Source of the DNA: Sandaracinus amylolyticus
GTDB taxonomy: Bacteria; Myxococcota_A; Polyangia; Polyangiales; Sandaracinaceae
Assembly (NCBI RefSeq): GCF_000737325.1
Contig: NZ_CP011125.1
Span: 6,572,001-6,636,000 of the forward strand
DNA length: 64,000 bases
Direction of reading: 5' to 3'
The notes below the pieces were generated by a model. The model saw only the letters and a program-made list of their open reading frames with translations. It was not told the origin of the DNA and did no database searches. Made by a program: the position numbers and the translations under genes. Each line of letters begins with the position of its first letter. The stretch's first letter is position 1. Of the stretch, positions 1 through 64,000 are shown piece by piece.

Positions 1-614
1 GCGATCGTCTCCGCGATCGTCGTCGGCGCGAGCTCGGTGCCGCCCCACAGCAGCGCGGTCGAGTCCGCGGGGAGCTCGCCGCGATCGCCGTGCGCCGCGA
101 CCCACAGCAAGAGCGGCTCGTCGCCGTCGACCAGCGCCGCGCGCAGCGCCTCCACGGTCGCGTCCAGCGTCGCCGGCCCGTGCATCGCGAGCCGCGCCGG
201 CTGGTAGCGCGCATCGCGGCCGCCGCGCGGCACCAGCAGATCGCCGAGCTCGCGACGCAGCGGATCGCCCCGCTCCGCGTCGTCCGTCACCTGCACCGCG
301 CGCGTCCCCGGCCCCCCTGCGAAGAGCACCACACCACCGTCGCCGAGCACCTCGCGCGCGAGCAGCAGATCCTCCTCGAGCGAGATCTGGTTGAGCTCGG
401 GATCCGCGCCGCCGCCCACCGCGATCCACCGCACGTGCTCGGGCATCGCCGCGGGCGCGACGGTCACCTCGATCGCCGGCGCGACGTCCTCCTCGCGCTC
501 CTCCGCGTCGTCGACGGGCTCCTCGGAGGGGCTCCCCGCGCCCCGCGCGGCCCACGCGATCAGCGCCACCACGCCGATCGCGCCGATCGCGATCCATCCC
601 TTCGACGCACGCAC
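1..614 (-). CDS. membrane-anchored or secreted caspase-like/C13-like peptidase, 3' end cut by window edge
   Basis: About 204 codons are visible and the 3' end lies outside the window. The GTG at 612-614 is the first usable start after an in-frame stop at 636-638. Residues about 5-22 form a single hydrophobic segment, followed by an acidic linker. The rest looks like a caspase-haemoglobinase fold: a VLFAGGPGTRAV strand region and, near residue 180, WVAAHGDRG, which matches the His-Gly motif of C13/C14-type peptidases. The catalytic Cys, if present, would lie beyond the edge. The lipoprotein gene at 643 starts 29 bp upstream on the same strand, so the two may be co-transcribed. The family call is from motif and context only. 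Confidence 0.6.
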   Translation of the reverse strand, partial: MRASKGWIAIGAIGVVALIAWAARGAGSPSEEPVDDAEEREEDVAPAIEVTVAPAAMPEHVRWIAVGGGADPELNQISLEEDLLLAREVLGDGGVVLFAGGPGTRAVQVTDDAERGDPLRRELGDLLVPRGGRDARYQPARLAMHGPATLDATVEALRAALVDGDEPLLLWVAAHGDRGELPADSTALLWGGTELAPTTIAETI

Positions 615-642
615 GGCCGGAGCATGCGCCCAACCTCACGCG

Positions 643-1059
643 TCAGCGAACCGGCAAGCACACCGGCTCGAAGAACATCTCGCCACCGCCGGGCGCGGGC
701 AGCCGATCGGTGCACCCCCAGTCGGGCGCGCAGTCCTCGTCGGCGTCGCAGCGCTCGTAGCAGAGCGCGGTGCCCCCGAAGTCGATGCACGCGCCGCCGA
801 GCCCGCCGGGATCCGCCGGGCACTCCGCGTCGCTCTCGCAGACGCTCGTGCACACGCCGCGCTCGGCCGTGCGGTAGTCGACGTAGTCGACGATCACGCC
901 CGCGCATCCGTCGACGTCGAGCGGGCACTCGTCCGCTTCGATGTCGCACGCGTCGTACGCGCCGCCGCGCGATCGATCGCGCGCCTCCTCGTCGTCCCCG
1001 CCGCAGCCCGCGACGCCCATCACGATCGCCACCGCCACCAGCGCCAGCTTTCTCCTCAC
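643..1059 (-). CDS. Cys-rich lipoprotein, unknown function
   Basis: This 138-residue protein begins with a short basic stretch and a hydrophobic segment ending in the lipobox VAGC at about residue 19, so it should be lipidated. The mature part has about 12 cysteines spaced as in small disulfide-bonded modules (CESDAECPADPG, CDADEDCAPDWGC). This CxxDxxC pattern is common in myxobacterial surface lipoproteins and recurs elsewhere in the window. No enzymatic motif is visible. It reads toward the caspase-like gene 29 bp downstream and is divergent from the acetyltransferase gene at 1103. Confidence 0.8.
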   Translation of the reverse strand: MRRKLALVAVAIVMGVAGCGGDDEEARDRSRGGAYDACDIEADECPLDVDGCAGVIVDYVDYRTAERGVCTSVCESDAECPADPGGLGGACIDFGGTALCYERCDADEDCAPDWGCTDRLPAPGGGEMFFEPVCLPVR

Positions 1060-1090
1060 GCGTCCTCCGTGGTCACCGACGACCGGCTGC

Positions 1091-1096
1091 TACCCT
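1091..1096 (+). promoter_or_regulatory. candidate -10 box of a near-leaderless transcript
   Basis: TACCCT lies 6 bp before the ATG at 1103, so a transcript from it would begin at or just before the start codon. The same arrangement recurs before several genes here. No clear -35 box is seen. Confidence 0.35.
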
Positions 1097-1102
1097 GCAT
1101 TC

Positions 1103-1624
1103 ATGAGCACCGACGCGCTCGTCGTACGCGCCGCGACCGAGACCGACCTCGCGGCGATGGCGGCGATGGCTGCCGACCTCGTCCGCTTCCACCACGCGCT
1201 CGATCCCGCGCGCTTCTTCCTCGCGCGCGGCGTCGAGCAGGGCTATCGCGAGTGGTTCGGCCGCGAGCTCCCGCGCGCCAACACGATCCTGCTCGTCGCC
1301 ACCAAGGACGACGCGATCGTCGGCTATGCGTACGGCCGCGTCGAGGGCCGCGACTGGAACATGCTGCTCGACAAGCACGCGGCGCTGCACGACGTCTTCG
1401 TGAGCGAGGACGCGCGCGGCACCGGCGCGGGCGAGCGCCTCGTGCGCGCGTTCTGTGCGCGTGCCGGGGCGCTCGGCGCACCACGCGTCGTGCTCTCCAC
1501 CGCGACGTCGAACACCCGCGCCCAGAAGGTCTTCGCGCGCTGTGGGTTCCGTCCGACGATGATCGAGATGACGCGTGAGTGCGCCGACGACGACCCCGAC
1601 GATCAAGGCGCGGCGGGCTTGTAG
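1103..1624 (+). CDS. GNAT-family N-acetyltransferase
   Basis: This 173-residue protein has the GNAT layout: an N-terminal RAATETDLAAMAAM strand-helix, the central VFVSEDARGTGAGERLV motif A, which binds the acetyl-CoA pyrophosphate, and the C-terminal NTRAQKVFARCGFRP motif B near residues 140-155. It would transfer an acetyl group to an amine; the substrate cannot be told. The ATG at 1103 was chosen because the fold begins there and a -10-like hexamer lies immediately upstream; the frame stays open further upstream without coding character. The 3' end overlaps the convergent USP gene by 22 bp. Confidence 0.85.
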   Translation: MSTDALVVRAATETDLAAMAAMAADLVRFHHALDPARFFLARGVEQGYREWFGRELPRANTILLVATKDDAIVGYAYGRVEGRDWNMLLDKHAALHDVFVSEDARGTGAGERLVRAFCARAGALGAPRVVLSTATSNTRAQKVFARCGFRPTMIEMTRECADDDPDDQGAAGL

Positions 1625-2037
1625 CGCACGGTCAGCACCGGCTGCTCGCTGGTGCGCACGATGCGCTCGGCGACGCTCCCGAGCAGGAAGTGCTCGAGCC
1701 CGGTCTTGCCGGTGGTGCCGATCACCACGAGGTCGCAGCCGAGGTCCTTCGCCGCCTCGACGATCTCGACGTAGGGCACGCCCATCCGCAGGTGCCGGTG
1801 CACGGTCACGCCGTGCGCGCCGTACCGCTGCGCGACGGCGGCGAGGTCGCGCGACAGATCGCGCTCCATGCCCTTCGCGAGATCGGACGTCGGTGACGCG
1901 TACGCCGAGAGCTGCCACGCGTGCACGAGGTGGATCTCCGCGCCGAGCTTGGTCGCGAGATCGACCGCGTAGCGCAGCGCCTGCTCGGCCGCGTCGGAGA
2001 AGTCGGTGGGGACCAGGATTCGTCGGATCTGGAGCAT
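1603..2037 (-). CDS. universal stress protein, single UspA domain
   Basis: This 144-residue protein is one full UspA domain. It starts RRILVPTDFSDAAEQAL and ends with the ATP-binding signature VVIGTTGKTGLEHFLLGS then VRTSEQPVLTV, which fits the G-2x-G-9x-G(S/T) class of nucleotide-binding USPs. The ATG at 2035-2037 is preceded by GAGG at good spacing. It sits head-to-head with the tandem USP gene at 2229, and a third USP lies at 3219, so three USPs flank a sensor kinase. Members of this class help cells survive energy or oxygen stress. A sigma54-like match lies about 100 bp upstream. Confidence 0.93.
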   Translation of the reverse strand: MLQIRRILVPTDFSDAAEQALRYAVDLATKLGAEIHLVHAWQLSAYASPTSDLAKGMERDLSRDLAAVAQRYGAHGVTVHRHLRMGVPYVEIVEAAKDLGCDLVVIGTTGKTGLEHFLLGSVAERIVRTSEQPVLTVRYKPAAP

Positions 2038-2138
2038 GGTGACCTCGTCCTCTCTCTGCGCATCCTTTGCGCGCACGCGCCGAACCTGCATCTCGGACTC
2101 GCGCAGGAACGCTGCAGGCGCGTCTCGATCCGCAAGAT

Positions 2139-2154
2139 TGCACGCAACGCGCCG
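2139..2154 (-). promoter_or_regulatory. sigma54-like promoter match upstream of the USP gene at 1603
   Basis: Read on the minus strand the site is CGGCGCG-N4-GTGCA. It has the GG and GC dinucleotides 10 bp apart expected of -24/-12 promoters (consensus TGGCACG-N4-TTGCA), with mismatches. Chance matches are common in DNA this GC-rich, so this is only a candidate. Its weight comes from similar sites before other genes of the island and from the NtrC-type activator nearby. Confidence 0.3.
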
Positions 2155-2228
2155 ACGTCGCGAGCGCCGCCGCGTTGCTGGCATGATCTCTGTTTGTGCG
2201 AGCGCAGAGCCCGCGCTCGAGGAGACAC

Positions 2229-3176
2229 ATGGACCCGAAATCACCGATCGTCTGCGCGACCGACCTCTCGCCCGGGGGCGCACGCGCCGTCGATCTCGCC
2301 GCGCGCGTCGCGCAGGATCTGCGCGCGCCGCTGCGCCTCGTGCACGCGACCGATCTCGGCGGGCTCCGCGATCGCGCGGCCTCGCCCGCGCAGCGCACGC
2401 TCATCGAGCGCGTCGAGCAGCGCACCGCGTTCCTCGCCGAGCAGCTCGAGTCCGAGCGCACGCGCGCGTCGGCGACCGCGCCCGAGGTCGAGTGCGCGCT
2501 GATCGAAGGACGGCCGTGGGAGGCGATCGTCGAGGACGCGCACCGCACGCATGCGCAGCTCGTGGTCGTGGGACCGCACGGGCAGAGCGGGCCGGCCGAG
2601 GTGCTGCGCTCGGCCGCGATGGAGTGGCTGCTCGGGATCACCGCGGATCGCGTGGTGCGCCGCGCGCCCTGTCCGGTGCTCGTCGCGCCGCACACCGGCG
2701 AGCTGCCGCGGCTCGCGTCGGGCACGTTCCTCGTCGGGCTCGACTTCGAGCCGCCCTCGCGCGTCGCGCTCGACCTCGCGCTGCAGCTCGCGAAGCAGCT
2801 CGGCGCGCGCGTCCACGCGGTGCACGTCGTGCCCGAGATCCTGCCCGCGGCCGTCGCGGCCCAGCACGCGGCGCCGATCGCCGACGACACGATCGATCAT
2901 CCCGCGCACGAGGAAGCCGGCGCGCGCGACCGTCTCGCCGAGATGATCACCGAGGCACGCGCTCGGCTCGACGCTGCACCGCCCGTCGACCTGCACGTCG
3001 TGCGCGGCGATCCGCCGGTCGCGCTCGGCGAGCTCGCGCTCGAGCTCGGCGCGACGCTGATCGTGGTCGGCACCCACGGACGCACCGGCGTCGCGCACGC
3101 GCTGCTCGGGAGCGTCGCCGAGCGTGTGCTGCGTCGCGCGCGTCGTCCGGTGCTCTGTGTGCGCCCCGCGCGGTGA
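2229..3176 (+). CDS. tandem universal stress protein, two UspA domains
   Basis: This 315-residue protein contains two UspA folds. The first spans about residues 1-155 (SPIVCATDLSPGGARA, ending VVVGPHGQSG and CPVLVAPH). The second spans about 165-312 (TFLVGLDFEPPSRVAL, ending VVGTHGRTGVAHALLGSVA and RPVLCVRP). Domain 2 carries the full ATP-binding loop; domain 1 has a longer insert after GPHGQSG and may bind nucleotide differently. The ATG at 2229 is preceded by GGAG at 2221. The gene is divergent from the single-domain USP at 1603 and shares its 191-bp control region. Confidence 0.93.
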   Translation: MDPKSPIVCATDLSPGGARAVDLAARVAQDLRAPLRLVHATDLGGLRDRAASPAQRTLIERVEQRTAFLAEQLESERTRASATAPEVECALIEGRPWEAIVEDAHRTHAQLVVVGPHGQSGPAEVLRSAAMEWLLGITADRVVRRAPCPVLVAPHTGELPRLASGTFLVGLDFEPPSRVALDLALQLAKQLGARVHAVHVVPEILPAAVAAQHAAPIADDTIDHPAHEEAGARDRLAEMITEARARLDAAPPVDLHVVRGDPPVALGELALELGATLIVVGTHGRTGVAHALLGSVAERVLRRARRPVLCVRPAR

Positions 3177-3218
3177 TCGCGGGGCGCTCTACGCCGACGC
3201 CGACGGACGCGCGCTCGA

Positions 3219-3674
3219 TCACTTGTGCTTCGTGCGATCCGGCGGGACGGTGAGCACCGGCACGCTCGACGAGCGCACCACACGCTCCGCGACGCTGCCG
3301 AGGAACAGGTGCGGGAGCCCGGTGCGCCCGTGCGTGCCCATCACGATCAGCTCGCAGCCGAGCTCACCCGCGGCACGCACGATCTCGCGATCCGGCAGCC
3401 CCTGCGCGAGGTGCCCCTCGACCGCGAGCTCCGGCTCTTTGTGGCGCTCGACCAGCGCGTCGAGCGACCGCTGCAGCTCGGTCGTGATCTGCGCGACGAC
3501 GTCGGGCCCGAGGATCACCGCACCGTCGGGGAACGCGTACACCGGCATCTGCCACGCGTGGAGGAAGTGGACGCCTGCCCCGAGCTGCCGCGCGAGCGCG
3601 ACGGCGTAGTCGGCGGCGCGCTCCGAGCTCTCCGAGAAGTCGACCGGGACCAGGACGCGGTGGATGGCGGGCAT
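3219..3674 (-). CDS. universal stress protein, single UspA domain
   Basis: This 151-residue UspA domain protein starts IHRVLVPVDFSESSERA and carries VMGTHGRTGLPHLFLGSVA with RSSSVPVLTV at the end, an intact nucleotide-binding loop. The ATG at 3672-3674 marks the start of the fold and is preceded by a purine-rich GAGAGAG. It is divergent from the globin-coupled histidine kinase at 3901. The 226-bp space between them holds a good sigma54-like site reading toward this gene. It resembles the USP at 1603 closely enough to suggest a local duplication. Confidence 0.93.
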   Translation of the reverse strand: MPAIHRVLVPVDFSESSERAADYAVALARQLGAGVHFLHAWQMPVYAFPDGAVILGPDVVAQITTELQRSLDALVERHKEPELAVEGHLAQGLPDREIVRAAGELGCELIVMGTHGRTGLPHLFLGSVAERVVRSSSVPVLTVPPDRTKHK

Positions 3675-3784
3675 GGCTCTCTCGTGGCTGAGGCGCAACG
3701 TTTGCGCGTTGAGAACTCGTACGACGCAAGGCTTTCGCAGATCCGTGAAGCCTCGTTCGGCTCCGCGCCAGCATTGCGCCTCGT

Positions 3785-3800
3785 TGCAGACGACGCGCCA
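3785..3800 (-). promoter_or_regulatory. sigma54-like promoter upstream of the USP gene at 3219
   Basis: Read on the minus strand the site is TGGCGCG-N4-CTGCA. Against TGGCACG-N4-TTGCA it keeps TGGC.CG and TGCA with exact 10-bp spacing between GG and GC. Transcription would start near 3773, leaving a leader of about 100 nt before the ATG at 3674. This is one of the better sigma54-like matches noticed in the window. Confidence 0.4.
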
Positions 3801-3900
3801 TGTGCGCGAGAGCCCGGCTTGCGCGTTGCAGCAGCTCGCGCCCATGCGCGAGGTCGGGGGCTCTCTTGACGTCCACGTGAGAACGCCGGAAGAAGTCCGC

Positions 3901-5106
3901 GTGGCCGCGACCTCCGACATGCTCCGCGAGCTGTTCGACTACGTCGGCTTCGGCGACGAGGACGCGCGGTGGCTGGTGCGGATGGGGCCCGCCGTGCGCC
4001 CCGCGTTCCCGCACATCGTCGACGAGTTCTACCGGACGATCGACGACAACGCGGGCGCTCGCGCCGTGTTCACCGGAGGTCCCGCGCAGCGCGCGCGCTT
4101 GCACGCGAGCATGCACGCGTGGCTCGAGGGCGTCGTCTCGGGGATCTACGACGAGGGCTACTTCGAGCAGCGCGCGCGCATCGGTCGCATGCACGTCCGC
4201 ATCGATCTCGACCAGCGCTACATGATGGCGGCGATGAACGTCATCCGGCGCGGTCTGCACGACGCGCTGCGCGCGGCGCAGTGGCCGGCGGACGAGCAGA
4301 TCCACGGGCACGACGCGATCGACAAGATCTGCGACATCGAGCTCGCGGTGATGCTCGAGACCTACCGCGAGAGCTACGTCGAGAAGCAGCGCGCGAACGA
4401 GCGCCTCGCGACGATCGGGCAGCTCGCGGCGTCGATCGGTCACGAGCTGCGCAACCCGCTCGCGGTGATGGAGACGTCGCTCCACCTCCTCTCCTCGAGG
4501 CAGCAGGCCGAGCGCGGCAACGCGGACGACAAGGCCGCGCGCCACTTGCACCGCATCCGCGAGCAGCTCGCGATCTCGGGCGCGATCATCTCGGACCTGC
4601 TCGAGATGGCGCGCGACCGCGCGCCCGATCGCCGGCCCGTCGACGTGCGCGCGCTGATCGACGAGGCGCTCGCGAGCGTGCCCCGGCCCGAGCAGCTGCG
4701 CGTCGAGGTCGCCATCGACGAGGCGCTGCCGCGCGCGAGCGTGGACCCGGTGCAGCTGCGTCAGGTCGTCGTGAACCTCGTGCTCAACGCGTCGCAGGCG
4801 ATCGCCGGCGCAAAGCGCGAGGGCGTGGTGAAGGTCCACGCGCAACGCGAGGGCGACGAGCTCGTGCTGGTGATCGAGGACGACGGACCGGGCCTCTCGA
4901 CCGAAGCCGTGCGACGGCTGTTCGAGCCGCTCTTCACCACGCGCGCGACCGGCGTGGGCCTCGGCCTGCCGCTGTGCCGTCGCATCGTCGAGAAGCACGG
5001 CGGCACGATCCGCGGCTACAATCTCGGACAGCCCGATGCGCCCGAGGGGGCGCGCTTCGAGATCCGCCTTCCGGGCGCGCTCGCGGTGACGGGCGCTCCG
5101 TCCTGA
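3901..5106 (+). CDS. globin-coupled sensor histidine kinase
   Basis: This protein has 401 residues from a GTG at 3901, chosen for GGAAGAAG five bases upstream; an in-frame ATG at 3844 is the alternative. Residues about 8-160 resemble the globin domain of globin-coupled sensors: DEFYRTIDDN, GYFEQRARIGRMHVRIDL, with a likely proximal haem ligand near His98. A HisKA domain follows (ASIGHELRNPLAVMET, phospho-acceptor near His181), then a HATPase domain with an N box (NLVLNASQAI), DDGPGLS and GVGLGLPLCRRIV. No membrane segment is seen, so it is probably cytoplasmic. It should sense O2, NO or redox state and phosphorylate the response regulator 19 bp downstream. USP genes flank it. Confidence 0.88.
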   Translation: MAATSDMLRELFDYVGFGDEDARWLVRMGPAVRPAFPHIVDEFYRTIDDNAGARAVFTGGPAQRARLHASMHAWLEGVVSGIYDEGYFEQRARIGRMHVRIDLDQRYMMAAMNVIRRGLHDALRAAQWPADEQIHGHDAIDKICDIELAVMLETYRESYVEKQRANERLATIGQLAASIGHELRNPLAVMETSLHLLSSRQQAERGNADDKAARHLHRIREQLAISGAIISDLLEMARDRAPDRRPVDVRALIDEALASVPRPEQLRVEVAIDEALPRASVDPVQLRQVVVNLVLNASQAIAGAKREGVVKVHAQREGDELVLVIEDDGPGLSTEAVRRLFEPLFTTRATGVGLGLPLCRRIVEKHGGTIRGYNLGQPDAPEGARFEIRLPGALAVTGAPS

Positions 5107-5125
5107 CCCTACGTCCTCGCACGCC

Positions 5126-5500
5126 ATGAGCCGACGCGTCCTGATCGTCGACGACAACCGCGAGCTCGCGGAGAACCTCGCCGAGATCCTCGAGATGGAA
5201 GGTCTCGAGGCGCTCGTGATGGACGATCCCCTCGCGGTGCTCCACGCCGCGCGCGAGCTGCGCTTCGACGCGGCGCTGCTCGACGTGCGCATGCCGGGGA
5301 TGGACGGGATCGATCTGCTGCGGCAGCTCGCGGAGCACTCGCCCGACGCGGTGTACGTGCTGATGACGGCGTTCACGAAGGAAGAGCGCCTCGCGCAGCG
5401 CGATGCGCGCGTGCGTCGCGTGCTCGCGAAGCCGTTCGGGCCCGACGTGCTCATCGCGGCGCTGCGCGACGTCGAGGTGGTCGGCGCTGGCGGGGCCTGA
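5126..5500 (+). CDS. single-domain response regulator (receiver only)
   Basis: This is a 124-residue CheY-like receiver. The acidic pair is IVDDN at residues 8-9, the phospho-acceptor is Asp53 in LLDVRMPGMDG, and the conserved Thr and Lys lie in LMTAF and LAKPF. There is no output domain. It lies 19 bp after the globin-coupled kinase and its stop codon directly abuts the GTG of the next gene (TGAGTG), so the three genes form one transcript. It may act as a phosphate shuttle between the kinase and the receiver-kinase that follows. Confidence 0.93.
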   Translation: MSRRVLIVDDNRELAENLAEILEMEGLEALVMDDPLAVLHAARELRFDAALLDVRMPGMDGIDLLRQLAEHSPDAVYVLMTAFTKEERLAQRDARVRRVLAKPFGPDVLIAALRDVEVVGAGGA

Positions 5501-6613
5501 GTGACGCCGCCCTTCGACGTCCTCGTCATCGAAGACAACCTCGCGCTCGCGGAGAACGTCGCGGAGCTGCTCGAGGAGACGGGCGCGAGCGTGCGCATCG
5601 CGTCGACGGTCGGCGAGGCGCGCGCGAAGGTGCGCGAGCGCCCGTTCGACGTCGCCATCGTCGACGTGCGGCTGCAGGCCGACGTGTCGGGCATCGATCT
5701 GGTGCCGTTCCTCAAGGAGAGCTCGCCCGACGGCGAGGTGATCCTCGTGACCGGCAACGCGACGCTCGACACCGCGATCGCAGCGGTGCGCCACGGCGTG
5801 TTCGCGTACGTGCAGAAGCCCTTCCAGCCGCCGGATCTGCTGGCGCTCGCGGAGCGCGCGCTCGGTCAGGTGCGCCTGCGCAAGGAGCGCAGCGAGCTCG
5901 AGGCGCGCGCCGCGGAGGCCGAGGCGATGGCCGCGATGGGCCGCCTCACGGCGGCGCTCGCGCACGAGATCCGCAACCCGCTCAACGCCGCGATGCTGCA
6001 GCTCGAGCTGATGGAGCGCGCGTCGAAGAAGAGCGGCGATCCCGCGATCCACAAGGGCGTCGGCGATCGCGTGCGGCTCGTGAAGAGCGATCTCGGGCGC
6101 CTCTCGACGTTGCTCGACGAGTTCCTCGGCCTCGCGCGGCCGCGTCACTTCGAGAAGCGACGCGTCGATCTCGTCGCGCTGCTCGCCGACGTGCACGCGC
6201 TGCAGGAGCCGGTCGCGGCCGACGCGGGGATCACGCTCGCGCTCGAGCTCGCGCCGGACGTGCCCGCGATCGACGGCGACGAGGGCCGCATCAAGCAGGT
6301 CGTGCTGAACCTCGTCACCAACGCGCTCGACGCGATGCGTCCCCAGGGCCACGGCACGCTGACGATCGCGGCGTCGCGCACGTCCGACGGCGCGGCCGAG
6401 CTACGGATCGCCGACACCGGACCGGGCATCGCGCCCGAGCTGCTGCGCGACGCGTTCCGCGCGTTCGTCACTGCGGGCAAGCCGCGCGGCACCGGGCTCG
6501 GGCTCACGATCGTGAAGAAGCTCGTCGAGCTCCACGGCGGCACCGTGAGCCTCGACTCGACGCCGGGCGAGGGAACGACCGCGATCGTGACCCTCCCCGC
6601 CGCGACCACCTGA
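5501..6613 (+). CDS. receiver-histidine kinase fusion (REC-HisKA-HATPase)
   Basis: This 370-residue protein reads in the reverse order of classical hybrid kinases. An N-terminal receiver (VIEDNLALAENV, phospho-Asp55 in VAIVDVRLQ, KPF near residue 107) is joined by a short coiled coil to a HisKA domain (AALAHEIRNPLNAAMLQ) and an ATPase domain (NLVTNALDAM, IADTGPGIAPE, GTGLGLTIVKKLVELHGG). No sensor or membrane domain is seen. The receiver probably gates the kinase, letting it relay phosphate from the upstream regulator to another receiver such as the NtrC-type protein that converges on it with 16 bp between stops. The GTG start abuts the previous stop. Confidence 0.9.
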   Translation: MTPPFDVLVIEDNLALAENVAELLEETGASVRIASTVGEARAKVRERPFDVAIVDVRLQADVSGIDLVPFLKESSPDGEVILVTGNATLDTAIAAVRHGVFAYVQKPFQPPDLLALAERALGQVRLRKERSELEARAAEAEAMAAMGRLTAALAHEIRNPLNAAMLQLELMERASKKSGDPAIHKGVGDRVRLVKSDLGRLSTLLDEFLGLARPRHFEKRRVDLVALLADVHALQEPVAADAGITLALELAPDVPAIDGDEGRIKQVVLNLVTNALDAMRPQGHGTLTIAASRTSDGAAELRIADTGPGIAPELLRDAFRAFVTAGKPRGTGLGLTIVKKLVELHGGTVSLDSTPGEGTTAIVTLPAATT

Positions 6614-6629
6614 GCCCCGTGCTCGGCGG

Positions 6630-8066
6630 TCAGTCCGAGTCCTCGACGTCCCCGCCCATCCCCCACTCCTTGAGGCGGTACTGGATCTTCCGCCGCGAGA
6701 TCCCGAGCATCTCCGCGGCCTTGCCCGTCGAGCCCTCGCACGCGTCGAGCGTCTGCAGGATCGCGATCCGCTCGATCTCCGCGAGCGTCATCCCCGGCAC
6801 GAACGCGCCCACCGAGCCCGCTTCCGCGGCGGGCGTCGGCATCGGCAGGTGCTCGCGCTCGATGCGCTTGCCCGGTGCGAGCACGACCGCGCGCTCGATC
6901 GCGTTCTCGAGCTCGCGCACGTTGCCCGGCCACGCATGCGCGAGCAGCGCCTTCATCGCCTCGTCGCCGAACCCCTCGAGCGCGCGCTCGTTCTCCTTCG
7001 CGAACCGATGCAGGAAGTGGTGCGCGAGGATCGGGATGTCGCTCCGACGCGCGCGCAGCGGGGGCACGTCGACGCGCACCACGTCGAGCCGGTAGTAGAG
7101 ATCCTCGCGGAACGTCCCGTCCTGCACGCACTGCTTGAGGTCGCGGTTCGTCGCCGCGACCACGCGCACGTCGACGCGGATCGTCTCGTTGCCGCCGACG
7201 CGCTCGAATTCGCGCTCCTGCAGGAAGCGCAATAGTTTGACCTGCAACGGCTTCGGGACCTCGCTGATCTCGTCGAGGAAGAGCGTCCCGCCGTCGGCCT
7301 GCTCGAAGCGTCCCTTGCGGCGCGCCATCGCGCCGGTGAACGAGCCCTTCTCGTGCCCGAACAGCTCGCTCTCGAGCAGCGACTCCGCGAGCGCCGCGCA
7401 ATTGAGCCGCACGAAGGGCCCGCTCTTGCGCTTGCTGTTCTCGTGGATCGCCGCCGCGATCAGCTCCTTGCCGGTGCCGCTCTCGCCGTGGATCAGCACC
7501 GTCGCGCGGCTCGGCGCGACCTGCGCGATCACCTGCGTCAGCCGGCGCATCGACGGGTGCTCGCCGAGGATGCGGCTGAAGTCGTAGGTCTCGTGCAGGC
7601 GCTCGCGCAGCTCGGACGCCTCGCGCGCGAGCTTCGCCTTGTCCATCGCGCGCGCGAGCAGCGCGGTCACGGTGCCGACGTCGAGCGGCTTCGTGACGTA
7701 GTTCTCGGCCCCGCGACGGATCGCCTCGACCGCGGTGTCGATCGTCCCGAACGCCGTCATCACGACGAACGACGTCTCGGGGTACTCGGCCTTGCCGCGA
7801 TCGAGCAGCCCGAGCCCGTCGAGGCTCGGCATCTTCAGATCGGTGAGCACGACGTCGGGCCGCAGCTCCTCCATGAGCCGCAGCGCTTCGAGGCCATCCG
7901 CGGCGGTCGCGGTCTCGTAGCCTTCCTCCGCGAGGATCTCGGCGAGCGCGTCGCGCGCGTGCGTCTCGTCGTCGACGACGAGCACGCGACCTCGGAGCTC
8001 GGAGCGGGACGCCATGCCCAAGGGTTCTAGAGCGCCCGCGAGCTGCGCCGCAACTCGCCCGTCCAT
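6630..8066 (-). CDS. NtrC-family sigma54-dependent response regulator
   Basis: This protein has 478 residues from the ATG at 8064-8066, which overlaps the stop of the sigma-factor gene (TGATG) and has GAGG at good spacing; an ATG at 8015 without a good ribosome site is the alternative. Domains in order: receiver (VVDDETHARDAL, phospho-Asp in VVLTDLKMPSLDG, KPLD); AAA+ sigma54-interaction domain with Walker A GESGTGKE, Walker B GGTLFLDEI and the sigma54-contact loop GSFTGA (usually GAFTGA); and a Fis-type helix-turn-helix (GSTGKAAEMLGISRRKIQYR). It activates sigma54 promoters when phosphorylated. Likely targets include the USP genes with -24/-12-like sites. Confidence 0.92.
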   Translation of the reverse strand: MDGRVAAQLAGALEPLGMASRSELRGRVLVVDDETHARDALAEILAEEGYETATAADGLEALRLMEELRPDVVLTDLKMPSLDGLGLLDRGKAEYPETSFVVMTAFGTIDTAVEAIRRGAENYVTKPLDVGTVTALLARAMDKAKLAREASELRERLHETYDFSRILGEHPSMRRLTQVIAQVAPSRATVLIHGESGTGKELIAAAIHENSKRKSGPFVRLNCAALAESLLESELFGHEKGSFTGAMARRKGRFEQADGGTLFLDEISEVPKPLQVKLLRFLQEREFERVGGNETIRVDVRVVAATNRDLKQCVQDGTFREDLYYRLDVVRVDVPPLRARRSDIPILAHHFLHRFAKENERALEGFGDEAMKALLAHAWPGNVRELENAIERAVVLAPGKRIEREHLPMPTPAAEAGSVGAFVPGMTLAEIERIAILQTLDACEGSTGKAAEMLGISRRKIQYRLKEWGMGGDVEDSD

Positions 8067-8893
8067 CACGCGACCTCGGCCACCAGCACGGCGCGCAGCT
8101 TGCGCTTGGCGCGCGCCTCGATCTGACGCACGCGCTCGCGCGAGAGGCCGAGCATCCGCCCGATGTCCGCGAGCGTCTCGGCGTCGTCCTCGAGGATCCG
8201 CCGCTGCACCACCTCGCGCTCGCGCCGATCGAGCTGCGCCAGCGCGAGCGCCACGACGCGCTCGCGGCGCTCGCATTCCTCGGCCTCGGCGATCGCCTGC
8301 TCGGGCGAGGGATCGTTCGCGCCGAGCTCGACCGAGCTGCCGTCCTCGTCGCTCGGTCCCACCGACACGTCGCGCGCCGACAGCGCGCTCTCGACCATCG
8401 CGACGTCCTCCGCCGACGTCCCGGTGACCGCCGCGATCATCTCGCGCGACGGGCGCTCTCCGCTCGCCTGCTGCAGCGCGCGCTCCACGCTGCGCATGCC
8501 CGCGAGCAGCTTCCGCGCGTTGCGCGTCGAGGGCGCCGCCACGATGCGACGATTGCCCATCGCGAAGCGGCTGATGCGCGCGCGCACCCACCACGCCGCG
8601 TACGTCGAGAAGCGCGTGCCCTTGCCCGCGTCGAACCGGCGCGCGGCCTCGACGAGCCCGAGGTTCCCCTCGGCGACCAGCTCCGCGACCGACACCCCCG
8701 AGCGCGCGAACCGCGCCGCCGTCGCCACCACGAGGCGGAGGTGCGCGTCCAGGAGCGCTCGCAGCGCGCGCCCGTCGTCGTGCGCCTGGATGCGACGCAG
8801 GTACTCGAGCTCGACCTCCGCCCCGAGCATCGGGGCCGCGGCGGCGGTGCGGCGGAGCTGGGCGAGCGAGACGTCGTCGGTGGTGGCGCGCAT
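8066..8893 (-). CDS. RpoH-like sigma-70 family (group 3) sigma factor
   Basis: This 275-residue sigma factor is called from the ATG at 8893 with GAGGAG upstream. Region 2 is clear (LVAEGNLGLVEAARRFD, then RFSTYAAWWVRARI), followed by NRRIVAAPSTRNARKLL, which lines up with the RpoH-specific stretch after region 2.4. Region 4 carries the helix-turn-helix ADIGRMLGLSRERVRQIEARA. It lacks the long N-terminal region of primary sigma factors, so it is an alternative heat-shock or stress sigma. It is translationally coupled to the NtrC-type regulator, an unusual pairing that suggests the two act in one circuit. A sigma54-like promoter match lies upstream. Confidence 0.9.
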   Translation of the reverse strand: MRATTDDVSLAQLRRTAAAAPMLGAEVELEYLRRIQAHDDGRALRALLDAHLRLVVATAARFARSGVSVAELVAEGNLGLVEAARRFDAGKGTRFSTYAAWWVRARISRFAMGNRRIVAAPSTRNARKLLAGMRSVERALQQASGERPSREMIAAVTGTSAEDVAMVESALSARDVSVGPSDEDGSSVELGANDPSPEQAIAEAEECERRERVVALALAQLDRREREVVQRRILEDDAETLADIGRMLGLSRERVRQIEARAKRKLRAVLVAEVA

Positions 8894-8925
8894 GGTCGGG
8901 ATCTCCTCGGTGGCGAGGAGACGCC

Positions 8926-8943
8926 TTTGCGGCCGTCGTGCCA
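8926..8943 (-). promoter_or_regulatory. sigma54-like promoter upstream of the RpoH-like sigma gene
   Basis: Read on the minus strand: TGGCACG-N4-CCGCA. The -24 half matches the consensus TGGCACG exactly and the -12 half keeps GCA, with the right 10-bp GG-GC spacing. The start would fall near 8915, about 20 bp before the ATG at 8893. If real, the operon would be autoregulated through the sigma54 activator encoded second in it. Confidence 0.4.
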
Positions 8944-9071
8944 CACACGTAAACCATCGTGATCACATCGCTTTCTCGCGAATCACGCCGCGCCGCGCGC
9001 ATCCGTTGCGCAGCGGGGCGCGTGCGACGCGCAGCGGTTGCGCGCTTGTCGCCGGTGCGCGCGGGGACGAG

Positions 9072-9350
9072 ATGCCCGGGGTGGTGCGCATCGACGACGG
9101 GGCCTGGGCGCGCGAGTACGAGCGGATCGCAGCGATGCTGCGCGGCGCGGCGCGGGTCCCCTGGAGCGCACCACGCAGCTGGTCGCAGCGTCGCCAGGCC
9201 GCGCGCGAGCTGGTCGCCGCCGTCACCGAGTCGGTGAAGCTCGCTCGCGACACGTACGCACGCGAGCCGTGGACGGCCGCGCTGGCGCGCGCGAGAGAGC
9301 TCGTGAGCGCCGCCGAGTCGCGCGACGCGGCGACCGCGAACCGCGCCTAA
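9072..9350 (+). CDS. small conserved-looking protein, unknown function
   Basis: This is a 92-residue reading frame with strong third-position G/C bias. The protein is mostly helical and charged (DDGAWAREYERIAAMLRG, RQAARELVAAVTESVKLARD) with no signal or membrane segment. I do not recognise the family. It is divergent from the RpoH-like sigma gene and its stop overlaps the convergent receiver gene by 4 bp. The start at 9072 is a guess; there is no clear ribosome site. Confidence 0.5.
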   Translation: MPGVVRIDDGAWAREYERIAAMLRGAARVPWSAPRSWSQRRQAARELVAAVTESVKLARDTYAREPWTAALARARELVSAAESRDAATANRA

Positions 9351-9853
9351 CGCTCGGCGTGCGCGTACGAGGCCGCGATCGCCTCGAGCAGTCGATCGAG
9401 ATCGATCGGCTTCTTGAGATACGTCGCGCGCGGCGCGCGCTCCGACGCCTCCATCACCGAGCTGTGCCCCGACACGACGATGCGCGGGATGCTCGCCCAC
9501 GCGGGCGCCGCGTCCATGCGCGCGAGCAGCGCGTAGCCGTCCTCGCGCGGCATCGCGACGTCGGTCACCACGACGTGCACGACCTCGCGCTGCAGCACGA
9601 CGAGCGCCTCGGCGACGCTGTTCGCCTCGAGCGTCAGCGCGCCGTGCCACGCGAGGTACTCGGCGAACATGCGACGCGTGTCGTCGTGATCGTCGACGAT
9701 CAGCACCCTCACGTCGGACACGCCGCACGTCGCGGTCCGTGCGTGCGACGACGAGCGCGTGCGTGGCAGGCGCGCGCGCTGCGTCTTCAGCTCGGCGACG
9801 TCTTCGGGCGGCGTCACCGCGCGCAATTCCGGACGACTGCGTGGAGTCGACAT
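9347..9853 (-). CDS. response regulator receiver protein
   Basis: This protein has 168 residues from the ATG at 9853, or 124 from a GTG at 9721 that starts just before the receiver fold. The receiver is complete: VLIVDDHDDTRRM, phospho-Asp in VVTDVAMPREDGY, IVVSGHS and the Lys in YLKKPIDL. The N-terminal 44 residues are basic and low-complexity and may be untranslated. No output domain is present. It is the first of three same-strand receiver or receiver-like genes (9347-10855), each separated by 80-95 bp, near the kinases at 3.9-6.6 kb. Confidence 0.87.
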   Translation of the reverse strand: MSTPRSRPELRAVTPPEDVAELKTQRARLPRTRSSSHARTATCGVSDVRVLIVDDHDDTRRMFAEYLAWHGALTLEANSVAEALVVLQREVVHVVVTDVAMPREDGYALLARMDAAPAWASIPRIVVSGHSSVMEASERAPRATYLKKPIDLDRLLEAIAASYAHAER

Positions 9854-9948
9854 CGCGCCTGGCGAGGTAGGTCCGCGCGATCGCTGCACAACGACCCGAG
9901 CGTGGCGATGCCCGGCTGAGGCGGCCCGTCGATCACGCGGCCGCTCGA

Positions 9949-10332
9949 TCACGAGAGCGCCGAGACGCGACGCGGTCCGTGCTCGCAGGTGCTCGTCAGC
10001 CACTCCGCGATCGCTTCGATCCGCGGCGGCACGTACCCCAAGAGCACGCGATCCGCGACGCCCGACGCGAACGCCGCGTCCGCGATCGACGCGCGCCCCT
10101 CGACGAGGAGCACACGCCGCGCGCGTGGCGCGCGCTCGCTCGCCGCGAGCAGGATGCCGAGCCCGCTCTTGCGTGGGCTCGGATCGAGCTCCGCGATCAC
10201 GGCATCGATCGGCCCGCTCGCCATCGCGGCGTCGAGATCCCCACAGGTCTCGACGCCGCGTGCCCGCAGCGCATCGCACACGCGATCGCGGAGGGCCCCC
10301 GCCTTCGCAACCACCACCACGCGCAACCCCAT
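9949..10332 (-). CDS. degenerate receiver-like protein
   Basis: This 127-residue protein has the strand-helix rhythm of a receiver (LRVVVVAKAGALRDRVCDAL, IDAVIAELDPSPRKSG, RRVLLVEGRAS, ADRVLLGYVPPR). The acidic pair after strand 1 is missing, the phospho-Asp position reads as Glu in VIAELDP, and the terminal Lys-Pro is replaced by Tyr-Val-Pro-Pro. It should not be phosphorylated in the usual way and may be a constitutive or ligand-controlled partner protein. It sits between two other receiver genes on the same strand. Confidence 0.7.
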   Translation of the reverse strand: MGLRVVVVAKAGALRDRVCDALRARGVETCGDLDAAMASGPIDAVIAELDPSPRKSGLGILLAASERAPRARRVLLVEGRASIADAAFASGVADRVLLGYVPPRIEAIAEWLTSTCEHGPRRVSALS

Positions 10333-10411
10333 GCGGAGCGGACATCGACGCGCTCACCGTCGTTCACAACGGCAAGTCGCGCGATGGGCGACCGAGGGTG
10401 CGCGACCGCGA

Positions 10412-10855
10412 TCAGGCCGCGCAGGCCGGCGACCGATAGTGCGGACGCAGCATCGATCCCACGAGCAGGCGCAGCTCGTCGATGTCGAACGGCTTCGGCA
10501 CGAGCGCGGCCGCGCCGAACTGGCGAGCAGCCCCGCGCATCGGCAGATCGACGCGCGACGAGAGCAGCACGATCGGGGGACGCCCCGGCGTGCCGTCCGT
10601 CATGCCGAGCACCTCGAGCCCGGTGAATCCGTCGAGCTCGACGTCGGCGAGGACGAGCTGCGCGCGCGACGTCGGATCGGCCCCGTCGAGGTGCTCGAGG
10701 AGCTCCACTCCGTCCTCGACCACGCTGACGAGGTGACCATCTTTGCGGAGCGCGTCGGCGATCGACGCGCGCTCGGCTGCGTCAGCGGTCGCGACGAGGA
10801 CGTGGGCGCGCCACGCAGGGAGATCCTCGAGCTCGACTGGACGCGAGACTGCCAT
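10412..10855 (-). CDS. response regulator receiver protein with altered acidic pocket
   Basis: This is a 147-residue receiver-only protein. Strand 1 runs into VATADAAERASI where most receivers have an Asp-Asp pair, but the likely phospho-Asp (VLADVELDGFTG), the Ser pair in LLSSRVD and the Lys in VPKPFDI are kept. The start at 10855 has a very strong ribosome site (GGAGGAGG). Loss of one Mg-binding acid may change phosphorylation kinetics. It is the most upstream of the three receiver genes on this strand. Confidence 0.82.
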   Translation of the reverse strand: MAVSRPVELEDLPAWRAHVLVATADAAERASIADALRKDGHLVSVVEDGVELLEHLDGADPTSRAQLVLADVELDGFTGLEVLGMTDGTPGRPPIVLLSSRVDLPMRGAARQFGAAALVPKPFDIDELRLLVGSMLRPHYRSPACAA

Positions 10856-11015
10856 GACACCCTCCTCCGGGCCCTCACGAGCCCCTGCGGGTGCGTGTGC
10901 AGACGACAGGCCAGAAGAGTGTCACGTGCGAGATCCCGCGATCGTGGCGTCCGAAGTGCGGCGCGTGCGTCACGAAGGGCTGCGCGCGGTGAGGCGCGAG
11001 GACGCTCGATCTCGG

Positions 11016-11852
11016 TCAGAGGACGGGGTGCACGATCTCGCCCGCCGTGCCGGCGGGGACGCGCGGCGTCACGACCGCGGCGCGCACGCACGACTCGGCT
11101 GCGCTGCCGGCGAGCGGTGCCTCGAGCGCGAGCGAGACGGTGCCATCCGCGGCCCACGACGCGCGGACGGGGATCACGCCGACACCTGCACAGCGATGGA
11201 TGTCGGCACGCCGCGCATCGAGCGCGGCCCGCAGCATCTCCTCGGGCGAGCCGCCCGCGGGGGGCTCGGGGATGACGAGCCCGTCGTCGATGCTCGTGGT
11301 CGTCACGGTCGCGGTCGTGGCGGTCGGCTCCACCGGTGCGCCCGGCGGAGGCGGGACGGCGTCGGGGCTCGGCTGCGCAGCGGGCGCCACGGCGGCGACG
11401 GGCGCGCCCCACCCGGCGCCCTGCGCGGTCATCATCCACGCGCACTCGATGCCGCCACACACGAGGTCGTAGCGCGCGCTCCGGCCGCAACCGCTCGCGT
11501 TGCGCACCGTGGCCGCGGGCGCGTCGACGTGCAGCTGCGCCGCGGGGCATCCCAGCTCGGCCGCGGCGCGCAGGACCACTGGCTGGAGCGGCGACCAACC
11601 GCCGCGACGCCCGAGCGCCCACGCGTAGTCGCGGAGCTGCCCGCAGCCGTGCACCTGGTAGACGCGCTCGTTCAGGGCCGTGAGCACGAGCGCCTGCTGA
11701 TCGCAGCCGAGCTCGCGCGAGGCCTGTTGCACGAGCTGCCTCTGCTGGCGTCGACCGACCGTCGCGCTGCCGCCGCGTCGCACGCACGCGCCGAGCGCGA
11801 GCGCGGCGATCACGGCGAGGACGACGAGGACTCCGAGGCGGGCCCGCACCAT
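11016..11852 (-). CDS. lipoprotein with AgmX/PglI-like C-terminal domain
   Basis: This 278-residue protein has a hydrophobic leader ending in the lipobox LGAC at about residue 23. The middle (residues 35-130) contains two Cys-pair segments (RELGCDQQALVL...HGCGQLRDY and AAELGCPAAQLHV...SGCGRSARY) that look like an internal duplication. A Pro/Thr-rich linker follows, then a C-terminal domain (EEMLRAALDARRADIHRC, GTVSLALEAPLAGS, SCVRAAV) typical of myxobacterial AgmX/PglI-like or TonB-like energy-transducer tails. It is probably an envelope protein tethered at a membrane; its role is unknown. Confidence 0.75.
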   Translation of the reverse strand: MVRARLGVLVVLAVIAALALGACVRRGGSATVGRRQQRQLVQQASRELGCDQQALVLTALNERVYQVHGCGQLRDYAWALGRRGGWSPLQPVVLRAAAELGCPAAQLHVDAPAATVRNASGCGRSARYDLVCGGIECAWMMTAQGAGWGAPVAAVAPAAQPSPDAVPPPPGAPVEPTATTATVTTTSIDDGLVIPEPPAGGSPEEMLRAALDARRADIHRCAGVGVIPVRASWAADGTVSLALEAPLAGSAAESCVRAAVVTPRVPAGTAGEIVHPVL

Positions 11853-11907
11853 CGCGCGAAGCTACCACGGCGCGCGCGAAGGGCTCGCGCGCGCCGTGGG
11901 CGATGCG

Positions 11908-12408
11908 TCACGCCGTGACTTCGTACTCCGCGGTGCCGAGCACGTTGCCCGCGGCGGTGCGCACGACGACGCGATAACGACCGGGCGCGCGCGTGCCCGT
12001 GCGGGCCTGGGTGCGGTACCGCGGGCGCGCCGGGATGTGCAGCGAGACGCCGCCCGAGCCCCCGGCCGCGACCTCGCGATCCGCGCGCTCGAACGTCACG
12101 CGGATGTCGGTCTCCGCGCCCGTCGTGTTCTCGACGCGGATCAGCACCATCACGCGCCCGTCGGCGGCCGCGAACGTCGTGGTCGGATCGACGACCTGCC
12201 CCGCCTCGATGTTGCGCGCGAGGGTGATCTCGGTGATGCGCAGGCCGTCGACGGCCTCGCTCTCCTCGGCGGTCGTCTGCGCGGCGCGCGCCTCGCGCGC
12301 GACGTCGTCCCCGGGCGGATCGGCGGAGACTGGCGCGGCCACGAGCAGCGCCGACGCGACGAGCAGCGACGCGATCCCACGACGACGAAGGTTTCGAGCT
12401 CTGAGCAT
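11908..12408 (-). CDS. secreted DUF2914-like protein
   Basis: This protein has 166 residues, with the start at 12408 supported by AGGAGG upstream. A signal peptide (ASLLVASALLVAAPVSA) precedes a beta-rich domain with the DUF2914 pattern: LRITEITLARNIEAGQVVDP, then RVMVLIRVENTTGAETDI and a PGRYRVVV C-terminal strand. This domain occurs in many myxobacterial exported proteins with unknown function; it looks like an Ig-type fold. The upstream neighbour on this strand is the M20 peptidase, 159 bp away. Confidence 0.72.
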   Translation of the reverse strand: MLRARNLRRRGIASLLVASALLVAAPVSADPPGDDVAREARAAQTTAEESEAVDGLRITEITLARNIEAGQVVDPTTTFAAADGRVMVLIRVENTTGAETDIRVTFERADREVAAGGSGGVSLHIPARPRYRTQARTGTRAPGRYRVVVRTAAGNVLGTAEYEVTA

Positions 12409-12566
12409 GATGGCGTGCCTCCTGGGCCGACGCCGCACTTCGTGATCGGCCGTCCGTGCGAGCCGTGCCCGCTGCCCCCCTGGCAACCGGTGCACCACCC
12501 GCGAGCTCGGCGAGAATGCCACCTTTCGCGTCGCGCGCGCGTGGGCGTCGAGACACGCGACCGTGA

Positions 12567-13775
12567 CTACGCGCTCTCGTGCAGCAGGAAGAGCGCGAGC
12601 GCCTCGGTGCGGCGCGCGAGGCTCTCGAGGCTGCTCCACTCGCTCGTCTCGTGGAAGTGCTCGCCCCACGGGCCGAGCCCGTCGATGCTCGGAACGCCCG
12701 CCGCCGAGAGCAGGTTCGCGTCGGAGCCGCCGCCCTGGAGCGGCGCTTCGCCCACCCGGAGCCCGCATCGCGCGGCGCACGCCTCGTAGCGGAGGCGCAG
12801 CGCCTGGCTCGCCGCGCTCGCCTCCATCGGAGGTCGCGTCACGCCGCCGCCGAGCTCGAAGCGCACCTGCGAGAGCTTCTCCGGGACGTCGCGGAGCCCT
12901 TCGAACGGCGCCGCGACGATCGCCGCGAGCCGCGCCTCGAGCTCGGCCGCGTCGCGCGCGCTCTCGAAGCGCGCGTCGATGCCGATCTCCGCGCGCTCGG
13001 GCACCGTGTTCTTCGCGCTGCCGCCGGCGAAGAGCCCGACGTTCACGGTGAGCCCGCGCGCGTGATCGGTGATCGCCTCGAGCCGCGGCACGATCAGCGA
13101 CATCGCGTGGATCGCGTTGATGCCCGCGGCGTGCGCGGCGCCCGCGTGGGACGCGCGACCATGCGCGACGATCGTCCAGAGCCCGCCGCCGCGGCGTCGT
13201 GTGACGATGCGGTCCTCGCGGCGCCCCGCCTCGAACACCAGCGCGGCCGTGGTGCGCGGCGCGAGCGCGGCGAAGAGCGCGCGCGACGAAGGCGAACCCA
13301 CTTCTTCGTCGCTCACGCAGATCGCGCGCACGCGCAGACGCGCGAACGCATCGGGGTCCGCGTCGCGCACCGCGCCGATCGCGAAGAGCATCGCGGTGAG
13401 CCCCGACTTCATGTCGAGCACGCCGGGCCCCCGCGCGACGTCGCCCTCGCGCACGAACCCCGAGAAGCCCATCGCGCGCGGGAACACCGTGTCGACGTGG
13501 CCGACCAGCGCGAGCGCGCGATCCGCGTCGAGCGTCGCCGGCGTCGTGTACACGCGATGCGCCGCGTAGCGTTCCGTCGGGTCGGGATGCCGTGTGATCG
13601 TCAGCCCGAGCGCGCTCGCCGCGTCGTCGTAGATGCGCGCCGCGAGCTCGACGTCCTCGGGCTCGCGCGTGCAGCTCGACTGCTCGACGAGCCGTGCGAG
13701 GAGCGGGACCTGCGCGCGCTCGAACGCATCGCGCACCGCGGCGCGCACGCGCGCCTCTCGTTCCAGGGTCGGCAC
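12567..13775 (-). CDS. M20-family metallopeptidase (glutamate carboxypeptidase/ArgE/DapE type)
   Basis: This 402-residue di-zinc hydrolase has the M20 signatures: ALVGHVDTVFPR (first metal-binding His plus Asp), GPGVLDMKSGL (bridging Asp), CVSDEEVGSPSS (catalytic Glu and metal ligand) and a C-terminal GEHFHETSEW His. The dimerisation domain is inserted at about residues 190-300 (IVAHGRASHAGAAH). No signal peptide is seen. It would hydrolyse an N-acyl or peptide bond; the closest family image is carboxypeptidase G2. Length is typical. Confidence 0.9.
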   Translation of the reverse strand: MPTLEREARVRAAVRDAFERAQVPLLARLVEQSSCTREPEDVELAARIYDDAASALGLTITRHPDPTERYAAHRVYTTPATLDADRALALVGHVDTVFPRAMGFSGFVREGDVARGPGVLDMKSGLTAMLFAIGAVRDADPDAFARLRVRAICVSDEEVGSPSSRALFAALAPRTTAALVFEAGRREDRIVTRRRGGGLWTIVAHGRASHAGAAHAAGINAIHAMSLIVPRLEAITDHARGLTVNVGLFAGGSAKNTVPERAEIGIDARFESARDAAELEARLAAIVAAPFEGLRDVPEKLSQVRFELGGGVTRPPMEASAASQALRLRYEACAARCGLRVGEAPLQGGGSDANLLSAAGVPSIDGLGPWGEHFHETSEWSSLESLARRTEALALFLLHESA

Positions 13776-13782
13776 CCCTCCG

Positions 13783-13788
13783 CTATAT
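13783..13788 (+). promoter_or_regulatory. candidate -10 box, near-leaderless transcript
   Basis: CTATAT (within CGCTATATC) ends 10 bp before the ATG at 13799, so a transcript would start within a few bases of the start codon. An almost identical sequence lies before the ABC-F gene at 21916. Confidence 0.45.
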
Positions 13789-13798
13789 CACGCGTTGA

Positions 13799-14272
13799 AT
13801 GTCGCCCTCGCTACGCCCGTCTCCCGCGCTCGTGCGCACGCTCTTCCTCGTGATCGTCGCCGTCGTCGCGCTCGCGCCGAGCGCAGCGCCGGCGCAGCGC
13901 AGGCCACGCGGCGAGCGCCGCGAGCGCCCGGTCCCCGCCGACGCGACGGTGCAGTGGACCGTGTTCGTGTCGGCGCACGGAGATCAACCCGCCCGCCGGA
14001 CGACGGCCACCGCGGAGCCCGGCTCGATCGAGGTGCCGATGAGCGGCTGGCAGTGCACCTACTCCGCGCCGAACCGCGCGCAGCTCAACGAGACCAACTG
14101 GTCCGAGGTGCGCACGCTCGAGTGCACGCACGGCGACGCGGTGGTGAGCACGACGGGCTTCTGCCAGATCGCGGGCGCGTCGTGGGGCGCGCGCGCCGGC
14201 GTGCTCGCGCTCGGATCACGCACCGACGCGAGCCGCGTGACCGTCACGCTCGACTGTGCGGTGCTGCAGTGA
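13799..14272 (+). CDS. secreted protein, unknown function
   Basis: This 157-residue protein has an N-terminal signal peptide (TLFLVIVAVVALAPSAAPA) followed by a short basic, Arg-rich stretch. The rest is predicted beta-rich with four cysteines (GWQCTYSAP, TLECTHGD, TGFCQIAG, LDCAVLQ) that could form two disulfides. I do not recognise the family. It is divergent from the M20 peptidase and its stop abuts the stop of the convergent DNA methylase. Confidence 0.7.
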   Translation: MSPSLRPSPALVRTLFLVIVAVVALAPSAAPAQRRPRGERRERPVPADATVQWTVFVSAHGDQPARRTTATAEPGSIEVPMSGWQCTYSAPNRAQLNETNWSEVRTLECTHGDAVVSTTGFCQIAGASWGARAGVLALGSRTDASRVTVTLDCAVLQ

Positions 14273-15307
14273 TCACTCCGCCGCGAGCGCGAGCGGGCGC
14301 TCGGTGACGACGAAGAGGTACTCGGTGTTGCGCAGGTGCGAGACCTCGCCGACCTTCTGGCCGCGCGGGTTGTAGATCCCGATCTGCGCTCCGACGTAGC
14401 GCTTGTGGTCGCGCTCGATGACGACGACCTCGCCGCGCTCGCGCAGCATCGCGATCATCGCGTCGCGATCGACGTACCCCTCGTCGCTGAACGACACCAC
14501 GAGCGCGCGTGCCCGCAGTCGCGCGAAGAGCGCCGCGAGCGCGACGCTCGCCTCGCGCTTGCGGTTGAACGCGCTGGGGCGCTCGCGCACGTCGACGCGC
14601 TTGCACGCGATGCCGTACACGTCGGGGCGATCCCAGCGCACCAGCGTCTCCCACACGTGGTAGTTGCCGAGGTACGAGTGCTGGTTGTACGGCGGGTCGA
14701 CGTACGCGACGTCGGCCTCGAGCGTCGCCGCGGCCTCGAGCGCGTCGAGCGCGTGCGCCTCGCCCTTCCCCGCGGGCGCGCGCGGCAGCACCTCGGGCAA
14801 GCGCAGCTCGAGATCGTTGTGGGCGCGCGCTGCCCACGACTTGAGGAACGCCATCTGCACGCCGGTCGTCGAGTCGACGCGATCGGCCGCTTCCATCAGC
14901 GACACGATCAGCACCGCCTCGAGCTCGGGCGGCAGCGACTTCCGCGCGATCTCCTCGCGGATGGCCTCGATGCGCGCGCCGTTCTTCGGCTGGAAGTAGC
15001 GCGCCCGCTCGCAGTACGTCTCGGTGAACCACCCGGCGCGCCCGGGCAGCGCCGAGAGCTCGGCGATCAGGCGTCGCGCGTCGTGCTCCACGTCCTCGCG
15101 ATCGGCCTGCACGTAGCAGCGCGCGAGCACGCTCGCGTACGCGTTGTGATCGTTGGCGATCACCCGATGTCCGGCGCGCTTCAGCGCGTGCCCGACGCGC
15201 GACGTGCCCGAGAAGAGATCGAGCACCGTCTCCGCTGGGCCCGTCGCGCGCACCGCCTCGAGGATCCCGTCGAGCAGGACGCGCTTGCTCCCGAGGTACT
15301 TGATCAC
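14273..15307 (-). CDS. D12-class N6-adenine DNA methyltransferase, apparently orphan
   Basis: This 344-residue protein starts at a GTG (15305-15307). The N-terminal IKYLGSKR and VLDLFSGTSRVGHALKR match the D12 (Dam/M.FokI-like) family, the latter being the AdoMet-binding motif; DVAYVDPPYNQHSYLGN near residue 200 is the DPPY catalytic motif of N6-adenine methylases. The target-recognition part lies between (residues 85-190). No restriction endonuclease is encoded next to it, so it may be an orphan regulator or the remnant of a system. A repeat-rich 644-bp gene-free segment lies upstream. Confidence 0.88.
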   Translation of the reverse strand: MIKYLGSKRVLLDGILEAVRATGPAETVLDLFSGTSRVGHALKRAGHRVIANDHNAYASVLARCYVQADREDVEHDARRLIAELSALPGRAGWFTETYCERARYFQPKNGARIEAIREEIARKSLPPELEAVLIVSLMEAADRVDSTTGVQMAFLKSWAARAHNDLELRLPEVLPRAPAGKGEAHALDALEAAATLEADVAYVDPPYNQHSYLGNYHVWETLVRWDRPDVYGIACKRVDVRERPSAFNRKREASVALAALFARLRARALVVSFSDEGYVDRDAMIAMLRERGEVVVIERDHKRYVGAQIGIYNPRGQKVGEVSHLRNTEYLFVVTERPLALAAE

Positions 15308-15432
15308 GCGGCGCGCAGCCTAGCCCGGGGGCTTCGCGCGTCGATCCGGCGCGCGCTGCCGACCACGACCACGACCACGACCACGTTCGAACGGCGCCGT
15401 CCCGAGTCGGCCACGCGCGAGATCGCACGCGG

Positions 15433-15635
15433 CGCAGCTCGGGGTACGGGGGCGCACCCCGCGCACCGTCCCCGACGAGCCGACCGCCGCGCGAGATCGC
15501 AAGCGGGCTGGGGCCCCGCGCGCAGCTCGGGGTCCGGGGGCGCACCCCGCGCACCGTCCCCGACGAGCCGACCGCCGCGCGAGATCGCAAGCGGGCTGGG
15601 GCCCCGCGCGCAGCTCGGGGTACGGGGGCGCACAG
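15433..15635. repeat. 88-bp tandem repeat, about 2.3 copies
   Basis: Copies begin with CGCAGCTCGGGGT at 15433, 15521 and 15609, an exact period of 88 bp. The first two copies are nearly identical; the third is cut short and runs into a palindrome (GGGGGC-GCACA-GCCCCC) near 15625-15640. The same palindrome-plus-GTACCCC arrangement, in the other orientation, occurs after the PlsB-like gene at 48369, so part of the unit belongs to a dispersed repeat family. Confidence 0.85.
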
Positions 15636-15640
15636 CCCCC

Positions 15641-15685
15641 GGGAAAAGAAAGAGGGCGGCGAGCCCCCCCGGCCTCACCGCCCTC
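15641..15685 (-). terminator. terminator-like hairpin with T-rich tail, minus strand
   Basis: The 8-bp arms GAGGGCGG (15652-15659) and CCGCCCTC (15678-15685) pair, and on the minus strand the hairpin is followed by TTTCTTTTCC. No minus-strand gene lies just upstream, so it may block antisense transcription from the PpiD-like gene toward the methylase. Confidence 0.45.
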
Positions 15686-15951
15686 GGTAGAGCGCGCCCC
15701 CCCAAGCCCTGCGCGCACCGGAATCCGATGTCCGAGCCCGCGCGATCCGCGAGCCGGAGCCTCCAAGTAGCACGAGCGTCCCTCGCGGCGAAACCCCTGA
15801 TCGCGACCCGCCCTCGCACCCGCCGAAACTCGGCGTTTCGCGGCGATTGCGCGCGGAGAGGCCCTCTTCTACAGTCCGGTCCCCTTTCATCCGGGCGCCG
15901 CGGACGGAGCACGTTCGCGTCTCGCCCCGGGATCGGCGTGCACCGGCCTCC

Positions 15952-17730
15952 ATGCTCGAAGTCATCCAGAAGCGCTTCCAGACGGTCATCCTCTCGATCC
16001 TCGTCGGACTGTTGAGCGCGACCTTCATCCTCACGTTCGGCGGCCCGAATTCGCAGGGCTGCTCGCTCAACAACCAGGGAGCGTTCGCCGCGCGCGTCTA
16101 CGGGACGACGATCACCGAGGGTGATTTCCGCGCCGCGTACCAGCTCGTCGGGTTCCAGCGCTTCGACGTCGATCGCGCCCGCACGCTGCGGCTCCGCGAG
16201 CTGACGATGGACGGCCTGGTCGAGCGCGAGCTGCTCGCGCACGAGGCGGAGCGGATGGGCTTCACCGCGGACTCGCACGACGTGATGCGCGAGGTCGCGG
16301 AGACGGGCGTCATCCTCTCGACGCCGCCGGTCGACGCGCCCGCGGGCTACCCCGGGCCGGAGATCCCGCAGAGCTTCGACGACCGCGACGGCCGGTTCTC
16401 GAGCAAGAACATGCGGCGCTTCATCCAGAACTACCTCCGCCGCAGCGTGGAGGAGTTCGAGCGCTGGCAGGTCCGCGAGCGCCTCGCGCAGCAGACGCGC
16501 GACGCCGTGCTCGCGACCGTGACCGTCAGCGCGCAGGAAGTGCGCGAGCAGTACCAGCGCGAGACCGACCGCGCGCAGATCGACTACGTGCGCTTCAGCC
16601 CGGTCTACTACCGCGACCGCGTCGAGAGCGGCGACGAGGCGATCCGCGCGTGGATGGCGGAGCACACCGAAGAGGTCGACGCCGAGTACCAGCGCCAGCG
16701 CCACCGCTACACCGGCCTCGAGGAGCAGCGCCGCGCGCGGCACATCCTCATCAAGGCGACGTCCGACGCGCCCGAGGCGGATCGCACGGCCGCGCGCACA
16801 CGCGCCGAGGAGCTCCTGCGCCGCGCCCAGGCGGGCGAGGACTTCGCCGCGCTCGCGACCGCGAACAGCGAGGACACCGGCAGCGCGCGTCGCGGCGGTG
16901 ACCTCGGCTGGAACGCGCGGGGCCGCATGGTCGCGCCGTTCGACGAGGCGCAGTTCGCGACCGAGCCGGGCTCGATCACCGATCACGTCGTCGAGACGAA
17001 CTTCGGCTACCACGTGATCAAGGTCGAGGGGCGCCGCGAGGGCGACGTGCCCGAGGACGAGGCGAAGCGCGAGCTCGCCGAGACGCTCTACGCGCGCTCG
17101 AGGGCCGGAGAGCTGGCCCGCGAGCAGGCCGATCGCGCGCTCGCGTACCTCCGCGAAGGCAACTCGATGCAGGAGCTCGACACGCGCCTGCAGTGGAACT
17201 GGCAGGACGCGCCCGCGGCCGGCCCCGACGGCGCCGCGCCCGAGGCGCCGGAGCGCGACTCGTTCGCGCCGCAGGTCCGCGAGTCGCGCCTCTTCGGCCG
17301 CACCGACACCCCCGTGAGCGGCACCGGCGCGGGCGAGCTCACGCGCGCCGCGTTCGAGCGCACGATGGACGAGCCGCTGCCCGGCGAGCCGATCCAGGTG
17401 GGCGACGACTGGTACGTCTTCCAGCTCAAGCAGCGCACCGAGGCGACCGAAGAGAACTTCACGCCCGAGGTCCAGGCGAGCATCCGCCAGCAGCTGCTCG
17501 AGGCGAAGCAGACCGAGGTCCTCCGCGCGTACGTGCACGGCCTGCGCGATCGCGCGCGCGCCGACGGCGAGCTGCGCGTGAACGAGGACGTCCTGCTCTA
17601 CGGCGACGAGGCGCCGGAAGAAGAGGAGCAGGAAGAGGCGCCCGCGGGCGGCGACGAGCCCGAGGCCGAGCCCGAGGAAGAGGAGTCCACCGCGCTGCCT
17701 CCCCGTCGCGGCATCGGCGTCGCGGCGTGA
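15952..17730 (+). CDS. PpiD/SurA-like membrane-anchored peptidyl-prolyl isomerase
   Basis: This 592-residue protein has one N-terminal transmembrane helix (VILSILVGLLSATFILTFG) that would leave the rest in the periplasm. A SurA-N/PpiD chaperone region (residues 45-230) precedes a parvulin domain at about 260-370 (ARHILIKAT, FAALATANSEDTGSARRGGDLGW, FGYHVIKVEG). A second, parvulin-derived helical region follows and the tail is Glu/Pro-rich. It should assist folding of outer-membrane or exported proteins. The ATG at 15952 starts the anchor. Its stop overlaps the start of the M16 protease gene by one base. Confidence 0.88.
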   Translation: MLEVIQKRFQTVILSILVGLLSATFILTFGGPNSQGCSLNNQGAFAARVYGTTITEGDFRAAYQLVGFQRFDVDRARTLRLRELTMDGLVERELLAHEAERMGFTADSHDVMREVAETGVILSTPPVDAPAGYPGPEIPQSFDDRDGRFSSKNMRRFIQNYLRRSVEEFERWQVRERLAQQTRDAVLATVTVSAQEVREQYQRETDRAQIDYVRFSPVYYRDRVESGDEAIRAWMAEHTEEVDAEYQRQRHRYTGLEEQRRARHILIKATSDAPEADRTAARTRAEELLRRAQAGEDFAALATANSEDTGSARRGGDLGWNARGRMVAPFDEAQFATEPGSITDHVVETNFGYHVIKVEGRREGDVPEDEAKRELAETLYARSRAGELAREQADRALAYLREGNSMQELDTRLQWNWQDAPAAGPDGAAPEAPERDSFAPQVRESRLFGRTDTPVSGTGAGELTRAAFERTMDEPLPGEPIQVGDDWYVFQLKQRTEATEENFTPEVQASIRQQLLEAKQTEVLRAYVHGLRDRARADGELRVNEDVLLYGDEAPEEEEQEEAPAGGDEPEAEPEEEESTALPPRRGIGVAA

Positions 17731-19043
17731 TGAAGCGAGCGGGACTGGACGTCCGCACGCGCACGCTGACGAACGGCCTCCCGATCGTCGTCGCGCCGCT
17801 CCCGCACCTGCACACCGCGACGCTGATGGTCGGGGTGCGGGTCGGCTCGAGGCACGAGACCACCGCCAACGCGGGGATCTCGCACTTCCTCGAGCACATG
17901 CTCTTCCGCGGCACCGCCGAGCACCCGACGGCCCACGAGTTCAACCTCGCGGTCGAGGAGCTCGGCGGCACGCTGCACGCGGCCACGCGCGCCGACTTCA
18001 CGACGTACGAGCTCACGGTCCCGCCCGAGCACGCGATCGAGGGCCTCGCGATCCTCGCGGAGATCTTCGGCACCCCGAGCCTGCGCAACCTCGAGCTCGA
18101 GAAGCGCATCGTGCGCGAGGAGATCCTCGAGGGCGTCGACGAGGACGGTCGCGACGTGGACCCCGACGACATCGCGCACCGCGCGGTCTTCGGCGTGCAC
18201 CCGCTCGGCGCGAAGATCGCGGGCACCGAGACGAGCCTCTCGAAGTTCGGCGAGAGCGATCTGCGCGCGTGGCACGCGCGGCACTACGTCGCGCGCAACG
18301 CGGTCGTGGTCGCGGCGGGCGCGGTCGATCCCGACGAGATCGTGCGCACCTGCGAGCGCTGCTTCGGCACCCTCGCGAGCGGCGAGCGCCAGGAGCCCTC
18401 GCCGTTCACCAAGCCGACGCGGGGCCCGCGCTTCACCTACGTCGACAGCACGGGGAGCCAGACCGACGTGCGCGTCGCGCTCCCGAGCGTCGGCGAGAAG
18501 GATCCGCTGCGCCGTGTCTCGGAGCCGCTGCGCTACGCGACGGACCTGCTCACGCGCGTGCTCGACGACGGGATGAGCACGCGCCTCTTCCGCACGGTCG
18601 TCGAGGACACGGGCCTCGCGTACGAGACGTTCGGCTCGTTCGATCCCTACGAGGACACCGGGCTCGTCGTCGTCGGCGCGGCGATCGAGCACAACAAGAC
18701 CGCGTCGCTCGTGACGACGGTGCTCGATCTGCTCGTCGGCCTGCGTGATCGCGCGATCGAGCCGCGCGAGCTCGCGAAGGCGAAGAAGCGCGCGCTCTTC
18801 GACCTCACCGCGGTGCTCGACGACGCCGAGGGCATCGCCGAGTGGCTCGTGATGGATCGCGTCTTCGAGCTCGGTGAGTCGCTCGAGCGCATCGCCGAGC
18901 GCATCGAGGCGGTCACGCTCGACGATCTCGCGGCGGCGGCGCAGCGGACGATCCGTCCGGACCACATGCAGGTCGTCGCGGTCGGTGTGCTCCCGGAATC
19001 GGTGGAGCGCGAGACCAAGCGGATCGTGCAGACGTTCCGCTGA
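17730..19043 (+). CDS. M16-family zinc metalloprotease
   Basis: This 437-residue protein shows the inverted zinc motif HFLEH in ISHFLEHMLFRGT near residue 52, with the third ligand in the conserved LELEKRIVREEILEG segment near residue 130, as in processing-peptidase-like M16B enzymes. The inactive C-terminal half is also present (residues 190-430). No signal peptide is seen, so it may be cytoplasmic or exported by another route. The ATG overlaps the stop of the PpiD-like gene (TGATG), so the two are translationally coupled. Confidence 0.92.
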   Translation: MKRAGLDVRTRTLTNGLPIVVAPLPHLHTATLMVGVRVGSRHETTANAGISHFLEHMLFRGTAEHPTAHEFNLAVEELGGTLHAATRADFTTYELTVPPEHAIEGLAILAEIFGTPSLRNLELEKRIVREEILEGVDEDGRDVDPDDIAHRAVFGVHPLGAKIAGTETSLSKFGESDLRAWHARHYVARNAVVVAAGAVDPDEIVRTCERCFGTLASGERQEPSPFTKPTRGPRFTYVDSTGSQTDVRVALPSVGEKDPLRRVSEPLRYATDLLTRVLDDGMSTRLFRTVVEDTGLAYETFGSFDPYEDTGLVVVGAAIEHNKTASLVTTVLDLLVGLRDRAIEPRELAKAKKRALFDLTAVLDDAEGIAEWLVMDRVFELGESLERIAERIEAVTLDDLAAAAQRTIRPDHMQVVAVGVLPESVERETKRIVQTFR

Positions 19044-19187
19044 TCGAGCCGCCGAGCACGAGCAGGTGCACGTGCACCCGTCTCGATCGCGCCCGCCTCG
19101 TCGGGACGACCGTGCTCGTGCACGTGCGCGTCCCTCGTGCTCGTCCACGTGCCACCTGCGCGTGCTCGGTCGTTCCGCACGAAAAGA
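19044..19187. repeat. cluster of GTGCACGTG-type palindromes
   Basis: The space before the SprT-like gene contains several overlapping copies of GTGCACGTGCAC, GTGCTCGTGCACGTGC and GTCCACGTGCC. Similar runs occur at 23961-24275, near 48441 and at 53700-53740. They could be a dispersed repeat family or protein-binding sites. Confidence 0.6.
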
Positions 19188-19216
19188 TTGACATTGGATC
19201 CGAGGAGATCAGGATT
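19188..19216 (+). promoter_or_regulatory. sigma70-type promoter of the SprT-like gene
   Basis: A perfect TTGACA (19188-19193) is followed after 17 bp by AGGATT (19211-19216), 10 bp before the ATG at 19226. Transcription would begin almost at the start codon. Confidence 0.5.
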
Positions 19217-19225
19217 GGGCTCTCG

Positions 19226-20107
19226 ATGCGCGGCGTGCAGCATCCTGAGCCCCTCGGGGTCGTGTCCTCCGGGGCGCGGCCCGGGCCGCTGCAGCGCGCA
19301 CCCGGCAGCACGGCGGCGCGCCAGCTCTCGCTCTCGTTCGACGCCGCGCCCGGCGGCAGCGTGCCGCCGCCTGCCGCGGTGATCGCGCCAACGCCGATCG
19401 TCGTGGCGCCGCCGAGCGATCCCGAAGAGTCCGCCCGCGCCCACATCGAGAAGGTGATGAACTCGATGCTCGGCGTGCGCGTCGAGGTCGAGCTCACGAG
19501 CAACCGCCGCACGATGATCTCGAGCGCGCGCAGCGGCATGGCGCTCCGCCTCCGCCTGCACCGCATGTTCGTCGAGGCCGACGGCGCGATCGTCGAGGCG
19601 CTCGGCCGCTACGTGAAGACCGGTGATCGCCGCGCGTCGCGACGGCTCGGCGAGTTCATCGAGGCGAAGCGCGATCGCTTCGTCGCGCCGCGCCCTCCCC
19701 GCGTGCTGCGCCCGCTCGGCGAGCACCACGACCTCCTCGCGATCTACGCGCGCATCGAGTCGACGTACTTCCCGGGCGCGCTCGCGGGCGTGACGATCAC
19801 CTGGGGCCGCCACGGCGCCGCCGCGCGCGGCCGTCGCCGCAAGCGCAGCATCCGCCTCGGCACGTACACCCACGACGAGCGCCTCATCCGCGTGCACCCC
19901 GTGCTCGATCAGCCGTGGGTCCCCGCGTTCTTCGTCGAGTACATCGTCTTCCACGAGATGCTCCACCACGTGGAGCCGGCGCGCGAAGAAGACGGCCGCA
20001 CGATCTTCCACACGCCCGAGTTCCGCCGCCGCGAGCGCGCCTACCCCGAGTACGAGCGCGCGCTCGCCTGGGAGCGCGCGAACATCGGCAAGCTGCTCAC
20101 GAGCTGA
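19226..20107 (+). CDS. SprT-like zinc metalloprotease-like protein
   Basis: This 293-residue protein has a C-terminal SprT-like domain: VEYIVFHEMLHHVEP carries the HExxH zinc motif near residue 240, and HTPEFRRRERAYPEYERA follows with the expected third His. The middle (residues 75-130) is basic and may contact nucleic acid. The first 60 residues are low-complexity. SprT/Spartan relatives cleave DNA-protein crosslinks, but bacterial SprT-like proteins are mostly uncharacterised. The start at 19226 follows a good promoter; no strong ribosome site is seen. Its stop overlaps the convergent PH-domain gene by 11 bp. Confidence 0.78.
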   Translation: MRGVQHPEPLGVVSSGARPGPLQRAPGSTAARQLSLSFDAAPGGSVPPPAAVIAPTPIVVAPPSDPEESARAHIEKVMNSMLGVRVEVELTSNRRTMISSARSGMALRLRLHRMFVEADGAIVEALGRYVKTGDRRASRRLGEFIEAKRDRFVAPRPPRVLRPLGEHHDLLAIYARIESTYFPGALAGVTITWGRHGAAARGRRRKRSIRLGTYTHDERLIRVHPVLDQPWVPAFFVEYIVFHEMLHHVEPAREEDGRTIFHTPEFRRRERAYPEYERALAWERANIGKLLTS

Positions 20108-21380
20108 GCGCGACCGACCAGAACGCCCAGCGGCCCGCCGCTGGGTCGACCGGCTTCCACTCGATGTGCACGCCCGGGTACTCGCTCGCGAGCTGGCGCA
20201 TCGCGGCGTCGCGATCGGCGTGCATCGTGTCGCCCACGCAGTCGCGCGACGCCGAGAACCGGTGCACGAACACCGCGTCGGCGTAGGTGTCGATCACCAG
20301 GACCTTCGCCGCGCCTCGTGGGATCGCCTCCCGGTCGATCCACCGCGCGAGCTCCGGCGGGAACCCGTCGAAGTGACGCTTCGAGTCGATCGGCTGCGGA
20401 AGCACGCCCACCTCGCGCGTGCGAGGCCGCGCGTCGCCCTCGAACACGCCGGCGCTGGTCGCGAGGTACGACTCGAGCGTCTCGCCGGTCGTCGGATCGA
20501 TGCGCTCGTAGTGCTGGTGCGAGCCTCCCCACGGGTCGACGAGGTCGACGGCGTGGTGCCGCCGCCGCCGCGTTCCGTCGAGCGAGGTCCACGCGCCGTG
20601 CGCGATGCGGACGAGCCCGCCGACGAACGCGGCGTTGCGCAGCGCGCGGGCTCGCTGCATCTCGCGCTTCACGACGAAGCGTGCCCGCACTCGGTACGCC
20701 AACGCGGCGACGGCGCCGATCGTCGCGACGAAGACCCCGGAGCGCCACGGCTCGGGCAGCGAGAGCGCGACGCCCGCGGCCGCGAGCACGGCGCCGCCCA
20801 GCGCGACGTCGACGGCCGACACGTCCGCGCGGCCGAACCGCGGAAGCGGGAAGAGCGTCGCGACCGCGACGGGCCCGGACGCGCGTGGTGGCTCGCGGTA
20901 CCCCGCCGGCGCGTCGCCGCGCGTCCGGCTCGGCAACGGCGCGGGCCTCGCGGGCGGGCCGAGCGCGAGCGCGAGCATCGTGCGCTCGTCGAGCGTCCAG
21001 GCGTCGAGCCCCACCCGGTCGCGAACGAACCGCAGCATCGCGTCGGGATGGGCGAACCGCCGCGGATCGAGCCCGGTGCGCGCGCCGCGGCTCGTGACGA
21101 CGACGCGGCGCCCCTCGACGGTCACCGACGTGACCTCGCTCCACGGAATGCTGCGGACGCGCCAGCCCACGTACGTGTGCAGCGCCGTGTCGTCGAGCAC
21201 CGCACGCGCGCGCAGGAAGACGACGAGCGCCGCGACCCCGCCGAGGACCAGCGCGAGCCCACCGACGACCGCGAATTCGCCCACGGTTCGGCTCGCGAGC
21301 GCGACCGTCGACGCGACGAGGAGCCCCAGCGTCGTCGTCGTGCGGAGCGCCGTGTCGAGCGAATCGACGGTCTCGGTCAC
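20097..21380 (-). CDS. membrane protein with PH-like (DUF304) domain
   Basis: This 427-residue protein starts at a GTG (21378-21380), beyond which the frame runs into repeat DNA. Two hydrophobic helices (LGLLVASTVALASR; GGLALVLGGVAALVVFL) are followed by a bacterial PH-like stretch (VGWRVRSIPWSEVTSVTVEG, RRVVVTSRG). A second hydrophobic pair (residues 195-240) precedes a cytoplasmic C-terminal domain rich in aromatic residues that I do not recognise. No enzymatic motif is seen. It is divergent from the ABC-F gene across the 43-bp repeat array. Confidence 0.7.
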   Translation of the reverse strand: MTETVDSLDTALRTTTTLGLLVASTVALASRTVGEFAVVGGLALVLGGVAALVVFLRARAVLDDTALHTYVGWRVRSIPWSEVTSVTVEGRRVVVTSRGARTGLDPRRFAHPDAMLRFVRDRVGLDAWTLDERTMLALALGPPARPAPLPSRTRGDAPAGYREPPRASGPVAVATLFPLPRFGRADVSAVDVALGGAVLAAAGVALSLPEPWRSGVFVATIGAVAALAYRVRARFVVKREMQRARALRNAAFVGGLVRIAHGAWTSLDGTRRRRHHAVDLVDPWGGSHQHYERIDPTTGETLESYLATSAGVFEGDARPRTREVGVLPQPIDSKRHFDGFPPELARWIDREAIPRGAAKVLVIDTYADAVFVHRFSASRDCVGDTMHADRDAAMRQLASEYPGVHIEWKPVDPAAGRWAFWSVALSS

Positions 21381-21489
21381 CGACCGGAGGATGCCTGGTC
21401 CGCGTGCGGTGTCGAACGTCCGCGACGCGGTGGTCCGACCCACTGCGGCCCGGCGGGGCGCGAAGCGGTGCCCGAGCCACCGCCGGCCA

Positions 21490-21880
21490 CCGCAGCGGGG
21501 CCGTCCGGCGTGGTTCGGACCACGGGCGACCACCGGCGAGAGGTGGTCCGTCGTCGTTCGGACCACGGGCGACCACCGGCGAGAGGTGGTCCGTCGTGGT
21601 TCGGACCACGGGCGACCACCGGCGAGAGGTGGTCCGTCGTGGTTCGAACCACCGCCGACCACCGGCGCGAGGTGGTCCGTCGTGGTTCGAACCACCGCCG
21701 ACCACCGGCGCGAGGTGGTCCCCCGTGGTCGGAACCACCGACGACCACCGGCGAGCGGTGGTCCGGCGTGGTTCGATGGCCGCCGACCCCCGGCGCGCGG
21801 CGGTCCACCGTGGTTCGGACCATCCGCGCCACCGGCGACCGGCGTTCCGCCGTGGTTCGGACCTCGACGAACGGGCAGTC
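21490..21880. repeat. 43-bp tandem repeat array, nine copies, each a potential hairpin
   Basis: The unit beginning GTTCGGACCAC or a close variant starts at 21513, 21556, 21599, 21642, 21685, 21728 and 21771 (period 43), then at 21813 and 21855 (period 42). Each unit contains nested inverted repeats: GGACCAC pairs with GTGGTCC, and ACCACC with GGTGGT around a GGCGAGA or similar loop. The left copies are almost identical and the right copies have drifted. There are no unique spacers, so it is not CRISPR. Confidence 0.92.
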
Positions 21881-21915
21881 CGAGCACGACGTCGCGCCTC
21901 GGGGGTCCTCACGAG

Positions 21916-21921
21916 CTATAT
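21916..21921 (+). promoter_or_regulatory. candidate -10 box of the ABC-F gene, near-leaderless
   Basis: CTATAT (in AGCTATATC) lies 11 bp before the GTG at 21933, the same layout as at 13783. The 43-bp array ends about 35 bp upstream of it, where a -35 box or activator site would be. Confidence 0.45.
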
Positions 21922-21932
21922 CCCGCCCCGCC

Positions 21933-23957
<2,025 letters not shown>

Positions 23958-24286
23958 GCAGAACGGCCGTGCACGAGCACGTGGCACGTGCACGTGTACG
24001 AGTCACGACGCGGCGCCTCGAGGACACGAGCGCCGCGCTCCGCGAACGACGCCGCGTCTCGGACTGCCGCGCGCCGGGAGAACGGCCGTGCACGAAGTGG
24101 CACGTGTCCGAGTCACGACGCAGCGTCTCGAGGACACGAGCGCCGCGCTCCGCGAACGACGCCGTGATCTGGCGTGGCGCTCGCTCGGACGCGGAGCGCG
24201 CCGGCTCGCGACGCGTGGGACCACGTCGTGAATCGTCCACGTGCACGTGTCACGTGTCACGTGCACGGCTGTTCCACTGCTCGCGG
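23958..24286. other. gene-free segment with direct duplication and E-box-like palindromes
   Basis: This is 329 bp between convergent genes. It contains two copies of a roughly 90-bp direct repeat (23961-24054 and 24080-24164) and a run of CACGTGCACGTG-like palindromes at 24236-24275. No gene or promoter is supported. Confidence 0.65.
23961..24164. repeat. direct repeat, two copies of about 90 bp
   Basis: Copy A (23961-24054) and copy B (24080-24164) share the start GAACGGCCGTGCACGA and the end CGCGAACGACGCCG. They differ by a small deletion in copy B within the CACGTG-rich part and a few substitutions. The 25 bp between them is unique. Confidence 0.85.
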
Positions 24287-26809
<2,523 letters not shown>

Positions 26810-26899
26810 CCGTGCCTCCCGGTCCGACCGTCACCGCGTCGCGAACCGAGCGGCGAAGACTGCTCGCCGCTTCCTCGCATGGCCTCGCTCGCTCCGTGC

Positions 26900-27154
26900 T
26901 CAGCCGCCGTCGGGCTCGGGGACGAACCCCGTGTCGGGCGGGTCGGGCGGCCACCACGCGTCGACCGGCCCACCGTCGGGCTGCGGTCGCGCCCCCTCGC
27001 GGCACACACGCTCGATGCAGCGCAGCCCCTCGAGGCACTGATCGTCGCGATGACAGTAGCCGCCGACGCCCTGGCGCGAGGTCGAGGGGACACACCCGGG
27101 GGCGATCCCGACCGCGACCGCGGCACACACCAGGGCCGAACGCAGGGCTCTCAT
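26900..27154 (-). CDS. small Cys-rich lipoprotein
   Basis: This 84-residue protein begins with a hydrophobic leader (ALVCAAVAVGIAPGC) whose lipobox Cys is near residue 21. The mature part holds one CHRDDQCLEGLRCIERVC module, the same spacing as in the larger Cys-rich lipoproteins of this window, and a Pro/Asp-rich tail. It is divergent from the Ser/Thr kinase gene and upstream of the degenerate regulator on the same strand. Confidence 0.65.
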   Translation of the reverse strand: MRALRSALVCAAVAVGIAPGCVPSTSRQGVGGYCHRDDQCLEGLRCIERVCREGARPQPDGGPVDAWWPPDPPDTGFVPEPDGG

Positions 27155-27304
27155 CGGAGAGGCGGAGGTTAGCAGGAACGCTGCCGTGCGCGAAATCTCG
27201 CTCGCGCGTGGCCTCGGAGAACAGCGCATCCCGAGCAGAAACAGAGCTCGCGGCGGTCCGTCCTCGAACAGCAAACACATCACCACGGAGGCTCGCCCTC
27301 CGCT

Positions 27305-29431
27305 ATGCTCGGCGTCGTGGCACGCGCCTGTCCGCACTGCGGCGCTCGGCACCCTGGATCGCTCGCGCGATGCCCTGCGACCGGGCTCCCGATCGGCGGC
27401 GATCCGGGCCTCGTCGGCACCACCATCGCGGGTCGCTATCACCTCGTGCGGCTGCTCGGCGACGGCGGCATGGGCGCGGTCTACAAGGCGGCCGATCAGG
27501 TCCTGCGGCGCTTCGTCGCGATCAAGCTGCTGCACCCGAACGTCGCGCGGAACCCGTCGTCGGTGGAGCGCTTCCAGCGCGAGGCGCGCGCCGCCGCGGC
27601 GATCGGGCACCCGAACATCATCGACATCCTCGACTTCGGCCTCGAGGACAAGCGCCCGTACATGGTCATGGAGTACCTGCGCGGGCGCTCGCTCTCGCAG
27701 CTCATCGCGACCGAGGGCGCGATCGACATCAAGCGCGCGTGCGCGATCGCGACGCACACGCTCGCGGGGCTCGCGGCGGCGCACGACCGCGGGATCCTGC
27801 ATCGCGATCTGAAGCCCGCGAACCTGATGCTCGTGGCGCGCTTCGGCGACCGCAACTTCGTGAAGGTCTGCGACTTCGGCTTCGCCGCGCTCTTCGGCGG
27901 CAGCGGGCAGAGCGAGGAGAGCAAGACGCTCACGCCCGAGCGCACGCTGGTGGGCACGCCCGCGTACGCGGCGCCCGAGCGACTGCGCGGCGACGATCGA
28001 CGCGACCCGCGCACCGACGTCTACTCGGTCGGCGTGGTGCTGTTCGAGATGCTCGCGGGGCAGCGCCCGTTCGACGCGCCGACGTTCGCGGAGCTCGCGC
28101 GCAAGGTGCGCAACGAGCCGGCGCCGTCGATCCGCACGATGCGCCCCGACGTGAGCGAGGGGCTCGAGCGCGTGATCGCGCGCGCGCTGTCGAAGGTGCG
28201 CGAGGATCGCTGGGCGAGCGCGGAGGAGCTCGCGGCGGCGCTCGTCCCGTTCGGCGGTCGCACGATCAACATCGAAGAGGACGCGCCGAGCGACTCGTTC
28301 ACGTTCGAGATGATGCGCATCAAGGCGCGCGAGACGAAGAAGCGCGGCACGCGCCCTTCGATCGAGCTGCCGCGCGACGACGTGCAGGCGCTGCTCGCGC
28401 TGCGCAACAAGCCCGCGGTCGAGAAGACCGCGACGCCGCGCCCGGATCGCCGTCGCGACAGCGTCGAGATCCCGATCGACGTCGAGGCGCCGCAGCCCGA
28501 TCCCGAGGAAGAGCATCGCTCGACGCAGCGCCGCGAGGCCGCGTCGCGCCCGCCCGGCGTGAACGCCGACGCGACGATCCGGACGACGCCCGTCGCGGCA
28601 CCGCTCGCGCCGCCGCAGCTCCATCAGAGCTCGACGCCCGGGCTCGCCGCGAGGGACGGCGGCTCGATCCACAAGTCGACGATGCCGCCGCCCGGCAGCG
28701 GCGCGCTGCGCCCGCTGACCGAGCCCGCACCGCCGCCCGAGTTCTCGCCCTACGCGTTCGCGCTCCCGCCCGCGCCGCCGCTGCCCGAGGAGAGCAACGA
28801 GAGCGCGATCCCGCTCTCGCGCGTGAAGCGCGTGCCCGATGCGGAGACCGACGCGCCGCCCTCGACGCCGGGCCCGAAGGTGCAGGGACGGCTCGTGGTC
28901 TCGGTGCTGCGCTTCGTCGCGCGCAAGTTCGGCGAGCGCGCGCTGAAGGACCTGCTCGACGCGATGCCCGCGCACGTGCGCGGCCCGTTCGACGAGGGGA
29001 TCCAGCCCGACACGTGGGTCGACTACGACACGCTGCGCGCGCTGGTCGAGGAGATCGACGCGCGCCTGGGGCAGGACGACCTGCACATGGTGCTCGAGTG
29101 CGGTCGTGCCGCGGCGGAGGGCGCGTTCGAGGTGATGCGCAAGGTGCGCCCGCCGCAGCCGCCGCCCGAGCTGCTGATCGCCGAGATGCCGCAGGTGATG
29201 CAGGGCCTCACGCAGGGCCTCGAGCTGCAGGTGCGCCGGCTCGGCAAGGGCTACGGACGGCTCGAGCTGCTCGAGCAGTCGGAGTCGTCGCTGACCACGA
29301 GCGTGCTGGTACTGGGCTTCCTCGAGCGCAGCCTCGAGCGCTTCGGCGCCGAAGACGTCGAGGTGAACCTGCTCGGCGCGAGGGCCCTCGAGGACCCTCA
29401 GACGCTGATCGACATCAGCTGGCTGGGCTGA
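27305..29431 (+). CDS. Ser/Thr protein kinase with N-terminal zinc ribbon and myxobacterial C-terminal domain
   Basis: This protein has 708 residues. CPHCGARHPGSLARC (residues 9-23) is a zinc-ribbon-like start. The Hanks kinase domain spans about 38-310 with a Gly loop (LLGDGGMGAVYKA), the VAIK Lys, catalytic ILHRDLKPANLML, VCDFGFAAL and YAAPERL, all intact. A Pro-rich linker (about 370-520) leads to a helical C-terminal domain (about 525-705) resembling the myxobacteria-restricted DUF2378-type domain. No transmembrane segment is seen, so it is cytosolic. The start could be the GTG at 27317, because TATGCT at 27304 looks like a -10 box overlapping the ATG. Confidence 0.88.
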   Translation: MLGVVARACPHCGARHPGSLARCPATGLPIGGDPGLVGTTIAGRYHLVRLLGDGGMGAVYKAADQVLRRFVAIKLLHPNVARNPSSVERFQREARAAAAIGHPNIIDILDFGLEDKRPYMVMEYLRGRSLSQLIATEGAIDIKRACAIATHTLAGLAAAHDRGILHRDLKPANLMLVARFGDRNFVKVCDFGFAALFGGSGQSEESKTLTPERTLVGTPAYAAPERLRGDDRRDPRTDVYSVGVVLFEMLAGQRPFDAPTFAELARKVRNEPAPSIRTMRPDVSEGLERVIARALSKVREDRWASAEELAAALVPFGGRTINIEEDAPSDSFTFEMMRIKARETKKRGTRPSIELPRDDVQALLALRNKPAVEKTATPRPDRRRDSVEIPIDVEAPQPDPEEEHRSTQRREAASRPPGVNADATIRTTPVAAPLAPPQLHQSSTPGLAARDGGSIHKSTMPPPGSGALRPLTEPAPPPEFSPYAFALPPAPPLPEESNESAIPLSRVKRVPDAETDAPPSTPGPKVQGRLVVSVLRFVARKFGERALKDLLDAMPAHVRGPFDEGIQPDTWVDYDTLRALVEEIDARLGQDDLHMVLECGRAAAEGAFEVMRKVRPPQPPPELLIAEMPQVMQGLTQGLELQVRRLGKGYGRLELLEQSESSLTTSVLVLGFLERSLERFGAEDVEVNLLGARALEDPQTLIDISWLG

Positions 29432-29449
29432 GCCCGCCGCGCCGCCGGA

Positions 29450-30517
29450 TCACGGCGGGAAGCAGCCACCGAACAGACAGCTGACAGGGCAGCTCGGGCC
29501 GCCGCCGCAGGAGCACGCCCCGCCGATGCAGCGATCACCGACGTTCAAGAGCTCGTCGCAGGTCTGGCCGCACCCGCCGCAGTGATCGACGCTGGTCTGG
29601 GTGTCGACGCAGTTCCCGTCGCAGCACTGCTGCGTCCCGCCGGTGCACGCACGGCCGCAGAGCCCGCAGTTCGCGATCGTGTCGAGCCGCACGCAGCTGC
29701 CGCCGCAGCACGCGGTGCCGGTGGTGCACGCCGCACCCCCGCCGCAACGACACGTCCCGCCCGAGCACGTCTCGCCCGCGCCGCACGCCGGGACGCACGG
29801 CGTCTCCATGCACGAGCCGCCCATGCACTGCTGGCTCGCGGTGCACGCGATCCCGCACCCGCCGCAGTTGTTGCGATCGCTCGTCGAGTCGACGCACGCG
29901 CCGCCGCAGCAGGTGCTGCCCGCCGGGCACGGTCCGCCGGTCCCGCCGCACACGCAGGTGCCGTCGACGGTGCAGGTCTCGCCGCTCGCGCACGCGGGCT
30001 CGCACGTCGGCGTGGTGCACGTGCCGGCCACGCACGCCTGGCCCTCGCCGCACGCGTTGCCGCACGCGCCGCAGTGCATCCCGTTGGTCTGGGGATCGGC
30101 GCACGCGCCGCCGCAGCACAGCGCGCCGACGGGACACGCCTGGATGCCGCCGCAGCGACACGTGCCGGTCGTGCAGCGATCGGTGGTCGCGCCGCACTGG
30201 TTGCCGCACGCGCCGCAGTTCGCGTAGGAGCTCCCGACCTCGATGCACGCGCCGTCGCAGCACATGCGACCGGCCGCGCACGGCGTGTCGACGTCGCAGG
30301 TCGGCACGCACGCGCCTTCGCGACAGACGGTCCCGCTGTCGCAGGTCATCGCGCAGCCGCCGGCGGCGTCGGTCGGCACTTGCTGCGCGTCGACGGGACC
30401 GGTGTCGGGACGGACGGTGCCGCCTCCGTCGAATTCACCACCGCCCGTGGCGCAGGCTGGAATCGCGACGACGACGAACGCGAGCGCGACGAGACGAGCC
30501 GAGAAGGGCGCGGTCAT
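29450..30517 (-). CDS. large Cys-rich repeat lipoprotein
   Basis: This 355-residue protein has a signal ending in the lipobox IPAC at about residue 22, so it is a lipoprotein. The mature part is built from repeated modules of the type CCGGACVD-x(8-10)-CGxCGxxC-x(8-12)-CxxGxC, at least five times, giving over 50 cysteines in all. Such disulfide-knotted stalks are typical of myxobacterial surface proteins and have no assigned activity. It is convergent with the Ser/Thr kinase gene, 18 bp away. Confidence 0.85.
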   Translation of the reverse strand: MTAPFSARLVALAFVVVAIPACATGGGEFDGGGTVRPDTGPVDAQQVPTDAAGGCAMTCDSGTVCREGACVPTCDVDTPCAAGRMCCDGACIEVGSSYANCGACGNQCGATTDRCTTGTCRCGGIQACPVGALCCGGACADPQTNGMHCGACGNACGEGQACVAGTCTTPTCEPACASGETCTVDGTCVCGGTGGPCPAGSTCCGGACVDSTSDRNNCGGCGIACTASQQCMGGSCMETPCVPACGAGETCSGGTCRCGGGAACTTGTACCGGSCVRLDTIANCGLCGRACTGGTQQCCDGNCVDTQTSVDHCGGCGQTCDELLNVGDRCIGGACSCGGGPSCPVSCLFGGCFPP

Positions 30518-30652
30518 CTGGACACCTCGAAACCCGCGCGAAGGCGAGGAAAAAGCGGGGCGGAGAGCATCCTACCTTTGCGATTCTTCGCCGATCAAGG
30601 ATGCTCCGGCCGAAACGTCTGGCCGAACGCGGCAAAACGCACGGAAGGGTCA

Positions 30653-31168
30653 GTGAGTCAGTCGAAGAAGCTACGCGCGACGCCGCTCGCCAATCCCTTC
30701 CGGGTGGTGCTCCTCGAGCCCGAGATCCCGCCGAACACCGGCTCCATCGCGCGTACGTGCGCCGCGACCCAGTCGCCGCTGCACCTGATCGAGCCGCTCG
30801 GCTTCCGTCTCGACGAGCACTCGATCCGGCGCGCCGGGCTCGACTACTGGCACCTCGTCGACGTCTCGGTGCACGCGTCGTGGAGCGCGTTCCGCGCGGC
30901 GCAGCCCGACGTGCGGCTGCATCTCTTCTCGGCGAACGCGACGCGCAGCTACCTCGATGCCGATCTCGCGCCCGGCGATGCGCTCGTCTTCGGGCGCGAG
31001 TCGGTGGGACTGCCCGCGTGGCTCCTCGAGCAGCACGCGGACACGACGTGGGGCATCCCGACGCTCGGCGCGGTGCGCTCGCTGAACCTCTCGAACGCGG
31101 TGTCGATCGTCCTCTACGAAGCGCTGCGCCGGAGCGGCGCGCTGGACCGCACCTTCCTCGGTGATTGA
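30653..31168 (+). CDS. trmL: tRNA (cytidine/uridine-34-2'-O)-methyltransferase TrmL
   Basis: This 171-residue SPOUT-fold methylase is close to the usual length. Signature segments are PPNTGSIARTCAAT, LHLIEPLGF, ALVFGRESVGLP and SLNLSNAVSIVLYEA, the last two forming the knotted AdoMet site. It would 2'-O-methylate the wobble base of certain leucine tRNAs. The GTG start is preceded by GGAAGG. Its stop lies 32 bp before the start of the LytM gene that follows on the same strand. Confidence 0.92.
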   Translation: MSQSKKLRATPLANPFRVVLLEPEIPPNTGSIARTCAATQSPLHLIEPLGFRLDEHSIRRAGLDYWHLVDVSVHASWSAFRAAQPDVRLHLFSANATRSYLDADLAPGDALVFGRESVGLPAWLLEQHADTTWGIPTLGAVRSLNLSNAVSIVLYEALRRSGALDRTFLGD

Positions 31169-31200
31169 CCTCGCCTCGACGCGCTGCGAGCCTCGGAGCG

Positions 31201-32121
31201 GTGCGCGCTCCCGTCCGTGGCCTTCCGATCCTCGCGTCGCTGCTCGCGCTCGCGACGTCGATCGGATCCGCCCAGGACGTCGCCGACGCGGCGCCGATCG
31301 AGCCCGACGCAGCGCCGATCGACCCCGACGCGGGCGTGACGAGCGACGCGGCGGTGAGCGCCGAGCCATCGCCGGAGACACGCGACGAGACGTTGCCCGC
31401 CGGGGTCGGGCCGATCGACTGGGCCGAGAGCACCGGCGGGCGCAACTGCCACCGCAGCCGCGGCCGCCGCGTCTGCGAGGGACCGCGCCGCGTGCCGCGC
31501 CCGTCGGCGGAGGCGCTCGCGCGACAGCAGGCGCTCGGCCTCGATCAGCCGCGCGTCGCGCACCACGCCGTCGCGGGCGCGCCGCTGCCCGAGTGGATCG
31601 CCGCGGTGCCGGCCGGCGCGGCGCACGAGGATCTGCTCTGGCCCGTGCAGGGCGGACGGCTCTGGCGCGGCTTCGGGATCCACCAGCGCCTGCGCCGCGG
31701 TCGCGACGGTCGCATGCGCCGCGCGCGCGGCCGGCGCCGCCACGAGGGCGTCGACATCGGCGCCGATCCCGGCACGCCGATCGTCGCGGTGAACGACGGC
31801 CTCGTCGTCTACAGCGACAACCGGATGAGCGGCTACGGCAACGTCGTCGTCCTCGTGCACCGCGACGGGAGCGTCAGCCTCTACGCCCACTGCAGCGCGA
31901 CCTACGTCGCCGCCGGCGAGCTCGTGGGCCGCGGACAGATCATCGCCGCGGTCGGCGCGACCGGCCTCGCGCACGGCCCGCACCTGCACTTCGAGTGGCG
32001 CCTCGAGGGACGTCCGCGCGACCCGCTGCGCCGCTTCGTCGGTCGCCCGGCGCGCCCCGAGACCGCCGAGGACGAGCCCGCCGCCGACGCGCCCGAGCCC
32101 CCCGACGAGGAGCCGGGTTGA
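31201..32121 (+). CDS. secreted LytM/M23 metallopeptidase
   Basis: This 306-residue protein begins with a signal peptide (LPILASLLALATSIGSAQ), followed by an Asp/Ala/Pro-rich linker. The M23 domain (about residues 140-280) carries both zinc motifs: HEGVDIGADPG (HxxxD) and HGPHLHFEW (HxH), so it looks catalytically intact and should cut peptidoglycan cross-bridges. A Glu/Pro-rich tail ends the protein. The start is uncertain: GTG at 31201 fits the signal peptide, and a TTG at 31165 overlapping the trmL stop is possible. A related protein is encoded at 36818. Confidence 0.85.
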   Translation: MRAPVRGLPILASLLALATSIGSAQDVADAAPIEPDAAPIDPDAGVTSDAAVSAEPSPETRDETLPAGVGPIDWAESTGGRNCHRSRGRRVCEGPRRVPRPSAEALARQQALGLDQPRVAHHAVAGAPLPEWIAAVPAGAAHEDLLWPVQGGRLWRGFGIHQRLRRGRDGRMRRARGRRRHEGVDIGADPGTPIVAVNDGLVVYSDNRMSGYGNVVVLVHRDGSVSLYAHCSATYVAAGELVGRGQIIAAVGATGLAHGPHLHFEWRLEGRPRDPLRRFVGRPARPETAEDEPAADAPEPPDEEPG

Positions 32122-32243
32122 GCGGCTCCAGCCTCGGGATCGAAAACACGACTTCACGACGGCGCGCGCTCCGTCGTGAACCTCCGTTTACGACGCCGCG
32201 CGCCGATCCAGCCGGAAACGCTGGGATCCACGAGAGCGCGTCG

Positions 32244-32259
32244 TGGCATGATCATCGCA
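32244..32259 (+). promoter_or_regulatory. sigma54-like promoter upstream of the Cys-rich lipoprotein at 32298
   Basis: TGGCATG-N4-TCGCA matches the -24/-12 consensus at TGGCA.G and T.GCA with exact spacing. The start would be near 32270, followed by AAAGGAG at 32283 and the ATG at 32298. CATGAT within it could instead serve as a sigma70-type -10 box. Confidence 0.45.
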
Positions 32260-32297
32260 CACCGTTGCGCCGCATCCGCTCCAAAGGAGTCGTCCCG

Positions 32298-33302
32298 ATG
32301 AGAATGCTGCGTGGAGTGCTCCTCGCTCTTCCGCTCTTCGCCTTCCTGCCTGGCTGCCCGATCTGGACGGACGACGGCGGCGACGGCCCCGACCGCGAGT
32401 GCTCGCGCGATCGCGACTGCCCGACGGGCGAGCTCTGCAGCATCGACGGCGAGTGCGTGCCCACCGGCGAGTGCGACGACGACGGTGACTGCGAGGACGG
32501 CTTCGTCTGCAGCGCCTCGCGCACCTGCGTGCCGAGCGGCCCCTCGACCTGCCGCGCCGATGGCGACTGCCCCGCGGGCGAGGTGTGCGAAGGCGGCGAG
32601 TGCACGCCGTCGGACACCTGCGAGAACGACGACGACTGCGCCGACGGCCTCTGGTGCGACCCGCGCGGGACCTGCGCGCCCCGCCCCGACGGCGCGTGCC
32701 GCGCGAACGCCGACTGCGCGTCGAGCGAGGTGTGCATCGAGGGCTACTGCCGCCCGATCGACGACACCTGCGGCCGCGACCGCGACTGCGCGCCGGGCAA
32801 CGTCTGCCTGAACAACGAGTGCACCGGCGTCTGCACGAGCGACGCGGGCTGCGCGGCGGGTGACTCGTGCCAGGGCGGCTTCTGCCGTCCCGCCGACGAG
32901 TGCACCACGACGTCGCAGTGCCGCGGCCTCGGCGAGCACTGCGTCGACAACCGCTGCCTGCCCGACTGCACCAGCGCCGCCCGCACCTGCGGCGCGGGCA
33001 GCTACTGCGCCCCCGAGGACTCGTTCTGCCGTCCCGACTGGGAGCCCGAGCCCTTCTGCGACGAGGACTCGGACTGCATGACCGGCCGCAAGTGCGTCGC
33101 GGGCGTCTGCCGCACGCCCTGCCCGACGATGCAGGACTCGCAGTGCCTGAGCATCGACGCGCAGCTCCCGCTCTGCCGTCCCGAGGGTGGCGTCTACTAC
33201 TGCTTCGCGACGAGCGAGACGATGACGCCCGAGTGCCGCCGCGAGAGCGACTGCGACGACGGCCGCGACTGCCTCAACGGCGTCTGCCGCAACCGCAGCT
33301 GA
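32298..33302 (+). CDS. Cys-rich repeat lipoprotein
   Basis: This protein has 334 residues, with AAAGGAG nine bases before the ATG. The lipobox is LPGC at about residue 20. The mature protein has roughly nine modules of the pattern CxxDxDCxxGxxCxxxxxC, each about 25-30 residues and Asp-rich, a layout seen in many myxobacterial surface lipoproteins; the Asp residues may bind calcium. No catalytic motif is seen. A perfect hairpin just after the stop separates it from the convergent epimerase gene. Confidence 0.85.
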   Translation: MRMLRGVLLALPLFAFLPGCPIWTDDGGDGPDRECSRDRDCPTGELCSIDGECVPTGECDDDGDCEDGFVCSASRTCVPSGPSTCRADGDCPAGEVCEGGECTPSDTCENDDDCADGLWCDPRGTCAPRPDGACRANADCASSEVCIEGYCRPIDDTCGRDRDCAPGNVCLNNECTGVCTSDAGCAAGDSCQGGFCRPADECTTTSQCRGLGEHCVDNRCLPDCTSAARTCGAGSYCAPEDSFCRPDWEPEPFCDEDSDCMTGRKCVAGVCRTPCPTMQDSQCLSIDAQLPLCRPEGGVYYCFATSETMTPECRRESDCDDGRDCLNGVCRNRS

Positions 33303-33328
33303 TCACCACGACCGAGGAGTGAGCGCGC

Positions 33329-33361
33329 CGAAGGCCGCGACCCGAGAGGGCGCGGCCTTCG
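33329..33361. terminator. hairpin between convergent genes
   Basis: GAAGGCCGCG (33330-33339) pairs perfectly with CGCGGCCTTC (33351-33360), extended by one pair at the base and by CCC/GGG in the loop. There is no T run, so termination is inferred from position: it lies between two stop codons. Confidence 0.55.
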
Positions 33362-33388
33362 CGCGTTCCGTCGCCCCGGCTCCGGTCG

Positions 33389-34489
33389 TCAGGCTTCGAC
33401 CGCGCGCACCGTGTCTTCGAGCGAGAAGTGCGGGCGGAAGCCGAGGATGTCGCGGGCGCGCGAGTCGTCGACCATGCACACGTAGCGGATGTGATCGAGC
33501 TCGGGCACCGGGAAGCTCGTCATGCGCAGGTCCCACATGCGCTCGAGCAGCGGCTTCGCGACCGTCATCGGGATGCGCATCGGCGTCTTGCCGAGGATGC
33601 GCATGATGCGCGAGAGCGGGACCTCGCCCGGGCCCTTCAGGTTGAAGATGCCGCGCACGCCGGGGCGCAGCGCGAGCTGCAGCGCGTACGCGACGTCGCG
33701 CTCGTGGATGACCTGCACCATCGGATCGAACCCGAGCATCGACCACGGGCGATCGAGCCGCAGGTAGTTGCTCGGCGCGTTGTGGACCGTGCCGAGGATG
33801 TGGCACGGGCGCAGGATCACCGTTTCGATCTCGGGGTGCTTCCAGAAGAAGCTCTGCGCGAGCATGTCGACCTCGACGAGGTCGCGGATCTCGCTGAAGT
33901 GCTGCGCGCCGAGCAGCGGCGCTTCCTCGGTGAGGAACTGCGGGTTGTCCGGGCTCGGGCCGTACACGTTCGCGCTCGAGAGCAGCACGAGCTTCGGCAC
34001 GCCGTACTGCGTCATGTACTCGAGCAGCTTCTGGAACGCGACGACGTTCCAGGAGTAGTGCTCCTTCCGGCTCGCACGCGGGTCGTGCATGACGCCGAGG
34101 TGCACCACCGCCTTGATGCCGCCCGCGCGGAAGACGTCGCGCGTCTTCTTGCGGCGCAGATCGAACTGGTGGTGGACGATGTCCTTCGGCTTGCCGTGGA
34201 ACGGCCGGCGATCGATCCCGACCACCGGCCCGACGCGGTGCATCTGCCGCGCGACCAAGCGCCCGAGGCGACCGCAGATGCCGGTGATCAGCACCGCGCC
34301 CTCGCCCTCGTCGAGCGCCGGGATCTGGATCCCCGGCGACGTGACGTTCGCGAGCGGATCGATCGGCTCGGCGACGGGACGGCTCGGGGCCGGGATCGTT
34401 CCCGGCCCGCTCTCGGTCGACGCTCCGCTCCCCCGCGGTGCGCGCGCGCTCGGACGCTTGAACTCGTTCACGCGAACCCCCCGGGTCAC
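33389..34489 (-). CDS. NAD-dependent epimerase/dehydratase (extended SDR)
   Basis: This 366-residue protein has, after a 60-residue Pro/Ser-rich N-terminal extension, the Rossmann motif VLITGICGRLGRLVA, a variant of TGxxGxxG, then VVHLGVMHDP and LLSSANVYGP. The usual YxxxK catalytic pair is replaced: no YxxxK follows the SSANVYG segment, where FSEIRDLVEVDML is found instead. It may bind NAD(H) or a nucleotide sugar without classical catalysis. The start may be GTG 34489 or 34471. It is the last of three same-strand genes with the acyltransferase upstream. Confidence 0.83.
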   Translation of the reverse strand: MTRGVRVNEFKRPSARAPRGSGASTESGPGTIPAPSRPVAEPIDPLANVTSPGIQIPALDEGEGAVLITGICGRLGRLVARQMHRVGPVVGIDRRPFHGKPKDIVHHQFDLRRKKTRDVFRAGGIKAVVHLGVMHDPRASRKEHYSWNVVAFQKLLEYMTQYGVPKLVLLSSANVYGPSPDNPQFLTEEAPLLGAQHFSEIRDLVEVDMLAQSFFWKHPEIETVILRPCHILGTVHNAPSNYLRLDRPWSMLGFDPMVQVIHERDVAYALQLALRPGVRGIFNLKGPGEVPLSRIMRILGKTPMRIPMTVAKPLLERMWDLRMTSFPVPELDHIRYVCMVDDSRARDILGFRPHFSLEDTVRAVEA

Positions 34490-34504
34490 GAGATCGCCTG
34501 GTGC

Positions 34505-35443
34505 TCATCCACTCGTCGCGGGCGCGGCCGCGCCGCCCTCGGGCGCGAGCACGGGCGCGCCCAGCAGCTCGAGCTGCGCCTCGAAGATCTCGCCCGCCGC
34601 GAGGGTGAACCGGCTGCGCCCGCGCAGCGGCTCCGCGAGCCGCGGATCCATGTACTCCCACTCGACCACCATCGTGTTGGGCTGTTCGCCCGGCTGCATC
34701 GACACGATGCGCATCGCTCGCCAGGGGGCGGTCGCGAACGTCTCGGCGAACCACGTGCGCACCGCCTCGCGGCCGTCGTGGCGATAGGGATCTCCGGTCT
34801 GCGTCTCGGTGAACGGCTCGAGCAGCGAGCCCGTCTCCGCGAACAGCCGCGCGATGCGCTCCGCGTCCCCGCGGCCGTAGTGCGCGACCCAGCGACGCAC
34901 GATCTCGGCGTTCTCGAGCTCGTCGGGCGTCGCGGGCGCGTAGACCATCCGCACCTCGAACCCGTTGCACCAGTTCGAGCGCTGCACGAGCACCTCGAGC
35001 AGCTGACCGCTCCGGCGCACCTCGCCCGGGCGCGGCTGCTCGGGACGACCGAAGCACGCCTCGGTCGACGGCACGGTGACGCGCGCGACCTCCTCCATGC
35101 GGAGCTCGCCCGGCTGCTCGGGCGGCGAGACGCGCTGCACGACCGTCTGCGAGCACTCTTCGTTGGCGAAGGTCTGGTCGTACGTGAGCAGGATCGACTC
35201 GCCGTCCTGCTCGATGCGCAGCTCCTGCGAGAAGCCGCGCGACGCGAGATCGAGCGGGCCCTCGGTGCAGTGCGCTTCGATCCAGCGCCACTGGGTGCCG
35301 CCCAGGCCCGTCGGCATGTCGACGATGCGACGAGACATGCCGCCCGTGTCGTCCCCCGACTCGTCGGGCAGCGTGGATTGCGTGCCGCCCCCACAGCCCG
35401 CGAGAAGGAGAACGGCCAGGATCCGAAGCGAGGCGCGCGTCAT
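34505..35443 (-). CDS. lipoprotein with SnoaL-like (NTF2 fold) C-terminal domain
   Basis: This 312-residue protein has the lipobox LAGC near residue 16. Residues 45-180 are beta-rich and unrecognised (IEAHCTEGPLDLASRG, LLTYDQTFANEECSQ). Residues about 185-295 look like an NTF2/SnoaL domain (IVRRWVAHYGRGDAERIARL, FAETGSLLEPF, AVRTWFAETFA, VVEWEYMDP). Such domains bind small hydrophobic ligands or support isomerase-like chemistry, but nothing here fixes a substrate. It lies between the epimerase (15 bp) and the acyltransferase (74 bp), so all three may be one operon. Confidence 0.75.
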   Translation of the reverse strand: MTRASLRILAVLLLAGCGGGTQSTLPDESGDDTGGMSRRIVDMPTGLGGTQWRWIEAHCTEGPLDLASRGFSQELRIEQDGESILLTYDQTFANEECSQTVVQRVSPPEQPGELRMEEVARVTVPSTEACFGRPEQPRPGEVRRSGQLLEVLVQRSNWCNGFEVRMVYAPATPDELENAEIVRRWVAHYGRGDAERIARLFAETGSLLEPFTETQTGDPYRHDGREAVRTWFAETFATAPWRAMRIVSMQPGEQPNTMVVEWEYMDPRLAEPLRGRSRFTLAAGEIFEAQLELLGAPVLAPEGGAAAPATSG

Positions 35444-35517
35444 GACGGGGCGAAGAAGAGTACGCGCGCGCGGCTTCGTCAAGGTGTGGGAGAGAGCGAG
35501 CGCAACCGCTCGGAAGC

Positions 35518-36441
35518 TCACCAGAAGATGCTTTTGCGCTCCTTGAGCCCCTGGTGGAGCGCCGACTGGATCGACTGCTTCACCACCGCGACCTTCGCCT
35601 CGATCACCGCGTCGTCGTCGTCGGGATCGCCCTCGAAGCGCAGCGGCTCGCCGAACCAGAGGCGATAGCGCGTGGGCAGCGGGACCGGCAGGCCGAGCAT
35701 CACGTGCGGGATCACCGGGAACGCGGGCATGCCGAGCAGGCGCGCGAGCGGGCGGATGTTCGCGACCGACGGGAGCTGCTCCTCGCCGCCGATCACCGCG
35801 ACCGGCACGATCGGCGTGTTCGTCTCGAGCGCGAGGCGCATGAACCCGAGCCCGAAGTCGACGAGCTGGTAGCGCTGATCCCACGTCTTCGAGATGCCGC
35901 GCGAGCCCTCGGGGAAGACGATGAGCGCCTCTTCCTGATCGAGCAGTCGGCGCGCGTTGTCGGGCGATCCCACGACCTGGCCGCAGCGCGGGAAGAGCAC
36001 CGAGACGAACGGGAGCTCGGCGCTCCAGCGCTCGACCATCGATCGCGGGAAGCGCGGCGGCTCGGCGTCGAGCATCAGCGAGGTGCCGATCATCACGCCG
36101 TCCATCGGGATCTGGCCCGAGTGGTTCGCGATCACGAGCACGCGTCCCTCGGGGATGCGATCGATCCCGTGGACCTCGGTGCGGAAGTAGTAGCGGTGCA
36201 GGAACGCCGAGAGCGCGAGCACGTAGCGCGCGGTGCCGGGATCGAAGCCGAAGGGATCGACGCCGGCCTCGTTCGAGCTCGTGCGGATGCGCGCGAGGCG
36301 CGCGTCGAGCTCTTCGCCGAGCAGCTCCTCCGCGATGCGCACCATGCGATCGCCGAAGCGCGAGATGAGCGCTTCGAGGCGAGCCTGCGCGACGCCGCGA
36401 GGCGACTGCGAGAACGGGATCATCGACTCGGTGGCCGACAT
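35518..36441 (-). CDS. lysophospholipid acyltransferase family protein
   Basis: This 307-residue acyltransferase carries a motif I variant NHSGQIPMDG near residue 105 in place of the standard NHxxxxD, as in the MGAT/DAGAT-like branch of the LPLAT superfamily. It also has motif III VFPEGSRGISK near residue 180 and NTPIVPVAVIGGEEQ (motif IV). A short amphipathic N terminus suggests association with the inner membrane. It should esterify a lysolipid or alcohol with a fatty acyl chain. It is the first gene of a probable three-gene operon with the SnoaL lipoprotein and the SDR protein. Confidence 0.85.
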   Translation of the reverse strand: MSATESMIPFSQSPRGVAQARLEALISRFGDRMVRIAEELLGEELDARLARIRTSSNEAGVDPFGFDPGTARYVLALSAFLHRYYFRTEVHGIDRIPEGRVLVIANHSGQIPMDGVMIGTSLMLDAEPPRFPRSMVERWSAELPFVSVLFPRCGQVVGSPDNARRLLDQEEALIVFPEGSRGISKTWDQRYQLVDFGLGFMRLALETNTPIVPVAVIGGEEQLPSVANIRPLARLLGMPAFPVIPHVMLGLPVPLPTRYRLWFGEPLRFEGDPDDDDAVIEAKVAVVKQSIQSALHQGLKERKSIFW

Positions 36442-36607
36442 GCGAGGCCATCCTGCTCACGCGCGCGACGCGGCGTCAACGACACGCGGCGAGGGTATCG
36501 CGCGGCCTCGGAGAGGCCGTTCCTCGGGCGCGCGGAGCGGCGGGGCGCGCGCCGGGCGCTTCCGCCGGGCTCGTGAGGCCTCCGGCGCGGCCGGAGCGCC
36601 GGATCGA

Positions 36608-36770
36608 CGCGCGTCGGAAGCTCCCGGAGCGCGTCGGAAGCTCCCGGAGCGCGTCGGAAGCTCCCGGAGCGCGTCGGAAGCCCTCGGCGAGCCGCGTCGG
36701 AAGCCGCCGGAGCGCGTCGGAAGCCCCCGGAGCACGTCGGAAGCCTCCGGAGCGCGTCGGAAGGGCCTCC
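36608..36770. repeat. 20-bp tandem repeat array, about eight copies
   Basis: The unit GCGTCGGAAGCTCCCGGAGC starts at 36611, 36631, 36651 and 36671 with an exact 20-bp period. It then continues with variants at about 36694, 36714, 36734 and 36754, one unit being 23 bp. The first units are identical and the later ones vary at CTCC/CGCC/CCCC. No unique spacers are seen. Confidence 0.88.
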
Positions 36771-36781
36771 ACGCCGATTCT

Positions 36782-36812
36782 TTGACCGATCGATCCGGGT
36801 CTGGTCGGTATC
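36782..36812 (+). promoter_or_regulatory. sigma70-type promoter of the double-LytM gene
   Basis: TTGACC (36782-36787) is followed after about 19 bp by GGTATC (36807-36812), with the ATG at 36818. A transcript would be almost leaderless. The 20-bp repeat array ends just upstream of the -35 box. Confidence 0.4.
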
Positions 36813-36817
36813 GGGGC

Positions 36818-38170
36818 ATGTGGGTGCGGCTGTCGTGCTGGGTGATGATCGCGGGGATCGCGAGCGCTACGGGCGTGGCTCACGCCGATCCCGATCCCGC
36901 CGATCAGGCGCGCGAGATCGTCGAGAGCGCGACCGGCGACGCCGACCTCGAGGACGAGCACGATCACGCGCCGCGACGCTTCGACTACTCGCGCTTCAGC
37001 GACGGGCCGCGCCGCGTGCCCACCCCGCGCGGCGCGTCGAAGCTGCGCGCGGAGGAGCTCGGGCTCGGCACGCGCGAGTGCGCGCACCAGCTGCTGCACG
37101 GTCGTCCGCTCGATGCGTGGGTCGCCGCGGCGCGCGGGCGCGAGCCTTCGCGGCTGCTCTGGCCGGTCGACGACGGGCGCTGGGTGCGCGGCTACGGGTA
37201 CGTGCGCACGACGCGGCCCGATCTGATCCATCGCGGGATCGACATCGCGGCGGACCCGGGCACGGTGGTGCGCGCGGCGGCGGACGGGATCGTCGCGTAC
37301 AGCGACAACGGGGTGCGCGGGTACGGGAACCTCGTGCTGATCGTGCACGCGAACGGGTGGGTCTCGCTCTACGCGCACAACGCGCGCACCACGGTGCAGC
37401 CGGGCTATCGCGTGCGGCGCGGCGAGCGCATCGCGCTGGTGGGGCGCACCGGGATCGCGCGGGGGCCGCACCTGCACTTCGAGCTCTGGCACGAGGGACG
37501 CGCGATGAACCCCGCCGCGCTCTTCGACGGCGGGCCGACGTTCGTGCAGCGGCTCGCGACGCGCGCGGCGGCGAGCGGGCGCGTCGCGCCGCCCGAGGAA
37601 GTGACCGCGGAGGATCGCCCGATCGAGGCCCCGCTCGCGCCGCATCCCGAGGACGTGGTGACCGTCGCGACGACGGCGAGCGTCACGCCGGTCGCGCCGA
37701 CCGAGCCCGTGCTGCGCGAGCTCGACGGGCTCGAGCTGGGATCGCTCGCGCTCGCGCGCCGGCTGCTGTCGCGCGCGGCGAGCGACGCGATGCTCTCGCG
37801 CGTCGAGGGGCGCGTGTTCTCGACGCTGCTCTTCCCGGTGCGCGACGGAACGGTCGCGCGCGCGTTCCGGTCATCGCGCGTCGCGATGCAGCTCGTCGGT
37901 GCGCCCGACGCGGCGGTGCGTGCCGCCGCGGACGGGCTCGTCGTGTTCGCGGGCGAGCTGCCGGGGCGCGGTCCGTCGATCGTGCTGCTGCACCGCAACG
38001 GATGGGTCACGGCCTACGTCGGGGTCGGCGTGCTCGCGGCCGAGGTCGGGACGCGCGTCGAGCGCGGCGCGTGGATCGCGCGGATGGGCGCGACGCCGAT
38101 CGAGCTCGAGCTGCGCATCGGCGGCGTCGCGCGCGATCCCGGCGCGCTGCTCGTCACGCCGACGCCGTGA
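36818..38170 (+). CDS. secreted LytM protein with one active and one degenerate M23 domain
   Basis: This 450-residue protein has a signal peptide (WVMIAGIASATGVAHA). The first M23 domain (about residues 120-235) has both zinc motifs (HRGIDIAADPG and RGPHLHFELW) and should cut peptidoglycan. A second LytM-like domain (about 330-447) follows the same strand order (LLFPVRDGTVARAF, AAADGLVVFAGELPG, LHRNGWVTAYVGVG), but ATPIELELRIGG stands where GPHLHFE is expected and no HxxxD is present. It is therefore degenerate, as in EnvC- or NlpD-type amidase activators. It is related to the protein at 31201. Confidence 0.86.
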   Translation: MWVRLSCWVMIAGIASATGVAHADPDPADQAREIVESATGDADLEDEHDHAPRRFDYSRFSDGPRRVPTPRGASKLRAEELGLGTRECAHQLLHGRPLDAWVAAARGREPSRLLWPVDDGRWVRGYGYVRTTRPDLIHRGIDIAADPGTVVRAAADGIVAYSDNGVRGYGNLVLIVHANGWVSLYAHNARTTVQPGYRVRRGERIALVGRTGIARGPHLHFELWHEGRAMNPAALFDGGPTFVQRLATRAAASGRVAPPEEVTAEDRPIEAPLAPHPEDVVTVATTASVTPVAPTEPVLRELDGLELGSLALARRLLSRAASDAMLSRVEGRVFSTLLFPVRDGTVARAFRSSRVAMQLVGAPDAAVRAAADGLVVFAGELPGRGPSIVLLHRNGWVTAYVGVGVLAAEVGTRVERGAWIARMGATPIELELRIGGVARDPGALLVTPTP

Positions 38171-38245
38171 GGTGTATCCGGCGCCGCATACGCTTCTTCG
38201 GCGCGCGATCTGGAATCGCGATCCCCGGCGAGCAATGCTGATCCC

Positions 38246-39097
38246 GTGGCGCGCCGAAGAGCAGCGGAGATCAGCGTCTACGACTACCTCGATCATCGCG
38301 CGTTCCTCGGCGACTACTACGTCGCGCAGAAGGAGCGCGGGCGCGGGTTCTCGTATCGCCTGTTCTCGCGTCGCGCGGGGCTGCGCTCGCCGAACCACCT
38401 GAAGCTCGTCATCGAGGGACAGCGGCGGCTCACGGCGGAGATGGCCGTGCGCTACGCGGCCGCGATGAAGCTGCCGGACGACGAGTCGGCGTACTTCCTC
38501 GACCTCGTCGCGTTCAACCACGCGCGCACGCCGGCGGAGCGCGCCGACACGTACCAGCGGCTCACCGGGCACCGCGGGTATCGGAAGGCGCAGACGCTCG
38601 ATCAGCGCCACGCCGCGTACTACTCGCAGTGGTACATCCCCGCGATCCGCGAGATGGCGATGCTCCCCGGGTTCCGCGGCGAGCCCGGGTGGATCGCGGA
38701 GCGCATGGTGCCGCCGATCACGCGCGAGCAGGCGGCGAGCGCGCTCGAGACGCTGGTCGCGCTCTCGCTGCTGACGAAGCACGAGGACGGAACGCTCGCG
38801 CCCGCCGAGTGGGTCGTGAAGACCGAGGACGCGACGCGCGGCGTGCACCTCGCGTCCTATCACCGCGTGATGCTCGAGCGCGCGCGCGAGGCGCTCGATC
38901 ACCTGCCCGGCACGACGCGCAATCTGTCGGCGATCACGCTGTGCACGAGCGCCGCGGGATACGAGCGCATCGTCGAGCGCGTGAAGCGGTTCCGCCAAGA
39001 GCTCATCACGCTCGCGAGCCTCGAGGACGAAGGCACGCACGTGGTGCACGTCGGCGTGCAGATCTTCCCGCTCACGCGACCTCCGGAGGCGGCGTGA
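38246..39097 (+). CDS. TIGR02147/DUF4423-type regulatory protein
   Basis: This 283-residue protein has the features of the TIGR02147 family known from Fibrobacter, Bdellovibrio and myxobacteria: an N-terminal VYDYLDHRAFLGDYY, a helix-turn-helix region (FSYRLFSRRAGLRSPNHLK) and a long helical C-terminal DUF4423 part (LSAITLCTSAAGYERIVERV). It is probably a DNA-binding regulator. The GTG start lies 75 bp after the LytM gene. Its stop overlaps the ATG of a lipoprotein gene (TGATG), matching a known habit of this family to sit beside a small secreted or lipoprotein. Confidence 0.82.
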   Translation: MARRRAAEISVYDYLDHRAFLGDYYVAQKERGRGFSYRLFSRRAGLRSPNHLKLVIEGQRRLTAEMAVRYAAAMKLPDDESAYFLDLVAFNHARTPAERADTYQRLTGHRGYRKAQTLDQRHAAYYSQWYIPAIREMAMLPGFRGEPGWIAERMVPPITREQAASALETLVALSLLTKHEDGTLAPAEWVVKTEDATRGVHLASYHRVMLERAREALDHLPGTTRNLSAITLCTSAAGYERIVERVKRFRQELITLASLEDEGTHVVHVGVQIFPLTRPPEAA

Positions 39098-39780
39098 TGC
39101 GGGCGGGGGGGATCGTGATCGCGATGGCGCTGCTCGGGTGCGCGCCGACCGATACGGGCAACCCACCGGCGGCGCTCGACGCGAACGACGTGTCGGCGCA
39201 GGTCGTGTCGGGGATCATCGAGATCTCGTACGCGATCACCGGCGCGCCGGGCGCGGTCGATCCGCCCGAGGGCGAGGTGTGGATCCTCGAGCTCGATCAG
39301 CCGCGGCCCGTCGTGCGCATCGCGGTCGCGGCGGACGGGAGCTTCCGGCGCGAGAACCTGTCGGCGCGCGACGGAGGTCGCGTGCGGCTGTGGATCGAGG
39401 CGCCGAGCGGGCGATCGGCGCCGCTCGATCGCGTGGTGACGATGGACGGGCTCGCGGCACCGGGCGAGGCGCTCGACACGTGCGTGCGGCTCGATCCGCC
39501 CGACGCGATCGACGTCGGCGACGACGAGCGCGCGACGCTGCGCATCGAGAACGGATGCAGCGAGACGGTCCGTCTCGCGCCGATCGCGCTGCGTGATCCG
39601 GAGGGTGCGTTCGAGGTGGTCACGGACACGAGCGGCACGCTCGCGGCGGGCGCGTCGGAGACGATCGAGATCGCGCTGCGCGCGGGCGACGGCGCGCTCC
39701 ACGTCGACGCGCTCGACGTGGAGACGATCGCGCCGCGGGTGGGCCGGCGCGGGGTGACGTTGATCGCGAACGCGCGCTGA
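39097..39780 (+). CDS. lipoprotein coupled to the TIGR02147 regulator
   Basis: This 227-residue protein has the lipobox LLGC at about residue 15 and the TDTGNPP motif just after it, frequent in myxobacterial and Fibrobacter lipoproteins encoded next to TIGR02147 genes. The rest is beta-rich, with a probable carboxypeptidase-regulatory-like strand pair (residues 50-110) and an immunoglobulin-like C-terminal domain (ATLRIENGCSETVRLAPIAL). Two cysteines may form a disulfide. The ATG overlaps the stop of the regulator gene, so the two are made together. Confidence 0.8.
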   Translation: MRAGGIVIAMALLGCAPTDTGNPPAALDANDVSAQVVSGIIEISYAITGAPGAVDPPEGEVWILELDQPRPVVRIAVAADGSFRRENLSARDGGRVRLWIEAPSGRSAPLDRVVTMDGLAAPGEALDTCVRLDPPDAIDVGDDERATLRIENGCSETVRLAPIALRDPEGAFEVVTDTSGTLAAGASETIEIALRAGDGALHVDALDVETIAPRVGRRGVTLIANAR

Positions 39781-39884
39781 GCCGCGCACATCGACGGGTT
39801 CGACGAACGCGCGGCCGAGCTCGGCCGGCGCGAGAGGGCGTCGTGTCGCTCGGGGGTCGAGCGGCACCGGACAGAGAGGGACTC

Positions 39885-40799
39885 ATGAGCTCTTGGCATC
39901 TTCGGTTCGGACTCGCGATCGCCGCGCTCGGCGCGATCGGGTGCGGCAGCACCGCAGGCTCGGGCGACGCGACGCTGCAGAAACGGGAAGCAGCAGAGGC
40001 CCACGGCGATGCAGCGCGCACGCGCGCGCTCTGCGCGCGGCTCGGGCTCGGTGCGACGTGCGACGTGTGCGCGGCCGCGGGGTGGTACGGCGACGGCGCG
40101 TGCGACACGCACTGCGCGGGGCCGGATCCCGACTGCGCGAGCGACACGTGCGGTGGGTTCGCGGGGACGGCGTGCGACGCGGGCGAGGTCTGCGTCGACG
40201 ATCCCAGCGACGACTGCGATCCCGCGCACGGCGGCGCCGACTGCATCGGGCTCTGTCGGCCCGCGCCGAGCGAGCCGACGCAGTGCGGCGGCTTCGCCGG
40301 GCTGCCCTGCCCCGAGGGCCACGTGTGTGTCGACGACACGCGCGACGACTGCGACCCCGAGCACGGCGGCGCCGACTGCCACGGCGTCTGCGAGCTCGAG
40401 CCCGGCGGCCCTGCGCAGTGCGGAGGGTTCGCGGGCTTGGCGTGCCCCGAGGGGCAGACCTGCGTCGACGATCCGAGCGACGACTGCGACCCCGAGCACG
40501 GCGGCGCCGACTGCATCGGGCTCTGCGAGACGACGCCCGGCGCGGCGTGCGGCGGCTTCGCGGGCTTCGCGTGCCCCGAGGGCTACGAGTGCGTCGACGA
40601 TCCCACCGACGACTGCGATCCCGAGCACGGCGGCGCCGACTGCATCGGCGTGTGCGAGCGCGCGAGCGAGCCGCGACACTGGTGCGGCGGGTTCGCGGGC
40701 CTCGACTGCCCGGACGGTGAGCGCTGCATCGACGATCCGAGCGACGAGTGCGATCCCGAGCACGGCGGCGCGGACTGCATCGGGATCTGCGTGCGGTGA
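39885..40799 (+). CDS. lipoprotein with five CGGFAG Cys-rich repeats
   Basis: This protein has 304 residues; AGAGAGGG precedes the ATG and the lipobox is AIGC near residue 20. After a short linker and a CDVCAAAGWYGDGACD segment, five almost identical modules of about 37-45 residues follow, each CGGFAGxxCxxGxxCVDDP then a DDCDPxHGGADC and GxC. The close similarity of the repeats at DNA level points to recent internal duplication. The pattern resembles disulfide-rich, possibly calcium-binding surface modules. No catalytic motif is seen. Confidence 0.85.
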   Translation: MSSWHLRFGLAIAALGAIGCGSTAGSGDATLQKREAAEAHGDAARTRALCARLGLGATCDVCAAAGWYGDGACDTHCAGPDPDCASDTCGGFAGTACDAGEVCVDDPSDDCDPAHGGADCIGLCRPAPSEPTQCGGFAGLPCPEGHVCVDDTRDDCDPEHGGADCHGVCELEPGGPAQCGGFAGLACPEGQTCVDDPSDDCDPEHGGADCIGLCETTPGAACGGFAGFACPEGYECVDDPTDDCDPEHGGADCIGVCERASEPRHWCGGFAGLDCPDGERCIDDPSDECDPEHGGADCIGICVR

Positions 40800-40851
40800 T
40801 CGCCCGGCGGACGATCATGGCGCGACGGCCGTGATCGTCCGCCGTGGTTCC

Positions 40852-40857
40852 GTATAT
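40852..40857 (+). promoter_or_regulatory. candidate -10 box of the lipoprotein hydrolase gene
   Basis: GTATAT (in CGTATATCC) lies 39 bp before the ATG at 40897, and AAGGAG sits at 40884-40889. It shares the TATATC core with the boxes at 13783 and 21916. Confidence 0.4.
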
Positions 40858-40896
40858 CCTCTGGGCGGATCTTTCCTTTGTCCAAGGAGAACGCCC

Positions 40897-43335
40897 ATGC
40901 TCCGCTCGCGCGCTCTGCTCGCCGTCCTCGCCGTGCTCGCGCTGAGCGGATGCGAGCTGTTCGACCAAGGTGATCGCCCCGACGGCGGCCCACGTCCCGG
41001 CGACGCGGGCGTAGGCGATCCCTGCACGACGGGGATCGAGTGCCGCGCCGGGCTCGTGTGCGGCGAGGGCAGCACGTGCGAGCCCGGCGGCCTCGGCGTC
41101 GAGGGCGCGGTCTGCGCGCTCACCGGCGACTGCGGGCCCGCGCTCTACTGCGATGCGCGCCGCGTCTGCGCGCCCGCGGGCACCGGCGAGGACGGCGCGG
41201 ACTGCACGTCGACGAGCGAGTGCGCGCACGGGCTCGTGTGCACGATCGAGGGCTTCGGCGGGCGGTGCCGCGCGTCGGGCTCGGGCGATCTGAACGACGC
41301 GTGCGCGTCGACGAGCGACTGCCTCGCGGGCCTCTCGTGCTTGGACGTCGGCGGGACGCGCTCGTGCCAGAGCCCGCCCGCGATCACCGCCGACGGCGGT
41401 GTCGGCGGCGAGATCCCGAGCATCCCGCATTGGCCCGGCGTGCAGTGCCAGACCGACGAGGGCACGCCGACCGCGTACTTCCGCGTGCCGCGCGGCACCG
41501 CCGACGACGGCGACTTCCATCGCCTGCCGTTCCCCAACGACGTGCGCCGTCGCGACGGGCACGTCGATCTGAGCGGACATCCGACGCCGGGCACCGCGCT
41601 GCCGGTCGACGTGCTCGGGCGACACATCGCGGCGAGCGAAGAGGATCTCGACGGCTTCGCGACGAACCCGGTGATCTACTTCCGCTTCTCGCGCGGCTAC
41701 GACGGCGCGTCGATCGGCGACCACGTGCGCTGGGTCGACATCACGCCGGGCTCGCCGACGTACGGGCAGGATCGCGGGCTCGCGTGGATCACGACGTACG
41801 GGCCGATCACTCGCTACATCTGCCCGGACTGGGTCGCGTTCCGATCGGGGCACGGCGATCCGCTTCGCCCCGGCACGACGTACGCGATGATCCTGACCCG
41901 CGGCATCACCGCGGCCGAGGGCGGACCGGCGTTCGAGCGCGACGAGGACTTCGACGCGGTGATGAGCGACACCGCGCCGAGCGACGCCGCGCTGACGCAC
42001 GCGTGGAGCGCGTACGCGCCGCTGCGCGCGTTCGCGGCGTCGGGCGCGATCGACGCGAGCACGATCCTGAACGCGGCGGTGTTCACGACGCAGACCGTCG
42101 AGCACGTCGTGCCCGCGCTCCGCGACGTCATCCGCGCGCGCCCGGTGCCTGCGCTGAGCGACGTGACGACGTGCGGCGAGGGCGTGACCTCGCCGTGCGA
42201 CGACGGGACCGATCAGCGTCGATGCGGCGCGCCGAGCGCGGCGTTCACGGAGATCCACGCGCGCATCACGGTGCCGATCTTCCAGTCGGGCACCGCGCCC
42301 TACGAGGATCCCGACGACGGCGGCGGGATCGAGCTCGCGAGCGACGGCAGCGCGAGCGTCGTGCGCGAAGAGCCGATCTGCATGGTGATGACGATCCCGA
42401 CCGCGGCGCGTCCGGAGGGCGGATATCCGGTCGTGATCACCGCGCACGGCACGGGCGGGAGCTTCACGGGATCGGTCGGCACGCTCGCGGAGACGTGGGC
42501 GAGCGCGGGCGCGGCGATGATCGCGATCGACATGCCGCAGCACGGCGCGCGTCGCGGCGGCTCGACGCGCGATCCCGAGAACCTCGTGTTCAACTTCGCG
42601 AACCCGCGCGCCGCGCGCGACGTGTGGCTCCAGGGCGCCGCGGATCTGATGGCGCTCGTGCGCTTCGCCGAGGGCCACGCCGACGACACGATCGACTTCG
42701 ACGCGTCGCGCATCGTGGTGTGGGGGCACAGCCAGGGCGCGACCCACGCGTCGCTCATGGCGCCTTGGGAGCCCGGCGTGCGCGCGGTGCTGTTCAGCGG
42801 GCTCGGCGGCGATCTCACCGAGTCGCTGCTGACGAAGACCGAGCCGGTGAACATCGCGCGCGTGGTCCCGATCGCGCTGCTCGATCCCGACGGAGCGGGG
42901 AACCTCGCGGTCGGCGACTACCACCCTGCCCTCGCGCTGGTCCAGGCGTTCTACGAGCGCGTCGATCCCGTGAACCTCGGACGGCGCATGTGGCGCGAGC
43001 CCTTCGAGGGCGACACGGGGCGCGAGATCTTCATGACCTACGGGCTCGGCGACTCGTACTCGCCCGAGCGCACGATGAGCGCGTTCGCGCGCAGCGCGGC
43101 GCTGCCGCTGGTGCTGCCGGAGCGCGTCGCGATCGGGCTGCCGACGATCGCGTCGCCGGCGCGCGGGAACGTCACCGTGGGCGGCACGACGCGCACCATC
43201 GGGCTGCGGCAGTACGCGCCGCCCGACGGCGTCGACGGGCACTTCGTGTCGACGCGCAGCGACGAAGGACGCGCCGACGCGACGCGCTTCGTGCTCGAGG
43301 CGCTCGCGGGCGAGACGCCGACGATCGGGGAGTGA
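40897..43335 (+). CDS. lipoprotein alpha/beta hydrolase with Cys-rich N terminus
   Basis: This protein has 812 residues, with AAGGAG upstream and the lipobox LSGC near residue 19. Residues 40-165 are Cys-rich modules like those of the neighbouring lipoproteins. The rest resembles the large extracellular lipase/esterase group: VVITAHGTGGSF (oxyanion-hole region) near residue 515 and IVVWGHSQGATH near residue 610, the nucleophile-elbow GHSQG, with later Asp and His (GDYHPALALV, DGVDGHF) as likely triad members. It should be a surface-anchored esterase, lipase or peptidase. The next gene starts 3 bp after its stop. Confidence 0.85.
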   Translation: MLRSRALLAVLAVLALSGCELFDQGDRPDGGPRPGDAGVGDPCTTGIECRAGLVCGEGSTCEPGGLGVEGAVCALTGDCGPALYCDARRVCAPAGTGEDGADCTSTSECAHGLVCTIEGFGGRCRASGSGDLNDACASTSDCLAGLSCLDVGGTRSCQSPPAITADGGVGGEIPSIPHWPGVQCQTDEGTPTAYFRVPRGTADDGDFHRLPFPNDVRRRDGHVDLSGHPTPGTALPVDVLGRHIAASEEDLDGFATNPVIYFRFSRGYDGASIGDHVRWVDITPGSPTYGQDRGLAWITTYGPITRYICPDWVAFRSGHGDPLRPGTTYAMILTRGITAAEGGPAFERDEDFDAVMSDTAPSDAALTHAWSAYAPLRAFAASGAIDASTILNAAVFTTQTVEHVVPALRDVIRARPVPALSDVTTCGEGVTSPCDDGTDQRRCGAPSAAFTEIHARITVPIFQSGTAPYEDPDDGGGIELASDGSASVVREEPICMVMTIPTAARPEGGYPVVITAHGTGGSFTGSVGTLAETWASAGAAMIAIDMPQHGARRGGSTRDPENLVFNFANPRAARDVWLQGAADLMALVRFAEGHADDTIDFDASRIVVWGHSQGATHASLMAPWEPGVRAVLFSGLGGDLTESLLTKTEPVNIARVVPIALLDPDGAGNLAVGDYHPALALVQAFYERVDPVNLGRRMWREPFEGDTGREIFMTYGLGDSYSPERTMSAFARSAALPLVLPERVAIGLPTIASPARGNVTVGGTTRTIGLRQYAPPDGVDGHFVSTRSDEGRADATRFVLEALAGETPTIGE

Positions 43336-43337
43336 AC

Positions 43338-43844
43338 GTGAGCGACGCGCAGAGCTTCGTCCGCCCGCCCGACGGCCGCGCTGCCATCGGGTGCGCGACG
43401 CTGTTCATCGGTCTGCCGGCCGTGAGCGCGGTGCTCACGCTCTGGGAGCGCGGCGTGCTGTTCGCCGCGATCCCGGTCGCGCTCGCGCTCGTGCTCTTCG
43501 CGCTCGTCTACTACGTGTTCAGCGAGGAGGTCCGCGTCGAGCTCGACGAGCACGGGATGCGCCTCCGTCGCGCGCGCGTGCTGCTCGGCGCGCGGCTCGC
43601 GGAGAAGGTCGACTGGGAGATCCCGGTGGGCTCGCTGACGCATGCACACGAGGTCCACACCCGCACGCCGGCGAGTCGCGGCGGATGGGCTCACCGCACG
43701 GTGTTGCAGCTCCCCGAAGGGCGCACGATCGACGCGACGGCGCTCGGCGGCGACGAGGATCCCCAGAGCGCGTTCAACCGGCTCTCTCGCGCGCTCGCGA
43801 AGCGCCTCGGCGCGCGCTTCGAGCGGCGGTCACCGACGACGTGA
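43338..43844 (+). CDS. membrane protein, unknown function
   Basis: This 168-residue protein has two transmembrane helices (residues 14-35 and 40-62), followed by a cytoplasmic beta-rich domain (EEVRVELDEHGMRLRRARVL, KVDWEIPVGSLTHAHEV, GRTIDATAL) like small bacterial PH/DUF304-type domains. The GTG start has GGGAG five bases upstream and follows the hydrolase stop by 2 bp, so it belongs to the same transcript. No enzymatic motif is seen. Confidence 0.7.
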   Translation: MSDAQSFVRPPDGRAAIGCATLFIGLPAVSAVLTLWERGVLFAAIPVALALVLFALVYYVFSEEVRVELDEHGMRLRRARVLLGARLAEKVDWEIPVGSLTHAHEVHTRTPASRGGWAHRTVLQLPEGRTIDATALGGDEDPQSAFNRLSRALAKRLGARFERRSPTT

Positions 43845-43899
43845 GCGCGTCGGGAGCGGGCGCGGAAATCGATCGCGCCGCTCGTACGTCCGACCGCTC

Positions 43900-44619
43900 G
43901 TGACGCCCCGCGCCGCGCTCGTCCTGATGCTCGCGCTGCTCCCGAGCACCGCGCGCGCCCAGGGGCCGTGTGCGGGCGTGACGTGCAGCCTGCACGGGCT
44001 CTGCACCTCGGAGCGGGACGAGGCGTTCTGCGCGTGCGACGAGGGCTTCGACGCGGTCGAGCTCGAGTGCGTCCGCGCGCATCGCCGCGCGCCCGCGTGG
44101 TCGCCCTCGAGCGCGGTGCGCGCGGTCGAGATCGCGCTCGGCGAGGTGGACCACGATCTCGCGAGCGTCGGTCGCGCGCGACGCGGCGATCCGGGCGCGC
44201 TCGCGTCGCACGTGCGCGCGGACGCGCTCTGGTGCAGCGACTTCGTCTCGTGGGTGTATCGCGCCGCGGGCGTGCCCTTCACGGGAGGGAGCCGCGGTGG
44301 GTGGCTGCTGCCGACGAACACGTCGATCCGGCGTTGGTTCGATCGCCGGGGCGCCTACGTCTCGCGCGCCGATCGCGAGTGGAGCTCGTTCGTGCCGCAG
44401 CCCGGCGACTACGTGCGCATCTCCACGCCGACGTGGGGCCACAGCGCGATCGTGCAGCGCGTCGACGGCGAGACGCTGCACACGATCGAGGGCAACGCGG
44501 GCGGGCGCGTGCGGCTCGTGCGCTACGCGCGATGGCGCGCCCAGGCGCGCATCGACGGGTTCGGATCGCTGGCGCGCGCGCACACGCCGCGGGTCGTGCC
44601 GGCCGTGGTCCATCGGTGA
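43900..44619 (+). CDS. secreted CHAP-domain protein with EGF-like module
   Basis: This protein has 239 residues from a GTG. A signal peptide (AALVLMLALLPSTARA) is followed by an EGF-like segment (CAGVTCSLHGLCTS...AFCACDEGF, six Cys) and then a CHAP/NlpC-P60-like domain. In that domain ALWCSDFVSWVYRAAGVPF carries the catalytic Cys and TWGHSAIVQRVDGETLHTIEGN the His and polar residues. CHAP enzymes cleave peptidoglycan peptides, so this may be a cell-wall amidase for remodelling or prey lysis. An EGF-like module on a bacterial CHAP protein is unusual. Confidence 0.82.
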   Translation: MTPRAALVLMLALLPSTARAQGPCAGVTCSLHGLCTSERDEAFCACDEGFDAVELECVRAHRRAPAWSPSSAVRAVEIALGEVDHDLASVGRARRGDPGALASHVRADALWCSDFVSWVYRAAGVPFTGGSRGGWLLPTNTSIRRWFDRRGAYVSRADREWSSFVPQPGDYVRISTPTWGHSAIVQRVDGETLHTIEGNAGGRVRLVRYARWRAQARIDGFGSLARAHTPRVVPAVVHR

Positions 44620-44674
44620 TCGACGGCGCGCGGAGGGTTGCACGACGCGGGGCCCGCGTGCGATTCCGTCGACC

Positions 44675-45502
44675 ATGAGCAAGGGGGGATTCGATCTCGA
44701 TCGCATCGGCGGACGGCGCGCGCTCGCCGAGCTGATCGACGAGGTGCTCGTCGCCGGCGACGCGGCGCGGCGGATGTACGAAGCGGGGATGATCCGCTGG
44801 ACCGATCGCACGCGCGTCGAGCGCAAGCCCGATCGATCCCCGGTGACCGAGGCCGATCGCGCGGTGGAGGAGCGCCTCTCGGGCTTCTTGCGGCGCCGTT
44901 ATCCCGACACCGCGTTCCTCGGCGAGGAGACCGGCGAGAGCGGCCCCGAGACCGCGGGCATGCGCTGGGTGCTCGACCCGATCGACGGCACACGCGCGTT
45001 CGTGCGTGGCACCGAGACGTGGTCGGTGCTGCTCGGGCTGCTCGCGGACGGGCACCCGGTGCTCGGCATCGCGTACATGCCGGCGGCGGAGGATCTCTTC
45101 TGGGCGGTGCGCGGCGACGGCGCGTGGGGCAACGGGCGCCCGCTCGCGGTCTCGCGCGTCGGCAAGCTCGAGGACGCGACGATCTCGCACGGCACGCTCC
45201 AGCAGTTCACGGGCGCCGCGATGGTGCCCGCGCTGCAGCGGCTCGGAGAGCGCACCGAGTCGCAGCGCGGGTTCGGTGACTTCGACGGTTATCGCCGCCT
45301 GCTGCGCGGCCAGGTCGACGCGATGATCGACCCCGCGGTGATGCCGTGGGACGTGTGCGCGGCGTCGGTGCTGGTGCACGAAGCGGGCGGCGTGCTGACG
45401 AGCTTCGACGGACAGCCGACGATCTTCGGCGGCGGCGCGGTCGCGTCGAACGGGCTGTTCCACAAGGACCTGCTCGCGCTGCTCGATGAGCCGTCGCGCT
45501 GA
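44675..45502 (+). CDS. inositol-monophosphatase family phosphatase (HisN-like)
   Basis: This 275-residue protein carries the Mg-dependent Li-sensitive phosphatase motifs: FLGEETGE, the signature WVLDPIDGTRAFVRG near residue 108, and PWDVCAASVLVHEAGG near residue 225. The sequence around DPIDGTRAF is closest to the bacterial histidinol-phosphatase/inositol-phosphatase group, which would give a role in histidine synthesis, phosphoinositol turnover or 3'-phosphoadenosine removal. The substrate cannot be fixed from sequence alone. The next gene overlaps its 3' end by 17 bp. Confidence 0.88.
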   Translation: MSKGGFDLDRIGGRRALAELIDEVLVAGDAARRMYEAGMIRWTDRTRVERKPDRSPVTEADRAVEERLSGFLRRRYPDTAFLGEETGESGPETAGMRWVLDPIDGTRAFVRGTETWSVLLGLLADGHPVLGIAYMPAAEDLFWAVRGDGAWGNGRPLAVSRVGKLEDATISHGTLQQFTGAAMVPALQRLGERTESQRGFGDFDGYRRLLRGQVDAMIDPAVMPWDVCAASVLVHEAGGVLTSFDGQPTIFGGGAVASNGLFHKDLLALLDEPSR

Positions 45503-46136
45503 GGTCGCGCGGGCGATCGCGATCGGCGGTGCGCTGATCGCGATCGTCGTGGTCGCGATCGCGGTGGTGTCGTACGAGTCGGCGCGCGCGGGGTGGAGCG
45601 CGGAGCGCGCGCGATTGGGGAGCGCAGAGTACGACGCGGCGCGCAGCGACGCGGCGTACGTGGCGGTGGAGTCGGCGCGCTCGACGACGCGGCGTTCCGC
45701 GGAGGTCGCGGCGGCGTTGATCGTGATCGCGGCTTCGCTCGTCGGATCCGCGGGCGAGCCGAGGGCCGGCGCTCCGTCGCGATGGCTCCTCGCGAGCGTG
45801 ATCGACGTGCTCGTCCTCGGCGCACTGCTCGCGATCGCGATCACGCTGCCGCATGCGATCGAGTCGCTCGCGCTCTCCGACGCGCTCGCCCGCGTGGCCC
45901 CGGCGATCGCGCTCGCGGTCCTCATCGCGCTGCTCGCGCGCGGAGCGTCGCCCGGGATGCGCGCCGCGGGGCTCGCGGTGGCGCCGCCGCGCCCGTGGCG
46001 CGCGATCCTCGCGATCCTCGCGCTCCCAGTCGTCGCGCCGTGGATCGTGATCGCGTCGGTGCCGCTCGCGCTCCGGCGCGATGGGCGCGTCGCGGCGCGT
46101 GCGCCTCATCTCGCGCTCGCCGGTCTGCTCGCATGA
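45486..46136 (+). CDS. integral membrane protein, unknown function
   Basis: This 216-residue protein has four or five hydrophobic helices (about residues 9-30, 70-88, 100-122, 135-152, 170-195) and an Arg/Ala-rich loop between the first two. It has no recognisable family motif. The ATG lies inside the phosphatase gene, overlapping it by 17 bp in another frame, which suggests coupled translation. Codon bias agrees with a real gene. Confidence 0.68.
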   Translation: MSRRAEVARAIAIGGALIAIVVVAIAVVSYESARAGWSAERARLGSAEYDAARSDAAYVAVESARSTTRRSAEVAAALIVIAASLVGSAGEPRAGAPSRWLLASVIDVLVLGALLAIAITLPHAIESLALSDALARVAPAIALAVLIALLARGASPGMRAAGLAVAPPRPWRAILAILALPVVAPWIVIASVPLALRRDGRVAARAPHLALAGLLA

Positions 46137-46152
46137 GCGCCTCGCCTCGCGT

Positions 46153-46551
46153 ATGAACGCGCGCATGACGCTCCCAGCGGGATCATGCGGTGCTTGTGGA
46201 GTCGCGATCGACGTCGCGACCGCGGAGCTCGACGACCAGGGCCGGCCCGTGTGCCGCGGCTGCGTCGATCGAGCGGACCTGAGGGCCGGCCAGGCGCGCT
46301 CGACAGCGGCCATCTCGGGCGCCGCGTCGAGCGCCGCGCTGCTCGCGTTCGTCTCGTGCTTCGCGGGCCTGTACACGGCAGTCCCGGCGGTCTTCGTCGG
46401 CGCGGGCGCGCTCGTGGCGGCGCGCACGTCCGACCGGATGACGCCCGGCAGCGTCGCGACGTGGGTCTACGTCGCCGCGGGCTTCGGCCTGATCGTGGGG
46501 CTCCTGCGTGTCCTCGGGCTGGTCGCGATGATGCTCGCGATCGCGAGCTGA
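46153..46551 (+). CDS. zinc-ribbon membrane protein, unknown function
   Basis: This 132-residue protein has two CxxC pairs at the N terminus (SCGACGVAIDV and PVCRGCVDR), forming a treble-clef or zinc-ribbon finger. Two or three hydrophobic helices follow (residues 55-125). The start is ATG 46153 or the ATG four codons later. It resembles many small zinc-ribbon-plus-membrane proteins of Myxococcota without known role. Confidence 0.65.
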   Translation: MNARMTLPAGSCGACGVAIDVATAELDDQGRPVCRGCVDRADLRAGQARSTAAISGAASSAALLAFVSCFAGLYTAVPAVFVGAGALVAARTSDRMTPGSVATWVYVAAGFGLIVGLLRVLGLVAMMLAIAS

Positions 46552-46585
46552 CGCGCGAGATCGTCGCAAGGCGCCCGGGCCCGCG

Positions 46586-46591
46586 TATGAT
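46586..46591 (+). promoter_or_regulatory. candidate -10 box of the PlsB-like gene
   Basis: TATGAT at 46586 would start transcription near 46598. That leaves a 45-nt leader containing GGAGGAG (46629-46635) eight bases before the GTG at 46644, and argues against using the ATG at 46587. Confidence 0.45.
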
Positions 46592-46643
46592 GCGCCCGTC
46601 CGCGCCACGCTCTCCGGGCGCGACGAGCGGAGGAGTCGACGTC

Positions 46644-48365
46644 GTGGCGAAGAGCCCCGTGCGCACGGTGAAGCACCTTCTGACCCGGCCGATCCGGCTT
46701 CCACGGCTCACGCCCTACGTTCCAGCGCCGGACGATCCGACGATCTTCTGGTTCAACAGCGAGCGCGACGACATCATCCGCGAGGTCACGCGCCGCTGCG
46801 TCGAGCGTCACGTGCACGAGCAGCGCCCGCTCGAGTACGTGCTCAACGAGGTCGCGCACGAAGAGGTGAAGCGGCTCGAGTCGCAGCGCGACGACGAGGC
46901 GCGCGACTCGCTCGGCTTCTGGCGCGGCACGATGCGCCGCGTCGGCCGCATGAGCGAGAGCGAGAAGAAGGAGACGCTCCGGCTCATCTGCGAGCGCATG
47001 GCGTGGGACATCGCGGGCAACTTCGATCCGCGCATCTACCAGTTCGCCACGCGCGCGGTGCCGCCGCTGCTCACCGGCGTGATGAAGCCGTCGGCGCTGC
47101 CCGAGGATCTCATGACGATGGCGAGCGGCACGCACGTCGTCGACGAGATGCTGCGCACCGAGGGCGACATCGATCGCCTGAAGCGCCTCGCGAAGCGCGG
47201 CACGCTGGTGTTCGTCCCGACGCACTCGTCGAACCTCGACTCGATCGCGCTCGGGTACGCGCTGATGCGCGAGGGACTCCCGCCCGTCGTGTACGGCGCG
47301 GGCAAGAACCTCTTCACGAACCCGATCATCAGCTTCTTCATGCACAACCTCGGCGCGTACCGCGTGGATCGCCGCATCCGCGCGGCGCTCTACAAGGACG
47401 TGCTGAAGACGTACTCGTGCGTGATGATCGAGCGCGGGTACCACTCGCTCTTCTTCCCGGGCGGCACGCGCAGCCGCTCGGGGATGCTCGAGCGCAAGCT
47501 GAAGCTCGGCCTCGCGGGCACCGCGATCGAGGCGTTCTCGCGCAACCGCGTGCGCGGCATCGCGCGGCCCGTGTTCTTCGTGCCGACGACGATCAACTAC
47601 GGGCTCGTGCTCGAGGCCGAGACGCTCGTCGAGGACTGGCTGAAGGAAGCCGGCAAGGCGCGCTACATCATCGAGGACGACGAGTTCTCGCAGCTCGATC
47701 GCTGGCTCGCGTTCTTCCGGCGCGTCGCGCAGATGGAGAGCGCGTGCGTGATCCGCTTCGGGCGCCCGCTCGATCCGTTCGGCAACGCGGTCGACGACGA
47801 CGGTGGCTCGCTGACGCCCGACGGGCGCGTGATCGATCCCGGCACCTACGTGCAGTTCCGCGGCGTGCCCACGATCGAGCCGCGGCGCGACGCCGAGTAC
47901 ACGCGCGAGATGGGGCAGGTGCTGGTCGGCGAGTTCGAGCGCGACACCGTGCTGATGTCGACGCAGATCGTCGCGCACGCGCTGTTCCGGCGGCTCGTGC
48001 GCGCGACGCCGGGGGTCGATCTGTTCGGTCGGCTGCGCCATCGCGGCGAGGTCACCGTGCGTCGCGACGATCTCGCGCGCGAGGTCGGGCAGATGCGCGA
48101 GCGGCTGCGTGATCTCGCGTCGCGCGGCGAGGTGCACCTCAGCGAGCTCGCGGATCGCGGGGACGCGACGACGCTGATCGATCGCGTGTTCGCCGCGTGG
48201 AACGGCTACCACCGGCGCACGATCGTGATCGAGCACGACGGGCAGATCACCGCCGAGGACCCGACGATGTTGCTCTACTACCAGAACCGCCTCGTGCCCT
48301 ACGCGGAGCGCGTCGCGGGCGAAGGCGATCTCGCGGCGGCGCGGGAGATCGCTCGGCTGGGCTGA
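46644..48365 (+). CDS. PlsB-like glycerol-3-phosphate/DHAP acyltransferase
   Basis: This 573-residue protein starts at a GTG with GGAGGAG at ideal spacing. The acyltransferase core resembles the long PlsB/GNPAT group: VFVPTHSSNLDSIALGYAL (HxxxxD, near residue 193), VYGAGKNLFTNPIISFFMH, GAYRVDRRIRAALYKDVLK and FFPGGTRSRSGMLERKLKLG near residue 271. In this last motif the usual Glu of (F/P)EGxRS is a Gly. A long C-terminal part (about 430-573) has no clear match. It should acylate the sn-1 position of glycerol-3-phosphate or DHAP at the inner membrane. A GpsA-like gene follows 108 bp downstream. Confidence 0.83.
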   Translation: MAKSPVRTVKHLLTRPIRLPRLTPYVPAPDDPTIFWFNSERDDIIREVTRRCVERHVHEQRPLEYVLNEVAHEEVKRLESQRDDEARDSLGFWRGTMRRVGRMSESEKKETLRLICERMAWDIAGNFDPRIYQFATRAVPPLLTGVMKPSALPEDLMTMASGTHVVDEMLRTEGDIDRLKRLAKRGTLVFVPTHSSNLDSIALGYALMREGLPPVVYGAGKNLFTNPIISFFMHNLGAYRVDRRIRAALYKDVLKTYSCVMIERGYHSLFFPGGTRSRSGMLERKLKLGLAGTAIEAFSRNRVRGIARPVFFVPTTINYGLVLEAETLVEDWLKEAGKARYIIEDDEFSQLDRWLAFFRRVAQMESACVIRFGRPLDPFGNAVDDDGGSLTPDGRVIDPGTYVQFRGVPTIEPRRDAEYTREMGQVLVGEFERDTVLMSTQIVAHALFRRLVRATPGVDLFGRLRHRGEVTVRRDDLAREVGQMRERLRDLASRGEVHLSELADRGDATTLIDRVFAAWNGYHRRTIVIEHDGQITAEDPTMLLYYQNRLVPYAERVAGEGDLAAAREIARLG

Positions 48366-48400
48366 TTCCCCCGGGGGCTCCGCCCCCGTACCCCGGCCGC
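48366..48400 (+). repeat. dispersed palindrome GGGGGCT..GCCCCC-GTACCCC
   Basis: Immediately after the PlsB-like stop is CCCGGGGGCTCCGCCCCCGT followed by ACCCCG. The same element occurs in reverse orientation in the 88-bp repeat region (near 15620-15640). It can form a strong hairpin and may act as a transcription terminator or RNA-stability element. Confidence 0.7.
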
Positions 48401-48473
48401 AGCGCGTGGCGCTGCGATGCGCTTCGCGCTCGCGCCGAACGGTGCACGTGACTGGCTCGCTTGGAGGAGATCG

Positions 48474-49409
48474 ATGAGCACGCCCATCGGAGTGATCGGA
48501 GGAGGCGGCTTCGGCGTCGGGCTCGCGCGCGCGATCGCGCGCAACGGGCGGACCGCGACGCTGTGGAGCCGGCGCGACGGCGAGGTCGGCGAGCGCATCG
48601 AGCCGACGCGCGATATCGCCGCGCTCGGGCGCTGCGAGCTGATCTTCGTGTCGGTGCCCTCGATGCACGTCGCGAAGGTCGCGGAGCAGCTCGGCAGGCA
48701 CCTCGACGGGCGGCACCTGCTCGTGCACGTCAGCCGCGGTCTCGTCGGCGAGGAGCTGCGCACGGTGAGCCGCGTGCTGCGCGAGCTGACGCCGGCGCGT
48801 CGCGTGGGATGCCTCGCGGGGCCGATCTCTGCGAAGTCGATCGCGGAGGGTGTGCCCGGAGGCGGCATCGTGGGCACCGGCTTCCCCGAGGTCGCGGACG
48901 CGCTGCGCGAAGCGATCGCGGGACCGACGCTGCGCCTCTATCAGACCGAGGACGTCGTCGGCGTCGAGGTGAGCGCGGCGCTCGTCGGGCTCCTCGCGCT
49001 CGCGATCGGCTACGCGCAGGAGATGGGGATCAACCCAGCGGCGCTCGCGATCCTCGCGACGCGCGGGATGGTCGAGACCGCGCGCATCGGCGTGTCGCTG
49101 GGCGCCGACGATCGCACGTTCGCGGGCGTCGCGGGCTACGGCGATCTGATCGCGGCGGTCGCGGGCGACGAGCGCCCCGAGCTCGAGCTCGGGCGCGCGC
49201 TGGGACGCGGGCTGACCCTGCAGCAGGCGGGCGAGCACGCGGGCGCGTACATCGAGGGCGTGACCATCGCGCGACGCGTGCAGCGCCACGCGATGCGCCG
49301 CGGGATCGAGGTGCCGATCATCGAGGCGCTCGCGGACGCGCTCGACGGCAAGCTCACGCCGACCGGCGTCATCGAGCGGCTGATGTCGCGTCGCTCGAAG
49401 CGCGAGTAA
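48474..49409 (+). CDS. GpsA-like dehydrogenase lacking the conserved catalytic lysines
   Basis: This protein has 311 residues, with GGAGGAG just upstream of the ATG. The N-terminal Rossmann motif IGVIGGGGFGVGLARAIARN and the overall fold match NAD(P)-dependent glycerol-3-phosphate dehydrogenase. Two lysines conserved in that family are absent: the VxKG motif reads LVHVSRGL (residue 84 region), and the GAxKN motif reads SAALVGLLALAIG (residue 170 region). It also has CLAGPISAKS in place of GPSFAxE. It may be an inactive paralogue, a regulator, or an enzyme with changed chemistry. It follows the PlsB-like acyltransferase, the normal metabolic partner of GpsA. Confidence 0.8.
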   Translation: MSTPIGVIGGGGFGVGLARAIARNGRTATLWSRRDGEVGERIEPTRDIAALGRCELIFVSVPSMHVAKVAEQLGRHLDGRHLLVHVSRGLVGEELRTVSRVLRELTPARRVGCLAGPISAKSIAEGVPGGGIVGTGFPEVADALREAIAGPTLRLYQTEDVVGVEVSAALVGLLALAIGYAQEMGINPAALAILATRGMVETARIGVSLGADDRTFAGVAGYGDLIAAVAGDERPELELGRALGRGLTLQQAGEHAGAYIEGVTIARRVQRHAMRRGIEVPIIEALADALDGKLTPTGVIERLMSRRSKRE

Positions 49410-49475
49410 ACGCTGGCCTACCAGGGCCGCGTTCGGTGACAATGATCCCCTTCGTTCTCGATGGGGGAAGTCACG

Positions 49476-50261
49476 ATGCGGGTACGAACGAGCGACGGTC
49501 ACGAGCTCTCGGTGCGGACGATCGGCGAAGGGCGCCTGCCCGTGCTGTTCGTGCACGGGTGGATGGTCTCGAGCAGCGTCTGGGACGAGATGCTCGAGGC
49601 GATGCAGCCGCGCGACCAGCGGTGGATCCTCCCGGATCTGCGAGGCACGGGCGCGTCCGATCGACCCTCGCAGGGGCACGGGATCGAGCAGCACGCCGAG
49701 GATCTGATCGCGGTCGCGGATGCGGTGGGCGCATCGCGGTTCGCGATCGTCGGGCACAGCATGGGCGGTCAGCTCGCCCAGCTCCTCGCGGCGCGCCACC
49801 CCGATCGCGTGCTCGGCGTGGTGCTGCTCTCGCCGGTGCCCGCGTCGGGCATCCCGCTCCCGCCCGAGGTGGTCGAGCTCTTCTCGACGTGCGCCGGCGA
49901 CCGCGCAAAGCAGACGGGCATCCTCGGCGCGGCGTGCAAGGACCTCTCGGAGGCGAGCCGCGAGCGCCTGCTCGAGCACTCCCTCCAGACGAGCGACGCC
50001 GCGATCCGCGAAGGCTTCGACTCGTGGCGCGCCGGTGGCTTCGCGCACGAGCTCGCCGCCGTGCGCGCGCCGGTGCTCTGCGTCGCGTGCGACGATCCGT
50101 TCCTGCCGCCGGAGTTCCTGCGCGCGACGGTCGTGGATCCGATCGCGCGCGGCACCCTCGTGCACCTTCCGGGGCCGGGGCACTACCTGCCGAACGAGCG
50201 CCCGCGCGAGACCGCGGCGATCGTCGCAGCGTTCCTCGCCGCGCTGCCGACCGATGCCTGA
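49476..50261 (+). CDS. alpha/beta hydrolase
   Basis: This protein has 261 residues. The ATG at 49476 was chosen because GGGGGAAG lies five bases upstream; the ATG at 49461 would include it. The fold is clear: LPVLFVHGWMVSSSVWDE (oxyanion loop), LPDLRGTGASDRP, the nucleophile elbow IVGHSMGGQLAQLLA near residue 92, an acid in CVACDDPFLPPEF and the His in PGPGHYLPNERP. It belongs with esterases, lactonases and haloalkane-dehalogenase-like enzymes; the substrate is open. The next small gene overlaps its stop. Confidence 0.9.
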   Translation: MRVRTSDGHELSVRTIGEGRLPVLFVHGWMVSSSVWDEMLEAMQPRDQRWILPDLRGTGASDRPSQGHGIEQHAEDLIAVADAVGASRFAIVGHSMGGQLAQLLAARHPDRVLGVVLLSPVPASGIPLPPEVVELFSTCAGDRAKQTGILGAACKDLSEASRERLLEHSLQTSDAAIREGFDSWRAGGFAHELAAVRAPVLCVACDDPFLPPEFLRATVVDPIARGTLVHLPGPGHYLPNERPRETAAIVAAFLAALPTDA

Positions 50262-50661
50262 CGAGCGCGCGCGCTGGTCGATCCGCTTCACGCCGGTGCC
50301 CGCCGACGGCACGCCGGTGATCGTGGAGGCGCGCTTTCGCGACGTGGTCCTGCAGGACGACGCGGACGTCGACGAGTGGACCCGGCGCGTCGACGTGGAC
50401 CTCGCGCGGTTCGGCGGCGGGATCGATCTGCTGATCGATCTCTCGGGGCTGCGCGTGCTCCCGGCCGCGAGCCGGCGCTTCGGCGAGATGCGCGCGCGCA
50501 TCCTCGCCAAGCACGCGCGGCAGTCGGTTCGCTACGGCGCGGACCGCTGGACCGCGACGAGCGTCAACACGAGCCGCGTGCTGCACGGCGCCGACGCGAA
50601 CATCTACGCGACGCGCGAGGCCGCGCTCGCGGCGCTGATCGAGGCGCGACGCGCCCTCTAG
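50254..50661 (+). CDS. small cytoplasmic protein, possibly STAS-like
   Basis: This 135-residue protein starts inside the last codons of the hydrolase gene, so the two are coupled. A beta-alpha-beta core (GGIDLLIDLSGLRVLPAAS, FGEMRARILAKHARQSVRYG, AALAALIEARRAL) resembles the SpoIIAA/STAS fold or the DUF-type proteins related to it. No catalytic or membrane segment is seen. It is convergent with the RNase D gene, with 7 bp between the ends. Confidence 0.6.
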   Translation: MPDERARWSIRFTPVPADGTPVIVEARFRDVVLQDDADVDEWTRRVDVDLARFGGGIDLLIDLSGLRVLPAASRRFGEMRARILAKHARQSVRYGADRWTATSVNTSRVLHGADANIYATREAALAALIEARRAL

Positions 50662-50668
50662 CGGATGG

Positions 50669-51793
50669 TCAAGCTCCCTTGACGATCTGGATCACCACGC
50701 GCCCGTAGCGCTCGACGCGGCACGCACCGAAGCCGGGGACGTCGAGGAGCTCGCGCTCGTCGCTGGGCGCGCGCCCCGCGAGATCGCGGAGGCAGTGCCC
50801 CGGCAGCACGACCTGCACGTTCACGCCGCGCGCGTCGGCCTCGGCCTTGCGCCACGTCGTGAGCGCCGTCTCGATGCGCTTGCGACGCTCGCGCTGCTCG
50901 AAGGGCGGCGCAGGAGGACGCAGCAGATCGAGCTCGTCGCGCGGCACCTCGCGCGCGTCGAGGCCGCGCGCGACCGCTTCGAGGATCGCGGGCGCGAGCT
51001 CGGGCCGCTTCGCGAGCGCGTGGATCGCGTCGAGCGCCGCGCGATCGCGCGGCATCTTGCGCGCGATCACGATCAGCACCGGGTTCGGCAGCACGCGGAA
51101 CGGCGGCACGTCCTCGTCCTGCGCGATGCGCTCGCGCAGCGCCGCGATCTCGCGCAGCACCGCGCGCTGCGCGCCGGTGCGCAGATCGCCGGCGCCCTTC
51201 ACGCGCAGCCACGCGGGCCCGGGCTCTTCCTCGGGCTCGGCGTTCGCGCTCGCGGCCCACGCCGACTCCACGCGCACCTCCTCGAGGATCTCCGCGTCGG
51301 CGCAGCGCTCGCGCAGCAGCGACGCGAGCGGGAGCAGGTGCCGCACGTCTTGCTCGAGGTACGCGCGCTCCGCGTCGTCGAGCGGGCGCTTGCCCCAGTC
51401 CGCCTGCTGCAGGTCCTTGCCGATCGACACGCCGAGGTGCTTGCCGAGCAGCGACGAGAGCCCCGTCGAGAGCTCGCCGAGGAAGCGCGCCGCGACCGCG
51501 GTGTCGAACACGTTCGCGAGCGGCAGCCCCTCGCGCGCGAGGAGGCGCGCGTCGAACGCGCAGTCGTGCAGCACCTTCTCCGGCCCTGCCGCGCCGAGGA
51601 TCGGCGCGAGCGCGCGACGATCGACGATCGCGAGCGTGTCGATCAGCGCGACGCCCTGCGGGTGCGCGATCTGCATCGTGCAGAGGCGCGTGCGGTAGCG
51701 ATAGAGGCCATCGCCCTCGGTGTCGAGACCGATCGCCGGCGCGGCGGCGAGCGCGCGCGCGAGGCGCTCGAGCTCTTCGGGACGATCGATCAT
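50669..51793 (-). CDS. rnd: ribonuclease D
   Basis: This 374-residue protein is close to the usual RNase D size. The DEDD exonuclease core shows GLDTEGDGLYRYRT (first D and E), VLHDCAFDARLLAREG (second D) and the YLEQDVRHLLPLASLL end (third D and Tyr). One HRDC-type domain follows at about residues 215-290 (GAQRAVLREIAALRERIAQDED), and a second helical segment ends in VPGFGACRVERYG. It trims the 3' ends of tRNA precursors. The ATG at 51793 starts the fold. It is divergent from the DciA gene with 48 bp between starts. Confidence 0.9.
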   Translation of the reverse strand: MIDRPEELERLARALAAAPAIGLDTEGDGLYRYRTRLCTMQIAHPQGVALIDTLAIVDRRALAPILGAAGPEKVLHDCAFDARLLAREGLPLANVFDTAVAARFLGELSTGLSSLLGKHLGVSIGKDLQQADWGKRPLDDAERAYLEQDVRHLLPLASLLRERCADAEILEEVRVESAWAASANAEPEEEPGPAWLRVKGAGDLRTGAQRAVLREIAALRERIAQDEDVPPFRVLPNPVLIVIARKMPRDRAALDAIHALAKRPELAPAILEAVARGLDAREVPRDELDLLRPPAPPFEQRERRKRIETALTTWRKAEADARGVNVQVVLPGHCLRDLAGRAPSDERELLDVPGFGACRVERYGRVVIQIVKGA

Positions 51794-51819
51794 CGACCGA
51801 GCGTATCGCACCGCGGTGC

Positions 51820-51825
51820 TACGCT
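51820..51825 (+). promoter_or_regulatory. candidate -10 box of the DciA gene
   Basis: TACGCT lies 16 bp before the ATG at 51842, leaving a leader of about 10 nt. It fits the short-leader pattern seen elsewhere in the window. Confidence 0.3.
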
Positions 51826-51841
51826 CGCTGCGATTTCCGCG

Positions 51842-52363
51842 ATGCAGAGCCGCACCCGACGACGACGCAGAGGTCCTCAGCACGGCGTCGCGAGTCTCGC
51901 CGAGCTCGTGCCGCGCGTGTACCCGTCGAACGAGCCCGACGAGCTGCGGCTGGTGCGCGCGATCGCGTGGTGGGAGCGCCACGTGCCGCCGCGCGTGTCG
52001 CGCAACGCGCGGCCCGCGAAGCTGTATCGCGGCACGCTGATGATCCACGCGGTGACGAGCGCGTGGTCGCAGGAGATCTCGATGCTCCTGCCGGGGTGGA
52101 TGCAGGCGCTCTCGCGCGCGGTGCCGGGCATCGATCCGACGAAGGTGCGCATCAAGGTCGGCCCGCTCCCGCCGAAGCCGCCGAGCAAGCCGGTGCCGCC
52201 GCCGATCGCGCCGCTCTCGCTGACCGATCTGCCCGATCAGGTCGCGGCGTCGCTGATCACGATCGCCGACGATCAGGTGCGCGACGCCGTCGCGAAGGCC
52301 GCCGCGCAGTCGCTCGCGCCGCGCGGTCCGCGCGCGCCGACGCGACGGACCGGTCGCGGATGA
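51842..52363 (+). CDS. DciA-family (DUF721) replicative helicase loader-like protein
   Basis: This 173-residue protein starts with a basic tail (SRTRRRRRGPQHG). The DUF721 core at about residues 20-100 contains AIAWWERHVPPRVSRNARP, YRGTLMIHAVTSAWSQEISML and KVRIKVGP, matching the DciA domain that binds DnaB and helps load it in bacteria lacking DnaC/DnaI. The C-terminal part is Pro-rich then helical. It is divergent from RNase D and convergent with trpB. Confidence 0.82.
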   Translation: MQSRTRRRRRGPQHGVASLAELVPRVYPSNEPDELRLVRAIAWWERHVPPRVSRNARPAKLYRGTLMIHAVTSAWSQEISMLLPGWMQALSRAVPGIDPTKVRIKVGPLPPKPPSKPVPPPIAPLSLTDLPDQVAASLITIADDQVRDAVAKAAAQSLAPRGPRAPTRRTGRG

Positions 52364-52372
52364 GCCGCGGGC

Positions 52373-53566
52373 TCAGTGCGACGTGCCGCGCGCCGCGAGC
52401 GCGTCGCGCACCGTGTTCAGATCCTTGTCGCCGCGGCCGCTCAGCGATACGACGATGCGCGCGTCCTTGCCGAGCTGCTTCGCGATCGGGTGCAGCGCCG
52501 CGATCGCGTGGCTGCTCTCGAGCGCGGGCAGGATGCCCTCGGTGCGCGCGAGCAGCTGGAACCCGGCGAGCGCCTCTTCGTCGTCGACGCTCACGTACTG
52601 CGCGCGCCCGGTGTCGCGCAGCCACGCGTGCTCGGGCCCGACGCCCGGATAGTCGAGGCCCGCGCTGATCGAGTGCGCCTCGACGATCTGTCCGTCGTCG
52701 TCCTGCAGCACGTAGGTGCGCATGCCGTGGAGCACGCCGGGCTTGCCCGCGGTGAGCGTCGCGGCGTGCTTGCCGCTCGCGATCCCGTGCCCCGCGGCCT
52801 CGACGCCGAAGAGCTTCACGCTCGGATCGTCGACGAATCCCGCGAAGATGCCCATCGCGTTCGAGCCGCCGCCGACCGCGGCCACCACCGCGTCGGGCAG
52901 CACGTTCTCGTCGGCGAGGATCTGCGCGCGCGCTTCGTCGCCGATCACGCGCTGGAAGTCGCGCACGATCGAGGGATACGGATGCGGCCCCGCGACCGAG
53001 CCCACGCAGTAGTACGTGGTCGCGACGTTCGTGACCCAGTCGCGCATCGCCTCGTTCATCGCGTCCTTGAGCGTCGCGCTGCCGCTCGTGACCGGGACGA
53101 CCTTCGCGCCGAGCAGCTCCATGCGCTGCACGTTGGGCGACTGACGGCGTACGTCCTCGGCGCCCATGAACACCTCGCAGCGCAGGCCGAGCAGCGCGCA
53201 CGCGGTCGCGGTCGCGACGCCGTGCTGTCCCGCGCCGGTCTCCGCGATGACGCGCGGCTTGCCCATCCGCTTGGCGAGGAGGACCTGACCGACGGTGTTG
53301 TTCACCTTGTGAGCGCCGGTGTGGCAGAGGTCCTCGCGCTTCAGCCACACGCGCGCGCCGACCTCGCGCGAGAGGTTCTCGGCGAAGAAGAGCGGCGTCG
53401 GTCGGCCCACCCAGCGCGCGAGGAGCTCGAGCCGGCGCGCCTCGAACGCCGCGTCGGCGCGCGCGGCGGCGTAGGCGCTCTCGAGGTCGTCCAGCGCGGG
53501 GATCAGGGTCTCGGCGACGAAGCGGCCGCCGAAGGGACCGAAACGACCGGGCAGCGACGTGGACAT
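52373..53566 (-). CDS. trpB: tryptophan synthase beta chain
   Basis: This 397-residue protein has the full-length TrpB1 pattern: [13 protein letters not shown] at the start, the PLP-binding Lys in [13 protein letters not shown] (near residue 90), [14 protein letters not shown], the phosphate-binding [15 protein letters not shown] and the C-terminal [12 protein letters not shown]. It condenses indole with serine and works as a TrpA2TrpB2 complex. trpA lies upstream on the same strand, 217 bp away, which reverses the usual trpB-trpA order and leaves a palindrome-rich gap in between. Confidence 0.97.
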
Positions 53567-53783
53567 GTGGAGCGACGTTCTAGAGGCCCGGTGCGGGAGC
53601 GTCGAGGTGCCGCATGGCCCACATCGACGGGCCGGAGCGAGGTATCGACCGGGTCGATGGCTCGTCAGGGAGGCATCGATGGCGTCGATGAAACGGCGGA
53701 GCACGTACACGTGCACGTCTCACGAGAACGAGAACGTGTACGGAGGCGCTGCTCGGCCGCGGTCCGGGGCTCGACGCGGGAAG
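53567..53783. repeat. trpA-trpB gap with CACGTG-type palindromes
   Basis: This 217-bp gap contains GTACACGTGCACGT at about 53705 followed by GAGAACGAGAACGTGTAC, plus GGTCGATGG/GGCATCGATGG short repeats at 53650-53690. It is a member of the GTGCACGTG-rich intergenic family. It may carry a second promoter for trpB or an attenuation-like structure; no leader peptide with Trp codons is seen. Confidence 0.5.
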
Positions 53784-54563
53784 TCAGCCGAGCGTGCTGC
53801 GAAGAGAGCGGACGAGCTCGCTCGCGCCGGCGACGCCTCGCTCGGCGATCGCGGTCACCAGCGCGCTGCCGACGACGATGCCGTCGACGTGGGGCGCCGC
53901 GCGGCGCGCGTCGTCGGCGGTCTTGATGCCGAAGCCGAGCGCGACCTTGTGGCCCGTCGCGGTGCGCACCTCGGCCGCGCGCTTCGCGGCGACCTCGAGA
54001 TCCGCGTGCCCTGCGCCCGTCACGCCCGCGACCGAGATGACGTAGACGAACGACGTCGCGACCTCCGCGGCGCGCGCGACGCGCGCGGGCGTGCTCGTCG
54101 GCGCGACCAGCGGCACCCAGTCGAGCCCGAGCGCGACCACGTGATCGCGCAGCGCCGGCGCCTCCTCGGGCGGGAGATCGACGACGAGGAATCCGTCGGC
54201 GCCCGCGTCCTTCGCCTCGCGCGCGACCTTCGCCTCGCCGCGCGCCGCGAGCGGGTTGTAGTAACCGAAGAGCAGGATCGGGACGCTCGTCCGCGCACGC
54301 GCCGCGCGCACCGCATCGAGCACGCCCGAGAGCGTCGTGCCCGCGCGCAGCGCGCGCTCGCTCGCGCGCTGGATCACCGGACCGTCGGCGGTGGGATCAC
54401 TGAACGGCACGCCGAGCTCGATCACGTCGGCGCCGGCCTCGGCGATCGCGACGATCAGATCGGGCGTGGACGCGAGGTCGGGATCGCCGGCGCAGAGATA
54501 CGTGATCAGCGCGGGCCGCTTCTCCGCGGCAGCACGCTCGAAGGCCTGGGCGATGCGCGACAT
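53784..54563 (-). CDS. trpA: tryptophan synthase alpha chain
   Basis: This 259-residue TIM barrel has the TrpA catalytic Glu in VIELGVPFSDPTADGP (near residue 47) and the matching Asp a few residues on. It also has YYNPLAARGEAKVAREAKDAGADGF and VYVISVAGVTGAG and LGFGIKTADDARRA, the indole-3-glycerol-phosphate binding loops. It releases indole from indole-3-glycerol phosphate for TrpB. The ATG at 54563 was chosen; a GTG at 54584 is possible. It precedes trpB, and trpF lies 4.4 kb upstream on the same strand. Confidence 0.95.
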   Translation of the reverse strand: MSRIAQAFERAAAEKRPALITYLCAGDPDLASTPDLIVAIAEAGADVIELGVPFSDPTADGPVIQRASERALRAGTTLSGVLDAVRAARARTSVPILLFGYYNPLAARGEAKVAREAKDAGADGFLVVDLPPEEAPALRDHVVALGLDWVPLVAPTSTPARVARAAEVATSFVYVISVAGVTGAGHADLEVAAKRAAEVRTATGHKVALGFGIKTADDARRAAPHVDGIVVGSALVTAIAERGVAGASELVRSLRSTLG

Positions 54564-54637
54564 GCGGCGAGGTTGGGGGCTCACGCGTGCAGGCGCAAGC
54601 GTTGGATCGCGGCGTTGCGACGGCTTGGAGCGGCCGC

Positions 54638-55888
54638 TCAGGCGCCGCTCACCTTGCTCGTGAAGCCACCCTCGATGACGCCGCCCGCACCCGCGAGCAT
54701 CCAGTCGTACACGTCGCCTTCGGCGATCGACACGCTCACGCCCGCGCGCAGATCGATGCGGTTCGTCGAGTGGTTCGCGAGGCGCCCCTCGATGCGATCA
54801 CCACGCCACGACGTGACCGCGATCCACATGTACTCGCGGCCGCCCTTCCGGTCGTCGAAGCCGTGCTTCACGTAGAGCGCCTCGTGCACGTCGAGGCCCG
54901 CGGAGAAGCGCTCGCGCGCGCGCGGGAGCGTCGCGACCGCCTCGCGATGCGCGGCCTCCATCGCGTCCGCGTCGTACGCGCCGCCCATCGTCTTCGGCGC
55001 ACCGAGCAGCGCGTCGAGCGCGCGCGACGCCCACACGTCGTCGCGCACACCGGGCGGCGCGACGAGCTCGAGGAAGGGCTCGTGCTGTCCCGCGGGCGCG
55101 AGGCGCAGCCCGATCGATGCGCCGCGACCGCGATCGTTCGGCGCCGACTGGCCGCGCGCGCGCGCGAGGTGGCCGTGATCGATCGTGATCGTCTCACCGA
55201 GCGTCACGCGCTCGAGCTTGCCGCGCTTGTCGATCGCCTCGCGCTCGAGCGACTCCACGATCGCCTGCGCGACGGCGTTGACGAGCTGGAGCACGGGTCG
55301 CTCGGTGCCCGGCGTGATCGCGCGCATCGAGAGGTTCGGCAGGCCGTACGAGGGCATGCCGAGCGTCGTCATCCAGCCGAGCCCGTCGTCGCCGCGCGAG
55401 ACCGGCAGGATGAGATCGCGCGTCGCGACGAAGCGCGGCTGCGCGTCGACCGGCCGATCGACGTCGCTCGAAGGCAGCGCGCGCCGTCGATCGACGTCGA
55501 GGATCACGCCGTCGTGCAGGCTCGCGACGGCGCGCGAGCCCGCGAGCGCGAGCGCCGATCCCGGGAAGCCGGGGAGGATCGGCAGCGTGACCGCGACGAT
55601 CGCGGCGTGCGACGCGCGCGCGATGCGCGCGATCTCGTCCTCGCCGGTGCCGAGGTAGCGCATCATCTCGAGCGGCGGCGCGGGGAGCGCGCGCGCGGGC
55701 TGCACGTCGACGGTCAACAGCTCGGGCCGCGCGATCAACATCCGCGCGATGCCGCCGATCGGCTCGGCGAGCGAGCCGAGCTCCTGCTCGACGTGCGCCC
55801 GGAGCGAGCGCGCGTCGGGTGGAGCGCCCGGCCCGAGATAGATCGCGAAGAGGTTGCGCAGCAGCGGCTCGACCGGGATCGTCGGCAT
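54638..55888 (-). CDS. DUF2314-containing protein
   Basis: This 416-residue cytoplasmic protein ends in a DUF2314 domain (about residues 310-405: AMEAAHREAVATLPRARERF, EYMWIAVTSWRGDRIEGRLA, GVSVSIAEGDVYDWML). The N-terminal 300 residues are unrecognised and beta/alpha mixed, with a long charged loop. DUF2314 proteins occur next to toxins, secretion systems and signalling genes but have no assigned activity. No signal peptide or membrane helix is seen. The gene upstream at 55974 is 85 bp away on the same strand. Confidence 0.75.
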   Translation of the reverse strand: MPTIPVEPLLRNLFAIYLGPGAPPDARSLRAHVEQELGSLAEPIGGIARMLIARPELLTVDVQPARALPAPPLEMMRYLGTGEDEIARIARASHAAIVAVTLPILPGFPGSALALAGSRAVASLHDGVILDVDRRRALPSSDVDRPVDAQPRFVATRDLILPVSRGDDGLGWMTTLGMPSYGLPNLSMRAITPGTERPVLQLVNAVAQAIVESLEREAIDKRGKLERVTLGETITIDHGHLARARGQSAPNDRGRGASIGLRLAPAGQHEPFLELVAPPGVRDDVWASRALDALLGAPKTMGGAYDADAMEAAHREAVATLPRARERFSAGLDVHEALYVKHGFDDRKGGREYMWIAVTSWRGDRIEGRLANHSTNRIDLRAGVSVSIAEGDVYDWMLAGAGGVIEGGFTSKVSGA

Positions 55889-55973
55889 GCGCCCAGCTTA
55901 CTCGCGCGCGCCCGGAACCGAAGCGGAGCGAGCGCGCCATCGCCGAGCGGGAACGCCCGGACCGTGACGCAGA

Positions 55974-56657
55974 TCAGGTCCGCGGCTCGAGCCCGTGCTG
56001 CACGAACGTCGCCGTCGCAGCGCGCAGCGCTTCGCGCTCGGGCGTGGGCTGCGTCCACCGCGACCAGCGCGCGCCGAGCGTCGCGTGCAGCACGCCGTAG
56101 GCGATCGTGAGCCGCAGCGTGATCGGAGCCGCGACCAGCGCGCGACGGAGCGCGTGCGTCGGCGCGGCGAGCCAGTGATCCTCGTCGATCGCGACCTCGT
56201 GGAACTCTTCGCGCCGCTCGGCCGCACTGACGCGCAGGACACGCAGCGAGGGATCGAAGATCCGCACCGCGCACGACTCGATCCACAGCTCCGTCCAGCG
56301 CTGCACGTGCGCCGGATCGACGGGGCATGGCCGGGTGAGCGCGGCGAGCCACGGCGCGAGCTCGCGCCGCGAGATGCGCGCGACGTCGTCGACGTGCTCG
56401 CCGACGTACATGCGTGGCGCGACCACGTCGGGGCGCGCGGCGCGCAGCAGCACGCCCCCGCGCACGAAGTGCTGCTCGGGCTCGCTCCACGCCTCGTCGG
56501 CGTGAGTGCACGCGGAGCGCGCTTCGACGCTCAGCGGGACGAACACCGAGGAGAGCGACTCGAGCACGGCGATCGCGGTCTCGTCGAACGCGCTCGGTCG
56601 CACGTCGGGCGCGGACCACGACGAGATCTCGCCGAACGCGAGGTGCTCGGCATCCAT
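55974..56657 (-). CDS. hypothetical protein, unknown function
   Basis: This protein has 227 residues from the ATG at 56655-56657. It is soluble, acidic at the start and rich in Trp and His in the middle (AWSEPEQHFVRGGVLLRAA, DPAHVQRWTELWIESCAV, IAYGVLHATLGARWSRW). It has no recognised domain. Codon bias is typical of the genome. It lies between the DUF2314 gene and the outer-membrane-like protein gene on the same strand. Confidence 0.65.
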   Translation of the reverse strand: MDAEHLAFGEISSWSAPDVRPSAFDETAIAVLESLSSVFVPLSVEARSACTHADEAWSEPEQHFVRGGVLLRAARPDVVAPRMYVGEHVDDVARISRRELAPWLAALTRPCPVDPAHVQRWTELWIESCAVRIFDPSLRVLRVSAAERREEFHEVAIDEDHWLAAPTHALRRALVAAPITLRLTIAYGVLHATLGARWSRWTQPTPEREALRAATATFVQHGLEPRT

Positions 56658-56754
56658 CAGACGCGCACCGCGCGCACGGATGCTCGCTCCCTCGCGCCGG
56701 GTGCGCGCTCGATCGTCCGCACGGGGCGATCCCACTCGCGCGAGCGCGACGCGC

Positions 56755-57546
56755 TCATCGCCAGAAGCGCGGGAAGAACCGGAGGCCGAGCGACACGACG
56801 ACGTCGTCGCCCGGCAGGAACACCTGGACCGAGACGCGCCCGTCGGCGATCACCCCGTGCACGTTGCGACCGCTCCACCCGATGAAGCCGCCCGCCTGTG
56901 CGAGCCACGGTGGGCCGCTCGTGACCGCATCGTCGAGCCATCCCGCGCTCCCGAGCACGCCGAAGAAGAACGTCTCGAGCGGCGCGACCGTGATCGACAC
57001 CGGCGCTTCGACGAGCGGGACCACCTGCCTCCAGAAGAGCAGATCGAGATCGATCGACGCGTCGATGCGCAGCCACGACGCCGCGCGGATCGCGATGGGA
57101 ACGCCGACGCGCAGCGCGGTGTCACCGTCGGTCATCGCCGGGATCGTGAGCACGGCGGACACGCCGACGTCGATCACGGGATCGTGGATCCAGCGCGCGA
57201 GCACGTGCACCGACGGATCGTCGAGCACGCCCCACGACGCGCCGATCTGCACGTCGTCGTGCACGCCGACGTGGAGCGCGGTCGGCACGCCGCGCCGCGG
57301 GAACGGGATCGCGAAGAAGCGATACCAGATCAGCTGATCGATGCGCGCCATGCCCTCGGGAAGCGTGAGCGGGCGCGCGGCGACGCCGGGGAAGCGCGCG
57401 GCCTCGCGCTCGGCGAGCTCGGGATCGAGCACCGGCTGCGTGATCGCGACGGGATTGCCCAGCGACGCGGCGGGCTCGTCGTCGGCGCGTGCGAGCGACG
57501 GCGCGAGCAGCAGCGCCGCGACGAACGCCGCACGCACGAGGCTCAC
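56755..57546 (-). CDS. probable outer-membrane beta-barrel protein
   Basis: This 263-residue protein starts at a GTG with a signal peptide (AAFVAALLLAPSLARA). The mature part alternates short amphipathic strands with turns (VHVGVHDDVQIGASWGVLDD, ALRVGVPIAIRAASWLRID, VSLGLRFFPRFWR) and ends in aromatic Phe-Trp-Arg, as barrels do. It could be a small porin or transport barrel. Its GTG overlaps the stop of the DUF2330 gene by 4 bp, so the two are translationally coupled. Confidence 0.7.
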   Translation of the reverse strand: MSLVRAAFVAALLLAPSLARADDEPAASLGNPVAITQPVLDPELAEREAARFPGVAARPLTLPEGMARIDQLIWYRFFAIPFPRRGVPTALHVGVHDDVQIGASWGVLDDPSVHVLARWIHDPVIDVGVSAVLTIPAMTDGDTALRVGVPIAIRAASWLRIDASIDLDLLFWRQVVPLVEAPVSITVAPLETFFFGVLGSAGWLDDAVTSGPPWLAQAGGFIGWSGRNVHGVIADGRVSVQVFLPGDDVVVSLGLRFFPRFWR

Positions 57547-58835
57547 GCGCGACGCCTGCGCAGAGCGATCGCGACGGCCGCGACGCTCGCGAGCGCGAGC
57601 ACACCGCGCGCACCGGCGCCGGGCATGCTCGTGCTGCAGCGCAGCCGATCGCCGCGCCCACGACCGCTCGTTCCGGGCTCGACGCCCGGGTGCGCGCAGA
57701 ACGTGGGGCACTCGGGCTCGTCGGGTCGGTTCCGCTCGCGCGTCACCATCACGCGCGTCTCCGCGAGGTCCTCGCGGTCCGACATGCGCAGCTGCAGATC
57801 GACGCCGAGCTCGCTGACTGGGAGGCGGGTGCGCATGCGCGTGAGGTACGGGTCGGCGACCGAGCGCGTGACCACCATCCAGTCCGCCGCGGCGCTCGTC
57901 GGCTCGCTGCCGTCGGGCGGGAAGCTCTGGTACGCGCCGATCGAGGCCGACGCGATCGCCGCGTACTCGGTCACCCAGTTCGTGCCCACGCCCTCGCCCG
58001 CGAAGAGCGCGTCCTCGTAGCGCGCGTCGTAGTCGAACGTGAGCGTCGCCCAGTCGAACGACACCGCGGCGCGATCGACCTCGGCGTTGCCGAAGTTCGC
58101 CGCCTCGATGCGGCTCTCGGCGAACACGAAGAGCTCGAGCTCGACCGACACCTCGACGCCCGCCGCGACCATGCGCAGCGGGAACGTCGTCGACAGCCCG
58201 GGCACGGTCACGCGCACCGGCACCATGCGCTGCACGTTCGCGCTCGGGCTGAGGCGCAGCACGACGAAGTTCATGCCGAGATCGACGTAGTGCGTGATCG
58301 TCGGGAGCATCGCGTCGGGCACCTGGTAGCGGTTCTCGCGCAGCCAGGTCACGAGCGCGTCGGGATCTTCGGAGCCGATGGTCGCGGTCGCGTACGGGCC
58401 CACGACGCCTTCGTGGTGCACGGTGACCGAGCCGTCGCCGCCGAGCTCGCGTCCCGGCGCGCTGTCGGCCGACGCGAAGATCGTGTCTCCGCACGGGTCG
58501 CCGCACGACGTGCGCGGCGGCGGAGGCGCGACGAGCGTGATCGTGGTGTGCGCGACGAGCGACTCGAAGAACGCGTTGTCGGCGATCTCGACCGTCGACG
58601 TGCCGGCGATCGGGAGGACCCACACGAAGTCCGCCGGGTCTCCGTCGTACGCGATCTGATCCCAGAGCGTCGTCTGCGTCGTGCCGAGCGCGACCGCCAT
58701 GCGATGCCCGGTGACCGGCGATGGATTGCCCTCGGGCGGGTGGAAGCAGCCGCCGCACGCCCGCGCGACGTCGGGCGCGAAGAGCGGTGTCAGCGCGGCG
58801 CAGACGGCGGTCGCGACGAAGAGCGGTCGGAGCAT
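57543..58835 (-). CDS. DUF2330 secreted protein with MYXO-CTERM-like tail
   Basis: This protein has 430 residues; a strong ribosome site GAGGGGG precedes the ATG. The signal peptide ends before ACGGCFHPPEG, the Cys pair that opens DUF2330 proteins. The main part is a mixed beta domain (FVWVLPIAGTSTVEIADN, YATATIGSEDPDALVTWL). The C terminus has a Cys, a hydrophobic helix (GVLALASVAAVAIAL) and RRRRA, matching MYXO-CTERM sorting tails that are cut and lipid-anchored at the surface. DUF2330 proteins are widespread in Myxococcota and uncharacterised. The barrel-like gene overlaps its 3' end. Confidence 0.83.
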   Translation of the reverse strand: MLRPLFVATAVCAALTPLFAPDVARACGGCFHPPEGNPSPVTGHRMAVALGTTQTTLWDQIAYDGDPADFVWVLPIAGTSTVEIADNAFFESLVAHTTITLVAPPPPRTSCGDPCGDTIFASADSAPGRELGGDGSVTVHHEGVVGPYATATIGSEDPDALVTWLRENRYQVPDAMLPTITHYVDLGMNFVVLRLSPSANVQRMVPVRVTVPGLSTTFPLRMVAAGVEVSVELELFVFAESRIEAANFGNAEVDRAAVSFDWATLTFDYDARYEDALFAGEGVGTNWVTEYAAIASASIGAYQSFPPDGSEPTSAAADWMVVTRSVADPYLTRMRTRLPVSELGVDLQLRMSDREDLAETRVMVTRERNRPDEPECPTFCAHPGVEPGTSGRGRGDRLRCSTSMPGAGARGVLALASVAAVAIALRRRRA

Positions 58836-58945
58836 GAATCCCCCTCTACGGCGCGGAGCGGCACAGACCTCCGCGCGCTCGCGCATGCGCAGCACGCGTC
58901 GTGCCGGCACCAGCGTACGACGAAGACGTCGGCTCGCGCGAGGGC

Positions 58946-59563
58946 TCAGCGCGACGCGTTTCGCACCGCGCGCACGAACGCTTCGACCTTCGCAGGATCC
59001 TTCACGCCCGGCGCGCGCTCGACACCGCTCGCGCTGTCGACGCCCATCGGCCGCGCGACGCGGATCGCCTCGACGACGTTCTCGGCCGTCAGCCCGCCCG
59101 CGAGCCAGAGCGGACGAGCGCGCGCGACGCGCGACGCGAGCGACCAGTCCGCCACCACGCCGGTGCCGCCCTTCTCTCCCGGCACGCTCGCGTCGAGCAG
59201 CACCTCGATCCCCGGCGCGCCCATCGCGATGCGGAAGCCCTCGTCGCCCTGCGCGCGCACCGCCTGGTACGCCCAGGGCAGCAGCGCGCGCGTGAACGTC
59301 GCGTCCTCGTCGCCGTGCAGCTGCACCCAACGGATGCCGGTCGACTCGCGGATGTCGGCGATCTCGGCGCGCGTCGCGTCCACGACGATCGCGACCACGC
59401 GCGCACGATCCTTCGCGCGCCGCACGATCTCGCGCGCGACCGCGTGCTCCACACGTCGCTTGCTACGCGCCCAGAAGTTGAGCCCGATCGCGTCGACCCC
59501 GAGCGCGAGCGCGTGCTCCGCATCCTCGAGCCGAGTGATCCCGCAGATCTTGATCGCCGTCAT
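58946..59563 (-). CDS. trpF: phosphoribosylanthranilate isomerase
   Basis: This 205-residue TIM barrel starts IKICGITRLEDAEHAL, with the catalytic Cys in KICGIT. WVQLHGDED and the phosphate-binding LWLAGGLTAENV and GVDSASGVE loops follow, as does the catalytic Asp in VLLDASVPG. It opens the phosphoribosyl ring of PRA to give CdRP in tryptophan synthesis. The ATG at 59563 fits the family start. The nearest upstream gene on this strand is the CheY-like gene, 55 bp away, so trpF may be transcribed at the tail of the chemosensory cluster. Confidence 0.94.
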   Translation of the reverse strand: MTAIKICGITRLEDAEHALALGVDAIGLNFWARSKRRVEHAVAREIVRRAKDRARVVAIVVDATRAEIADIRESTGIRWVQLHGDEDATFTRALLPWAYQAVRAQGDEGFRIAMGAPGIEVLLDASVPGEKGGTGVVADWSLASRVARARPLWLAGGLTAENVVEAIRVARPMGVDSASGVERAPGVKDPAKVEAFVRAVRNASR

Positions 59564-59617
59564 GGTCTCGCCGCGATGGCCGACCGCCATCATCGGGAAG
59601 ACGGACAGCCTGACGGA

Positions 59618-59995
59618 TCACTCGAGCTTGAGCAGCTCTTTGACCTTCTGGATCACCTGCGGCGCTTGGATTGGCTTGGTGATGTAGGCGTTCGCGCCGA
59701 GCGCCATCGCGCGCTGCCGGTCCTCGGTCGAGCCCTCGGTCGTGATGATGATGATCGGCACGTTCGCGTGCTGCGCGTCCGAGCGGATCCGCTTCACGAG
59801 CTTGAGCCCGTCCATGATCGGCATGTTGATGTCCGTCAGGATCAGGTCGTAGCGGTTCGACGCGAGCTTCCGGAGCGCATCGACGCCGTCCTCCGCCTCC
59901 GTCACGGCGACACGCTTCACGCGGGCCAGCGCGAAGACGAGGAGCTGCCTCATCATGGGCGAGTCCTCGACGACGAGACACGAGAAATCAGCCAT
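59618..59995 (-). CDS. CheY-like response regulator
   Basis: This 125-residue receiver-only protein has CLVVEDSPMMRQLL (acidic pair), phospho-Asp in LILTDINMPIMDGLKL, IIITTEG (Thr) and ITKPIQAPQ (Lys). It is a standard CheY fold with no output domain. It sits 82 bp after the coiled-coil GAF gene in a cluster that also encodes CheB and CheR, so it probably carries the output of an adaptation-type chemosensory pathway. Confidence 0.92.
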   Translation of the reverse strand: MADFSCLVVEDSPMMRQLLVFALARVKRVAVTEAEDGVDALRKLASNRYDLILTDINMPIMDGLKLVKRIRSDAQHANVPIIIITTEGSTEDRQRAMALGANAYITKPIQAPQVIQKVKELLKLE

Positions 59996-60076
59996 CCGTC
60001 ATCCTCGATCCGACAAGAAGAGCCCGCATACCTTCGGCCGCCTCGGCCAACGTGAGCGACGCGTCGTGGCTCGACA

Positions 60077-60961
60077 TCACTCACCCGCGGGCGGTGCCGA
60101 GGACTGCCCGACCTGCGGCGCCGAGAGGTGCCGCTCGATGCCGTCCAGCGCGGTCCGCGGATCGGACTGGCTGGCGTACTGGTTCGCCGCGATGAGCGCA
60201 GTGCCACCGTGCGAGCCGAGGAAGTCGAAGAGCGCGTGGTCCACCGCGGCCCAGCGCTCCTTCTGCGCGAGCACCGAGACCACGACGATCACGCCGACGC
60301 ACACGCCGCGCACCATCATCGGCACGATCGCGAGCGGCTCCTCGAGGGTGCCCGGCGGGAGCGGCTCGTCGTCGCGGATGCGCGCGATGCCCGTCATCAT
60401 CGCGATGCCGATCGGGCCCTCGCCGACGACCACCGAGCCGAGCTCGCCGAGGTTCTCGCTCAGCAGCGGCCACGCGCGCTCGCCGTTGCGCTCCATCAGG
60501 AAGATCGCGTAGCGCTCGCCGCCCATGAGCTGCTGGAGCAGCTCGGACAGGTGCTTCACCACGCCGCGCACCGAGAGCGTCGCGTGGAGGTGGCTGCTCG
60601 CGATGTAGAGGTTCGCGAGATCGTGCAGCTCCTGCTCGATCTCGAACGTGCGCACCTCGTTCTGCTTCGTGCGCTCGTCGAGCTCGTCGCTCTTCGCGAG
60701 CAGCGCGCGCCGCTCCGCCTCGAGCTGCTCGATCTTCCGGAGCAGATCGCGGATCGCGTCGTCGCTCGCGACCTGCGCGCGCAGGCGCGCGTTCTCCTCG
60801 CGCGTGCGCTGCAGCTGCTCGCGCACCTCACGGTTCTCTTCGAGGAGAGACTCCGTGACCTCCACGCCCTTCCGCAGGAACTGCCGCACGAACGCCTCGC
60901 GCTCCCGCGTCAGATCGGCGGGGTGCTCGCTCGTTCGTCGCTCCCGTTCGTCCTCGCTCAT
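60077..60961 (-). CDS. coiled-coil GAF-domain protein
   Basis: This 294-residue protein has an N-terminal coiled coil of about 90 residues (residues 25-115: LLEENREVREQLQRTREENARL-type heptads and IEQLEAERRALLAKSDEL). A GAF domain follows at about 125-265 (LYIASSHLHATLSVRGVVKH, YAIFLMERNGERAWPL, VVGEGPIGIAMMTGI). The last 30 residues are disordered. It likely dimerises and senses a small ligand or redox state. It lies between CheB and CheY, where chemosensory clusters may carry an accessory scaffold. A sigma54-like match (60988-61003) lies upstream on the minus strand. Confidence 0.8.
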   Translation of the reverse strand: MSEDERERRTSEHPADLTREREAFVRQFLRKGVEVTESLLEENREVREQLQRTREENARLRAQVASDDAIRDLLRKIEQLEAERRALLAKSDELDERTKQNEVRTFEIEQELHDLANLYIASSHLHATLSVRGVVKHLSELLQQLMGGERYAIFLMERNGERAWPLLSENLGELGSVVVGEGPIGIAMMTGIARIRDDEPLPPGTLEEPLAIVPMMVRGVCVGVIVVVSVLAQKERWAAVDHALFDFLGSHGGTALIAANQYASQSDPRTALDGIERHLSAPQVGQSSAPPAGE

Positions 60962-61016
60962 TCCGTCCTCACGACGGTATCAGATCGTGCGTGCGCGATG
61001 CCATCGTGACGATGCA

Positions 61017-62117
61017 TCAAGCGCCGCGTCGCTCCCCACATGCGCGCAGGATCGCATCGGCGATCCCGTGCAGCGGCACACTGCGATCGACGACACCGGC
61101 ACGCTCGGCCGAGCCCGGCATGCCCCAGATCGCCGCCGTCTCCTGGCTCTCGGCGATCACGATGCCGCCCGCCTTCTTGATCGCCTCGGCGCCGCGCGTG
61201 CCGTCGTCGCCCATGCCGGTGAGGATGACGCCGACGCAGCGCGGCCCGTACACGTTCGCCGCGCTCTTGAAGAGGCGATCGACGCTCGGCACGTAGCGGT
61301 CGTCGGGCGCGGGACCGAGCGCCTGCGCGTACGTGGTGCCCGCCTTGTGCTGGACCTCGACGCAGCGCCCGCCGGGGCACACCAGCGCGCGCCCGGCGCG
61401 CAGCGGCTCGCGCTCCTCGAGCTCCGCGACGCGGATCCCGCCGAGCCGCTCGAGGCGGTCGGCGAACGTCTTCGTGAAGCGCTCGGGCATGTGCTGCGCG
61501 ATCACGACGGTGGAGCCGAAGTCGCTGGGCAGGCGCGAGAACACCTCGACGAGCGCAGGCGGTCCGCCGGTCGACGAGCCGATCACGACGACGCGTCGCG
61601 GGGTCGGATCCTCGGGCGCGGGGCGCGCGCCGTCCGCGCGCGGAAGCCGGATCAGCTGGGTCGCGGTGTCGTTGCGCGCGGGCGGCTGGATCGCTCCGTG
61701 GTCGAGCGGCTTCAGCATGCGCACCATCGCGACCTTCTCTTCGAGCTCGCGGCGGATCGTGCCGAGCTCGGTGGAGACGGTCGGGCTCGGCTTCACGATG
61801 AAGTCGAGCGCGCCGAGCTCGAGCGCCTTGAACACGTCGGCCTTCGCGCCGCGCCCCGAGACCACGAGGATCGGCGTCGGCTGCCGCGCCATCACGAGGC
61901 GCAGGAACGTGAAGCCGTCCATCTTCGGCATCTCGAGATCGAGCGTGACGAGATCGGGCCGGAGCTGGAGCACGAGGCGCAGCGCCTCTTCGCCGTCGGC
62001 GGCCTTGCCGACCACGTCGACGCCCGGGATCGCGGCGAGCAGATCGCCGATCGTGCGCCGGTTGAACGCGCTGTCGTCGACGACGAGCACGCGCAGCGTG
62101 CGGGCCTCGGCCGTCAT
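61017..62117 (-). CDS. cheB: chemotaxis response regulator protein-glutamate methylesterase CheB
   Basis: This 366-residue protein has an N-terminal receiver (VLVVDDSAFNRRTI, phospho-Asp in LVTLDLEMPKMDGFT, KPSPTV), a linker (about 125-180) and a C-terminal methylesterase domain. That domain carries the catalytic Ser in IGSSTGGPPAL, the His in VIAQHMPERF and the Asp in GMGDDGTRG. It removes methyl groups from chemoreceptor glutamates. The start has GGAGG seven bases upstream and overlaps the cheR stop by 4 bp. Confidence 0.95.
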   Translation of the reverse strand: MTAEARTLRVLVVDDSAFNRRTIGDLLAAIPGVDVVGKAADGEEALRLVLQLRPDLVTLDLEMPKMDGFTFLRLVMARQPTPILVVSGRGAKADVFKALELGALDFIVKPSPTVSTELGTIRRELEEKVAMVRMLKPLDHGAIQPPARNDTATQLIRLPRADGARPAPEDPTPRRVVVIGSSTGGPPALVEVFSRLPSDFGSTVVIAQHMPERFTKTFADRLERLGGIRVAELEEREPLRAGRALVCPGGRCVEVQHKAGTTYAQALGPAPDDRYVPSVDRLFKSAANVYGPRCVGVILTGMGDDGTRGAEAIKKAGGIVIAESQETAAIWGMPGSAERAGVVDRSVPLHGIADAILRACGERRGA

Positions 62118-63004
62118 CGTTCGCCTCCGTCTCGACGCGCTCGCGCGCTGCCCTCGAGCGGGCGCCGATAGACCATGTCGGAGCTCAGGTGCGCGAGCTC
62201 GAACGCGGTCGAGACGTGGAGCAGCGATTCGCTGTGGCCGAGCAGGAGATGGCCTCCCGGATGGAGCCTCTCGTAGAAGGTGTCGATCACCTTCTTGCGC
62301 GAGGCCGTGTCGAAGTAGATGAGCACGTTCCTGCAGAAGATCGCGTCGACGCGACCGAGCAATGTCGTCTTGTCGCCGTCGAGCAGGTTGAGGTGTCCGA
62401 ACTGGCACATGGCGCGGATGCGCGGGATGACGCGCATGCCGCCGTCTTCCTCGACGAAGAACTCGGCGTACTCGGGCGGCATGGCGCGGAAGCTGGAGGG
62501 CGGATACACGGCGCGGCGCGCGGTCGCGAGCACGCGACGCGAGATGTCGTTGCCGAAGACGCGCACGTCCCACCCGTCGAAGAGCCCGCTGCGCGCGACG
62601 AGGATCGCGAGCGTGTAGACCTCTTCGCCGGTCGAGCAGCCCGCGCTCCACAGCATGATGCGCTTGGTGCCGCGCGAGAGCGCCTGCTCGTAGATCGAGG
62701 GCAGGAGATCGTTGCGGAACGCGCGGAGCTGATACTCCTCGCGGAAGAAGTACGTCTCGTTCGTGACGAGCGCCTCGACCGCGTCCTCGAGCTCGGCCGG
62801 CGCGCTCGGGTGGTAGCGGAGGTGGTGGTAGTACGCGGTGAAGTCCGGGAGATCGAGCGCGCGCAGGCGATCGCGCAGCCGACGCTCGAACACGAACATC
62901 GACGCGTCGTCGAAGTGCATCCCCGAGTAGCGGTTCACGAGATCGCGGAGGAGTCGGAACTCCTCGATCTTCAGCTTCGGGCCGCTGTCGAAGAGGATCG
63001 ACAC
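62114..63004 (-). CDS. cheR: chemotaxis protein methyltransferase CheR
   Basis: This 296-residue protein has an N-terminal helical CheR domain (LLRDLVNRYSGMHFDD), the AdoMet-binding core (IMLWSAGCSTGEEVYTLAIL, VFGNDISRRVLATAR) and the catalytic region (DAIFCRNVLIYF and HSESLLHVSTAF). No TPR extension is present. It methylates receptor glutamates with AdoMet, opposing CheB. The GTG start overlaps the stop of the HEAT-repeat gene by one base and its own stop overlaps cheB by 4 bp. Confidence 0.95.
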   Translation of the reverse strand: MSILFDSGPKLKIEEFRLLRDLVNRYSGMHFDDASMFVFERRLRDRLRALDLPDFTAYYHHLRYHPSAPAELEDAVEALVTNETYFFREEYQLRAFRNDLLPSIYEQALSRGTKRIMLWSAGCSTGEEVYTLAILVARSGLFDGWDVRVFGNDISRRVLATARRAVYPPSSFRAMPPEYAEFFVEEDGGMRVIPRIRAMCQFGHLNLLDGDKTTLLGRVDAIFCRNVLIYFDTASRKKVIDTFYERLHPGGHLLLGHSESLLHVSTAFELAHLSSDMVYRRPLEGSARARRDGGER

Positions 63005-64000
63005 TAGGCCCCCGCGCCTCCGGCCTTCGCGGGATCGAGCGCGTCGTCGATCGCGGCGCGCACGAGGTCGTCGGTCTCGATCGCACGGCGCGCGCGCAGG
63101 TGCGAGAGCGCGCCCTCGCTGCCGATCGCGCCGAGCAGCGCGGCGGCGAGGCGGCGCACGTCCCACGCGGGGTGCGAGAGGCCGATCGCGAGGCGCGCCT
63201 CGCGGCGGTCGCGAATCTTCTCGGCGACGACGCGCAGGCCTTCCTTCACGACCTCCTGGTCGGGATGCCCGAGCACGTCGACGAGGAGCTCCTCGAGATC
63301 CGGCTCGCTCGCGGGCTCCGCGCCGCCGAGCGCGCGCAGCGACGAGAGCGCGGCGAGCGCGACGCCCGGGCCGGGATCGCGCAGCAGATCGCGCAGGCGA
63401 CCGCGCACCTCGGGATCACCGAGCGCGCCGATCGCGCGCGCCGCCGCGGCACGCACCGCGGGGCTCTCGTCGCGCAGCGCGACCGGCAGCGTCGCTGCGG
63501 CGATCGCGCGCGCCGAGACGTGACGCATGCGCGCGAGCACCGACACCGCGGCGACCTGCACGTCGACGTCTTCGTCGGCGAGCGCCATCGATGCGACCTC
63601 GGCGGCCTCCGCGGAGTCGACGCGATCGAGCGCGAGCAGCGCAGCACGCCGCGCGGATGCCTCGCCCGATGCGATCGCGGCGCGCAGCTTCTCGAGCGCG
63701 ACCTCGGGCGCGAGCGCGGCGACCGCCTCGGACCACGCGTCAGCGCGATCGGGCGACGCGTCGTCGAGCGCGATCTCGACGGAGTGCGGAGCCGAGTGCG
63801 AGAGCGCCTCGAGCGCGGTGCTCGTCGCGCGCGCGACCGCGCCGCCGCGCGTCGATCCGAGCTTCACGAGCGTGGGCGCGTCGCCGGGCTCGGCCCAGAT
63901 CGAGAGTGCGCGCGCCGCCGCCTGCACCACGACCTCGTCGCGCGCGTCGAGCGCTGCGCGCAGCGCGGCGTGCACCTCACGACCGAGCTCGGGATCGGGC
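63004..64000 (-). CDS. HEAT-repeat protein, 5' end cut by window edge
   Basis: About 332 codons are visible and the reading frame continues past the edge (a GTG at 63975 is probably internal). The protein is built of about eight to ten HEAT/armadillo-like helical pairs, each with a RRAALLALDRV- or VRAAAARAIGALGDP-type core, forming an extended scaffold. Such proteins occur in myxobacterial chemosensory gene clusters, where they may organise signalling arrays or receive input. The stop overlaps the cheR GTG (TAGTG). Confidence 0.85.
   Translation of the reverse strand, partial: PDPELGREVHAALRAALDARDEVVVQAAARALSIWAEPGDAPTLVKLGSTRGGAVARATSTALEALSHSAPHSVEIALDDASPDRADAWSEAVAALAPEVALEKLRAAIASGEASARRAALLALDRVDSAEAAEVASMALADEDVDVQVAAVSVLARMRHVSARAIAAATLPVALRDESPAVRAAAARAIGALGDPEVRGRLRDLLRDPGPGVALAALSSLRALGGAEPASEPDLEELLVDVLGHPDQEVVKEGLRVVAEKIRDRREARLAIGLSHPAWDVRRLAAALLGAIGSEGALSHLRARRAIETDDLVRAAIDDALDPAKAGGAGA

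Follow-up and report, generated by a model that had tools for sequence, protein, structure and literature searches.

A 43-bp palindromic tandem array of Sandaracinus amylolyticus, viewed as a possible member of a genus-wide class of intergenic minisatellites

Between an ABC-F ATPase gene of Sandaracinus amylolyticus and its divergently oriented neighbour, a 43-bp sequence is repeated head to tail about nine times, raising the question of what kind of element this is and whether it serves the genes beside it. The genome of strain DSM 53668 is a single contig of 10.33 Mb with 72% G+C (PMC5010890), and in a text search of the genome paper CRISPR was the only context in which repeats came up (PMC5010890). 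Here we follow the array from the window, meaning the whole 64,000-nucleotide stretch analysed (C1:6572001-6636000 of the 10,327,335-bp contig), to the rest of the genome and to a congener (G002).

Tandem Repeats Finder places the array at window positions 21503-21863 with a period of 43 bp, 8.4 copies and a score of 461, which bears out the roughly nine copies proposed in the initial annotation; the count runs from 8.4 to 9 depending on how the decayed end units are counted. Ten block-shuffled windows yielded a sole array of period 30-60, with a score of 76. The left five units (21504-21718) are nearly identical and look recently homogenised, neighbours agreeing at 41, 42, 39, 43 and 36 of 43 positions, while the right-hand units (21719-21863) are decayed and agree at 18, 14 and 13 of 43. 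Some right-hand units, at 42 bp, slip out of phase and account for part of this drop, and the better conservation of the left side, noted earlier, holds despite that slip. A coding repeat was rejected, 43 bp being no multiple of three (open frames across the array are uninformative because of the G+C content here), as was a CRISPR, the direct repeats abutting without unique spacers; on both counts the first reading of the locus was sound. A plasmid or phage origin was likewise set aside, no match being found.

The nested inverted repeats seen at first inspection are present in every good unit and resolve into two palindromes per unit. Palindrome A is GACCACC-N7-GGTGGTC, 21 bp, found by genome pattern search as GACCACCGGCGAGAGGTGGTC at 21528-21548 and again at 21571-21591, 21614-21634, 21657-21677, 21700-21720 and 21743-21763. 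Palindrome B is GTGGTTCGGACCAC, 14 bp, at 21510-21523, with copies or variants at 21553-21566, 21596-21609, 21639-21652 and 21682-21695. The centres of A and B lie 21.5 bp apart, which spaces successive sites at about two turns of the helix. The unit approximates its own reverse complement, the array matching its opposite strand at 74%, and both strands fold into one very long hairpin, far more stably than shuffled sequences (z -9.4 and -7.0). Such folding follows from self-complementarity and is therefore no evidence of an RNA by itself.

The array occupies a divergent gap, 123 bp from the start of the left gene and 70 bp from that of the ABC-F gene, as called by a G+C-frame gene caller. The ABC-F gene (21933-23957, plus strand) encodes two ABC_tran domains, an ABC_tran_Xtn and a weak ABC_tran_CTD according to a domain search. 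The left gene (20097-21380, minus strand) encodes an uncharacterised protein without a Pfam family, whose orthologue stands beside the orthologous array in the congener; at 68% amino acid identity, against about 93% at the DNA level for neighbouring genes, it is a fast-evolving protein. Alignment shows a plus-strand block immediately 5' of the ABC-F start, CACGAGCTATATCCCGCCCCGCCGTG (21910-21935), to be identical in the congener. Within it TATATC (21917-21922) could be the -10 element of an ABC-F promoter, in which case the array would fall upstream of the promoter core. A search of the divergent gap found no sigma-70 consensus pair or promoter and no intrinsic terminator with a T-run. On the far side of the ABC-F gene, the gap at 23957-24287 (329 bp, against 7 bp in the congener) has the look of an insertion or expansion and includes an internal direct repeat, about 100 bp long, in which GTGCACG is frequent.

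The same family of repeats is present at three more intergenic sites of the chromosome (C1:3222950-3223279, 5281806-5282133 and 1998071-1998328) and at three sites in the congener. Palindrome A, allowing at most one mismatch, has 19 copies in 10.3 Mb, 17 of them inside the four arrays. Judged by their flanking genes, three pairs of sites are orthologous: the window and L028, L011 and L029, and L012 and L030. The last two pairs correspond unit by unit in alignment. At the window site both species carry arrays that align poorly (about 72%) between flanking genes that are about 93% identical, and the window copy is, by this comparison, re-homogenised relative to its orthologue. Absence from the orthologous site in relatives had been named at the outset among the grounds for abandoning the array as an element of interest; the congener has an array there.

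A second locus, L010, differs more plainly between the species. Its convergent gap is 943 bp long here and contains two arrays of different sequence, whereas the orthologous gap in the congener spans 71 bp and holds only the palindromes B-A-B, 1.5 units as against about eight. The differences at L010 and at the window site therefore demonstrate expansion or contraction in place. Judged from copy number at orthologous sites, growth, shrinkage and re-homogenisation in place are shown for these arrays, and the early suggestion of a variable-number repeat holds good for the two species compared, in which both copy number and homogenisation differ (window/L028 and L010/G002). The other array at L010 (4413-4840 of that locus, about C1:3222412-3222839) has a 42-bp unit of other sequence (GGTGAACACC, CGCCGTCCACGGCG), directly adjoins the window-family array, and had no copy that we could find in the congener.

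One specific regulator acting on an operator array, with the divergent pair and the three remaining loci as its small regulon, would account for palindromes shared among four sites and found again at the orthologous positions of the congener. The position of the window array upstream of a conserved promoter-like block, and the near absence of single palindromes, are also consistent with this. However, the four sites differ in context, being divergent, convergent and co-directional; the convergent site offers no promoter to control, and some 16 sites in a row far exceed ordinary operators. We regard such a regulon as improbable; the symmetry of the sequence and its two-turn phasing would fit an operator array or nucleoid-binding site in the broader sense of the initial annotation.

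The arrays might instead act after transcription, as an RNA element or a tandem hairpin terminator. The folding described above and the closeness of related arrays to gene 3' ends would fit, but any self-complementary repeat folds strongly, and the window copy lies between divergent genes with no T-run terminator. A search of the window array against Rfam gave no family at gathering score, sub-threshold matches to plant and animal miRNA being judged chance. Within the window family no stem covariation exceeded that of shuffled alignments, and the bias of G-T versus A-C mismatches is inconsistent between orthologues, marking no consistent strand. The structured RNA first proposed thus keeps its strong folding and loses favour for the window copy, and we consider a transcribed element here quite unlikely.

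A different signal came from another family, the GAATC family. Its arrays occupy some seven sites in S. amylolyticus and some six in the congener, and all 33 genomic copies of the palindrome fall in arrays (five arrays). Across 45 units the stem displays symmetric double changes, with A-U, G-C and C-G at one pair and A-U and G-C at the next, and the cells with double changes exceed those in all shuffles and slides. The units are related, and few independent events therefore lie behind these changes. The exact patterns of the families were found in no other species among 84,980 genomes scanned, a search that diverged members would escape.

These families belong to a larger set. We surveyed spaced samples totalling about 1.0 Mb of the genome, together with 0.4 Mb from the congener, for non-coding arrays of at least 2.5 copies, setting aside simple 6-18 bp repeats. 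Their periods clustered, for the most part, at about 20-23 bp, at 41-45 bp or at 83-101 bp. Among the 14 non-coding arrays with periods of 25-80 bp (the window array included), 12 had a period of 41-45 bp (binomial P about 2e-11), and these arrays are mutually unrelated in sequence. Examples include units of 41 bp with GAATCTCGGAGATTC and CGATTCTGAAATCG, of 41 bp with GATCCG-N8-CGGATC and AGCTTGCCCAAGCT, and of 43 bp with CCCCCAGAGCGCTCTGGGGG and TTCCGGATCCCGGAA. Outside the window, 953 kb contained nine arrays, and 400 kb of the congener contained three; scaled up from these samples, the totals would be roughly 100 per genome here and roughly 80 in the congener.

Palindromes alternate 20-22 bp apart in L047, L049, L083 and L038, and also in L162, which comes from another genus of the family and holds a 41-bp array (11457-11717) of CAGTTG-N11-CAACTG and ACTGTG-N4-CACAGT spaced 20.5 bp apart. 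Over 16 arrays combined, palindromicity is significant (Fisher P 2e-7), but in the formal test only about half of them individually exceed chance; the notion that every 42-bp array is palindromic is thus false. A second palindrome at half the period was found in five of the 16 (P 0.03), a test in which the window array's second-best palindrome is an overlapping nested one, its 21.5-bp spacing referring to A and B.

The class shows a bias in its position. Convergent gaps make up 13% of intergenic sequence and hold five of 13 arrays (P 0.018). Between co-directional genes the arrays tend to lie nearer the upstream gene's 3' end (P 0.013). The window copy, in its divergent gap, is an exception to this bias. 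A special tie between the array and the ABC-F promoter, implied by its first description as part of a promoter region, finds no support in a class that is genome-wide and mostly beside gene 3' ends.

Much of this could be the work of a neutral satellite, in which slippage and palindrome-driven misalignment make and erase arrays that persist where they do least harm, the preference for about 21 and 42 bp being a by-product of how duplications form and not a function. The bias towards gene 3' ends and convergent gaps is in keeping with this, as are the genes flanking the class arrays, which share no common function, the arrays that lack palindromes, and the occurrence of arrays of about 20-22 and 42 bp in other genera of the order. 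Between the congeners, divergence of orthologous arrays is also on a par with that of alignable intergenic DNA elsewhere, and stronger conservation of the arrays than of that DNA was sought in this comparison and not found; purifying selection therefore finds no support. Pure drift, however, would not predict so narrow a range as 41-45 bp across unrelated sequences, nor the symmetric double changes of the GAATC stem, and dispersed families whose palindromes are confined to arrays require a route of spreading. On balance we find a wholly neutral origin possible, if rather unlikely.

The explanation that we prefer, with confidence somewhat short of even, assigns the window array to a genus-wide class of BIME-like intergenic palindromic minisatellites bound by a putative symmetric protein. 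Tandem units expand, contract and re-homogenise in place, and a dimeric or polymerising protein, whether a DNA-binding or a nucleoid protein, would occupy successive palindromes along one face of the helix. Such occupancy may be why symmetry and a unit length of 41-45 bp are kept. At the window site the putative protein would cover the DNA immediately 5' of the ABC-F promoter, and it might tune both divergent genes. Binding at the level of DNA is favoured because DNA, unlike RNA, would naturally impose a helical constraint, because the mismatch bias marks no single strand, and because the array lies upstream of the conserved block before the ABC-F gene. The case for a selected function is weakened by the ordinary divergence of the arrays between congeners and by the non-palindromic members of the class. 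The binding reading also has against it the lack of stem covariation beyond shuffles in the window family and the small share of arrays, five of 16, with a second palindrome at half the period. Bolder still, and in our view a long shot, is the idea that a hundred or so two-turn-phased palindrome arrays form a chromosome-organising or insulating system of Sandaracinus-type bacteria, diverse in sequence and constrained in geometry, in which each family would have its own putative protein or one putative symmetry-sensing nucleoid protein would serve them all.

Among known systems, the closest in behaviour are REPs and BIMEs, which are imperfect extragenic palindromes of 20-40 bp; A (21 bp) and B (14 bp), both non-coding, fit that description. 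The palindromes of the class are likewise short, extragenic, clustered, alternating and variable in copy number, and the class, unlike the divergent window copy, shares the bias to gene 3' ends and convergent gaps reported for REPs (PMC3733652). REPs fall into GTAG and CGTC super-families with an unpaired tag at one end (PMC3733652), whereas the window array contains GTAG nowhere and CGTC four times, at a position not conserved in the family's other arrays. REPs also reach high copy numbers, with hundreds of singlets as well as dimers spread about; here the palindromes of two families are found essentially only in tandem arrays, and many unrelated sequences have a common period of 41-45 bp. 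A search for a RAYT (Y1_Tnp, PF01797), the transposase that accompanies GTAG families, gave no match in the genome and matches in control genomes. With no Y1_Tnp, tag or singlets, membership of the REP/RAYT system was rejected, and the arrays are therefore not filed as REPs despite similar behaviour.

Bacterial intergenic minisatellites or VNTRs, for example of the MIRU type, are tandem and non-coding, vary in copy number and have decaying end units. The window array has all of these traits, its copy number varying between close relatives, and what sets it apart is that each unit carries a pair of palindromes two helical turns apart and that the period is nearly fixed across unrelated families. 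Iterons and centromere-like phased arrays (parC and similar) present many protein-size sites at helical spacing, as do the arrays described here; these, however, number in the dozens, vary in sequence and are spread over the chromosome, and no linked partition or replication genes were seen. The window array apparently represents a REP/BIME-like class outside the REP families and hitherto undescribed, no account of such arrays in myxobacteria having been found in the open-access literature searched. Should period and symmetry be under selection, the arrays would point to a protein, so far unrecognised in large myxobacterial genomes, that reads the geometry of DNA; should the arrays be neutral, they would offer a clean natural case of why bacterial minisatellites settle at two and four helical turns. 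Under either reading they are ready-made variable-number markers.

Other repeats were noted along the way. A second dispersed repeat of 83-101 bp, with the core CCGTCCGCGCGCGTCGCGCGCTCCCGTCC, occurs in two to four tandem copies that mostly start a few bases from gene 3' ends (L046 2478-2784; L051 3330; L065 10516; L067 4577 and 13422; L069 18441; L137 6924) and is present in the congener (L088 15707, L089 16005); it looks like an element of this genus akin to a terminator or a REP. The window itself contains an 88-bp repeat in a divergent gap (15432-15633; 2.3 copies, 98% identity), a 20-bp repeat (GCGCGTCGGAAGCCCCCGGA) with 7.6 copies in another divergent gap (36609-36763), and a 135-bp coding repeat (40148-40791; 4.5 copies) within the predicted gene at 40065-40799.
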